Shown here piece after piece: positions 1 through 64,000 of a stretch of DNA of 64,000 nt; positions within the stretch are counted from its first letter, which is position 1; each line of letters opens with the position of its first letter. Under the pieces are notes generated by a model. That model saw only the letters and a list, made by a program, of their open reading frames with translations. It was not told where the DNA came from and searched no databases. This DNA is from Dermatophagoides farinae. Lineage: Eukaryota > Arthropoda > Arachnida > Sarcoptiformes > Pyroglyphidae. The translations under genes and the position numbers were made by a program. Location: NCBI RefSeq assembly GCF_024713945.1, contig NC_134677.1, positions 4,033,001 through 4,097,000 of the forward strand. Direction: 5' to 3'.

Positions 1-533
1 ATGTGAATGAATGTCGTACATGATGGAAATTCACTTTTATACATTTTTAAGTTCAAAGTCTACCCTGTACACAGGGGGGGGGTTCAAATGTGTTCGTTTA
101 ATGCCCTGCCCATAGATGACGAGCATTGAAGTTAATGATAAAATTACTTTTATTTGTGCAGACCAAGATGTATTTATTTCAACATTAAAATGATGATGAT
201 GATGATAATTGCTATTGAGTATCAATCATAACCATAATCACATAAACTCGCATTGATAAATCGAACTAAAAAAATTATAATTTTGATTTTATTATCTTTG
301 CTAACAGTTAGTCACTGAGAACGACTACATTGGTCGATGAAATAAAATCCAGGATAAAAATTATATTCAAAAACAGAATGATCCAATTTGTACATAATTC
401 AAAATATGCGAAAACCAAATTGGTTTCTGTTGATCATTATTTTAGGTTCAAATCTCTTTTAGAATTCTGTATGATAAATATAATTCATCTTGAACTCATT
501 GATTTTACCCACACTGATAACAATTGATGATAA
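1..533. other. Non-coding flank downstream of TENT4
   Basis: No convincing gene is seen. There is a run of nine G at about 75-83 and a GAT/ATG-type trinucleotide stretch near 190-207. The short open frames on both strands have no family resemblance. Minus-strand AATAAA-like signals (plus-strand TTTATT) near 285-295 could serve as the polyadenylation site of the TENT4 gene ending to the right. Confidence 0.4.
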
Positions 534-1014
534 TCAAGATGGAAATTTGTCAACAAGACTATTAGAAAATACTGATGATGTCTGTTGAGACTTGTTGCTA
601 ATATTACCATGATAAATCTGAGTCTTACGAATGGATTGATGATCATTTGAGTTAGAAAATTGACGAATCGTATTCTTTCCAAATGACGAAGACGTAGCCT
701 TATTTCCAGCAATCATATTTCCATTGGCTAAAGTTTTCATATTTATATCGGAATCGAATGTATTTTTATTAGTATTCGATCCATTCGTGGTGGTCATCAT
801 TGGAACGTTATTATTCCAATTAGCTCCACTGTTGGAATTGGAATTAGTACTCGAATTACTTGACGTACTACTGCTACTGTTGTAATAATTTGGTCGCCTT
901 GATGATGATAAATTTGAATTTGTCGTTATATTAGAAAGGCCATTTGTATTGATCGCAACCATTGGATTATTATTTGATGAACTATTATTATTACTGTTAT
1001 TGCTATTATATCTT

Positions 1015-4640
<3,626 letters not shown>

Positions 4641-7600
4641 TTATGACGAGGCACCAAAAGTAGCATTATGACGATGTCGATGTGTATGGCGATTATGACG
4701 ACGACGACGTTGTGACTGCTGTTGATCATGATTTGATTGTTGTTGTTCATGTTGGACGAAACATTGATCACAAACACGCACCGGTTTAGCATATCCGAAA
4801 CATTTCAATGCAACAAAATTCGATGAACATTGATGACAAAAAATACGACCACAACGGCGACAATGATGACGTCGTCGCATGAATGTAAATGGTTGTGAAC
4901 AATATTCACAACTTGTTACAGAAGCATCGGGCTTCCATACTGGTGGTATCAACAATCGGGTCGGAGTTGCGTTAATCATGGATGATGATTGTTCTACCAT
5001 ACTTATTGCTGAACCAAGAATAGGAATCATTCCATGTGAAGATCCAGTGTCTGTGAATTGAAGAAATGGTGGAAGTTCACCATTATTAACTCGAGTTTCA
5101 TCGATAGTTGTTGCACTAGAAGATGTGAACTGAGATGGCTGCAAACTGTGACACGATTGATTGGATGATGATATCGATGACGAGGTGGAATGCGATGAAT
5201 CTAGAGAAATGTTTGTTTGACTATTCTGATGATGGCTATGGTCAGCGACGCCATTTGTCCGAACAGTCTTTTCAGTTTGAATGTTATGTCGATTCGAGGA
5301 TAAACTGGATGTTGATCCTTGATGATTTTGGAATTTAGGCCGTATATCTTCCAATGAAGAACTGGCACGGTCCGAATAATTACAAGGATTACGGACATTA
5401 TTACCATGATTATTACGAATATTTTTCGTCATTCTATCACAGTTTGTGTCATCATTATCATCATCTTCAGTTATTGATTCCGAAATGGTCCTATCAACAG
5501 CAACCACTGTTTTTGGTGAAGGCGGACAGCGTGGTTGATAATTATTGTGACTAGAATGATTACTGGTAGATGGAATTGTTTCATTCATTGTTTCATCATT
5601 CATATTCGTTTGATCATTCATATTCGTTTGATTCATTACGAGATATTCATGACAAGCATCTATTGCTTCTTCGATTTCACGATTATCCACCGAATTGTAA
5701 CCATTAGTATTATGGTCATTATAATTATTATTATCACTATTATCGATATATAATTGACCAATTTGAACTTCGATTGGTTGTATCATCATCATCATTGATT
5801 GATCATTTTGCATTTGACGTTTTCGTTTTTCCTCTTCTTCCTCTTGGATATCTTGAAGCATAAAAACCGTACGTAATATGTTACGTAATTCACTGGCATA
5901 ATTGGTCTGAAATTCATCGGCGATTCCTATTAAAGAGAAAAATGAGAAAATTTTAGTTGCCAAATTAAACAAATGATGAATATTACTTGAAATCATGACA
6001 AAAACTTGATGCAAAATTTTCCTGGTATATAATGTCAACTGAGAAAGATCGTCGGTATAAAATGAATCTGAATGGAGATATAAATGAAAAATTCAAATTA
6101 ACTTTCTGATACAAATAAGAGTAGCTTCGATTTTATAGATACCTAAATCAAAATGAACGGAATTGTTAGAAAATGCAGATGTTGTTGGTGTAAACATGGC
6201 AGCCGTACTATTCTTTTGTGTGGACTGTTGATCAACACAATGGCTATTCGAATGATTATCATTGTGATGATGATGGTTATGATGGCAACGACGACGATCT
6301 GCCGCTGTTTTTGCCCGTGGATTAGCAAGAATTTCATTTATAGGCTGGATATTAAAATTGGTGACCACTCCACCACTTGATATTGATCGATGCTGCGGCT
6401 GTTGTTTTTGTTGACAACAGTTACGATTTTTTGTCAAAGTTTTCAATTGTGTTCGTTTGAGCATATCTTTGATTTGTTTCAGGAAATCTAATTCAACCGA
6501 CATGGATGATGATGATGAACAGGTAATCGATACCGATGGACATGATGATGAAGTTGATGCTGTTGTAGCTGATGATGATGAATAATCATGCGAAATAATT
6601 GATGAACGCTTAGGATTACAATTATAATAATCGCCATCATCGATATCATTGTTGTCATTGGTCAAATCAAAATTGATATTAGGCAATGAATTAAAACGGA
6701 AAAGCACTTTGTTTGATTTATATGGACTATAACGTTGTATGTTGTTATTGTTGCCCGATTCATCGTTGTTATTGTTGGGGGCAGAATCATTGCGGACATT
6801 ATTGGTCAATAAAAAATCCACTGATGCCGATATATAACGATTGGTTAATAAAGATTTTCTCAAAATTGTTGACGTGGTCGTAGATCTATGTTTTTTAATT
6901 GATTGTAATTGATTATTATCATCTTCATCATCATAGTTATGGCTATGATGATGACGATGATTTGTAGTTAGTTCAGGATTACGTGGACAAGAATCTTTCA
7001 TTCGTTTCGCATGACGAAAAAATTTATTAAATATAGCCAATTGGCTATCTTGATGATGTTGATGAGAATCTTGATTCATTTGACGAAAATTCAGTGTATC
7101 TATCATCATCAACGATGAAATATTCACAGTTTGATTATCAACCGAATAGTCAATTAGATTATCATGATTAGTCGATAGTAATTTTTCAAGAAAAAAAACT
7201 TCATCATCACTTAGATTCATTAGGAATTCATGCAATTCTAGCAATAAACTATGATAAGGTCGTAAAATAGTTGTCAGTTCTGCTGGGTCGTGTTTACAAA
7301 CAACTGAACCAAAACCTTGTAATAAGCCACGAACAATCGACAGACGTGGTAAGGCAATCATAACTGATGGTTGACAGCCATCAACATCATCTTTGGAAAT
7401 TAAACCTTTATGGAGTGTGTATGATAATGTTTCACTAAACAATATGGTCAATTCTTGTAGGTTTTCAATATCTTCACAGTTTTTGATTTGTAACATTGCC
7501 TTTACATAATCGTATTCGAATGATGAAAAAAGATTATCAAAGTTTTCTAATTTTCGAATTAAATCTTTTGAAATTCGAGGCCTAAACACAAATAGAAAAA

Positions 7601-8433
7601 CATGATGAATACTTTGGTTAAGAATCTAAATCATCTGCTTACGTTTTGGGTAGATAGTTACAACATGATCGTAATTCATAACGAATCTGGTCCAATGTTG
7701 TGGTTAAATTGATTGCTATAGGTCTCAGATAATTCGACTTATCTTGATTATTCGTTATAGTAGATCCTGCTGTCAGGCATTCAGCTCCAAACCAAATTTG
7801 ACTGTTGAGTGATTCGATACCTTCGCCAGTGAGTAATTCATCGGGAAATTTTAGCCGATACTCTCTTGAAGCACGTTCACAACCGATTTCGTCCATTATA
7901 CTAAATATTAAACTTATAACACGATCTTGAGTTTTCTTGAGGCTATTCACTAAGGCAGAACAACGATCAGTATCTTTGCGACCATCAAATGTATCCAATT
8001 CTGATGAAGTATAATTCAATTCTTCATTTGCTTGAAAGAATTGATACATTAATGATATTAGGAGTTTATCATTCGGCTGAATCGTTGCTGTTTGAATCTG
8101 ATGTTTACGGATTCGTGATCTATAATGATGATATATAATGGAGAAATACGATTGATTTTCAACATTTGATGATGATAAATCTAATGTTGATAATATCGTT
8201 GAATTATGATCATGTGATGATCCGGGGATTGCATGTGCATCTCCATATCTACTTATAGCACCTACACCAGTTGATGTTGAAGGGCTGGAGAATGGTGATC
8301 CGAATAAGGATGAGAATCCTCCATCATCACTGTTATTATTCGATCCATTTGAATCGTTCAAATGATGATGGCCATCATTGGATAGAACCGATGAAAATAC
8401 TTTCGATGCTAACCATTTTCGTATCGAAGACAT
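4641..8433 (-). CDS. Lst2: Lateral signaling target protein 2 homolog (ZFYVE28), FYVE-domain protein
   Basis: Endosomal FYVE protein; in worms and mammals Lst2 dampens EGF-receptor signalling when it binds PI3P membranes. Exons: 8433-7643, 7581-6143, 6067-5987 and 5926-4641, with intact phase throughout, giving 1198 aa. The N-terminus matches the family start (short MSSIRKWLASK leader, then ELDTFDGRKDTDRCSALVN and IWFGAECLTAGS, about residues 150-230). Exon 2 continues the helical domain (RGLLQGFGSVV). The tiny exon 3 restores FQTNYASELRNILRTVF in exon 4. The FYVE finger, about residues 1095-1160, has the WKPD start, the RRRHHCRRCG basic PI3P-binding motif and eight Cys/His zinc ligands ending RVCDQCF. 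Between the two domains lies about 650 residues of Ser/Asn/His-rich disorder, longer than in vertebrates. The tail ends in a His/Arg-rich stretch after the FYVE domain. Confidence 0.95.
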
Positions 8434-9486
8434 TTTTATCGCGTGGTTTTCTGGGATTGTCTTGAAAAATAAATTTTTTCTATTATAGTAATATTTTTTG
8501 CAGGATTTTTGACAAAAATCCTAATAAATCCAAGTTTCAGTTAATAATTTGCCATCACAATTGACATTTCGTTTTTTTGATTCATAGCCACTAAAAAAAA
8601 TTCACCTATTTACTGCATTTATCGTAGAAAATTATACGAATGTATGTATTTAAATGAGAATTGTTTTGACGTCATTAATTATTACCACAAAAAAATGCTG
8701 CGATCACCACGACCACCAGGTACATGAACCGAAACGTTCTTCTATCTGCTTTTGTTGATGATTAAAATATTTATTTTGCTGATTATATTAATGATGATAA
8801 TATAAATGCTGTTATTTTGTATTTTTTGATGAAATATTCAAAAATAATTTAGTTTAGTTTCAGTTTTTTAATCTGTTTTAAATATCAAAATTAGTTCAAG
8901 ATTTTCAAGAAAGAAACGAATCGGTTAAGTACAGTTATTTTAGTCGATTGGACTTGATGAACGAAATATGATGAAACATAAAACAATAAACAATCATCAA
9001 CATCAAAAAAAACATGAGCAAAATAAATGGTTGAAACTTTTTTTTTTTGCTATTTTCTTTGGCGATATCCCCCAGAAAAGATATGGCGCATTTAGTTTGC
9101 TGCTAAATAACAAACAACAATCAGGTCAACTGAAATCATTCAACAGAAGAAAATCCAATGGATCAAATCAATTGAGAGACCAAAAGCAGCAGTAGCAACT
9201 CGATGCTAAATAACATCAATAGCTCCACAAAGATAGACACCCATTTTGGATTATTGCCACTAGATGGCGAAGATTTCATTCTGGATCATTTGGAACCTGG
9301 AGAGAAAACTAGAATTTTAATTCTTGGGCAATATTTTGCCTTGTTATAATCCTTAATTGTATCGAAAGAATAAAAGCTCTTATTGAAATTTTAAAAAAAA
9401 AGTTTTTTATTTAAAAAATCATCATTTTTTTAAATTATGGATGTTAAATTTTATTTATTATTTTGGTGTTATTTGTCATCATCTGT
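8434..9486. other. Lst2 upstream region with weak small ORFs
   Basis: Contains the presumed Lst2 promoter. Two adjacent plus-strand open frames are seen. One is 8968-9195 (75 codons, Lys/Gln/Asn-rich with a poly-Phe patch). The other is open from about 9177 to 9350 in the next frame, with an ATG at 9203 and a well-mixed composition (THFGLLPLDGEDFILDHLEP). No splice pair joins them in phase. AATAAA lies just after the second frame at about 9369. Recorded as possible small-gene or pseudogene remains, without a function. Confidence 0.25.
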
Positions 9487-10541
9487 TTAGCCTTCTAATT
9501 GTCCCAATTCTTTAGCCTTTGCTTTCTCTAATTTGGCAATTTTAGCCCGCGATTTGGCCGACATAACACCACCACCCCAATGTTTACGAATCTCATCAAA
9601 ACGATCATTGAAATTGGTTCGAATAACATCCACCAAATTTGTCAATGCAATCTACATTGAAATATGTAAAATTAGTAAGTTTTTTGAAACATAAAGAAAC
9701 GAATTAAACGTACCTTATCTTCAGGATTTACCTGTGTCAATGCTAATGCGGCACAGGATTTTAATCGTGCAACTTGTCCCAAACGAGATCTGCCACCTCG
9801 AACAATACAATATGGAATGCCCATTTTACGGCATAAGCTTGGTAGATGAAGCACGACTTCGATTGGATCACAATCTGCCGAAATGCAAACCAATTGAGCT
9901 GTTTTCTTTTCAATCGCCGTAGTTACAGCATTGGCGCCTAATGAATTGTTTTTAATAAATTGCACTAATAGGATAAAGTGAATACATACCAACTTTGACG
10001 ACTGGTGGGCGTTTGGTTGGTGCTACTTCTTTTCCTTCGGCTTTTGATTTAGCTTTTTGACGCAAACGTTCTAATTTTGCTTGTTTAGTTTCCGGTCGAT
10101 ATTTATCCAACAAACGGAACAATTGAGTAGCAGTTTGTCGATCCAAAAGATTACCACGAAATTGGTTGATACTTGGTGGAACCTTGAGTCGTTGATAAAG
10201 AACGGCACGACGACGTTGAATACGGACATATTTTGGCCATTTAAAAAATCTGGTCAAATCACGCTTCGGTTGAATGTTTCCACCTGTCCAAAACAGATAA
10301 AAAAATAATTTAATCACTTGAAGTGCAAAGATGAAAATTCTAACAAACCAATGGAGAAATTTTTCGGTCGTTTCTGAATCAATGGATCGACAACTTTTTT
10401 CTCCTTTTGTATTTTCGATGCTATTGCTGCTGGCAATGGTGCCGTCTTTTTCTTGACAATCTTCTATACAAAATCAAATAATTATATAAAATTTAAATTT
10501 TCATAGAAAATTATCATAAATACCTTGACTTTTTTAACCAT
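9487..10541 (-). CDS. RpL7A: 60S ribosomal protein L7a (eL8)
   Basis: Structural protein of the large cytosolic ribosomal subunit. Five exons: 10541-10524 (only MVKKVK), 10463-10349, 10283-9990, 9937-9714 and 9651-9487. Together they give 271 aa, close to the 266 of vertebrates. Diagnostic stretches are [20 protein letters not shown] and [11 protein letters not shown]. The L7Ae-type RNA-binding fold follows: [20 protein letters not shown], then [15 protein letters not shown] and [17 protein letters not shown]. The C-terminus is [17 protein letters not shown]. All introns are 50-70 nt, too short for the snoRNAs carried by vertebrate RPL7A introns. The tiny first exon and a pyrimidine-tract start region upstream are typical of ribosomal protein genes. 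Confidence 0.97.
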
Positions 10542-10611
10542 TTTGAATTAAAATTCTTGATGAAACAGAATGAAAACGAAAAAAATCAAACAAACACACG
10601 ACAACACAACG

Positions 10612-10630
10612 TGTAGGAAAAGGAAACTTA
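10612..10630 (-). promoter_or_regulatory. Possible TCT/TOP-type initiator of RpL7A
   Basis: On the minus strand a pyrimidine run, TTTCCTTTTCCTAC, lies about 75-90 nt upstream of the RpL7A ATG. Ribosomal protein genes of animals commonly start transcription inside such a TCT/TOP tract. No transcript data are available here, so the assignment rests on position and composition only. Confidence 0.35.
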
Positions 10631-10805
10631 ATTTTAGTGTGCATGAGTGAGTTAAACAAACGCTAACACCATCTATCGGATGATTTTTAAAATTTCCGAA
10701 TTTATTTTTATGTTAACTGATTTTAAAATTAAACAAAAAAAAATTTAGATTCGATTTAGGAATTATTAATGAAAAATGTCGTTACAAAATGTATGTCTCT
10801 GGGAA

Positions 10806-12057
10806 TCAAAAAACTTTACGAAATGAAAATACCAAATACAATGTTACAGCTTCCCATTCGGATTTGGATAAGGTGCCGATCGTATTGATCGATTGGCCGG
10901 ATGAATTCTGTAGATATTCACGAATATGTCGATAATCTTCTGGTTTGCCCATTGGACGTTCACGATCTTTGGGTGGATATTTTTCCAGTGCTTCCATAAA
11001 GTTCAACAATCGTGAATTATCATCACCTTCACGATTTTCTTCGTAAAATTCATCGAATCTTTTTTTGAATATCAATTTAAGCCCATAACTTTCACAGATT
11101 TCTTCCATGATTGGAAAGTAGACTAAAAATTCTGGACAATCAACCACTTCTTCAAGATGAAAATCATATTTAGCTCCAAATAACGATATACCAGCGGCTG
11201 TCATTTCATCATAGGATTTATCAAATTTGATTGAATATACATCATTACCGAATTGATTTGTTCCACATTCTTTCAATCGTCGCATTACTTCGATTGAATC
11301 TGGCATTGTACCACAAAAAATGCCACCAATTTTCAAACATTCAGATGCATTGCGTACCATAGTTCGAACCTGATCATATGACTCAAAACAATAATGAAAT
11401 GAAAACTGACAACTAGTCATATCGAAACGAATATTTGGATCGGATAATTTATCTTTGATCAGTTCACGAGAACAATCGGCATTGATGAATTCGGCTTTAA
11501 AGTATTTACGAGAATTACCGTATCGTTCTTTACAATGTTCAATAGAAACACTTGCAATATCTGATCCAATGAAATGTGTGATTTGACTTTTCTCATATTT
11601 AGTTAGGTCACCACCTTTACCACAGGCGAGATCATGTACAATGAATTCGGTATCATTTTGATCATCTCGTTCGGATCGTAATAATTTTATAGTATCACCT
11701 GTTACACAAAAATCAATGTCCAAATGAATTAAGCTTATATGAGTTAGTTCAACTACACTTACGTATGATTATACTTTTAACCCAATTATTAAAATTTCTC
11801 ATATAATAGATACGGCTCTTTTTTCGTTCTTGAATATCATTATTATGAATACTATTATAATGATTGGCTACAATCGATGAAATCGATGACGATTGACTGT
11901 TTGATGTTTGATTGTCATATTGATTCTGATATCGTATTCGTTCAGAATGATATTGATATTTACGATGTTTATAATGATGTCGATGATTGTCATTTCGATC
12001 ACCATCATCATCATCATCATTATGATTTCGGTGATAATTTGATGACCGTGAATCCAT
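10806..12057 (-). CDS. RNMT: mRNA cap guanine-N7 methyltransferase
   Basis: Transfers a methyl group from S-adenosylmethionine to the N7 of the mRNA cap guanosine in the nucleus. Two exons, 12057-11763 and 11698-10806, joined across a split Arg codon; 395 aa. The AdoMet-binding motif I is [12 protein letters not shown] (about residues 118-130), preceded by the family signature [12 protein letters not shown] at the exon junction. Further hallmarks are [16 protein letters not shown], the [11 protein letters not shown] substrate-pocket segment, [11 protein letters not shown], and the C-terminal [16 protein letters not shown]. The first 70 residues are Asp/His/Arg/Asn-rich and disordered, like the dispensable N-terminal part of animal RNMT. 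The gene is head-to-head with mRpS10. Confidence 0.96.
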
Positions 12058-12199
12058 TTTTTCTAAATTCTAAATGAGTCTGTTGATCAAATTAAGAAAT
12101 TGGGAGGCATTGGAACTGTTCATAAACACTATGTGAATATGCATTTATAAATGCATGCCTGTGTGTCTGCGAGTTGTTTTTGGATTCTGATCGGCGAAA
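12058..12199. promoter_or_regulatory. Shared divergent promoter, RNMT / mRpS10
   Basis: Only 142 bp separate the two outward-facing start codons, so both genes must initiate within or very near this segment. No TATA box stands out. An alternating purine-pyrimidine stretch (ATGCATTTATAAATGCATGC, about 12140-12160) forms a perfect ATGCATTTATAAATGCAT palindrome and could bind a factor symmetrically. Confidence 0.5.
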
Positions 12200-12791
12200 A
12201 TGTTTTCAATTTCAAATCATTTCCGACGTTTTGGTTTTATCAATTGGTTATGGAGATCAAATGATCTGTCCATAGTGAAAATTGGACCTGTAACATCTGT
12301 TAAAACAATTTCTAGTCAACCTAAAAAACACGATGAATCAGTCGGACTAAATGAAGATATTCTATACAAAAAAATAGAATTAGAAGCTCGATCAGCCGAT
12401 CGTGGCGTATTGGATAGCTACGAAAAATTTGTATTAATGACTGCAAATTTTTTAGATATTCCAGTATCCCGAACGTATTTATTTTTTATCCTTAATTCTC
12501 AAAGCTATAAACTAAATGTAAAATTTTTTTTTAATTCACAGATGGGAGCCATTTCGTTTGATTAAACGTCGTACTTTATTACGGGCTGCTTTTGTTAAGA
12601 AAAAATATCGTGTTCAATACGAATTTCGTACATATTTTCGTAGTGTTGAAATTAAATATTTAACCGGATCGACAGCAGAAACATTTTTAGAATACATCCA
12701 ACGCAATCTACCCGAAGGAACGGCATTGAAAGTGACAAAAGAACGTTTGGAATCGATGCCCGAACATTTGACACCACCTTCAAAAACATAA
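12200..12791 (+). CDS. mRpS10: Mitochondrial 28S ribosomal protein S10 (uS10m)
   Basis: Small-subunit protein of the mitochondrial ribosome. Exon 1 is 12200-12474 and exon 2 is 12542-12791, split inside a Thr codon (GAAC|GTATTT donor, TTCACAG acceptor), giving 174 aa. The S10 fold is recognisable from [20 protein letters not shown] through [21 protein letters not shown] to [20 protein letters not shown]. The C-terminus [18 protein letters not shown] is typical of metazoan MRPS10. The Arg/Phe-rich first 35 residues look like a mitochondrial targeting sequence. Confidence 0.94.
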
Positions 12792-12960
12792 TTTTTTTTA
12801 GATATATTTGTATAATTCAAATAAATTGTTTTCCTTGATAAAATATGGTTTTTGTTATTTTATTTTCATAACAATTTATTCATTCGAAAAAACAGACAAG
12901 GCCAAAAATTGATTTCATCTGATGTACAATAGTTTGTACGGTAGTATTGAATCACGGCGT

Positions 12961-14129
12961 TTAAGATGATTTATAGTCCAAAACCTTTTGTTGATAAACT
13001 GGATAAGCAACTGGTTCGATGATTTTTTTGACAGTTGGAACTGGAACTGGTCGATCAATATAGACATCCCGAACTACTTCTTTAATGACTGGTACGATTC
13101 GTTCAACCGGTACTGGAACTGGTTGTGGAACTTTGACAATCCGTTCGACTGGATATGGTTTTTCAACAGTTCGAATAACTTCATATGGAACTTTGACAAT
13201 TTTTTCAACAGGAACTGGGATCTTTTTTAGAGAAATTCAAATATCAGATTATATTGAAAAAAGTAAATAGTATTATGGTTTATCATACAGGTTGTGGAAC
13301 TTTGACAATTCTTTCTACGATTTGTTCGACTGGAACTTCTTTGACGACAACTCGTTCAACTGGATATGGTGCTGGAACAAGTTTTTCGATTGGCTGCGGA
13401 ACTGGCACAATTCGTTCGACTGGGTAAGGTTGTGGAACTGGAACTTTGACGGTGTATGGCTACAATGTTGGAAATTAAATGAGATTAGTTCAAGATCTGG
13501 ATAAAATGGATACATACTTGTGGAACACCATATGGAACTTTTCGGATAACATCTCTGACGACGTGGTTTACAACTGGATAAGGTTGTGGTACTGGAACAT
13601 CTTTAACAACTTGTTGAATGTATGGAGTCTAAATCCAAAATAAAATAAAATGAATGAATTTTTCAAAATGAAAAAAATCGAGAAACCTACTGGTTCGGCA
13701 ACAGTTTTAACAACTGGAACTGGGTATGGTTGAGGAACTGGAACTTTAACTGGAACCTAAAAAATATTAGAAGAAAAAATGTTTGTTTATCACCGATACT
13801 AATGGACAAAAATTTTATTTATAAGTTACCGGTTGTGGAACAGTTTTAACTACCGGAACTGGATATGGTTGAGCGACTGGAACTTGAACGATTTTTTGGC
13901 TATAAGTATTGTAGGAATGACCTAAGTATGGCATAGCTCCATGTACACCAAAACCATATGGAGCGGCAATCCCGTATGGAGCTGGTTTGCATGAAGCAAC
14001 AACCGACAAAGCTACGACCAACTGGGATCAAATGAGGATTAGGAAACAACAAAGTGATTAGCATTCGAAAGAAATTGTATCAGCCAAGCATTATTTTGAA
14101 TATAAAAATTTTTATTCAGATACACACAT
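12961..14129 (-). CDS. Secreted PYPV-repeat structural (cuticle-like) protein 1
   Basis: Six exons: 14129-14124 (Met-Cys only), 14021-13830, 13756-13691, 13628-13518, 13459-13289 and 13221-12961; 268 aa. All junctions are phase 0, so exons behave as interchangeable repeat blocks. After a short hydrophobic leader (LVVALSVVASC) comes a Gly/Tyr/Pro segment. About 200 residues of degenerate repeats follow, built on PYPV, VPVPQPYPV, KVPQP and ERIVPV. The end, DYKSS, is shared with the neighbouring paralogue. Composition (Val, Pro, Tyr, Lys, Glu; essentially no Trp) and the signal peptide point to an extracellular structural protein of cuticle, gut lining or eggshell, like other arthropod PYPV-rich proteins. 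No chitin-binding Rebers-Riddiford motif is visible. The first exon is the least certain part; it is chosen for its GTATCT donor, correct phase and a TATA box about 55 nt upstream. Confidence 0.8.
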
Positions 14130-14180
14130 GGACACTCAAACAGATTTTAGATAAAAATTTGTTTTTTCTAAACCACACAC

Positions 14181-14190
14181 AATATATATA
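14181..14190 (-). promoter_or_regulatory. TATA box of PYPV protein 1
   Basis: TATATATATT on the minus strand lies about 55 nt upstream of the proposed start codon at 14129, which would leave a 5' leader of roughly 25 nt. Tissue-specific cuticle genes often have TATA promoters, in contrast to the housekeeping genes in this window. Confidence 0.45.
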
Positions 14191-14271
14191 GCTCATTCAT
14201 CCAAATGTTGCTTCATACTTGAAAAAAATTGATTTGTCCATTATGATGACATTGTATTAATATTATTGAAT

Positions 14272-15689
14272 TTAAGAGGATTTATATCCGTGAAGTCGAG
14301 CACCGTAGCTATGTTCAATCGGTTGTTGATGAACTGGAACTGGTGCAGCGATCTTTTTGATGATCGGAACTTCGTATGGTTGATCGCGAATAATTTTGTT
14401 CACTTTTTCTTGTACAACTTCAACATGTTTCAACACTTCTACTGGTTTAGCAATAGGAACGTGAACATGCCGAATATGTTCAACCGGTACTGGAATTTCT
14501 TTGACAACTTCGACTGGAACTTTAACTTCTTTGACCACTTCGTATGGTTGATGTACTGGATAAGGTTGATGACGAACAACTTCTTTGATTACTGGAACAT
14601 GTTTGACAACTTCTTTAATAACTTCGTATGGTTGTGGAATTTTTTTGATTACTTCATATGGTTGTGGAACTTTTTTAATAACTTCATATGGTTGTGGAAT
14701 TGGAACCGTTACATGAACTGGATATGGTTGTGGGACTGGATATTTTTGAACAACATCACGATAAACTTCTTTGGTTACTGGAACTGGTACTGGTTGTGGA
14801 ATATGTCGAATGGTTTCTTTCACAACTGGATATGGAGCCGGGACTTTTTTAATAACTGGATATGGTTGAGCGACCGGATATGGAACATGTACTGGATAAG
14901 GGGCTGGTACGCTTTTAACGATTGGTTGAATGTATGGTTGTGGATGAACAACTGGTTGGATGACTTTTTGTTCAGTATGATGATGGACAACATGATCTTT
15001 CACACCATAACTGTACGATGGATAATGGGATAGGCCACCGTAAATTGAACCAGCAAAGCCATAACCATTTGGTTTAGCATAAGCGGAAACGGACACCAAT
15101 ACAACCAACTTTGTGATGGAATGGGATCGATAATAGAACAAATAAGAAGAGAAAAAGAAAGGAAATTAGCAAAATTTTTTTTTTGGTTAGAATTTAGACA
15201 CACACTTCATCGCGAACTTCATCAAGACTTATCCAAAAATAACTGGGTTCTATGATCACAGAAAAAATTTACATTTTTTTCATGCTTATTGATTTTTTTT
15301 TTGGTCGAGAAGTTCGAGAGATTCAATGCGAAAAAAGTGTGTGCTTTTTCTTTCTAACCAAAACAATCTCCTTTCTGATTTGTTCCCCATAAAACTATTC
15401 AATTATAGATCAAAGAAACCCATTCCAAAGTTGGAGTTGTGTATGTTTATGAAGTGTGAGTGATTAGTGACAAGACATTTGAGCCCAAACACTCACACAC
15501 ATCTTCATCAAGAGATTTTTTTGGTCTTGGTCTCAATAATGGATAAGTCTTAATAAAGTTTCGCCATATAATTAATAGTCAATGCATTTTAAAACTATAT
15601 TCTATGAAATACTGGTATACACATTAAACTATATCGATTAAATCACGAAAAAAAATTCTTGAACAACTTACCAAAGCTTTTATGAACAT
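14272..15689 (-). CDS. Secreted PYPV-repeat structural (cuticle-like) protein 2
   Basis: Paralogue of the preceding gene, same strand, tail-to-head. Exon 2 (15108-14272) is one long phase-0 exon of 278 codons plus stop. The best first exon is 15689-15672, encoding MFIKAL with a perfect GTAAGT donor. This completes a signal peptide (MFIKALLVVLVSVSAYA) in phase; total 284 aa. A less convincing alternative first exon is 15222-15202 (MKFAMKC, donor GTGTCT). The mature part starts with a Gly/Tyr/Ser segment and a His patch, then about 230 residues of repeats such as PYPVHVPYPV, KKVPQPYEVI and KEVVKHVPVI, ending in GYKSS. In protein 1 the repeats are cut by introns; here they are not. The strongly biased repeat codons keep the opposite strand open for 255 codons, which is a shadow. 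Function inferred as extracellular structural matrix. Confidence 0.82.
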
Positions 15690-15868
15690 TATTTATTTGA
15701 TCTGAATTTGAGGATAGAATTGGCACTGAAAAAATTATGAATAAGAAAAAAAAAATTATTTTAAACACATAAACACTGATTTTATACACACACACACCAA
15801 TAAATATTTTGAAAAAAACTTCAATGTTTTGCACTACAACGATGATGATGATGATAAGGATGGCAAAA

Positions 15869-15875
15869 TTATATA
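15869..15875 (-). promoter_or_regulatory. TATA box of PYPV protein 2
   Basis: TATATAA on the minus strand lies about 180 nt upstream of the preferred ATG at 15689. It supports that first exon over the one at 15222, which would be some 650 nt away. Confidence 0.45.
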
Positions 15876-16475
15876 CTGGTCATTCCATTAGTTTTTTTGC
15901 GATGCCTTTTTATACATTTCGAATGTGTTGAAATTCCAATTCGAATAATGATGATGGAATTGTTGTTGTGTTTGAAATTTATCATTTCAAAGAGATTTTT
16001 TTTATTCGATGAATTGAAAGACGAAAAAGAGATCCAAGTGTTCCAAGACAGTTTCAGAAGTATGTGTGTGGGATGAGTTTTCTCTAAATTCAAAGGAACA
16101 AACGCCTTCTTTTGAAACAAGTGTGTGTGCGTATGTATGTTTGAAATAAACTTGGGCGAACACTTTGGATCTGACTCATTGTACCCGTATCAGAGTAATC
16201 GAGTACAATAATTTGGATCAATATTAATCGAATTCCAATGATAGATTCAATTTTTTCTGTTTAGTCCATAAAGCATGAAATGACATGTTTTTTAAGCGTC
16301 ACATATATTCTTTTCATGGTCAAACTAAAAAACATTTGTACAGCATTGACAACTTACAAAGGATAAAAATCCTATCATTAGGATTGTAAGATTGTTCCAA
16401 ACACGAACACACAATGTATGTTCGATGTCCAAATTTATATACAGCTTTTGTTTTGGATGAATAAGAAGAGAAAGA

Positions 16476-16478
<3 letters not shown>

Positions 16479-16513
<35 letters not shown>
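16479..16513. repeat. (GA)n microsatellite
   Basis: About 17 uninterrupted AG dinucleotides. GA tracts of this kind are GAGA-factor sites in some arthropods, but here it may be an ordinary simple repeat. Confidence 0.9.
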
Positions 16514-16516
<3 letters not shown>

Positions 16517-19500
16517 TTTGTCACCATTAAATGATGATGATGACCATAAACACATTATGGACCTATGTCCGATGATGGCAAATGAAGATTCCTGGAATGA
16601 TGATGATGAATAAATTTTTTTCGTCCATGTATTGTTTTGTAATAAACGATTTCTGACAACAACAACAACAATATCAACAGCAACGACGACGATGACGATG
16701 ATGATGATGATGAAATTGAAATGAAATCAAGAAAAATTTTTTAGAATAGCTGACCAATGATGTTGACTAAAAAAAACGGGAAAAAAAACTTGAAACGAAA
16801 GTTGTAAAAGATTCCCATAACTAAATTGAAGGCCATCTTTGTTATTCTAAATCATGATAGATTTCTTTGGTTACGAATCTTTGTTCTTTTTCATTGTTGT
16901 AGCAGACACACATTTAGCATACGTAAGTGTGGACACTGAATTATGCAATGTATAATCTAATCTTATCCAAAGCTAGATAATGGACAAGCATTGATCTATT
17001 ATTTTTTTTTTTTTTTTTGAAATTATATTGTCTTAACTTGTCTTTTAAAAAATCATTGTTTCATAATTTGTTTATTGTATCAGATGAAACTGACAAAAAT
17101 ATTTTAACATAGTTGCTTGGACTTTTTATTTGTATTTGTATTATTTTTTTTTTAACTTTTGCTGAATGGATTCGTAATTTTTTTTTTGAAGAACTTAAAA
17201 TAAAAAATAAAAAAAAATCATCGAAATAAATCAATGTCAATCAAAATCGATTCCAAGATAATGATCAATTATCATGTCCAATTTTTAAACAAAATTTGCC
17301 GAAATTGAAAACAAAAATTTCCTTAAAGCTACATCACGAATGTATTATTTGAGGTGAAAACTAAAAAAAAAAAAAAATGTTCATTGACAAAACATCAACG
17401 AAAAAAAAAAATTACTAGAATCGATATCAATCAATTTTGGAAACACATGTCCACTTTTATTTTGAGCTAATCGGATTTAATTGATTTCTAATTCGTTTGA
17501 TCAAGGATCATTATCATCATCATCATCATTATTGTCATTGAACGCTAGAAATATATCAACATGAACATGCATTTTATATTTGGAAATATGTAGAAATTTT
17601 TTATTTTTAAATTGATTGTCCGAAACATATACAACGATGAAAGTTGTTGTGCAAATCGATCAACGTATTGATCAAATTGATATGATGTGATTGGCCATTT
17701 GCCAGTTAACTGTTTCACTATTTCTCGATTAAAACAAAAAAAAGAGAACCTAAAAATTAATTTGCTGTTTTTTTGAATTTCTTGTTTTCGTCATTTTATT
17801 TTTTGCTATTTTTGTGTTAACCGAAATGAAACATGAATCCATTTCATATTTAATGTCAAGTTTTTATTTTTTCCAAAACATGAAATGGTTCATTTTGAAA
17901 TGTTTAATGTTTCAAAATCATATGTACACGATTCGTACGATTTCAGCAGACAATCGAACGAAATGTTTTTTCTCGTTTACGGACACGTTATTATTACATT
18001 AGATACTTCTAACTATTCAATGTTAATCAATGTGTCTGTCTTTGATTATACTAATGATGATGAGATGACCAAAACGAAAAAAAAATCATTAAAATTCATC
18101 CAGTCAAACTTTTATTTTTATGGTATGATTAGCATTGTTTCAGATTAATGAATGAATGAAAACTTTTAACTTTCTTGTTAAGGTTTGTGGGATTTTGATT
18201 CATTCAACTATCAAAATTATTTTTTTTTGTTCTTCTCATAGGGTTTCTGGATCATAATTATTGTTAAAATTGGCCATTTCTTTTTTTTCATTATTCATGA
18301 TTTTTTTTGAATCAAAAATTAATTTCCAATTATGGGTGAAAAAAAATTTCATATAAATAGATACAATGATCATCATTCAGCAATAACAATCACAGGCCCT
18401 GTCATTGATAATATGATCGAAGCATTAATTGGCTAATGCAAAAAAATTATGGCCAACTATGGTATTTGGATTTTGAAAAATGGAAGGTACAGCTTTTGAA
18501 TGGAAAACTTTTTTATATGTAAAAAGAGGGAAAAAAGTCGCCCATTATGATGATTCGACGACAACGATTGTTTCGTTTTTTACATCATTTGAAAATAACA
18601 AAAAATGAACATTTTTTTTTGAAAATAGAATGGCCACTTTTTCTCGCCGTTATATTAACCTTGACAGCTAATCAATAATTGTGGTGATAAAAAAAAATTT
18701 AAATATCGGTTGATTTGTAAAAAAAATTAAAGCTAAATTCATTCACAGACAAGTGTTCCAAAAAAAAACGAAAAATTTCCATTTCCATTCTAATCACTAT
18801 TTAAAAATCGTGTACAAAATTTTTCTTCTCACACTCGTTGTTGTTCCACAAGAACAAAAATAAAGTTCCAGTAGTAGGATTCAAAATTCAAGATAGCCAT
18901 TACATTCATTTATAGAACAGCAGCTTTATATTTATCATTATAAATTGAACGAATAAACAATCGTACATACACAATTGACAAATAGGAAAAAAATAAGAAA
19001 ACTAAATCATTGAAGGCGTTCTCATGGCCGCCATGATTAACAACTAAACGAAAAATAATAATAAATAAAAATCATTTAGAGTGATGTTTGATTTGTTTTT
19101 TTTGGCATGTTTCGAACAACGAAATTATTGTTTTCGTTATTACTTTCAGTATCCAATTTAGATCAAGAAAAAAAACGAACAAAAATGGCATTTTTTTCTA
19201 CTTGTTTTGCCACAAGCATTGATTATCATCAATTTGTCAGTAAAGATGCATGTATTGTGGAATAAAAAAAAATGCAAATTCCATTTTTTCCCAATGATTT
19301 AGTGGTGATTGATCCATCCATTTTTTTCTGATTGAATTGATGATTTAAGCGCCTGCTATATCAAACCATTTTTTTTCGTTGGAATTTGAAAATCCAATCC
19401 TGATGTGTAGATATCAATAATTATGCGATGGGCGATCATATGTAGGGCGTTGAAAAGTCAATTTTGATTCACCATTATCTATTCTGATTCATACATGTAC

Positions 19501-20875
19501 TATGTTGTCAAATATAATGATTGTCACCTGAAGCAATCATATGAACATTCAATTTATTGTAATAATTATTGATAACATTGTGGACAATGTTTAGGCAATT
19601 ATAAGATTTGTCATTCAATTAGAATTCGAATTTCGAAAAAAAATGATAAGAGTAAATTAAAGTGATTGCTGATTATCAATGGCCAACTTCAGGTCTGAAT
19701 AGCAACAACAGGTGCTAAAGTTATATTAACAATGAAAAGATTTCGTTTCTTTTTCTGATTGGAATCTATTTTAGATGCCAAATTTATGATAGATTCGACA
19801 ACAACTTTTAAATCACATGTTTTCATATGTCTCGACAACATTATGATCGTTTGTTCTAGATTTCTTTTTTGTTCATACTTTTCAAATTAAATACGAAAAT
19901 TTAGAATAGAATGTCAGACAAATGAATGATCGATCGTCTATTCAACAAAAATAAAAATCTTGTTTTGCCTGAACATTAAATTCTATTTGAATCCAAGGTC
20001 CGTTTAAAGTGAAAAAATTTTTGTCCCCAGAAAAATGATTAAATATAGTTTCCATTATAATTATAGTCGATGAATAATGGAACAAAAAAAAAGATAAATT
20101 GATTAATTATGATAATTGTGAATGGGGGATCTTGAAAGAATTAGATGTTGTTGATGACGAACACATTCAACTATAGTACGAGCACACGGCATGCATCATT
20201 GATCTAAATTAAAGCCAAAATAAAGTTGTGAGAGATAAAATTTTTGTTTCATGAAAACCCCATTGGATAAGCAGCTTTATTAATAAATATCATCTTACTT
20301 TCGTTTATTTTTTTTAACAATTCAAGGTGGAAATTAATCGATTTGAAAATAAACCCGTTTAACATCTGGCAATCTTAACAATTGAAACACATTTTTTTCC
20401 GGGTTTTTTCCACCCACATATGCCCTTGATCAACGAATTATTTGTTCAAATAAAAAAATATTTTTTTAAAATTAATTTTAGGATATTGTTATAAACATTA
20501 TATTAAAAAAAAATTATTCATCAAATCAAATCAACAATTGTCTTAAAAAAAAATTGGTTTCCTGATTATCCTTAGCTTGTCGTACGAGTTTACAAAAAAA
20601 AATAGTGAGAATTAGGGTTGTTTCCAATAAATCAATGATAAGTTTCATTCGGGTTTATGATGTGTGAGTAACAGATGTATAATTATCAACTTTAAAAAAA
20701 GTCAGATAATAATTAAAACTCTTCAACTTTGGCATTAAATTGATTATTTGTGTATGTGATAAAAAAAAACGTAGAAAAAAATCAAATATGTTGTTGATAT
20801 TTTGTTTATAATCAAAAAAAAAGTCTGAATATGTATCCAGAAACACATTCAAAATGAAAATAAATGTTATGAAAA

Positions 20876-20898
20876 TGTGTGTGTGTGTGTGTGTGTGT
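20876..20898. repeat. (TG)n microsatellite
   Basis: About 11 TG dinucleotides just downstream of the stop codon of the BED-hAT gene, probably within its 3' UTR. Confidence 0.9.
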
Positions 20899-20984
20899 TA
20901 ATGAGTTTGTAAGAGTATATCGTTGTGTCTATGTATTTTTTGAACACATTGTTTTTTACAATGATGGCACTTTAAATTATTCAC

Positions 20985-23900
20985 TCATGATGGTTGTGAT
21001 TGTTGATTATCATCATTATTATTATGATTATTATTATTAACGAAAAAGGTCGATAAGTCACGGGTGGAAAATGGTTGAGCAATAAATGATCTATATTGAT
21101 CCAATGAGGCAATCACATTAAAGATTATCTGAGATATGTTTGAGTTTAGTTGGCCTGAACTTTTTCCATTATTACTAATATTCTTGTCGATAACGGCAAC
21201 ATCGCCCCCATCACCATCGATCAAAATGGCTGGCATTTTCTGGCTACTAGATAATAAATATGATTTGATAGGCAATAATTTTTCACATGCCATCTGACAA
21301 TCATGATCGAGTTCATTAGTATCATTTTCATTTTGTCGTCGATGGTGATTAATGATTCGATCGCAAAGTGAACGTACACATGGATCATCAGATGGTGATG
21401 TTGTCATCAACATTGAACGTGTCGATATGGATAACAATCGTGATGCACAATAAGCTAATTTAGCACTGCCTGGAAATCGTCGTAAATGTTTCCAGAATTT
21501 ACTGGGTGATTTTGGACATTTAAGCAGCTGCATACCATATAGTTTATCACCGTTACGGAATTCTTCAAGGCTATCAACAAGTTTCTCACGATCCTCTTCT
21601 TCATTGTTAACACAGCCAAGTGCTTGTGCATAAGTGAATAATGCATCATAAACTTGTGCGGTTAATTCTTCATTCTCTTCAATACGGCGATCTTCACGGA
21701 ATCGTGGATCCAGATAATAGGCCAGAAAATAATAACGGGACAAATTTTGTTCATTTAAATAGCCATGTAGAATACTGTCAATCGTTTGACGTTCGGTTTT
21801 ATCACAAACATTTTGTATACCATTGAAAAAGTTATTGTTATTTATGGCCAACTTGACATCATAATAAATTTTAATGATGTCTGAGATCACGGTGGACTCG
21901 TTTTCAATCAAATGTATGGCTGTTGTATAAATTTTACAAAAAAACGAGAAAAGAAAATAAAATTTATGGTGAAACAAATTTAAAAATAAGAACATCAACA
22001 TAATTTACAGACTAATACATACCATTGATGAACGGTGTCAAAAAATTAAATAGAATTGAGATCTGATCGAAAAATTGATCCAATTGGCTAATTTCAAGCT
22101 GGATTTGTTGTAAGATGTTTTTCAAACGTTGATTAATCGATTGATTGTTGTTATTCGAAGCATCCTCATCATCGTGTATTTGTTCGAATAATTTCATTAT
22201 GCTTGAACGTGCGACAAGTGACCAGCAAAGCATCATATTTAGTGAGATCCAATAAGCATTCTTGTTTGATTGTTGATTCAGTCGAGAAATGTCAGTAGAA
22301 TGATTATCATCATCATTTGACCTTATAAAATGACGAAAAATTCCGAGTTGATCCGATTCAAATACCTGTCTCCAGTGGTTTTGATTTTCTCTATGAAAAT
22401 CGAATTGATTATCATCAATGGTTTCGGTTGTTGCCAATAGATCTTGGAACAAAATCATCGATCTAGTGATTACACGATGTATGGACGGAATACGACATAT
22501 ATCACAAAGTAGATGATGAAATAGACGATATGAATTGGTCAACGGTACAATATGAGAATGACATGCAGCCAGATATGAATGGATCATCTTAGCACATCGA
22601 TCCTCTTTGTATGGCAATATGACGGCATTAATACGATCCGGACCTAGTTTATTAAACAACGAATCGATTTGATTGTTAAGATGTTTGACATCGATATCAC
22701 CATTATTGGGCGACAATGATGGCGATTGTCTTGTATAAGTGATTGATTTGTAAAATAAATTCAAACATGTATTTGATGATGCAATCATAAGATTGACGTT
22801 TAATTGTTGCTGTTTTTTCGTTATTGGGCCACTACTGCTATATCGTTGAATTAACCGTTTGCCATACGATTGGGGCATCAATGCTGCAACTTCATCGGTA
22901 ACATCATCATCATTAATTTCGTTGCTGTTCGGATGGTCATCGTTGTTTTCGAACGAAACAATTATTGAATCACATTCGGAAAATATTTTAGCAGTTTCAT
23001 AATCAAATTTCCTTATCAAATTCAGTATATTATTCGATACTAGTGTATCCACTGATGGTAGGCGATAATTTTTATTTGATGTGCAAAATTTCACCAATTT
23101 TGAGATGAATTTTTCAAAATATGAATTTTTTATGAAATCCAATTCGATTCCATGGCTAATTAATGCAGACATAAGGATATCATTCAAGTCATCATGTAAT
23201 ATATCAATATCTTGCGATGCCAATTCGGTCAGTTCCATCGAATTATTTCCATTAACATTATTATGAACGCCATTATTATTATTATTACGAAGATCTATGT
23301 CATTACTTGCACCATTATGCATGAATGCAGTCGATTTACCAGTGAAATTTGATGAATTATTATTATTTAGTGATGAAGATGATGATGATGATAAAGAATT
23401 GTCACGTTTTCTTTTACGCAAATGACCGTTACCATTCATTGTCACAATTAAACTTTCCTCATGTCCATTTCCTAATTGATTGAAATAAATCGGGTCATCT
23501 TGAAGATTGTGATTGGACATCATTGACATATCATCCAAATTAATGACCACGGTATTATTACTATTCAAGCCACCATTTTGATTATGATTGTTGTTTGTCA
23601 ATTTTTTCGTTGGTTCATGAATTATAAGACTATTCTCTTTACCATTAGTTGAATGATGATAATCAATAACGGTTGGATGTACGTGTTTTCGTTTCAATTT
23701 GCCCGATAATATGGGGTAACGATTACTATTGTTATTTTGATGATCAACAACAACGGTTGGATTATCCGGCGTTACATTAGTTACAGCAGTAGAGGTAGAA
23801 ATCGCTGTCGATGGTATTGAATTCATTGACTAGATTGAATTATAATAATCAAAACAAAAATAATGAAAAAAAAAATAAAAAAGATTACCATTAGTAACTG

Positions 23901-26900
23901 AGAAATTTTAAAAAAACGATTAAATTGAATCGAATGACAAATTTTCGTTTATAATAAATTGTTCTAACATGTCTAGTAGATTTTTTTTGAGATAAGAATC
24001 ATAAAAAAATGTTATGTACCGAGTATAAAAATTGCTACTTTAAAATCTTTATCGACGACTTATTGTACCGCATGATCCATTGATTTATACCAGTGCCTCA
24101 TCATTATCATTGATTATTGACAACAGGTGATGTAATAATTTTGAACATTGGCAATTTATTTTTCATTCAAAATTTTTTCAAAATAATTCAAGGATATTTA
24201 GGTAATAAAATAAAGGATTTTGTTTTATTCTTTTGTTTTAATTTTTTTCAGAGAAAAAAAAGAAAAACCAGTTCAGTCATTGCGAAAAGTTCGATTTATA
24301 TTATAAGAAAAAAATAAGAATTGCGAATTGCCGACCTAAACATTTAATTTATGACAGACTGACGAATGTTATTTAAATCATACAAGCTTGACACATCCAC
24401 CCAACATAATGCAATTTTTTTTTTAGTTTCATTTCATCCATTACACATTCATGTTCCTATTATAGTTTCGAAAATTTAAAATAATATAACAAAATGTTAG
24501 CTTTGAATAGTCAAATGTGTGTGGAGCCCATTGTTCAGCTACGCCAAGCAAAGCAAAGCCAAGCCAGCCATCATAATTTGATGATTCTGGGAAACAATGT
24601 GACCGTTTTTTATTTATTTTTTTTTTAGTGTTAAAATCTGGTTCATATACAAAATACGGTTCATTCGATTCATCATTCTTCTTACAATTGCCATTATCCC
24701 ATTAATTCTTCGAAATGTAATCAATAAGCCAACGAATGATTGAATGAACATTTTGGGTCCCGAATTTCCCATTGTTTGGAGAAAAATAAAATCACATTGG
24801 GATCTAAGCCAGACATTTTGGCAAATACAAATACAATCGAGCAAACATTTGATCCGATTTCAGTTTCCGAAACTTGTACACATATACACACGCTACCGTG
24901 ACCGTTGCCGTGCATCTTTCTCTCACATCATCATAATCATTTCAATCATTTCCCATTAGCCACGAACTAACCGACTGAAATGAACCAAACCATCCATCCA
25001 TTTGAGACAAGTACAGGCAGACATTTTTGCTGAATTTTTCTTTTTGCCAGATGTCTCGCTGGGCTCGTTTATTTATCGATTGTTCAGTTTCAAAGCTATA
25101 AAATGTTGTAAAAACTATAGTACCATTCATTCACCAAATTCGACACACACACACACATATATACAAATGTAAAATGGTATTCGAGAATGGCACAAGGGCA
25201 CAATGTGACATAGGCCATCATCATCAACAGCACTGTTGAGGACTGCCACCGCTGCTCTTTGGCCCCAAATGATAGCCACATTCCTTTTACTCCCTCCCGA
25301 TAATCATGATTAGTCTCCTTCCACCCTCATGAGTCGTGTTGTGGATGATGATGATGATGATGATGACCCAGAGTCATTTCAACCATCAACAGACAACCAT
25401 CGAAGCAGTCAGTCGAAGCATAAATTTGACCTTTTTGAGCAAAAGCTTACAGAGTCTATTTTCAAGGACCATGATGACCACAACACTTGTGTTTGGAAAG
25501 TAATCGACTGGATCGCGACCTAGCCAAAAACCTGATGAGTATAAAGAAAAAGAGAGATTGCTAGATTTGGGAGTGAACATTGCCTTAGCTGAACAAGAAA
25601 AAAAAGTAACCGAGATCGACATACATTCTAATCTTTCACACAAACATATGATACAAAAAAAATATATGCCTGCAAACCATTCCAGACGTCGGCTATCGAT
25701 CGTCCGATGAATGAAAAAAACTCAGAGGGAGAAAAAATAAATTGACATGAGAGAAACAGGGACGTTGTACAAACACACTAATACAACAATGGAACCAAAC
25801 AATCGGGCAGATGGAGCAATCAAACGGCGTTGCTTTTGCAGATGCAGAAAACCTGCCATATTTTTTTTTTTTTTTTTTTGTTCAGAAGAATATTATTGCT
25901 GTGTGTGTGTGTCGCTTAAAGACAAATTAACCTTTTTCTCTTTATTGAATAGCTTGGAAACATATTCCAATCAGTCAATATGCATGGAATCCAAATATTA
26001 TGATAAATATTTTGCCAAAAGAAAACAAAACATATGGACAACAAAAAAAAGCAACCTTTTTGATATTTTTTTTTTTGTTGACCATGACATGTAATATTAG
26101 TTTTGTTTTCATGTTAACAACAACATTTAGCATAATATTTTTTTTTGCCTTGATTTGGTTTTATGCTAATTTCAAATGTTCAATGTTCATCATTATATTA
26201 TTTCGAGACCAAAAACGAATACAAACAAACGAATATAATGTGTTGATGTAACCACAAACATACATACACACAGAGAGAGAAAAAAAAATTATGGCCTTCG
26301 AAAATACATACGAATGTCTATCTGAAGATTTATTTAAACCAAAAACAACAACAAAAACCACATAGCCTCTAGAATGATGACTGACATTGAACAAAAGTAT
26401 AGAAAAAAAAGAAAAAACCAGACAGACAGCTCCCATCATCATCATCACTATCATCACCATCAACATTTTGAATTCTAGGCTAGTAGAGTAATTCTATATG
26501 TCGAAAAGATGGTGAATGGCATGCATCCATTACGATTTGAATGAATGATATCTATGTTCAAACATTGACGAGTTTAAATAACAGAAAAAAATATATTTGG
26601 TGCAAAACATGAAAATAATCACCTACCATTAATTGATAGAGTAAATGATTGTAATCAATCGTACTATCACAATTTGGATGATCATTTTGACTAATATGAT
26701 GATTATTATTATTACGACCATTCATATTGATCGGATTAGTTGCCGTTGTTGTTGTTGTTGTCTTTGGTGATTGATCGGCCAAATTTTTCATCGAACGATT
26801 AATCAATGGGGAATAATTCATTAATATACTTGTCTTATTTATCAGATCGGTAGTAGAATAATTTGTAACTTCAATTCTCGATGATGGTGATTTAGAATGA

Positions 26901-27628
26901 TCTTTATGTTTATAATGATCACCATCATCATCATTATTATTAATCCCGTTATTTGAATTTGTTGTTGTGACCATTTGTTTTTGATGATGATGATTACGGT
27001 GTCCATTTGTTGTTTGTTGTTTTTGATTTAAATGTTTCAGATCATTGGCTGTTGGTTTAGGTACGATTCTTGATGATGCTGATCGATGATGGATATGCGG
27101 TGGAATATGTGGTTTTGATTCAATCTTTTCCACTTTATGATTCGGATTATCAGCTGATAATTGAGTTTGTGGCTGATGTTGTTGATTACGAGGAAATTTT
27201 ACCTCTTTTGAACGTATTTCACGCATAAAAGCAGATACTCGCGATGCTTCGATTTCTTTACGTTCAAAAAATTTACGTACCACTTCGGGCGTCTTTTGAC
27301 ATTTTATTAAATGACGGCGACATTTTGGTGCATTTTTTAGCTGTTTATTTACAAGACAATAATTACAACGCATTACTGACATTTTTCCTTGGCCACCAAG
27401 CCATGTCCAATGTGTCCATAATTCACTGCCACGATTTAGATATGAATTAAAACGATTTGAATCTTGACTATTGTTGCCATTGTTGCCATTTCTTAATGAA
27501 TCTTGTGATTCTGAATCTGAATTCGAACTTCCATTTCGATCACTATTTGATGTCGATGTTTTAAAATTATTATTATGATGACCATTCGATAATGTCAACA
27601 ATGGTAATGGTTCTTCTTGGATTTCCAT
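20985..27628 (-). CDS. BED zinc-finger / hAT transposase-derived protein
   Basis: One gene of three exons: 27628-26627, 23829-22023 and 21919-20985. Donors are GTAGGT and GTATGT, and phases match at both junctions (phase 0, then a split Ala codon), giving 1247 aa. Intron 1 is 2.8 kb, by far the longest in the window. A BED zinc finger lies at residues about 70-112 (W71, W74, C88, C91, H106, C110; C-x2-C-x14-H-x3-C). The exon 2 and 3 products resemble the body and C-terminus of hAT transposases. Examples are YYFLAYYLDPRF (about 1000-1010) and the dimerisation-like KSPSKFWKHLRRFPGSAKLA followed by SRLLSIS. Long Asn/Ser/Asp-rich linkers separate the blocks. The open frame is intact, spliced and free of flanking inverted repeats that I could find, so it looks like a host gene derived from a transposon, probably a DNA-binding regulator. 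I cannot assign all three catalytic acidic residues. Confidence 0.78.
23830..26626 (-). other. Large intron 1 of the BED-hAT gene
   Basis: 2.8 kb between in-phase exons, carrying a CA repeat (25142-25156), a 19-nt T run (about 25860-25878) and a tract GATGATGATGATGATGATGA (about 25346-25366). Short open frames on either strand overlap one another and lack family resemblance. No nested gene or RNA gene is recognisable. Its length is exceptional here and suggests regulatory content. Confidence 0.55.
25142..25156. repeat. (CA)n microsatellite
   Basis: Seven CA units followed by TATATA, within intron 1 of the BED-hAT gene. Confidence 0.85.
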
Positions 27629-30600
27629 TGTTTTTCATTAAAAATGGTTGATGATTATCTAATTTGAATTAATACAACGGTATTCATAGATGATCACTGA
27701 TAAGATTACACTCAAAAGTGAGAAAGCAAATAGAGCAGCGATAAATGTTGATGAATTAACTCGAAAATCGAAATTCGAAAATGTTTGAAAATGTGATGAA
27801 AATTTTTTTCCTTTCTTTGAATGGTGGTTTCGTTGCGCGCGCGGCTATAATAATAAATACTTTGTGATCATCATCATCATGGTCGTAGTTCGCGATTTGT
27901 TTCGTTGCGCGGCAGTTCTTCTTGGATTGGACCAATCAACCGCTCGTTTGTCTGCCTCTGTTTTAGTAGTAATATTTCGTTTTGGTTCTTTGTGTTTAAA
28001 TCAACCAGCAGGAGACTTGAGCGCGGGAGTCGTGGTGGTGGTTGTGGGTACCACTATCACACAAGGCCAAGAATAAGACCGTGAATGTGTGTGTGTGTTT
28101 TTTTTTGTTTGGTCCATGGTGTCCTTGCCTTGCATTACTCATGCGCAGATTCTGTCTGATTTTCAAAAAAAAAAAAAAAAATTCAAAACTTAAACTTTTT
28201 ATTTTTTTAAATTACTACTTATTGGGCGTCTTCATTATCTCCATCTTATGGCCATCATCATCATGCCGAATAAATGAATGTTTGTTAATAACATTATCAT
28301 CATCATGGCTTAGTATAGGCAATGTTTTTCTTTTGTTTCATGAAAAATTTAGAAGCAAAAGCAAGATGTAACAAACATATAAACCCCCTTTACTGCTTTA
28401 CCAGGGAACGCTCCTTCCATGTTCATAAAAACAGCCGCCAAGTCAAAATCTGCCCTTAGTCTTTGTATATGCTTTTGGGGAGGGAGGAAAGACCAAAGAG
28501 AAATGAATGATAGTTGCACATCTGTTCCATTCTTGTGTTCGTTTGTTAGTTGGTTCGTTCGTTCGTTTGTTTGATGGTGTCAATTGAATGGCGTAGTGAG
28601 GGTTATTAAAAGCTTTACATGTGAACCTAGGTCTAGGCCATACATCTATAGTTTCGCATGACAGGTCAAATACACGGCCCGTTAGGTTCATTTCATTTTT
28701 TTTGGATCGTTCCATCTTCATGGTTCGTGAAGTCCCTTTTCTGTCTCTTTTTCTCTGTATCTATGTGTTTTTCGATTCATCTACACACATAATGAACAAC
28801 GCCGATCAATCAATTTGAAATGGTCATTTCTTCTATTTGGCATTGAATTTCATTCATTTTCACCATTACCATTACCAAACACACGGCCAACATAAAAGAG
28901 AGTGGAGAGAGAAATAAAAATCCTACAAACTGATTTATGGGTTCTCAAAATCATCGATTCGAATTTCGCCCAAAAAAAACGAATACCAATGATGAAAACC
29001 CTAGAGGCAGAAAAATTTTCAAGCCAAAACAGATGTTCCCAAATGTTAGGCGCCTCATTTTCTATGATGATGATGATGCGTAATTTTTCAAGTGAATTCT
29101 CTTGCACACAATTACAACACATAGAGACAAACAAGTAAGCTTAGACCATTGACCATATAAACCATTCACCATCATCATTTCCCGCCGCCAAGGTCGACAT
29201 TCAAAACATAATTTTAAGCTATAACCACCAACTATTATATTCGGTTGGCCTTCATCGATTTGGATGGCTGAAAATAAAAATCGAAAAGCAAAACCGTCGA
29301 TTATGATGGCCATGGGCGGCGGCAGCAGCTACTACGACTAATATGACGGCGTGAATGAATGACACGATGGCCAACATCACTGAACCTAATTTGTATGAAT
29401 TTTTTTTTCGTAAACAAAACAAAATCACCAAATTTTCTTGGCCTTAGGGAAGATGGGGCGTATTTTGTGATCATCAAATCTGTGAAAATGAGGTCATTGA
29501 TGTGTGTATGGCCAGATGTCAAATGTTCAATGTTCAAAGAATCGATCACGCAATTTTATACAGGTCGAGATCAAACTAAACAACATCAAAATAGAATGGC
29601 CTGGCTTGCTGTATGGGAGCATTACGAGCTAAGATAGAGAGAGTACCATTTTTGTAGACAAAACATTCAGACTAGGGGTAGCAAGCAAGCAAGCATTTTT
29701 CATTCATTACAATCAAGCAGCAAAATTCTCAATATAAGGTTGCCCTTTGACCTAGTTCTCAGTTGAAATGCAACATACTCAAAAATACACAAATGGATGG
29801 ATGCAGTTTTTCCATTCAGTGGCAGGCGATGTATTAGTGTTTGATTGTGTTGTCCGCTCCAAATCTTTTGATTTTTTTTCTCAAAACAACCCCGGGGTCC
29901 GGTTTGGCCCAGTTGGTCTTTTTTCGGTACTTTTTGTGTTTGGTACTTTTTTTCCCATTCACAAACAACAGATGATGACAAACACATCTAAAATATAGGG
30001 TGATGTACCTACTTACATAACTGGCAGTTTAAAATGTTAATGGACACACCAGCAATAATAATCACATTGCTTTGCAAGCTATGAAATTGTATGACATGAT
30101 CATTCTATTATGGGATGATGATAATGATGATGACAATGATAATGAAAGAATCAAGGACGGCATTAAAAAAAAAAATTTGCCTGGAAGCGACGGATTGATG
30201 ATTCGATCAAACTCCAAAGTAATGATGATGAGCATCACGGCGACTTTGATTGCCGGAAGTGATCTATAAATTTCTTCTATTTGTATGAAGATTGGGGAAA
30301 AGTTTGTTTCCTGTTGTCGATTATAATTATAATTTATACGACTGATGATGACAACCTGGTTGAATACATACACAGCGAAGATTTAAAACCGATTCAAAAG
30401 GCGTTACAAAATGATTTTATGCATGTATGTGTGTGCATGTTTGTTTGTGTTGTATTGAAAGTAGAAATTTCCGATTCGAATTTAAATTTTTCTATACGGC
30501 GTATGCAATTGCATGTCCATTGACAATCATTATTTTGAATAATTGATGTTGAATGTTGGCTGGCTTTAACTTTAATTATCTTTAATTTTTTTTTCTTTAT

Positions 30601-31179
30601 TGCTTTATTCAAATAATATGATGATGACCTTCACCGTCGCCATCGACATAAATGTTCAATGTTGTCATTTGACACGAATATTTTTTTTCTTGTTCGAGCT
30701 TAAAATTGTAATGAGAAAAAAAATTCTATCGCCCATAAAATCATTCAAAGACATAAAGGGATTGACGATGATGAAAGCCATTTATTGCACTCATTTCATT
30801 CTTAAAATCAGCCATTCTGATTCGAATTGAATCCATAGATCGTGGGAAACATTACCGATTTCTGTGATTTAATATGAAATTAAAGTTTTATTATTACATT
30901 ACTTAATATTAGCAAAATCCTACATGCAAATTAAATACAAATTCAAATTACATTCTCAATGAAATGCTTTTTAAATGGCGGGAAAAAATTTAAAATTTTT
31001 TTGCTCGTTCGTTCAACTTTTCATTCGAATAACGCATGTGCTATGAGTGCTATTTGGCGCCTTTTTATTGTGTGCTTGTTATGCCACCACAGCTGGTTGT
31101 TGATTTTTACACAATAAACATTGTCTCAAAATTGTGTTTTGATTTTTTTTTAATTTTTAATTTTCATCAATCATAAAAA
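27629..31179. other. Non-coding interval between BED-hAT and CDC45 (3.55 kb)
   Basis: The divergent upstream regions of the two genes. A CG-rich patch GCGCGCGCGGC at about 27834-27844 lies some 210 bp upstream of the BED-hAT start and may mark its core promoter. The overlapping short frames between 28.4 and 30.8 kb occur on both strands at once and have A/T-driven composition, so I take none as genes. TTTGGCGCC at about 31053-31061, about 120 bp upstream of the CDC45 ATG, matches an E2F site. That is expected for a replication gene and notable because an E2F partner (the Rb-family gene) lies 5 kb away. Confidence 0.5.
31053..31061 (+). promoter_or_regulatory. Candidate E2F site of CDC45
   Basis: TTTGGCGCC fits the E2F consensus TTTSGCGC and sits about 120 bp before the CDC45 start codon. 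CDC45 is an E2F target in animals, so the site is plausible. It is a single short match. Confidence 0.4.
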
Positions 31180-32955
31180 ATGTTAATAAGTGATAATCGT
31201 AAAGATTTCTACGATCCTTTATTACAAAATCGTTCTCATGTATTAATATTGGTAAGCCATGATCTGGATTCGATTGCAGCGGTCAAAATTATTCGATACA
31301 TATTCGAATGTGATCATATTCCATATACGATTGTACCGATTCGAACACGTGCAGAACTTCAACGTGCCTATCAAGAACGTCGTATCGGTATTAGATTTAT
31401 TTTAATGATAAATTTAGGTGCCACTTCTGATGTAATCGATGTTTTAATGCCTGAAAATGATGTACAGATATTCATTGCCGATTGTCATCGGCCATTAAAT
31501 GTTCATAATGTTTACAGTGAAAAAGATGTACTGGTTCTTTGTTCAATAACCGGCCTGAATAATATTGAAGATGAATTCCAAAAAATTCCTAAATATGAAG
31601 AATTATTCTGGGATTCTGATCTGGATGACGATGATGATGATGTTGATGTGCGTCAACTTTCACTTGAACAACTTCGTAAACGAAATGCATTCAAAAAATT
31701 CGAAACTAAACGTTTGCAATTAATGAATGAATATGAAGAAAATTCTCATTATTCATATTCAACGGCCATGATATTTTTCGATTTAGCCTGGAAATTGGGA
31801 AAGGATTCAAACGATTTATTATGGTTGGTCATATTATCTGTGACTGATAAACAAAATACTTACAAATTACCAAGTGATTTGATGAAAAGAGAAATGGGCT
31901 ACCTATCAGATTCGATGCAACGATTACGAAATATTCGTTCAGATCGTGGATTCGTTTTAAATATTAATCGTGATGATGCTCAACCACCGGGTAATCAACA
32001 ACATTCCGAATTAGTTATGACAACCAATCATCTGAACATTTCATATGAAAAGGATCTAAACCTAAAATTGTATCGAGAATGGTCATTATACGAAAGCCTT
32101 TGTCATACAATGTACACATCTTGTGGTTTTAAAATCTGGAAACTTAAAGGCCATAAACGTTTGCATACATTTTTAGCCGAACTTGGTCTACCATTGAATC
32201 AAAGTAAGCAAAAATTTCAATCCATGGATCTGGATTTAAGACAAAAGCTTAAATCAGAATTTGATGAAAAAAAAGTCAAATACAATTTGCCGAAATTAAT
32301 CTGCTATAATTTTGTTGGCTGTCGTGGTATTAGACAGAAATTCAGTGCTTCCGATTTGGCCATGGCATCCAGAGCCTTATTAGAAGCGCCCGGTCGAGAT
32401 AAAAGTTATAATCAAAAATTTTTTGATTCATTTGATTCACTTACTTGGAGTAATCAGGATCTGATCGATACCGGTATTGGTTTGGCAAAAGTACAACTAT
32501 CAGCCATTGTCAAACAAGTACAATTAATTATCGATGCACATTTAATGTCTATGATGAACAATGTTTTATGGTATGTGATCATACCGGAAAGTACACCAGA
32601 TGCAAATCTTTTTTGTCATCCTGGCTGTTTAAAAGCTTTGACCATTTATACGTTGAGCGCATATGCTTCCTTTAACAGTAAATCTCAGCGTGCTATTCAA
32701 ATGCCATTGGTATTGATTACACCGGATCCTGAAAGGCCTGGAATGGGTCTGGTTTGTGGCGTATCACCACTATTAGCATTGAAAGAATGTCAAACATTTT
32801 ATCGACAAGCTTTTTTGACCACTTCGAAAAGAATGGCTAATATCAGTGATAGCTGGTCATATGAAGAAAGTATTATTGATCCGGATATCGCATATATCAC
32901 CTATAAAGATGGCCATAATTTTCTGCATGAACTTTCTCTATTACTTGAATCATAG
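31180..32955 (+). CDS. CDC45: DNA replication initiation factor CDC45
   Basis: Core subunit of the CMG (CDC45-MCM-GINS) replicative helicase in the nucleus. A single uninterrupted exon of 591 codons, close to the 566 aa of the human protein. The N-terminal DHH-like fold is seen in HVLILVSHDLDSIAAVKIIR (about residues 20-40), and the second DHH strand region in VQIFIADCHRPLNVHNVY. An acidic loop (DSDLDDDDDDVDV, about residue 150) follows, as in other CDC45 proteins. Typical middle and C-terminal blocks are LWLVILSVTDK, LYREWSLYESLCHTMYTSCG, LAELGLPLNQSKQKFQSM and the C-terminal HNFLHELSLLLES. The first ATG follows a long T-run leader, and no upstream in-frame extension is visible. AATAAA occurs about 70 nt after the stop. 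Confidence 0.97.
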   Translation: MLISDNRKDFYDPLLQNRSHVLILVSHDLDSIAAVKIIRYIFECDHIPYTIVPIRTRAELQRAYQERRIGIRFILMINLGATSDVIDVLMPENDVQIFIADCHRPLNVHNVYSEKDVLVLCSITGLNNIEDEFQKIPKYEELFWDSDLDDDDDDVDVRQLSLEQLRKRNAFKKFETKRLQLMNEYEENSHYSYSTAMIFFDLAWKLGKDSNDLLWLVILSVTDKQNTYKLPSDLMKREMGYLSDSMQRLRNIRSDRGFVLNINRDDAQPPGNQQHSELVMTTNHLNISYEKDLNLKLYREWSLYESLCHTMYTSCGFKIWKLKGHKRLHTFLAELGLPLNQSKQKFQSMDLDLRQKLKSEFDEKKVKYNLPKLICYNFVGCRGIRQKFSASDLAMASRALLEAPGRDKSYNQKFFDSFDSLTWSNQDLIDTGIGLAKVQLSAIVKQVQLIIDAHLMSMMNNVLWYVIIPESTPDANLFCHPGCLKALTIYTLSAYASFNSKSQRAIQMPLVLITPDPERPGMGLVCGVSPLLALKECQTFYRQAFLTTSKRMANISDSWSYEESIIDPDIAYITYKDGHNFLHELSLLLES

Positions 32956-33147
32956 CAATGAAAATTCTGCACAAATTCTTAAAATCAAACAATTATGACT
33001 GTTCATAGAATTTGTTACGCAAGAAAATAAACATTTGAGAATCGCGCCGATTTTTTTTTGTTTTGTTTTGTTTTGATCATCATCCATGTTATATTTTCAT
33101 GAATTTAATCTTATTATATTTATTCATAATGATAATGAAACGTAAAA

Positions 33148-36131
33148 ATGCCGAATAAAGCAACAATTTTTATTATTTTTTCTGGTCTTTTTATTGCATT
33201 GATTGTGAACAAGCATGAATTCATTGGACAGACAATCAAAGAATTGTCCAAAATGTATGGAATTGAATTTGAGGCGATGTCATTGTTCAAAAAATCATCT
33301 ATAGAATTTTTACCGTAAGTATGATGATGAATTTTTCTCAGTGAATTGTTTGAAAAAATCAATTAATTATTCATCATGTATATGCAATGACTTACAAAAG
33401 AAAAATCCTAATGAGAATTAATAATAGCGTTGATTATTATCGAGACGATCTATTAGATCTAGCTATCGTTTGAACATGAAATCACTGGGTATCGACAAAC
33501 AGGCGTACATGCAGGGATTGGTTATAAAGAGGACGTGCGAAAGCGTTCTAATCGATTTTAGAGAGGATTTGACATCGGAGGTCAGTACTGACAACATTGA
33601 TAAGATAATGATCGATTTACCGCATGTTTGGAAACCCGACCGAACAGTAGATATCCAAGACTCGATATTCGTACTATCATATTTCTGAACGTTGTTAAAT
33701 GCAAACGTTTCAATAAGGCTTGTTCCCATAGCGGTTGAAGCATTCAATTGATTCATGTTGTCAAATTACATTTGTTAAATTGTTTTTCCAAGGCTTTGCT
33801 ATGATTGCGTTATCTCTAGTGATCTGATCCTCTGAGAATTGATATTGATAGTTGTTTATTTTATATAGGAATTATTATCGAAAAGATCTATTAGATCTAG
33901 CTATTGTTTCAAAACGAGAATCTCGACATATTGTAAAATATGGGCGTGCCAAGATGGTCGAGTGGTCTAAGACGTCAGACTTAAGTACATTTCCGGTCGC
34001 ATTGTCTTTTCAAAGACTAAATCCGGTCGCAATTTCCGATTTTTCGGATTTGCTATGGATTGCGGTCAGATTTAAGACTATATCCGGTCGCATCGTCTTT
34101 TCCGGCTTTTGCGATGATTGTATATGTTCTATATAGTTATCTGATCCTCTAAGGAGGGCGTGGGTTCAAACCCCACTCTTGGCAGTACTTTTTATTGCCA
34201 TGAGAATCACTGGTTATAAAAATTCCGTTTCCGGAGTGTAGCGCCATCTTTCGTAAAATTATGCTAAACTATTTCCGATTTTTCTAATTTTTTTTTTTTA
34301 CTAATATCCATCATTCATTGTAGACCTAGTTCAATGTGGTGTTCATCATCATCATCATCGAATGACAATAATGAGACATATTGTCGATTTGAAACGCTGT
34401 GTTATCGAATAAATTCCAATGAATATTTCCTGCTATTTAATTCAAGTTCTTCCATTATTTATCCACCTTCTATATTGATGACAAATAATACAAACCTTTT
34501 TGGCCGTTTATCTGCCGTTTGGGATCATAACCGATTCTTGGTGAAATATCTAGCAACTGTACCATTCGAAAAAATAATAGAGTTAAAAAATGAATATAAT
34601 AATTTTTATTGGATTCCCGGTTGCACATTGATAATGAGTCGATTCAAACCGGATAATCTGCTTCATCTAATACACGATGATCTATTGCCATTACAAGCGA
34701 CAATACGAGAACGAATCGGAACCAATATGATTGATATATTATTTTTCGATGATCATTGGCCACAATCATTTGGCTATTATTTTTTTCAACAGCAAGCAAA
34801 ACGAATATTGTTTCGAAATGAATTTTCTTCGAAATCTATAATCTGTTTTCAAAGTGCTTACCTCGGTTAGACTTGTGTTATAATTATAATAATTGTATAT
34901 ATAGTTTCTGACAATTTTTTCCTTTTCAGGTCTATCTACATCTACTGGTTGGTATCAATATGGATTCAAACGGCCACAATCATCTATACCAAGAAAGGTA
35001 GAAGAATATCGTTACATTCGAATACTAGTTGATGAATTACGAGAAAAACTGCTGTCAGCGTTCAGATTAAATCAAGTGGATTGCCCTCATCGAAACATTG
35101 TACTGATTGCACGTGAACAAAACCGCAAGATTTTGAATTTGAATGAATTTTCACAATATATTGGTCAAAAATTCAGCAACAACCTTGATGTTATTATTGT
35201 ATCTCGTGATAAAATCAACAATTTAGAAAAATTAAAACAATTGATACAAAGAGTGATTTGTGCCGAGAAATTTATATCAATGCACGGTTCAGAACAAATA
35301 TTGGCTTTGTTCATTAAACCGACTGCTAAAGATCAAATTCAAATGATAGAATTGTTTCCATATGGTATTGAAGCCGAACATTCAACCATATATCGAACAT
35401 TTGCTGAATCAATATTGGGCTATAGATATTCAGCCTGGACCAATCCTATTCGTGCTAATACACGTTTTCCTGATGATAATCAACCTCGTCAATACGGTGG
35501 ACTATCACATCTGAATGATATGCAAAAGTATTCAATACAAAAATCGATTGATAAACCTCTCGAGCCATTTCTATGCTGTGACCATCCCGGATGGCTTTAT
35601 CGAATCTATCAGGATACTGTTATTGATATAACATTATTTAACGAATCTATCAACAAGATGCAAATGATGAATGATCAACATCATTCATCATCATCGAATC
35701 ATAATCAACATCATTCATCATCATCGAATCATAATCAACTTTTGCACCTTGGCGAAGTACAAAATCTTCGCTGCCAGTTTATTATCATGAAAAAGGATGA
35801 AAACAGTGACAGAATAAAAATTGAATGGGATCCGCCTTGGAACATGCCATTTATCATCAAAAACAACTGTAAAAAACAGCAACACAAATATCATTATGAA
35901 GTAGCCATTCAGCAAGAATCTGACACAGATCTGAAACAGCTTCCACAATATAACGTTTATTATACAAACAACACTTTGCTTGAAATGAAGGTCAGTGAAA
36001 AAAGATTCCATAATAATTGCTACTATGTGTGGATTAAAGTGAAATTTTATCATGAAAATGATATAATCAAAAGCCATTTTAATCGGCAGCCATTGTTTTG
36101 TTGTCCGAATAATATTGATAGTATTCCATAG
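33148..36131 (+). CDS. POMGNT2: POMGNT2 (protein O-mannose beta-1,4-N-acetylglucosaminyltransferase 2)
   Basis: Endoplasmic-reticulum glycosyltransferase that adds GlcNAc to O-mannose on alpha-dystroglycan. Exons: 33148-33314, 34324-34865 and 34930-36131, in phase, 636 aa (human 580). Exon 1 gives a type II anchor (ATIFIIFSGLFIALIV, residues about 5-20) and stem. Exon 2 opens the GT61-like catalytic domain with the family N-terminus MWCSSSSS...CRFETLCY and the FKPDNLLHLIHDDLLPL motif. Exon 3 carries GLSTSTGWYQYGF, ISMHGSEQILALFIKP, VELFPYG-type MIELFPYGIEAEH and EPFLCCDHPGWLYRIYQDTV. A C-terminal fibronectin type III domain follows (IKIEWDPPWNMP to YYVWIKVKF). A 10-residue tandem duplication, HHSSSSNHNQ twice, sits in the linker before FN3. 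Intron 1 (1.0 kb) hosts a tRNA gene and retroelement debris. Confidence 0.95.
33433..33484 (+). repeat. Duplicated tRNA 5' flank, copy 1
   Basis: Matches 33867-33919 with few changes; the shared core is GATCTATTAGATCTAGCTAT. In the second copy this sequence lies just upstream of the intact tRNA-Leu. Here it is followed instead by the gag-like segment and then a tRNA relic. Confidence 0.75.
33463..33756 (-). mobile_element. Gag-like retroelement fragment (antisense, in POMGNT2 intron 1)
   Basis: A 97-codon frame starting with ATG at 33756. After a Thr/Ser-rich leader it has a YDSTNIESWISTVRSGF block and an LSVLTSDVKSSL block. Their spacing resembles the N-terminal capsid region of Gag proteins of arthropod LTR retrotransposons. 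No protease, reverse transcriptase, integrase or LTRs are present, so it is at most a fragment. Its base composition (more G/C) differs from the host intron. The assignment rests on pattern only; it could be an unrelated exon. Confidence 0.45.
33788..33838 (+). pseudogene. tRNA-Leu relic (intron 3' part plus start of 3' exon)
   Basis: The segment from AAGGCTTTGCTATGATTG to GATCTGATCCTCTGAGAA aligns with 34106-34155 of the intact tRNA-Leu gene (GGCTTTTGCGATGATTG to TTATCTGATCCTCTAAGGA). The match covers the end of the tRNA intron, the 3' half of the anticodon stem and the start of the variable arm, then decays. It is the remains of a second, tandem tRNA-Leu gene. Confidence 0.65.
33867..33919 (+). 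repeat. Duplicated tRNA 5' flank, copy 2
   Basis: Partner of 33433-33484. Located 29-81 bp upstream of the intact tRNA-Leu, so it marks the tRNA leader region that was duplicated together with the gene. Confidence 0.75.
33948..34184 (+). tRNA. trnL-UAA: tRNA-Leu (anticodon UAA) with a 153-nt intron
   Basis: All arms can be drawn. Acceptor stem GCCAAGA pairs with TCTTGGC, then discriminator A (34184). D-stem is GTC/GAC with the GAGTGGTCTAA loop. Anticodon stem is TCAGA/TCTGA with anticodon TAA at 33982-33984. A class II variable arm, CCTC-TAAG-GAGG, follows, and the T-arm is GTGGG-TTCAAAC-CCCAC. The A-box (TGGTCGAGTGG) and B-box (GGGTTCAAACC) are intact. The intron lies at the canonical position after base 37 (33986-34138) and is 153 nt, far longer than the usual 10-60 nt of animal nuclear tRNA introns. 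The gene lies in the sense direction inside intron 1 of POMGNT2 and should be transcribed independently by RNA polymerase III. Confidence 0.9.
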
Positions 36132-36520
36132 AAAAAATGAAGAACAATTTTTTTTGATGAATTAAGACATAATTTTTTAATTTTTCGACAATTTTAAATA
36201 CAATTACATTAGTATTTTTTATTTCAAAATGTAAATATGATAACACAAGTGTAATAGATTCTGTATGTTAAATGTTTGAATGAATATGATGATATTAAAA
36301 ACTACTCACAAAAAAAATAAAAAACCTGAAATTATATTCTGATTTGAAAAATTTGGATTCGATTTATATCTACCGAAATATGTAAATAATAATGTTGATG
36401 ATAATTTGATGTGGATCAATAAAAAAAAATACCAGAATATTAAAAAAGTTAACAAATGATTTCACAAACAAATAAAAAGATAATATTCGAAATTTTTTGT
36501 CACGTTCTGCTAAAATCTTT
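36132..36520. other. Convergent 3' region POMGNT2 / Rbf
   Basis: 389 bp between two stop codons. AATAAA-type signals occur on both strands (for example AATAAAAA around 36316 plus, and TTTATT-type complements). Nothing else is seen. Confidence 0.6.
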
Positions 36521-39500
36521 CTAATCAGCTCGGATTAGATTGCTGGTAATGGTCGTTACTGGCACGATAACATTTTGATGATGAACAATAGTAGCGGTTG
36601 AAGCTGTCGATCCAATATCGCCATTTGATTGCTGTTGAATAATTTGTGCGACAACCGGTTGTAAAATTGGCTGTTGTTTTTGAGCCGGCTGAACCATTGA
36701 TGGATCGATTTGGGAGATTGCTGTGTGATCATCACTTTCAAATGTAGAATGTGACGATTCTTGATGGTGACGACCATCTACTTTATTACTGATTTCCATC
36801 TTACTGGCCAAAATGTTCACATTACCATTAGCGCTTGTATTATTGAATTGAATCGAATCGTTGGATTCATCGCCACTAACACTAGTGCTTGCATTGGCAG
36901 ATGAAGATGCACTCATTATTCGCCGTTCAGAAAAAATTTCACGAATCTTAAGATTGATCCTACGGGGCACTTTTTTGGGAGATGCACCCAGACTATCACC
37001 GTTTTCATTATCATCTTGTAAAATTCGTTTCGAAACACTTCGTTTGGCACCACCACCCAGCGAAGACATAGAAATCATGGCTGTTGCAATCGATGCTTTT
37101 ATGTTACGATGATGGCTATTATGATTACCAAAGTTACTACTCGGCAACGTCAATGAGGATATATGAGGATTATGAGCAGCAGCAGCAGCAGCAGCAGTGC
37201 TTGATTTCATCATATTGTTAATCTGTTCCAAATCTTTACTTGTAGTCAAATTATTCTGGAAACGATAGGTAATATTTTTGCTAGGTGATGCACATTTAGA
37301 TTTACGTAATGGTGATACAAAAACCGGATAATTTGGAACGCAACGCAATGGTGATTGAATATTGGACGATGCAAATTTATCTCTAGGCATTGGGGATAAT
37401 TTGACATTCAGATTCTATAGAAAAAATTGAAACGGTTTTAAAATGAGATGAGATGAAAAAGATAAAAGACAAAAGCATACCTTTTCCTCAGAAGAGAATT
37501 GTAATATGTATGTTAATGTAAGATTGGGTAAAAATATTTTATTATAAAAGTCGATTACAGAACCAAATTTTCCATTCGTTTCAGGTGAACTGGAAGCAGC
37601 CGTTTCCGATTGCTGTTGCTCACTGTTGGCATCAGGTTTTTTCAAAACAGATAGCAAAACATTTCGATATATGATACTCGAACCTTGTGGTTGAAATCGA
37701 TATTCATTTATAATATTTCCGAATTGAATGCTACGATCGCCGTTTATATTGATTCGTGACAGAGCATAGATGCAACACATTATTATCTGATCCAGATGAT
37801 GCTCACACATTAGATAAGTATGTGCTTGTATAGCATTCTCGAAACAAGTCCATATTTTGCATTTAACATCATCAGATGTTATTTGTAATCTTTTATATAG
37901 GTCATGAAATCGATGTGATGCTAATGAATATACTTTACGGAAAAAGAGTGCAATTTGAGAGTTTCGTTGATTTTTGTTGACTGGTGTGGACAATATTGAA
38001 GACTTTGGGCTAGGAACTAGGTTCTCATCGATTTCTTGCTTGACCGGCGTATTTGTCTGACTAATAGATTTGGCCGAACGTATGACCGATACATCGTGAC
38101 ATATTTGAGTCTGTGGCGATATACTCTTTGAAGCATCGGCATTGCCGTTGGTGAACAATTGCCGTTTGACATTACTTTCAGAAAAACCAGTATAAACAGC
38201 GTTCATCAAATTGTTCGAATCAGAACGAATAACCGGCGATTTCATAAATGGTGCAGTGTTTTCACCACCATCTTGGTTGAACAAATCCAATGAAACTTCG
38301 GCATAAGTAGGCGAAGGAGTTTTCGACAGCAAAATCCATAATGGAGAATCCTTTGTCCATGCAAGACAATCGAGAATTTTTTCTTCAATCGTATTCAAAT
38401 GTTTGACAATGTCACGCGATAGTCCTTGTTCTTCTCGGATGATTGGCTCGATAACTTTATAGAAGAAAAAGGGTGGAATCTTGAGCTGTGGATGGTCATC
38501 ATAAATCTGTAAAATCCATGGAAACACGCGGTTGCATATATTATAAGAAAAAAGAATTATCTCCAATGAACAAGCGTACAAAGAACGAATCAATAATTCA
38601 GACGAGACCATTTTTGACAATGATTGCGTTATATTCGATTGAGGTATTCGTTTCGATAATTCACCTTTTAAAATTTTTTCAAATATAAAATAAAAAAATG
38701 TTTCAGCAAAAACACGACGTTTGTTGGCAAATTCTCGTCCAGACGTCATAATGCATTGAAATTCTTCATTTGACCGAATTATTGATTGATCTTGATTACT
38801 CTCGGCATAAGCATCAGCAAATACATTGCCCATTTTTTTAATAATGTCCTTGATTTTCGTCTGAGGATCTTTGTCACACATTTCAAAGATTCGTTGCAAA
38901 TCTCTGCTCGGTTCATTTTTATGATTCTGTAATATCGAATGCAACCGACTGATTGATGTTGTTGCTGAGGAAATCGGGGTCAATATATTGTTGACAGGTG
39001 TTCTTGAGGCAAGATATTGTCTGGAGCTTAACGGTGTTGCCGGAACCAATGTATCTTTGGAAGTATCATACGATACTTGTTGCTGAAATAATTTTTCTTC
39101 AATATCAAACTGCGATTGAAGTTCTGCTGTTCCAAGTTCTTTGCTGGCCTCTTCATTAAGAAAGATACATTCATCGAAATCGCCAATGGTCAAGACGAAA
39201 TCTTCGTATTCTTTTTTAATGTATTTGCTGTAAGAACAGAAATAAAAAAAATTCAACTTCCACTCGTCATTGGATCTGATTGCTAACTTACAAATTAAAA
39301 TCAATGGCATCGTTGTCAATAATACCATTGGTTCGTTTACGAAGATTGTTGTTGTCACTCAATCTATTTAGCAAAGATTTGAACCAATGTTGCCGAATAT
39401 GCTTAACTTCGACAGGGATGCCATTGAATTTTTCACAAAGAGTATCGATAATGGAAACCCGTTCATCGTTGTTCAATGATCGGAGATCATTTTTCAACTC

Positions 39501-40444
39501 TTTTGTTAGCTTATCTATCAATACAATAAATAAGTCAATTTCCTTTGATAAACAATTTGATAATGATAATATTTACCATAAAAATTTGTGTTGACAATAT
39601 CACGATAATTGTCGAATGAAAGTACCGATGAAAAACAATAGTCGACACAAACGAGTAGTAAATGATAAGAGTTTACCAAATCATCTCCGATTTTGGCAAA
39701 ACGAGATTTGACAAAAACGAACAATGTCCAACAAAACGTAAAAATATCCATAGAATTCAATGGTTGCTTGCGACTAATTTTTCAAACAAAAAACAATCAA
39801 ATGATAGTTGTTTTCATGTTTATTGGGGGTGGTGAGAGCTTACATTTTACGATTTTTCGGGCTGAATCTACACGGAGGCACAGGACATTTGAACACTTCC
39901 TCAAATATCGGCTTATATTTTTTGTATATAACTGAAGTGACATTAAAATTTTTCTCAATTTGATCAATCTTTTTTCTTAAATCAACGGAAGAACCAGCCA
40001 TATCGATCCAATTTTTAATTTTATTGAAAAACCGTACAAGACTATAGTCGAATGAAAACATAACAGTTAGTATGAATCGGAAAAAAATTTACAATTATTA
40101 TAACCTGATGTTACAGGTACGAAGAATTCGAGTCAAAGAGACCATATTGCCTTCGATACGAGTCTGTCCACGACCCGTTTGTGTTGTGCATTTCCGACAT
40201 GAAATGTACAATGCACATGCAAGCCAATCCATTTTATCCCCCTTTTTATACGGTAAACATAAGTAATTAATGAAATCATTGATAAATTTTAAATTCTTAC
40301 TTCAAGAATGTATTTGACACTAATTGAACGGAAAGACTTCCATGATTCTTCCAATGTTTCATTGTCCAAATTTAAACCAGAACGTATCTCGGTCAACAAG
40401 AAGGAATGTAATTCTTCTTCATCATATTGGTCATCCGAATCCAT
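36521..40444 (-). CDS. Rbf: Retinoblastoma-family pocket protein (p107/p130-like, Rbf)
   Basis: Nuclear E2F co-repressor controlling the G1/S transition. Seven exons: 40444-40301, 40241-40105, 40041-39844, 39773-39577, 39514-39292, 39227-37481 and 37414-36521; 1179 aa. The N-terminal cyclin-like domain is visible in DKMDWLACALYISCRK, SLTRILRTCNISLVRFFNK and DIFTFCWTLFVFVKSR. The linker YIKKEYEDFVLTIGDFDECI marks the p107/p130/Rb family. Pocket A spans about residues 375-590 (TPVNNILTPISSATTSISRL, RRVFAETFFYFIFEK). Pocket B spans about 720-880 (IALFFRKVYSLASHRFHDLY, LMCEHHLDQIIMCCIYALS). Between them is a Ser/Pro-rich spacer with SP/TP sites suited to CDK control. The C-terminus has TPR/SP motifs and an Ala-7 run encoded by a GCA/GCT tract (about 37182-37205). 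Length and spacer favour p107/p130 over vertebrate RB1. Confidence 0.95.
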
Positions 40445-41513
40445 ATTTATGTAGTTGTATAATGAACAGAGAGAAAACAAATTTGACAATTATGTAACAA
40501 CAGTAACAGTAGTCGGACCAGCAAAGTTCTTGACCTAAAGTAGTTGTTAAAAATTCAATGAACAAAACACTATGATAATATGTCACAAAATCAATATTGT
40601 ACACATATACAAAAATGAGTCACAATAAAGCAACAAAATACAGGTATAATTATAATGATAATATAATTAGGTAGATCAACTTTTTAATGAATTATTATTA
40701 TACAATTCCATCGGTCGTGGTGAAGGCGGCGGCATAATATAATTAAGAATCTGCAAAAGACGACAGTTTAGCAACAGCAACATCAGCAGCAGGATACCAT
40801 TCTATTCTAATTAAAGCAAGGCATTCATTTTTTCTATGCTCCTCTTTCGCTCTTTTTCAATCTCTCTCTTTCCCTCTCACTAAAAAAAAAAAAAAAATAT
40901 ATTTTTTGTGTATGTCTTCTGCAAACTTCTGAAAATTTCTACCTTTTACGCATGCGATCACTCATCATGAATTTGAAATTTCACTCTGAACACGCCTTTA
41001 ATTTAGTATTTTCGATACAATTTAAATGTTTTTCCACATTTAAAAAGGCGTGGTAGTCAACATATCCAATGGCATATTGGCGCGAAAAGTATAGAATCCT
41101 CAATGTTCATATAGGACGTGATTTTCAATAGAAATTTTTTTATTGATAAATTTTCAAAAAATTAAATTTCTTGTTTCAAAAATCACAAATTTTATCATAT
41201 TCATGTGAACAAACATATGATTGATTTCGAATTTTATTGTTTTTGCAAAATTATCGCAAAAAATCTCCAACTTGTTTGTTGTTCAGAAAATATTAAACGT
41301 ATCAACTTTAATGAAAACATATTTATACATGACAAGTCAACTATATTTTTGCAATTACTTCTCAGGTATCAATTTTTGATCAAATTGACAATTACATGCT
41401 TCTTTGCTTTGTGAATTTATGAAATTCTATATCCATTTAAGAAGTCCATTATTTTGAAATTCTCATCGTTGTTTTTTTAATATAAATTCTGAAATCTTAA
41501 ATCATTCATCAGT
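40445..41513. other. Divergent upstream region Rbf / CTR9
   Basis: About 1.07 kb with no supported gene. TTGGCGCGAAAAG at about 41077-41089 contains TTGGCGCGAAA, a strong E2F-type element, which may serve Rbf autoregulation or CTR9. A CT-rich block (about 40845-40880) is followed by an A run. The short plus-strand frame 41205-41414 has no resemblance to known proteins. Confidence 0.5.
41077..41088. promoter_or_regulatory. Candidate E2F element upstream of Rbf/CTR9
   Basis: GGCGCGAAA is an E2F/DP half-palindrome (TTTCGCGCC read on the other strand). It lies about 430 bp before the CTR9 ATG and 640 bp before the Rbf ATG. Pocket-protein genes are often E2F-regulated themselves. Single motif, not tested. 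Confidence 0.4.
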
Positions 41514-44500
41514 ATGGCTCGTCATACAATCGAAATTCCATTGAAAGAATCAGCCGATGAAGTCATTGAGCTTGATTTAGATAATCTGCCCGATACAAAA
41601 GAAGTACTGCAAATTCTTCAATCCGAATCACCACCTTTAAACATCTGGATTCAATTGGCACTTGCTTATTATAAGGAGAAAAAAGAAGACGATTTTGTCC
41701 AGATACTTGAATATTCTCGTACGGAAGCGTCGCTAAGCTATAAAGATTATGAACGTGATCAGATGAAAGCGTTAGATACTTTGGCTGCCTATTATGTGGC
41801 CAAAGGTAATAAAGAAAAGAATCGTGATAGAAAACGAGAACTTTATACAAAAGCAACGGTATTGTATACAAATGCTGACAAGATTGTTATGTATGATCCA
41901 AATCATTTGGTTGGCCGTGCCCATTTCTGTTTAGCCGAAGCTGAAAAGATCGATCAAGCTGATGCACAATTCACATTCGTTTTAAATCAATATCCCAACA
42001 ATATACCGTCATTGTTAGGCAAAGCCTGTATTAATTTCAACAAAAAAGACTACAAAACAGCTTTGACTTTTTATCGCAAATGTTTACGAGTGAAACCGGA
42101 TTGCCCGGCAAATATTCGTCTTGGAATCGGGCATTGTTTCTATAAATTAAACCAAATGGAAAAAGCTAAATTGGCATTCGAACGTGCCCTTCAATTGAAT
42201 CCTCAATGTGTTGGCGCATTGGTTGCATTGGCAATAATGGAACTGAACAAAAAGACACCAGATTCCATACGAAATGGTGTACAAATGTTATCGAAAGCTT
42301 ATTCAATTGATCAAACTCATCCAATGGTATTGAATCATTTGGCAGATCATTTCTTCTTTAAAAAAGATTATGCCAAAGTTCAACATTTAGCATTACATGC
42401 ATTCTATAATACGGAAAATGAGCCTATGCGTGCTGAAAGTTGTTATCAATTAGCTCGAAAATTTCATATCCAAGGTGATTATGATCAAGGATTTCAGTAC
42501 TATTATCAAGCTACACAATTTGCATCACCATCATTCGTTCTTCCATTTTATGGCCTCGGACAGATGTACATTTATCGTGGTGATTTCGATAATGCAGCAT
42601 CTTGTTTTGATAAAGTTTTGAAATATTTTCCCAACAATTATGAAACGATGAAAATTCTCGGCTCACTTTATTCACAATCGGTTGATGGAGAAAAACGAGA
42701 TAAAGCTCGTGAATTTCTGAAAAAAGTTATTGATCAACATCCAGAAGATGTGGAAGCTTGGATTGAATTAGCACAATTGCTTGAACAATCAGATCTACAA
42801 GGTAGAATTTAAATGACTAATTTTGTAAATCATAATTTTTCAATCTCTTCTATAGGAGCATTAAATTGCTATCAGAATGCGATCAAAATATTTCGAGAGA
42901 TTGCCGATCATAATGATAATAATTTGGAGATACCTGCCGAAATTTACAACAATGTTGCCGCATTATATTTTCGTCTGGGAAATTATAAACAATCTGCTGA
43001 TTATTATAAAAGTGCCCTGAAACGATGTCAAGAAGAATTGCAAATCGAAGAACATTATCTTAAATTAATTCAAGTGACAATCAATTATAATCTCGGTCGA
43101 TTATATGAAGCAATTCATGAGTATAACAAAGCTGAACAAATCTATAAGGATATACTACGTGAACATCCTAATTATGTTGATTGTTACCTGCGATTAGGCT
43201 GTATGGCTAGAGATTTAGGTCAAATCTATGAAGCTAGTGATTGGTTTAAAGAAGCGTTGCAAGTGGAAAAAGATCATCCGGATGCCTGGTCATTGATTGG
43301 CAATCTTCATCTAGCCAAACAAGAATATGGTCCTGGTCAGAAAAAATTTGAACGTATTCTGAATCAAGAATCTACCAATCAAGACACATATTCAATCGTT
43401 GCACTTGGTAATGTTTGGTTGCAAACCTTATATCAGCCGACTAAAGATAAGGAAAAAGAACGACGTCATCAGGATCGTGCCATTCAGATGTATAGACAAG
43501 CATTGAAAATTGATCCAAAAAATATTTACGCAGCCAACGGTATTGGTTGTGTTTTAGCACATAAAGGTTATACCAATGAAGCTAGAGACGTATTCTCACA
43601 AGTTCGTGAATCGACAGCCGATTTTCCCGATGTTTGGATTAATATTGCACACATTTATGTTGAATTAAAACAATATGTGAGCGCAATTCAAATGTATGAA
43701 AATTGTCATAAACGATTTTTCCAGAGTACAAATGTCGATATTATGTTGTACATTGCACGTGCCTATTACAAATGGGGTAAAATGCGTCAATGTAAAAATA
43801 TTTTGTTGAAAATTCGTCGTGTATTGCCAAACGATACGTTGATTCTGTTCAACTTGGCATTGGTCTTACAAAAATTGGCTGCTTCAGTTCTGGAAGATAC
43901 AAAAAGTTCATTACGTACCGTTTTACTTGCAGTCCAAGAATTAGGACTTGCATTTAAATATTTTACATATTTAAAAACTAATGGCGATAAAAGTAAATTC
44001 GATTTGGCATGGTGTGCTATCGAAGAACAACGATGTCAAGATTTGTTAAAACAAGCACAATATCATGTAATGAGAGCCAGAACAATGGATGAACAAGAAC
44101 AAGAGATTCGCCGTAAGCAGGAAATGGAACGTGAAGAATTACGAAAGAAACTAATGGAAGAACAACGAGTTCGTGAAGAAGAGAAGATTAAACAAGCACA
44201 GGAATTAATTCAGAAACGGCAGGAATATGTGGAAAAAACGAAAAATATATTACTTTTCCAGGATGTTCCCGAAGAGAAACCGAAAAAGGCTCGTGGTCGT
44301 AAATCTATGGCTAATGATGAAGATGGATTCGTCACTGATTCATCAAGTAATATCGAAAATCGTCCGGATAAGTCGACAAAGAAAAAACGAACCGTTTCGG
44401 ATGGTGATAAAGAAAGGCGACGCCGAAAGAGAAAAAGAACAACTAGTGGTGGTGATACCGATTCGGATGGTGCTGGTGAAGATAATGATGAAGAACGAGC

Positions 44501-45131
44501 TCGAAGACGTGAAGAACGAAAACGAGCTCGAAAAGAATCGAATAAAAAACGGCATGCTATTAAAGCTCGACAACAAGTTGAAAAAGAAATACCAGGTAAA
44601 TTTAAATCAAAAGCTTTCATCAATTCATCAGACTCATCATCAAGCGATGAACCAGAACCGAATGATGAGCCAAACGCTGGAACAATATCTAAAAACATGT
44701 TCGACAGTGACAGTGACGAAGATGTGGTTGGAAAAGCAAGAGCTTCAAGTGATGATAATCAATCACCTATCTATTCAAATGAAGATAATGATGATGAAAT
44801 TGTCAAACAATCGAAAAATAAACGAAAACGTATCAAAAATGATTCATCATCAGATTCGAATGTTAATGATAATGATGATTCGGAAAGCAATGAAGAGCCT
44901 GAAACAAAGAAAAAGAAAATCCCATCTGATGATGAAGACGAAGAAGAAAATAATATTCGCCAAACTACACATAAAAAATCGTTTGAGGATGATAATGATT
45001 CGGATGAATCGGGCTCGAAAAATAGAGGTTCCGATTCAGAAGTGGAAAGAAGTCCAATGACTCGTTCAAGTGATGAAGATGCGGAGAATGATAACGATCA
45101 TGCTAATGATATTGATGATGATAGCGACTGA
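41514..45131 (+). CDS. CTR9: RNA polymerase-associated protein CTR9 (PAF1 complex)
   Basis: TPR scaffold of the PAF1 complex, which travels with RNA polymerase II and promotes histone modification and elongation. Exon 1 is 41514-42801, exon 2 is 42856-45131, with a 54-nt intron splitting a Gly codon (ACAAG|GTAGAA); 1187 aa (human 1173). The N-terminus, [20 protein letters not shown] and [20 protein letters not shown], is diagnostic. Repeated TPR units run to about residue 800; examples are [40 protein letters not shown] and [21 protein letters not shown] coiled, Glu/Arg/Lys-rich segment ([20 protein letters not shown]) follows. The end is a long alternating acidic Ser/Asp and basic tail, as in other CTR9 proteins. 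The low-complexity tail keeps other frames open on both strands; those are shadows. Confidence 0.97.
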
Positions 45132-45447
45132 AAAGATATTTTCTCATAAATTTTTATATATTTAATATGACTATATTCTATGTAAATTCACGTGATTTTG
45201 AATCCATATTTTGTAAATTTTATTTTATTTTTGATTAAAATACTGAATATACTGAATTGATTTTTAAAAATCTATTTTGCTTGCATTAACTTGTTGAGTT
45301 TAAATAGCGTGTGAAATCATTGACACTTCATATGATGATGATGATGAAGCTGTTAAGATTATTATCAAATGCGGCATTGGTTGTTGAAATTTTTTTTTTT
45401 TTTTTTGTTGATCAAGTTTATCATCGTTGTAGCTTTTTAGTACCAAA
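45132..45447. other. CTR9 3' region and SEC13 promoter
   Basis: 316 bp. An early AT-rich 3' UTR is followed by a GAT repeat (about 45333-45348) and a T run of about 19 (45390-45408) shortly before the SEC13 start. No coding signal. Confidence 0.5.
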
Positions 45448-46410
45448 ATGAATACGTTTAACAAAGAGGATGCTAAAATGGTCACCCTACAGACACAAGT
45501 GGATACTTCACATGAAGATATGATTCATGATGCACAGATGGATTATTATGGCACGCGATTGGCCACATGTTCATCGGATAAAAATGTCAAAATATTTGAA
45601 ATATCCAATAGTCAACATAAACTATTGGCCAAATTAAGCGGACATGAAGGTCCCGTATGGCAATTGGCTTGGGCTCATCCAACATTTGAAAATTTACTTG
45701 CTTCATGTTCTTATGATAAAAAAGTCATCATTTGGAAGGAGACTTCAACGAATCAGTGGGAAAAGTTATACGAATCAAATAATCATGATTCAAGCGTTAA
45801 TTCTGTTTGTTGGGCGCCTCATGAACTTGGATTGATATTGGCTGCCGGATCTTCGGATGGTTCAATATCGGTTCTTAGCTGCAACATTGACAGCAATGTT
45901 TGGGATGTGAAAAAAATTCAAAACGCTCATTCAATTGGGTGCAATTCCGTAAGTTGGGGACCAGTTTTTCCGCCTACAAATTTTTCCTATACACCACAAA
46001 AACGTATAGTCAGTGGTGGTTGCGATAATTTGGTTAAAATATGGCTATATAGTGAATCGGAAGATAAATGGATCGAAGAACAAAAATTGGAAGCACATTC
46101 AGATTGGGTTCGTGATGTTGCATGGGCTCCATCCACCGGTTTACCGAAAACATTAATTGCTAGTTGTTCTCAGGATCGTCGTGTAATTATATGGACAAAA
46201 TCATTAGCTACAGCCAATCAAGAATCATCAAGTTCTGGCTGGTCATATAACATATTGAATACATTCGATGATGTTGTATGGCATGTATCATGGTCTATCA
46301 TGGGTAACATTCTGGCCGTTTCAGGAGGCGATAATAAAGTTAGCCTATGGAAAGAGACACCGGATGGCAGATGGATATGTATTAGTGGTCTATCACAAAC
46401 AAACAAATGA
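45448..46410 (+). CDS. SEC13: SEC13 (COPII coat / nuclear pore WD-repeat protein)
   Basis: Beta-propeller protein with two homes: the outer COPII cage with SEC31 at ER exit sites, and the Y-shaped Nup107-160 complex of the nuclear pore. A single exon of 320 codons matches the family length. Six WD/propeller blades are visible, starting with DTSHEDMIHDAQMDYYGTRL and ATCSSDKNVKIFEI. They continue through KLSGHEGPVWQLAWAHP, ASCSYDKKVIIWKE, DSSVNSVCWAPHELG, VSGGCDNLVKIWLY and ASCSQDRRVIIWTK to AVSGGDNKVSLWKE. The first ATG adds ten residues before Met11 (45478), which corresponds to the usual SEC13 start, so translation may really begin at 45478. Confidence 0.97.
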   Translation: MNTFNKEDAKMVTLQTQVDTSHEDMIHDAQMDYYGTRLATCSSDKNVKIFEISNSQHKLLAKLSGHEGPVWQLAWAHPTFENLLASCSYDKKVIIWKETSTNQWEKLYESNNHDSSVNSVCWAPHELGLILAAGSSDGSISVLSCNIDSNVWDVKKIQNAHSIGCNSVSWGPVFPPTNFSYTPQKRIVSGGCDNLVKIWLYSESEDKWIEEQKLEAHSDWVRDVAWAPSTGLPKTLIASCSQDRRVIIWTKSLATANQESSSSGWSYNILNTFDDVVWHVSWSIMGNILAVSGGDNKVSLWKETPDGRWICISGLSQTNK

Positions 46411-46545
46411 TTTTTCAATTTTTTTTTGTATTTTGTGTTCACGATTTCATTTATTGAATATTTTTTACATTAATATTCGAATTACAGAAAAAAAAATTAA
46501 TAAACAAACTAAAAGTTACAGCATATGAGTGGAAGAGTTTTAATT

Positions 46546-48810
46546 TTAGTGATGATGAATTTTCGACGATATCTTATAATTCAACGTATTATTGTTATTA
46601 TTATTCGAAGTCGATGAATTATCATTATTCGACAATAACATATTGATTTGTTTGAATCGAGCTTGTGGGTTATACATTCGTTGACCTTTATGATGTTCAC
46701 CACCACCACCACCAGATGCACGTAGTAATTTCGTTATATTCAAAACACCATCCAATATAATTTCATCCAATTTTCGTTGTATATCACGTACGGATTCCTG
46801 ATCAAAAAATACATCCGGAAATCGATAGCTTAACCATAGATATAGATCAAGACAATCATAAACGCTTAGTAAATGATCTAATTCGGCCATATTGATCGGT
46901 CGTCGAAATGGAAATTTTAGCGTTTGACACAACCAATTAGCAGTCATTGGTTGATTATTAGAATATTGACGTGCATATTTTAGAAACATCGCGCATACGA
47001 AATTCGATTTGTTATCAACCGGTGCACAACAGAATACATAACGAGCTCTTAATGGTAATGAAATGTGTTCGAGAATTCCGGCCAGAAATTTGATTGATTC
47101 GATATTACACATAAAATAATAGGGATTCAATTGACATAGACTAACAAAAATGTCCAACAAATTCGTTAGGCTCGCATTTGGTAATAGAAAAGAGAACATT
47201 TCGATCTGATCTAATGTTGGATGTAGGCCAGCAGCTTCAATATCTTCAATCGGTGAGGCTAAAACTTCTTTGAGAATCGGTAGATCTTCCGGTTTGTATG
47301 TCGTAACATAGCCTTGATGGTATTGAGTGTTGTATCGACCGGCTCTACCGGCAATTTGTAACGCCTGACTAACCGGTATAACATCCAATGTTTTTTCATT
47401 TTTACTATTAAATGTTGGTTTGATCAACGAATAGAAAATAATTCGTCGAATTGAAAGATTTAATCCCATACCGATAGCATCGGTAGCAACGAGTATATTG
47501 CATGGATCATTTGGATTATTATATTTACTACATTGCAATAACTTGGTGGCTGGTGGTAATGTTCCATAGATAGTAGCCACATTGTGACCCATTCTTTCTA
47601 GCTTAAGGCTAACATTATAAATGTCTCGCTTGCTGAAACAAACTATACAATCACCAGGTTGAACATTTTCCAACGATTCCAGAGCATTATCTTCGACATT
47701 TAATTCGGTAAGACGTTTATATTCATTAATTTGAACAACTTCACCGGTGGTTGATAGAATTTCGATGATAAGATTAAGGGCAGCTTTTTCACCACAAAGA
47801 TGAATCTCTTCTGCAGCAATCCCAAGAAGAGCACGTGTCCAAGCCCAACCACGTTCAGGATCACGAACCATTTGAATTTCATCAATGATTGCTACTTCGT
47901 ACATTTGATTTACAGATGACATTTCAACAGTACAGGAAACATGAGCAGAAGGTGACTGATTTTCATCGGAAAATCGACGTTCTTCACCCGTAATTAGATC
48001 ACATGCTACACCTGCATTATTGGCTTTTTGAAAAACTTCGACGGCAAGCATCTTGAGTGGACCACAGTAGATACCGGATTTAGATTCTAAAAAACGATTC
48101 AAAGCACTATAAGTTTTGCCACTGTTAGTCGGACCACAATGAAAATAAAATTTTCGATTTATTGTCCGTGCTTCTGGATACCAATTTGGCGGCAAACGAA
48201 GGTCACTGATTTTCTTTAAATCATCCAGACAATCAATGTGAGGATATATGGTTTTAGCATGTTTGATAAATGATGGGAATAGATCATCTACGTGTCCTTT
48301 ACCTTGTAGAATATCACTCAATAAAATATGAATTTCTGGATCAAGAATTTTAGAATCAAGAATTTTTTTTCGAAAACTTGAAAATGCTTCTATCAGTAAT
48401 TTAGGTTTGAGTCCATTTTCAGCTGCCAATTGTCTAACAGTTGGCCTTTGAAGAAATTTATTCAATAAGGGTATAATTTCTTCTTTTAACAATTTTCGTC
48501 CGGTTATCTCTTCACCAATATCACCCCATTCATCGGAAAACTGTGTAGAATGATCTTGTCCAGGCTGTACCAATGTGTCAATGTTTTTGTCTTTTATTTC
48601 ATTGTCATTAGGCGATGGCAATGATGATGACGATGATGATGATGATGAACAAAATCGGATACTTATTTGATTATTATTGAACAACGATATGTGAGGTGGT
48701 CTGTCAATTATTCGAATATTGACCATACGTGATAGTATGGCAGGAGTGTTTGTCGTTACAATCCGACATTGTGGTATACTACGTAGATAACATCGCAGAG
48801 AAATACGCAT
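46546..48810 (-). CDS. SUPV3L1: ATP-dependent RNA helicase SUV3 (mitochondrial)
   Basis: Mitochondrial-matrix DExH/Ski2-like helicase that unwinds RNA for the PNPase degradosome. One exon of 754 codons (human 786). The Arg-rich start (MRISLRCYLRSIPQCRIV) reads as a mitochondrial presequence. The Walker A is FHCGPTNSGKT (about residue 220). SGIYCGPLKMLAVEV, the Walker B IDEIQM, DPERGWAWTRALLG, the motif IV-VI series ATDAIGMGLNLSIRRIIF and the arginine-finger motif QIAGRAGR follow in order. The C-terminal SUV3 domain is present (LYLWLSYRFPDVFFDQ). It ends in a Gly/Asn-rich tail. Converges on SEC13 with only 135 bp between stop codons and diverges from DLAT. Confidence 0.97.
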   Translation of the reverse strand: MRISLRCYLRSIPQCRIVTTNTPAILSRMVNIRIIDRPPHISLFNNNQISIRFCSSSSSSSSSLPSPNDNEIKDKNIDTLVQPGQDHSTQFSDEWGDIGEEITGRKLLKEEIIPLLNKFLQRPTVRQLAAENGLKPKLLIEAFSSFRKKILDSKILDPEIHILLSDILQGKGHVDDLFPSFIKHAKTIYPHIDCLDDLKKISDLRLPPNWYPEARTINRKFYFHCGPTNSGKTYSALNRFLESKSGIYCGPLKMLAVEVFQKANNAGVACDLITGEERRFSDENQSPSAHVSCTVEMSSVNQMYEVAIIDEIQMVRDPERGWAWTRALLGIAAEEIHLCGEKAALNLIIEILSTTGEVVQINEYKRLTELNVEDNALESLENVQPGDCIVCFSKRDIYNVSLKLERMGHNVATIYGTLPPATKLLQCSKYNNPNDPCNILVATDAIGMGLNLSIRRIIFYSLIKPTFNSKNEKTLDVIPVSQALQIAGRAGRYNTQYHQGYVTTYKPEDLPILKEVLASPIEDIEAAGLHPTLDQIEMFSFLLPNASLTNLLDIFVSLCQLNPYYFMCNIESIKFLAGILEHISLPLRARYVFCCAPVDNKSNFVCAMFLKYARQYSNNQPMTANWLCQTLKFPFRRPINMAELDHLLSVYDCLDLYLWLSYRFPDVFFDQESVRDIQRKLDEIILDGVLNITKLLRASGGGGGEHHKGQRMYNPQARFKQINMLLSNNDNSSTSNNNNNNTLNYKISSKIHHH

Positions 48811-49244
48811 TTTTTACACAAATTCAGGGAAAATAAATGGTTTCTATACAAATGCAACAATTAGTATTGATATAAAGAATTTGATTAATTATACCATTAC
48901 AAGAATTAAATATTTGAGAAACATTTGAATCAACATTAATCACATGTGTGTGTGTGATAATTTGATGCCATGGCACAACGCACAAACGTTAACATGTGGG
49001 AAATTGTTACCAATCAAAACAGATTTCTTCAAACAGATGTCACTACAATCGGGTGTTTTTCATATGATTTGACCCCAGCTGAATTTCGAGGATTTTGGAT
49101 ATATACAATCTTTAAATCAGGAAAATAAAATTAAAAAGGCATCGATCTATGTAAGATTCATTTTTTTTGATTCAAAATCATCGTTCAAAACAAACTTTGC
49201 CACAGTAGATTCGCTGATTACCTAATTCAGCAATCCAAACAAAA
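48811..49244. promoter_or_regulatory. Divergent promoter SUV3 / original DLAT promoter
   Basis: 434 bp between outward-facing starts of two nuclear-encoded mitochondrial genes. Bases 49094-49244 of this interval are repeated at 51752-51902 before the second DLAT start. So the second copy inherits only the proximal 151 bp, while 48811-49093 is unique to the first. No TATA box is evident. A short TG repeat is at 48942-48956. Confidence 0.6.
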
Positions 49245-49917
49245 ATGTTTCGTATGACATTGATGTATAATTCGAAAAATTTATGCCGTTTAAAGCTATT
49301 GACCAGGAATCGGATTCTTGTTGCTTGTTGGGGAATTAATGGATACGATACTACAATTGAAACAACAACTTCATCAAGTATACGTTTGATAAATTCATAT
49401 GTGAATAATAATGTTGATAAAAGGTTAGTTCTGTTTCATTGTTTTGTACACATGTTGATTGTTTGCATTTTTATTCAGATTCATTGTTCCGATTTCAAAT
49501 AAACGGACGTTTAGTTCTGGTAATTTACCAACTCATTATAAGGTTGCATTACCTGCGTTATCACCTACCATGGAAATGGGTACGATTGTTTCCTGGGAAA
49601 AGAAAGAAGGTGATCGTTTGAATGAAGGAGATTTATTAGCCGAAATCGAAACGGATAAAGCAACAATGGGTTTTGAAACACCAGAAGAAGGTTATCTAGC
49701 AAAAATTTTAATACCGGCTGGTACAAAAGATATTCCCATTGGAAAAGTATGAAGTTTTTGTTATTCTAAACTTGACATTTATTCTTTTACCCTTACGATT
49801 CACAGTTATTATGCATAATAGTTCCGGAGCAAAGCGATATTGACGCCTTTGTCAATTATGTGCCTACAGAATCATCTACCAGTGAAAAAACGCCGAAAAA
49901 AACAAGTGAACCCCCGA
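49094..49917 (+). repeat. 824-bp direct repeat, copy A (DLAT 5' region)
   Basis: Identical as far as I can read to 51752-52575 (constant offset 2658). It spans 151 bp of upstream DNA, exons 1 and 2, both introns and 112 nt of exon 3 of DLAT. Identity extends through introns and untranslated DNA, so the duplication is very recent, gene-converted, or an assembly duplication. Confidence 0.95.
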
Positions 49918-50186
49918 TTTTCACAGAAAAGAAAGTGTGGAGACTGGTCTCCAAATTTGCTGACTGTTTCTCCAAATTTGGAGACTGGTCTCCAATATTG
50001 CCGACTACTCTACAAAAATGGAGACTAGTCTTCAAATTTGGAGAAACAGACAGCAAATTTGGAGACCAGTCTCCAAAAATGAGTGCTAAAAAAATTTCGA
50101 TTGTTTTTCGATTGTTAGTTGAAAACTTTAAAAACTTTAAAATTTCTACAAGTCCAACTAATGAGCAACTGCGCATAGTCATATAG
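49245..50186 (+). pseudogene. Truncated first copy of DLAT
   Basis: Exons 49245-49423, 49479-49746 and 49806 onward encode the same presequence, lipoyl domain and the first 37 residues of exon 3 as the full gene. After KKTSEPP (to 49917) the frame runs into the inverted-repeat insert and continues with unrelated residues to a stop at 50186. It lacks the E3-binding and catalytic domains, so alone it could give only a free lipoyl-domain protein. It keeps the distal promoter next to SUV3. A transcript starting here and splicing exon 2 (49746) to the exon 3 acceptor of copy B (52463) would restore a normal DLAT mRNA. Confidence 0.8.
49938..50074. repeat. Long hairpin at the left end of the insert
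   Basis: The left arm (about 49938-49994) and right arm (about 50016-50074) are reverse complements with only a few mismatches, separated by about 20 nt. Each arm has the order GGAGACTGGTCTCC, AAATTTG, CTGACTGTTTCTCC, AAATTTGGAGACTGG. As RNA or single-stranded DNA it would fold into a stem of about 57 bp. Confidence 0.85.
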
Positions 50187-50559
50187 AGATAGTGCAGCTA
50201 ACTATTTTCAATACAAATGTTGTGCCCTTCTATTCCCCATACGAATTTGAATTATTTTTTTGATGACTTGCATTTTTTTCTATTTTAATCGTGAAAATTT
50301 TTGCACTAAATTTTGGAACAAAGAATTTAATCAATTCAAGATTATCGTTGTTCAAAGTTATTGTGGTCTAGAAAATTGGCCTCAAAATCAATGAAGATCG
50401 TTTAGTTCGGTCATCATGTAATAATGATACAAGTTGGCGAAAAAATTCCATTTTCGATGACTTTCAAATGTATTTATCACATTTTGTTTTTCATCAAATT
50501 GTATTCAATCACATCCTTTTTAAGTTTTCTTTTTCAGAGTCCATTATACTTGATAATTG

Positions 50560-51460
50560 GAATTCGGATTAATATATAAAAACATGGTCAATAAGGTAAT
50601 TTACATTTTGCCTTAGATTGAAAATGCTAACAATTTTCCTTGTCTTTTGAAGCATAAAATTTTCATTGATGATCAATGATCATTAGACATATAATTGGTG
50701 TCGTCTTTAGAAAAACGATCATGGTAATGATGCCGAACAGTACAAATTTATTGGCGGATATCTGGTCACTAACATGGTACGATGTCCAATGAAACATGTT
50801 CAGCATCAGGTAACTTTGGAATTTCGCTACCAATCAATAATTCTAACACTTACATTTCTCAAAAGTCTATTCAGAACATGCCTGCTTTTGGTTGAATTGT
50901 CGGAACAACTTATTTAGTAAGTCGACATATTCATTTTTCATATCTGATAAAGATTCGTCTATTTTTTCTTATTAGATTCGCTAAAATTTTACGATCAACA
51001 AGTTGAAATTCGACTTATGATTATGTTCAAGATCAATTCGGCGTTTCCATTGTTCATCAGCATCCAATTCAAGAATAGTTTGGCAATGTTCAACACTTGA
51101 TAATAGGTTAGGCTAGGGTTAGATTAGGCTTAGGAACATGATCTGAGCTATTTCCTATTGAATTCGTTGCTGATTGAAACTTTGGAATCAATGAAGCGAT
51201 TGACAATTACGATTAATAGTCGAAGATTCACGAACTGGAACATACACTCGAAACTGATAATGGTAAGCAAATGAATGGATTAATTGAAAAAACAACTAAT
51301 ATTTATTTTCGTTTAGGATCACCGGTGAACAATTTGGAAATTGAATCTCGAATCATGGATTGAATTTGGTCATTGACTTGGAACTTGGACCGCGAATTAC
51401 GGATTTATTTCAAACGAGGCAATTAACGTTGAATGGCGTAATTGGGGTGTGAAATATGAA
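50560..51460 (+). pseudogene. Decayed exon-intron cargo inside the insert
   Basis: Traces of a spliced gene. A TATATAAAAA lies just before ATG at about 50584 (MVNK, then a GTAATT donor). A TCTTTAG acceptor at about 50709 joins in phase to a 33-codon exon (EQYKFIGGYLVTNMVRCP) that ends at a GTAACT donor. Further AG/GT-bounded segments follow, with protein-like patches (YDYVQDQFGVSIVHQHPIQE; GTWTANYGFISNEAINVEW) but in-frame stops and shifting frames. I do not recognise the family. It looks like a host-gene fragment captured by the element and then decayed; chance splice-like sites are the alternative. Confidence 0.3.
51104..51136 (+). repeat. Short degenerate TTAGG-like tract
   Basis: AGGTTAGGCTAGGGTTAGAT followed by TAGGCTTAGG: five TTAGG/CTAGG/TTAGGC-type units. 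Arthropod telomeres are usually (TTAGG)n, so this may be an interstitial telomeric scar inside the insert, or a chance run. Confidence 0.4.
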
Positions 51461-51647
51461 TGCATTTTATTATTTCAAATATTTTAATCAATTAATATAA
51501 CAATAAAATCATTTATCATTTGAATTTCAATATATCGATTAAATTAATATGGGGGATAAAAAGAATAGAAGGGGGACAAATTGCTGCAACAATCGTGATG
51601 GACGATACTATCGATAGTCAAATCGTTAAATCGTTCACTCAAAATTT

Positions 51648-51735
51648 TGATGGAGACTGGTCTCCAAATTTGGAGAGAAGTCTTCAAATTCAGAGTATTG
51701 CGTAAATCTTCAAATTTGGAGACCAGTCTCCACGT
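51648..51735. repeat. Hairpin at the right end of the insert
   Basis: GGAGACTGGTCTCCAAATTT at the left and AAATTTGGAGACCAGTCTCC at the right, with inner TCTTCAAATT units and a loop of about 25 nt. It uses the same module as the left-end hairpin, so both ends of the insert are foldback-type. Confidence 0.8.
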
Positions 51736-51751
51736 TACTTTTTTTGCTGTG

Positions 51752-52575
51752 TTTGGATATATACAATCTTTAAATCAGGAAAATAAAATTAAAAAGGCAT
51801 CGATCTATGTAAGATTCATTTTTTTTGATTCAAAATCATCGTTCAAAACAAACTTTGCCACAGTAGATTCGCTGATTACCTAATTCAGCAATCCAAACAA
51901 AAATGTTTCGTATGACATTGATGTATAATTCGAAAAATTTATGCCGTTTAAAGCTATTGACCAGGAATCGGATTCTTGTTGCTTGTTGGGGAATTAATGG
52001 ATACGATACTACAATTGAAACAACAACTTCATCAAGTATACGTTTGATAAATTCATATGTGAATAATAATGTTGATAAAAGGTTAGTTCTGTTTCATTGT
52101 TTTGTACACATGTTGATTGTTTGCATTTTTATTCAGATTCATTGTTCCGATTTCAAATAAACGGACGTTTAGTTCTGGTAATTTACCAACTCATTATAAG
52201 GTTGCATTACCTGCGTTATCACCTACCATGGAAATGGGTACGATTGTTTCCTGGGAAAAGAAAGAAGGTGATCGTTTGAATGAAGGAGATTTATTAGCCG
52301 AAATCGAAACGGATAAAGCAACAATGGGTTTTGAAACACCAGAAGAAGGTTATCTAGCAAAAATTTTAATACCGGCTGGTACAAAAGATATTCCCATTGG
52401 AAAAGTATGAAGTTTTTGTTATTCTAAACTTGACATTTATTCTTTTACCCTTACGATTCACAGTTATTATGCATAATAGTTCCGGAGCAAAGCGATATTG
52501 ACGCCTTTGTCAATTATGTGCCTACAGAATCATCTACCAGTGAAAAAACGCCGAAAAAAACAAGTGAACCCCCGA
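51752..52575 (+). repeat. 824-bp direct repeat, copy B (start of the full DLAT gene)
   Basis: Second copy of 49094-49917. The shared sequence ends at CCCCCGA. Copy B continues with native DLAT exon 3 (AATCACAACC), while copy A continues into the insert. Left of copy B is the CTGTG end of the insert. Confidence 0.95.
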
Positions 52576-53619
52576 AATCACAACCACCATATACGGTGCA
52601 ACAAACAAAAACAGACGCAACACCGGAAAAACCAGCCACAGTTGCAGCCTCAATGCCTCGTTCACAACCGATTGTAAGCCAAATTTTTACCGGTACTGCA
52701 GGACGAATATTTGCTAGTCCACTTGCAAAAACAATAGCCAAGGAAAAAGGGATTGATCTCGCAAGATTATCAGGCAGTGGACCAAGCGGTCGAATTCGTG
52801 CTCAAGATGTAATAAATGCACCATCAATGTTGGCCATGACAATGACTCCCTCCATGATGACATCATTCGAAGATATTCCAATGACAAATATGCGACAAGT
52901 CATTGCTAAACGATTGATGATGTCTAAACAAACCATACCGCATTATTATTTAACTGCCGAAATCGAAGTCGACGAAATTCTTAGGTATGCTGAAAAAAAT
53001 ACAATTTTTCCAACCAATAGATTTAATGAAAAAATTTTCCATTTGTTATAGGGCGAGAGAACAACTGAATGAAATGCTCAAATCTGAAAACACTAAACTA
53101 TCCGTGAATGATTTTTTAATCAAAGCATCGGCTTTGGCATGCCAAAAAGTACCGCAGGTTAATTCATCATGGCAAGATACATTTATACGCCAATATAATT
53201 CAGTCGATATATCAGTAGCGGTCAGTACGGATGCAGGACTCATCACGCCAATCATTTTTGGTGCCGAGAAAAAAGGTCTGATCGAAATATCTAATGATGT
53301 AAAAGCTTTAGCCAAAAAAGCACGTGATGGTAAATTACAACCACAAGAATTTCAAGGTGGTACATTCACCATATCAAATCTGGGCATGTTTGGTGTAACA
53401 GAATTTTCAGCAGTCATCAATCCACCACAATCATGTATATTAGCTGTCGGTAATACTGAAAAACGTTTAGTACCGGGTGGAGATAATAAACCACGATCAG
53501 CCAGCCTATTAACGGTGACATTAAGCTGTGATCATCGTGTCGTTGATGGTGCTGTGGGTGCAACTTGGTTGAAACATTTTCGACAATTGATATCTAAACC
53601 ATTTAGCATGATGCTTTAG
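51903..53619 (+). CDS. DLAT: Dihydrolipoyllysine acetyltransferase, E2 of pyruvate dehydrogenase
   Basis: Mitochondrial core enzyme passing the acetyl group from lipoate to CoA. Exons: 51903-52081, 52137-52404, 52464-52984 and 53052-53619; 511 aa. Residues 1-60 form a targeting presequence. One lipoyl domain follows ([20 protein letters not shown], lipoylated K120 in [12 protein letters not shown]). After a Pro/Thr linker comes the E3/E1-binding domain ([33 protein letters not shown]). The catalytic acyltransferase domain carries [13 protein letters not shown] with active-site H484 and D488. One lipoyl domain instead of the two of vertebrates is usual in invertebrates. The first three exons are also present in truncated copy A upstream. 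If this copy is transcribed from its own start, only 151 bp of native upstream DNA remain before the inserted element. Confidence 0.96.
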
Positions 53620-55965
53620 TCATGTAAAAAAAACTTGAATATTCTGAATTTAGCAATCAATTTTAAATTATTGTTTGTTTTTCTTTTAAAAAAAGTTAGT
53701 TATGATTGTTGATTTCATTCTTAATTCAAAATGTTTCAGTTGTCTGTCTGTCTGTCTGCTTGCTTGCATTTTATATATATTCAAACCAAATACACTTTCG
53801 ATTTCAATGTTGAAAAATATTGCAATTACTTTGAATGACTATATGTATGTAAAAAATATTTAAAATTCAAAATCAAACACAATTTAGAAACACATAAAGA
53901 GAAAGCAAGAACTCAAGGATTTTGAATTCATTGTCATTTATATATCAGAAATATTATTCTGACCATGACGACAAAAATGATGATAATAATAACGATAAAG
54001 ACAGCATTATCGATAAAAGAGAAAAAATTATTTATTTAGCTATATATCGATTCACACACACACACACACACACACATACAAACTTAAATATCAGGGACAT
54101 TTGCATCATTGCAACAACTACAAACGCATAAATACACCTGAAATTGACATTGAAATCATTATCATTAGCATCGAATGTTTTGTGTGCGATACGCGTACAT
54201 AACTACATTGAATATCATTGAAAATCAAAGGGGTTTTTCATATGAAGGTCGACAACCGATTCTGTATACAGATATTCTATACAGATTCATTGAGTGTTTA
54301 TTCTGGACATATGGTACCCTAAAGAATTTTGATGACATTTTCAATCCTACCAAACGTCTATCATCAAATAATAATGAATCATATACCATATTCAATGTCA
54401 ATATAAAGTTATTTAAGGTCGTATGAGGGCGATTGAAGGACTTTGTCAAGGATTTTCATTACAGTGGAGGTGAAATTTTATGCTCTGAGGGTAATTGACC
54501 TCGCCATCTTATACAGGCAAATATACATTTTATTTTTTGATTACACCACTCTAGTCATCCATTCAACTGAGAATGATTGGATTGTACATGGATGCATTTA
54601 AGGGTGGTGGTTATCATTTAATTCTTTAATAAAGATTGCCTTCCCATTGTATATTACACATACAATTAATGCTATATAATAGAAGCAATGGCTTCCAATT
54701 TACCTTGAAACATTCTTTCGTTTGTTTTTTTGCTTTATTGGAATGGACCTCCTACTTTTTATTGTAGTCATGATCCAATGAGTCGAGTTTCAACAAGCGG
54801 AAAATTCATTCAACGATGATGATGATGATGATGGTGGTCGTGGTTTGATATATATGATGATTTATCATTTCTGCAACTGCGTCAATATGGTCGAATACCT
54901 TGGCAATGAAATTAAAATTGCAACCGTTATATGATACCGTTATAAAACTAAAATTGGATACAATGAATCTTTTTACTGGATGATAAACCTAACTATGGTT
55001 GGGGCTTCACTAATCGAAAAGCATTTTGACGCATCTTCACCCACTGTCCTGTCCTTAAGTTTTTTATTTGGCATTGAAAATGGCGCGAGTCCTTCATAAA
55101 TTTTCATTTATAATTTTTGTATATACGAAAAACCGATGTTGCCTTGAATCATAGCAATGATACCAGAATTTTTGGCCTACTCATTCAATGCTATAAGCAT
55201 TGCACCACTATTGAAAGAATAAGTTTTTTTTCAATAATTACGCAATGCATTGTGTCATATGTTTTTTATGGAAAAAAATTATATAGTCTGAATGTGTTGT
55301 TGTTGATGTCCTGATCATTTTCCGTTCATTGGCCATCATGGTTCATGAAAGAAAAAACTGAAAATATAACTAAACCTAACCTAACTGAACCAAAGATTGG
55401 TTTATTCAAATTTAAGGAAAAAAATCACGACATGATTTTAAATGTTTATTGGCCGCTACTGTTTCATATAAGATAAGATATAAATTTAATGAAATCGATA
55501 CGATTTTTTGTATAAATAAATATATTGATGATTAATCTAATCACGAAAATAATATAACTAGGATTATATTTCAATTTGTTATTTTTTCTATATGAAAATA
55601 TTATTTTAACCTAAATGGAAAGAAAAATTTTGAATAAACTTTAGTTTTCATCAGGTAGGGAACTTGTTAGCATCAAATTCGAATCGTTTTCTTCGTGATT
55701 AATCCATCAATTAACGTATTCTGTGAATCGGACCAACCGGCATGCATTCATGTTTTGTGATCATAAATTTAAAATGTGATCGATTAAATAAATTTTAAGC
55801 GATTAAAAAATGTTCTCCATCCATGAAATTTGATTTTGTTAATTTCGGTATGGATTTTCATAACTGGTTTCTTTCTTTCTTTTTACAGAGTTGAATGATG
55901 AATGCGTGAAAATCAATAAATCATTAAATAATAGTGTCCACTCGTGTGCAATCGCCTAGCACAAA
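53620..55965. other. Intergenic region DLAT / FPGS (2.3 kb)
   Basis: No supported gene. It contains a CTGT repeat running into CTTG units (about 53741-53768) and a CA repeat of 12 units (54052-54076). The stretch GATGATGATGATGATGATGG lies near 54817. Short frames at 54175-54426 (plus) and 54225-54449 (minus) overlap antisense to each other and look like chance. The last about 100 bp (CTTTCTTTCTTTTTACAG at 55868-55888) looks like an intron acceptor, so FPGS may have an upstream non-coding exon. Confidence 0.5.
54052..54076. repeat. (CA)n microsatellite
   Basis: About 12 uninterrupted CA units; a likely polymorphic marker. Confidence 0.9.
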
Positions 55966-58490
55966 ATGTCTAGTCAAACTGGCTGGTTTATGTTTGTCCG
56001 TCGATCTTTGATCGGTAGTGGTGGCGGTACTTGTTGCCATCATAATCATTATCACTATCGTAATCGTTATTACCAAAATAACAACTGGATTTCGATTTCA
56101 TCCAATAAACAGCCTGATTCAATTGAGTATAGCCAGAAGCATGAAAGTGATAGTCTTATCATTCAACGGCATAAATTATCATCATCACCATCAATAACAA
56201 ATACTTATCAAACAAAAAGTGCCTCGAAAGTTGTCATACTAGAGTCATTTGATTCATCCGTTTCATCAATTGCATATTATTCGAATATACATGAAACATC
56301 ATGCTTGTCAAAATCTCATTCATCGATGCACAGGTTGATATTATTCAATCCTGTTCTTTATTCTCGTCATAGTAATTCATTATCCGTTCCAAAAGGTTTC
56401 TATTCTTTTGAAAAATCGTCAATCATGGAATATCATCATCAACATAATCATGCAATGAAAAAGCAAACAATGTATTGTGTTAATGAGGATGATGATGATG
56501 AGCGAAAATTGTCGGCAACAAATCTCAAAACATGTCGCCGTCAATTAACTTTATTGGCTGAAACTTTTGCCAATAAACATCCACAGTTTGAAGCTCAGGT
56601 AATTTGTTATTTTTGGGATAATTAATTGTCTTTTTATATAACGACACATCCGTACAATTCTAAGATTTTTCTATCTTTGATTGACAATAATCATAAAATA
56701 GTCGAGACAATTTCCAGTATAGACTAGATATATAAAAATAATTCTATCATTTTAGTGATAATATTACATTTTTCACAAAATTTTCATTGTCTATCTCATC
56801 TCAAATGATCAACAAGTCGTGTGTTTATCGTTAAAAAAAACATTCATTGTTGATGTTACGATCGATATTGACAACAATTCTTTTGTTTTTTGTCGGATGA
56901 TATCTATTTGGCCATATCGATCATATATAAAATGGATAAAGTATTATATGTTTGATTACATTTTGTTATAGATATTCTCATTCAAACATGATTTGTTTTT
57001 GTCAGTTACAGAGTGCCTATACGTTGGCTATTGAACGATTGAATCGTTTACAATCAAATGCTGATTATTTAAAGAATGCTGCTTTTGGTAAAAAATCCAA
57101 TTCCTTAGAAAAGACCAATCATTTTTTACGAGCGTTGGGTATTAAACCGGAACATTTGAATCGTTTGATGGTTATCCATGTTGCTGGTACCAAAGGTAAA
57201 GGATCAACATGTGCATTTGCCGAATCAATCCTACGTTTAAACGGGTATAAGACTGGATTTTATTCATCACCACATTTGGTTGTTGTACGGGAACGCATTC
57301 GTATCAATGGTCAACCGATTTCTGAGGATAAATTTGCCCGTTATTTTAATCATGTGTACAACATTCTGGAAGCAAACAAGACGGATGAATTTAAAATGCC
57401 TGGCTATTTTAATTTTTTGACCATAATGGCATTTTATGTCTTTGTGCAGGAGAATGTCGATGTAGCAATCATGGAAGTCGGTATTGGTGGTACATTAGAT
57501 TGTACGAATGTCGTAGAGAAACCAATCGTTACTGGTGTTACATCTTTGGATTTCGATCATTGTCGATTGTTAGGCAATACGTTAGCCGATATTGCCGAAA
57601 ACAAAGCTGGAATATTCAAACAAGGTGTCCCAGCATTAACCGTTCAACAGCCTGAAGAAGCAATGTTAGCTTTGAAAACCAAAGCTCAACAAGTAAAAGC
57701 TCCACTTTATATTGTGCCACCATGGTCCCATTATCCAGGATCATCAAAGATCGATTTAGGTATAAAAGGCGAAGCTCAAAAGCTTAATGCATCATTAGCG
57801 GTCCAATTAGTTAATGTTTGGCTAAGTAGAATGAAATTTCCAAACAGTCAATTTATCATCAATGGCAATGATGGATACGGTTTTTTGGATGCAGTAGCAC
57901 TTTGTCAAAATTATTTGGCTATCGGTCTCACTAAAACTGTATGGCATGGCCGTTGTGAAATCATTCGAAAAGGTAATACTACCTATTTTCTTGATGCTGC
58001 ACATACGATTGATTCGATGAATAATTGCTGTCAATGGTTCAATCAACAAATCAATCATTTCTCATCTACTCTCGATAGTATTTCTAATGGTGTCCGTCCA
58101 AAGATTCATCGAATATTTGTATTCAATTGTACGGGCGATCGAGATCCACGACCTTTGCTAACGAAAACGGCTGGTACCGATTTCGATTTGGCCATTTTTA
58201 CAACAAATCGTGTGATGAATGAGAAGGAAATTGATTCTGACAATTCAAATTTAACAATCACTGAAAATCGTGAAGATGAAATTCGATCGAATAATGCAAG
58301 AATTTGGCAGGAACTGTTTCCTCGAGTGAAAAATCTACAAGTCGATTGTATCGGGGTAGCTATTGAACAGATTGAATCTTACGGCAGATTGGTTCAATCA
58401 CCGATTGTCGTTTTAGTGAGTGGCAGTGTTCATCTGGTCGGTGGTTTTATCGGCTTTCTTCAGCCAGATCTTGTTTCCACAGATTGTTGA
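55966..58490 (+). CDS. FPGS: Folylpolyglutamate synthase
   Basis: ATP-dependent ligase adding gamma-glutamates to folates so that they are retained in cytosol and mitochondria. Exon 1 is 55966-56598, exon 2 is 57012-58490, joined in phase 0 (FEAQ|SAYTLAIERLNRLQ); 703 aa against about 590 for the human long form. The P-loop is VAGTKGKGSTCAF (about 268-280), the folate loop SSPHLVVVRERIRINGQPIS, and the Mg-site motif EVGIGGTLDCTN. A HCRLLGNTLADIAENKAGIF block and the C-domain YFLDAAHTIDSM and VFNCTGDRDPRPLL follow. Exon 1 adds 211 residues with His/Tyr/Asn- and Ser-rich low complexity that I cannot match to anything, except its last about 30 residues (LKTCRRQLTLLAETFANK), which may be structured. 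Its Arg-containing start could be a mitochondrial presequence; internal Met codons could give a cytosolic form. Confidence 0.95.
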
Positions 58491-58775
58491 ATTTGTCAAT
58501 TGTTTATTCTTTCATTGAGAATTTTTTTTCGGAATGAATTAAAAAAAACTTTTTCAAAAATAAAATTATCGATTGTTGACTCCAATTATCGATAGTGGGT
58601 GCAGCATTCTCATTAGTTGCGCGTATATCATAAACAACACTTGATGTTGATATGGATCATATGTAGGTGAGCTGAACAGCTGTAGTATAATGTGGATATA
58701 AAAAAAACTTCGACTTGCCAATATATTGGCAATTTGCATTTGCAAATCAGAAGACATTAAGTCAAAAATTGAAAA

Positions 58776-61700
58776 ATGTCATCATCGTCTTTTTCGGATA
58801 ATGGTCAGGTCATACTCAACGAAGCTCAAGTTTTGGCCACTTTGGCCGTAAGTTATGATAAACAAAAAGATCTTGAAGCTGCCATTTATTTCTATAATGT
58901 AAGTGTTGATTTTATCATCGAATCGAATATACTTTATTAACATAAATCATTCATGTTTTCAGGAAGCCGCCAAAATCCTTAAAAAATATGTCAATCTTGA
59001 AAACGTCGACGCGAATGAAGAAATAGAGAAAAAAATTTCTGATTACGAAAAACGATATGATCTGTTACGAGAAAAACAAAACCAAAGTATAAATTCATTT
59101 TTCTTTGTAAAAATGTTTATAACGAGTTTATTTGAATTTTTAACCTTGATAAAGTTTTGGATAATGAGCTTAAAAATCTCACAATCAAAGATGAATCGGA
59201 TTGTAGTGTACAGCGATTGGAATTTTTACTTAAAGAAGCTTTGAACGAAGATGAAGAAGGTGATACTGATGAAGCATTACCATTATATTTGATGGCAGTC
59301 GAAACTGGTCTCAAAGCGGTATTCAATCGAAATTCTTTTATAGATCCGACACTAATTATATCTTGATTTGATTAGAAAAAAGAGATTCAAGATCCGAGAT
59401 TGAGTGAACGACTTACGTTGATCATTACTCAAGCGTTGGAACGTGCCGAAGCAATCAAAGGTATAAACATCAAGAAAAAAGAATTCGTAGGATTGGAAAA
59501 GAAATTAGATAAAAGCCTATCGATTGATGAAGAATCCATGGTTTCAATTTCGAAAAGTGGACACATAGTCAGTGGACATGACTCTTATACCAAGCAAGAG
59601 ATTAAAGTATTACGAAAAAGTTCAAACATCAATGGAATCGATTATGTTCCATTCCTTGCTCAATTAGATTTAAAAGAACGATTTAGCACACTTTCGCAGT
59701 TTGAAGATCCGAATGGCTTATTAAAACTTTCATCGAAACAAAAGGCGAATTTTGTAGGTTTTAGACGACTTTCGGAAATTGCTGAAAATCCGGTCATATT
59801 TTCCAATTCTAAACATATTGATTGTTTCGCCATCAAACAGACAATTGTGACTGATTGTTCTTTTATCGCTTCATTGACTGTCGCAGCTCTTTATGAAAGA
59901 AGATTTGGAAAGAAATTAATTTCATGTATAATCTTCCCACAGAATAGACATGGAGAACCGGTATATAATCCTTGCGGTAAATATATGATCATTTTGCATA
60001 TAAATGGCATTCTACGTAAAGTCATAATCGATGATCGGTTACCGATGGGTCATTACGGACAATTAATGTGCTCATATTCTCAGAATAAAAATGAATTCTG
60101 GATATCGTTATTGGAAAAGGCATACATGAAAGTAATGGGCGGTTATGATTTTCCGGGTAGCAATTCGGTAAGAAAATTTTATTTGAAAAATAAATTCAAT
60201 TATATAAATTATAAATTGTTTAAAGCGCCATTATTTCATTTTTTTAGAATATTGATCTTCACGCATTGACCGGATGGATTCCGGAACGTATGTCATTATC
60301 AGAATGCAATAAGGAAAATTTTTTCAGTCTCATCTCTCGACGTTATAATGCTGGCGAAGCATTGGTTACATTTGCCACTGGTGATATTTCCGATTTCGAA
60401 AGCGAACGTACCGGATTAGTATCAACGCATGCATATGCTATGCTTGATGTTAAAAGTGTTAATGTAGTTTTTTCGAATAAAATTCATTTTGAAATCAATT
60501 AATTTACCTTTGAAATTTTTTCAGGATCAACGGTTGTTCCTATTGAAAAATCCATGGAGCCATGTACGATGGAAAGGAAAATTCTCCGAACGTGATTTGG
60601 GCAGTTGGACTACTGAAATGAAAAGAGTATTAAATTACGATCCAAGTAGTGCAAAAAATTTCGACAATGGAGTATTCTGGATCGATATTGATTCTTTATT
60701 TAAATTTTTTGATGTTTGTTATCTAAGTTGGAATCCGGCCCTTTTCAAATATGTTTACTGTACTCACGAGTAAGTTTATTATTGGCTATATTAAACACAT
60801 AAATGATTAACAAAAAAAAATTCATTTCAGCATTTGGAATGCCGGTGTTGGTCCGGCCAAAGATTTATATTACATGGGTGATAATCCTCAATACTCATTG
60901 AAGATCAAAAATGCGGATAGTTCAACGTGGATCGTATTGACCAGGCATATTATGGATAGAGATGATTTTGCCAATAACAAAGAGTATATTGCTCTTTTGG
61001 TCTATAAGAATAATGGCGAAAAAGTCATATTGCCTTGTAAGTTTCATTTCTCATTTATCCATTCATTTGATTTTTATTTGAACTTATATCGAATGATATC
61101 ATTGTTGTCTGATTAGTCGAACCAAAGCCCTATATTGATGGTGCTCGAATTAATTCACCTCATTATTTGTGTAAGATTATTGTTGGTAAAGATAATTCAG
61201 AACTTCGTTATACGTTAGTTATCTCGCAATATGAAAAATCTTCCACCATTTTATACAGTCTTCGTGCCTATTCAACTTCGCCATTCTCTTTGAAAAAAAT
61301 ACCAAATATTTATCTTTATAAAGAAAAAGTAAGTTCATGTATCCATTAAATGATTATTTTTTAATTTTGAAAATATGATAACCGACCGTATATAACACAG
61401 GAGAAAAACGGTAAATGGACAGCGGAAACGGCCGGTGGTTGTCCAAATAATCCAGCTACCTACCATAATAATCCTGTCTATCAGTTTTTACTTGATGGTA
61501 GTTCACGAGACGATGATAATGAAGTGATGATCGAATTAAGAGGTCCTAAAGCATATGCAGTCGGTTTGGAAGTCGTAACAGTATCAGTAATGAATCCAAA
61601 TTCGCCTAATTATTTTCAACGTAAACATACTGGATCATTTCGTTCTGGTTGTACCTATCTAAGACTGAAATCGATACCAACGGGTACCTATCAAATCATA

Positions 61701-61787
61701 CCTTCGACTTTTCTTCCTGGGCAAGTTGGCCCATTTTTTCTTTATGTACACTCTACTCATAGAGTTAAACTTACTAAAATCAAGTGA
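58776..61787 (+). CDS. CAPN7: Calpain-7 (PalB-type calpain)
   Basis: ESCRT-associated cysteine protease lacking EF-hands. Nine exons: 58776-58898, 58963-59086, 59155-59318, 59376-60167, 60248-60463, 60525-60769, 60831-61036, 61117-61328 and 61401-61787; 822 aa (human 813). N-terminal MIT-type helical repeats ([34 protein letters not shown]) bind ESCRT-III. The catalytic triad is complete: C298 in [11 protein letters not shown]462 in STHAYAMLD and N482 in [13 protein letters not shown]. Two C2-like/calpain beta-sandwich domains follow ([43 protein letters not shown]), ending [14 protein letters not shown]. All nine junctions keep phase. Introns are 57-81 nt. Confidence 0.96.
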
Positions 61788-61987
61788 TAATTAAAAATTA
61801 TTTTAAAAATTAATTTGATTTGAATTTGAAAAAATTTAAAACTATAAATTAAAAAGCTATTTACACCTACATGGCGCTACTCGCACACTTTATTTTTAAT
61901 TTTTTTGCTTCATATTACAATTATAGATAAATCGCGCTATTTTTTCGGTTTTTGTGATTAAATTATTAAACTTTCACCTTTATAAGT

Positions 61988-64000
61988 ATGGATTCTGAAA
62001 TGGACAATTATGAGGGTGAAGATCCTACCGAAGTTTATCAGAAATGCGTTGAATTAATGGGCAGTAAAGATTTCATTATGGAAGATTCGGTTATGCCAAC
62101 TTTGAAAAGGTAAGAGAAGAATGGCTAACTTACAACTTGAAAATATTTCGGTTTTTGGAGATTTTTTCATGTTAAAGGAACCAAAGACGAGGCTATTCAC
62201 TTGTTATCAACCAATTATGATGCTGTTGCTCAAATCGCTAACCTTCTGGCAGAATGGCTACTGATGACTGATCTCACATTAGCTGAAGTTCAATCTACAG
62301 TTGAAGATAATCTCAAAAATATGATTATCAAACACTTTGATCAGAAAAAGGCCGATTCGATTTTTCTTGATGAGTCGAAAGGAGTAAGTTTTAAATAATG
62401 ATAAAACTTTTATAAAATAATCTTTTTCCTGTTAAACCAGAATCCAGATTGGCTTACTGCTTTGATTCAACACCAGCCTTGGCGTAAATTGATTTTTCAA
62501 TTAGCTGACAAATATCCTGATTGCCTTATGTTAACTTTCACGGTTAAGGTAAATTTTGTTATCAGTGAAAACATTTTCATAATCTTGTTTCCTGATTAGC
62601 TAATATCTGATGCCGGTTTTCAAAGCGAAATAACTTCAATATCGACTGCGTCACAACAATTAGAAGTTTTCACCCGAATCTTAAAAACTTCTGTCACTAA
62701 TTTTCTGGAAAAAGGCGAAGAAATGCTTGATTCGGAAAAAGTTCTAAATGAATTTGCGGTAAGCCGAGTGGATCTCTCAGCAGTGAAATAAAAATCAAAT
62801 ATTTATCGTTTCTTCATACAGAAATTGGTTTCACATGGCGAACATACTTATCTCTACAGCCAAGTTTTATTACACTATCTATCATTGGAACAAAAAGGTG
62901 GTTCTAATGTTAAACGACTTTTTCAGGAAATCTCACGATTCGCACAGAAAAAGTAACAAGACTAATTTAAGTAATGTTTTTTGATTCTAATAATTCTATT
63001 AAAATTTTAGCGGACATAATGCAACACCGATCATGCTCTCATTAATGGGAATTTCTTCACATCCTCGATTATCGCAAGCATTATCAGCAATGTTGGCAAA
63101 AGATGCTCTCAATCCTGCCGATATAACTATGGTGAGATTACATTAATCGAATTAATAAAATATTATTGATTATTGATATGTCAATATAGTTATATAAATG
63201 TTATCAAGAAACATCTCCACCACCAGTTGAATTTTTACGAATACCACAATTTCTTGATCTATTGTTGGATGCTCTTTTTAAACCGGGTTCAAAATTACAC
63301 TCTGATCAACGGCCTAAATATGTCTATCTATTGGCTTATGCATCATCTGTTCATGAAACTTATAGAAAACATAATAATGCCTATAATAATGTTCAATTTC
63401 GGAAATCCATTAATCGTGATGAATTAAAACCAACGATACAGGCGATCGAAAAGGTTTCATCATTATGTGTAGAACGAAAAGGATCGTCTGAGATTCTACC
63501 AGAATTGAAAACATTATATCAAATGATTGAAAAATATCAGGTGGTAGCCTATGGAATTGTTTACTGGGTTAAACATGTTGTCAGCGAACCAAGTTATTTT
63601 AAATTAAATACTGAACAAACTCCTTTACATTTGGCTTTATTGGACGAAGTAACCGCCTGTCATAACACGTTGCATAAAATAACCCTAAATCTCTACATTG
63701 ATATATTTGAAAAACAATACGATGAACTAGAAGTTTTAGCACAGCTTGAACTGAAGAAAATGATCCTTGATCGTATGATTCATTTGATTAGCAAAGGATG
63801 CGTAGTTCCAGTGTTAAAATATATTAAACAATGTTGGCAAAAAGGCGATACTGATATATCATTGTTTCGATATTTTATCATTGAAGTTTTATCGATGATC
63901 ACTGCTCCATATTCTATTGAATTTATTGATCTTTTTTTTCCGTTGGTCGAATGCGAGGAAGTGACTGGCAATATGCGCAGTGAAGTCGAAACAACTTTGG
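61988..64000 (+). CDS. NELFCD: NELF-C/D (TH1-like), partial at the window edge
   Basis: Subunit of the negative elongation factor that holds RNA polymerase II in promoter-proximal pausing. Exons: 61988-62109, 62161-62383, 62441-62548, 62600-62758, 62822-62952, 63011-63131 and 63190 to beyond 64000; about 558 codons are in the window. Family signatures in order are [106 protein letters not shown] and [16 protein letters not shown]. The Asp/Glu start is shorter than in vertebrates. The last about 20-30 codons of the family lie outside the window. The start lies 200 bp after the calpain-7 stop. Confidence 0.95.

Follow-up and report, generated by a model that had tools for sequence, protein, structure and literature searches.

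An 824-bp partial DLAT repeat around a TIR transposon in the Dermatophagoides farinae assembly, with a false tandem duplication as the favoured reading

In the window (the whole 64-kb stretch of Dermatophagoides farinae DNA that was analysed), an 824-bp segment covering the beginning of the DLAT gene is present twice, with what its sequence identifies as a native transposon lying between the two copies. Our favoured reading, to which we give a probability of about 0.55, is that of a false tandem duplication, made during assembly at a heterozygous insertion of this transposon. As to the repeat itself, which had been described in the first-pass annotation, this is confirmed, with copies A and B showing no difference over 824 of 824 positions and the match extending no further in either direction. 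When the window was compared with itself by megablast (28-base word), this was the sole repeat with a length of ≥100 bp and an identity of ≥85%, and a genome search of the 62.4-Mb assembly with the 824-bp segment returned two matches, both at the DLAT locus. A chance origin of the repeat is out of the question. It should be said that the repeat is beyond doubt for the assembly only, and its presence in the mite is not settled. In the 64-kb window, no N runs, no Rfam matches at gathering scores, and no tandem arrays scoring at least 150 were found. The features of the locus are as follows.

48001-48810, minus strand: 5′ part of SUV3 (mitochondrial helicase), with its start codon at 48810; the gene continues past 48001
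48811-49244, no strand: stretch separating the start codons of SUV3 and DLAT (434 bp), containing the native insertion site
49094-49917, plus strand: repeat copy A, made up of 151 bp of upstream DNA, DLAT exon 1, exon 2, and the first 112 bp of exon 3
49245-49423, 49479-49746, and 49806-49917, plus strand: exon 1, exon 2, and part of exon 3 in DLAT copy A
49245-50186, plus strand: truncated reading of copy A, from exons 1A, 2A, and 3A into the transposon (275 aa)
49918-49921, plus strand: TTTT, seemingly native sequence flanking the inserted transposon on the left
49919-49921, plus strand: left target-site duplication (TSD) TTT, the last three bases of TTTT
49922-51751, plus strand: 1830-bp non-autonomous TIR transposon with CACAG...CTGTG ends and GGAGACNNGTCTCC palindromes close to each end
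51752-51754, plus strand: right TSD TTT, also the opening bases of copy B
51752-52575, plus strand: repeat copy B, with 824/824 identity to copy A
51903-53619, plus strand: complete DLAT (pyruvate dehydrogenase E2, 511 aa)
51903-52081, 52137-52404, 52464-52984, and 53052-53619, plus strand: the four exons of the complete DLAT

The SUV3 and DLAT genes

For SUV3, the Pfam hits were Suv3_N (E 2.1e-36) and DEXQc_Suv3 (E 4.7e-26). The exon model of DLAT was built from splice signals and the open frame, and its 511-aa product carries the lipoyl, E3-binding, and 2-oxoacid_dh Pfam domains, with a pyruvate dehydrogenase acetyltransferase as the best PDB chain (E 5.4e-188). The 275-aa product of copy A has the lipoyl domain only. 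Here, the first-pass annotation had described copy A as truncated and copy B as complete with just 151 bp of native upstream DNA, and both descriptions hold. It had also suggested that DLAT expression may depend on splicing from exon 2A over the insert to exon 3B. Such a splice would indeed yield an intact coding sequence, and, because the two copies are identical, the predicted 2A-3B product is the same as that of copy B. Copy B itself retains its own start codon and may retain a core promoter.

The inserted element and its family

The 1834 bp that separate copies A and B consist of TTTT (49918-49921) and a 1830-bp mobile element (49922-51751). This insert had been called foreign-looking, an origin that we reject since the genome search matched it to copies of a native mite family, with at least 83 matching pieces in all. 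Among these, insert bases 5-1834 match contig C4 at about 100%, and the aligned twin copy (C4:3203296-3205125) has 1 mismatch in 1830 and flanks that are different from those of the window copy. A near-identical copy at an unrelated site marks the insert as mobile, and, on its sequence, it is a non-autonomous transposon of a native family with terminal inverted repeats (TIRs). By eye, the first 38 and last 41 bases of the element are inverted copies of each other, differing by a 3-base length offset and a few mismatches. The GGAGACNNGTCTCC palindromes number five in the element, and none were found in the rest of the 64-kb window. The element has no transposase frame, its longest open frame being 92 aa. 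When the genome was scanned with the exact TIR pattern, 10 places were found (the right end of the insert included) and the backwards control gave 0, whereas a scan allowing one mismatch gave 17 places against 18 in the control, so these latter places are mostly due to chance.

CACAG termini are shared by the window copy, whose TSD is TTT, and five other copies in which both ends were read. All five of these have 3-bp TSDs, in a count that leaves out relatives with one or both ends not located. The five copies are the following.

Twin copy on contig C4: TSD ATC
L033, L034, and L035: longer relatives of about 3.46 kb with CACAG...CTGTG ends; TSDs TTA, AAT, and TGT, respectively
L052: 116-bp piece with CACAG...CTGTG ends; TSD AAA

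CACTA (EnSpm) transposons are characterized by a 3-bp TSD, CACTA or CACTG termini, and repeated subterminal motifs. The insert is like these in its 3-bp TSD, its CAC-starting ends, and its repeated subterminal motifs, but unlike them in that the ends read CACAG (and not CACTA or CACTG) and in that no transposase was found. On its sequence, the element resembles CACTA in its 3-bp TSD while ending in CACAG, and we leave it without a superfamily. A search of the genome for Transposase_21 gave three hits, and the termini of the two elements compared, on C1 and C5, differ from those of the insert. Moreover, the C1 element shows no similarity to the insert, and the Transposase_21 element examined in the mite genome belongs to another family. 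In the C5 and C4 relatives of the insert (4434 bp aligned), no transposase-like frame was recognised in the ORF listings, and no autonomous partner was found among the two Transposase_21 elements and these relatives. Our search of the literature for TIR transposable elements of Dermatophagoides found no papers.

The way in which this family inserts bears directly on the origin of the repeat. Within 1.1-1.5 kb of flank, and with a 28-base word, none of the five other two-ended copies has flanking repeats, which indicates that the repeat is not this element's mode of insertion. In the first-pass annotation, the 824-bp duplication was taken as one that the insertion had left. This, and with it a giant (824-bp) TSD, we reject, as the family makes 3-bp TSDs (in all five of the other two-ended copies), long flanking repeats are absent from the same five, and the element here carries its own TTT. 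That an insertion is accompanied by a very recent, or else artefactual, partial duplication of DLAT is nonetheless supported.

Letters at the junction

The native sequence leading into copy A is ...GAGGAT/TTTGGATATA. At its other end, copy A closes with ...CCCCCGA, after which come TTTT, the element, and the TTTGGATATA of copy B, while DLAT in copy B continues past the repeat as ...CCCCCGA/AATCACAACC. Since TTTT is missing from the C4 twin and is not a continuation of DLAT, it reads as a native flank of the element. Given a TSD of TTT, the pre-insertion site would be GATTTTGGATATA, which is just the sequence present natively upstream of DLAT, as GGAT/TTT/GGATATA at about 49094-49096. Because the element and its TSD fit this native site, the window reads as a transposable element (TE)-free allele and then a TE-bearing allele. 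Of these, the TE-free part runs from the left flank to CCCCCGA, and the TE-bearing part starts 4 bp outside the element.

At the join, 2 bp (GA) are common to both sides. Among 199,381 trials of random joins in the window, at least 2 bp were shared in 20%, and so the GA match means little. What is informative is that the join lies beside the element. Its edge on the TE side is 4 bp away from where the alleles diverge, and its edge on the DLAT side falls at an unremarkable position within exon 3.

False join and real duplication

In the genome analysed, a group-2 allergen fragment agrees with Der f 2 at 114 of 115 positions and has a lower score against Der p 2. For the D. farinae assembly (GCA_024713945.1), about 3,000 mites were collected, presumably as a pool, and the heterozygosity is given as 0.52% (PMC11074847). 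A heterozygous TE insertion is likely in such a sample. In our favoured reading, a young 1830-bp TIR transposon would have landed between SUV3 and DLAT, roughly 150 bp ahead of the DLAT start codon and with TTT as the TSD, in only a part of the mites in the sequenced culture. During assembly, the left flank and 824 bp of the TE-free allele would then have been put end to end with the TTTT-TE-DLAT allele, probably by joining a TE-free contig or consensus segment that ended within exon 3 to a TE-bearing one. With trimming only to about the point of allele divergence, the 824 bp beyond it would appear twice. Each real chromosome would have one normal DLAT, with or without the upstream transposon. 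Should the duplication be false, then the partial DLAT gene in this public chromosome-level mite assembly is spurious, and what the locus really shows is a young transposon, possibly polymorphic, that lies between SUV3 and DLAT.

Alleles assembled as paralogues, including partial exon sets on one scaffold, are documented (PMC9516828), and the DLAT locus is like the false heterotype duplications described there in having two alleles adjacent, a partial gene copy on the same scaffold, and a heterozygous sample. It is unlike them in that the DLAT copies are without a gap and without allelic differences. False duplications may be recognized by half read depth over the copies, haplotype-specific k-mers, and discordant pairs. 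As gaps between duplicated pairs are also listed among their main signs (PMC9516828), the lack of one between copies A and B counts against a false join. So does the perfect identity, since about 4 of the 824 sites would be expected to differ at 0.52% (P(0) = 0.014, rising to between 0.08 and 0.19 at 0.3 to 0.2% divergence). Polishing was carried out with NextPolish and Pilon (PMC11074847), and where short reads are ambiguous this could erase allelic differences. Also counting against a false join are the BUSCO duplication of just 1.2% (35/2934; PMC11074847) and the lack of any other perfect local duplication in the window or the 20 loci L033-L052 (megablast, 28-base word).

In favour of a false join, the assembly was obtained by merging FALCON, WTDBG2, and Flye assemblies with Quickmerge; its contig N50 is given as 273 kb for one stage, with 22 contigs and 100 bp of gap in the final version, and its size is 62.43 Mb versus a k-mer estimate of 59.35 Mb (PMC11074847). 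For one merged contig, the Quickmerge authors reported 18 discrepancies, duplications included, which they traced to the input assemblies, with none at 29 splice joints; they worked with a haploid cell line and with flies that were isogenic or inbred, material in which heterozygosity could not be tested (PMC5100563). With the reported discrepancies coming from the inputs and not from the splice joints, the merge step is not implicated in print, and a false join could have come from any one of the assemblers. In a Quickmerge fly assembly, partial-gene tandem duplications are listed among the structural variants, and the advice of those authors is to weigh contiguity against local misassembly (PMC6169397).

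A false join and a repair-made duplication both belong to known kinds, and the assembly sequence by itself cannot separate the former from a real duplication. We regard as a serious alternative, albeit a less probable one, a real tandem duplication, in which homology repair of a break beside the TE failed and end joining then sealed it. Here, the break would lie on the outer side of the left TSD, at the short gap that an incomplete integration would leave, and the left end would copy about 820 bp from a TE-free homologue, fail to anneal back, and be joined to the end with the TE via the 2 bp GA. This would produce left flank - copy A - TTTT-TE - DLAT, which is the exact structure in one step, and this route would explain why the join is 1-3 bp outside the TSD and why one TE only is present. 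Perfect identity of the copies suits a very recent event, though copying from a homologue should usually introduce some differences. Moreover, C. elegans helq-1 mutants gain tandem duplications that range from about 100 bp up to 10 kb, with a median near 1 kb, and that have microhomology at their junctions, for which a failed-SDSA route is described (PMC8654963). The DLAT repeat is like these in its size (824 bp) and short-microhomology junction, but differs in that its junction holds a transposon and that the template would be a TE-free homologue. The worm duplications are described mainly in the repair mutant and as rare in wild-type worms (PMC8654963). While 824-bp direct repeats with a 2-bp GA junction are what failed SDSA would leave, a microhomology of at least 2 bp arises by chance in the same 20% of random joins, and no such duplication is seen at any of the five other two-ended copies. 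At a slightly lower probability, the full chain may be proposed of a real allele in which an integration gap became a double-strand break, an 820-bp homologue copy and end joining duplicated the promoter-proximal half of DLAT, and a normal message could still be made via 2A-3B splicing. If real, the locus would tie a fresh transposon insertion to the duplication, through repair, of a gene of central metabolism, and would offer a junction-level snapshot of a failed-SDSA duplication in a wild-type arthropod, and an example of how splicing could buffer a partial DLAT duplication.

Other orders of events fit the letters less readily. It is improbable that a TE upstream of DLAT was tandemly duplicated together with the 824 bp and that the first TE was then excised precisely or lost by conversion, for this requires two events and a footprint-free excision, and no second element is found beside the DLAT one in the assembly; in its favour, the left site is the exact pre-insertion sequence for a TTT duplication, and TTT repeats could permit a clean loss. 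We consider it very improbable that an 824/825-bp tandem duplication came first and that the transposon landed at its junction later. There, the junction CCCCCGA/TTTTGGATATA would hold the same TTT target, but the element would have had to insert independently no more than 4 bp from the junction, out of the 1.65 kb of the repeat, and no TE-free tandem copy was found in the genome search.

The element's own transposition chemistry may also be considered. Animal TIR transposons are reported to gain nearby sequence inside the element by gap filling with short microhomology (PMC8277862). The DLAT locus is like this Pack-TIR gap filling in that a TIR transposon is tied to a duplicate of nearby sequence and a short microhomology, but Pack-TIR elements are described as having the captured sequence within them and breakpoints skewed to the interior, whereas the DLAT element is intact with the join outside it. 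That an alternative transposition (reversed-ends or sister-chromatid) by the element made the duplication is the least probable origin of all, verging on the negligible. Maize Ac/Ds elements do yield tandem direct duplications with a transposon at the junction (PMC3744419), and the DLAT locus is like the Ac/Ds and hAT reversed-ends duplications in having a transposon flanked by two direct repeats. In these, however, the breakpoint is described as exactly at the transposon end and the TSD of the middle element as one-sided (PMC3744419), whereas the DLAT breakpoint is outside an intact TSD pair and not at a transposon terminus. Reversed-ends transposition is contradicted by these junction letters, with TTT on both sides of the element and one further native T outside.

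Relatives of the insert and its native site

Relatives of the transposon lying between the DLAT repeats were recovered from the same assembly:

Loci L036 with L059 (contig C5) and L038 with L060 (contig C4): relatives of the insert, aligned over 4434 bp, in which no left end was located

Here, both the core (~87%) and the CTGTG end are common to these relatives and the insert, though their subterminal sequence (GCGAGTACTCGC) differs from that of the insert. One possibility is that subfamilies have traded cores and ends. Locus L044 (C3:3147500-3156500) carries a tandem duplication whose units, 98.1% identical, repeat every 4.2 kb; each unit contains the right part of this transposon family adjoining a 355-aa open frame.

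In the window, SUV3 and DLAT are divergent mitochondrial genes whose start codons lie 434 bp apart (48811-49244); a transposon inserted at the native site would lie between the two.

A separate Transposase_21 element

L064 847-5716 (C1:3949500-3957500): 4.87-kb element, with a second copy at L065 (C5)

This element, with ends ACCCTGGTAGTGCG, encloses a 926-aa open frame with a Transposase_21 match, and the two copies compared (C1 and C5) are 100% identical. Its activity looks recent. A third Transposase_21 match is located on C9.

Base composition

Among the 1-kb bins of the window, A-over-T skew peaks at 44001-45000, where it is strong (0.35, + strand).
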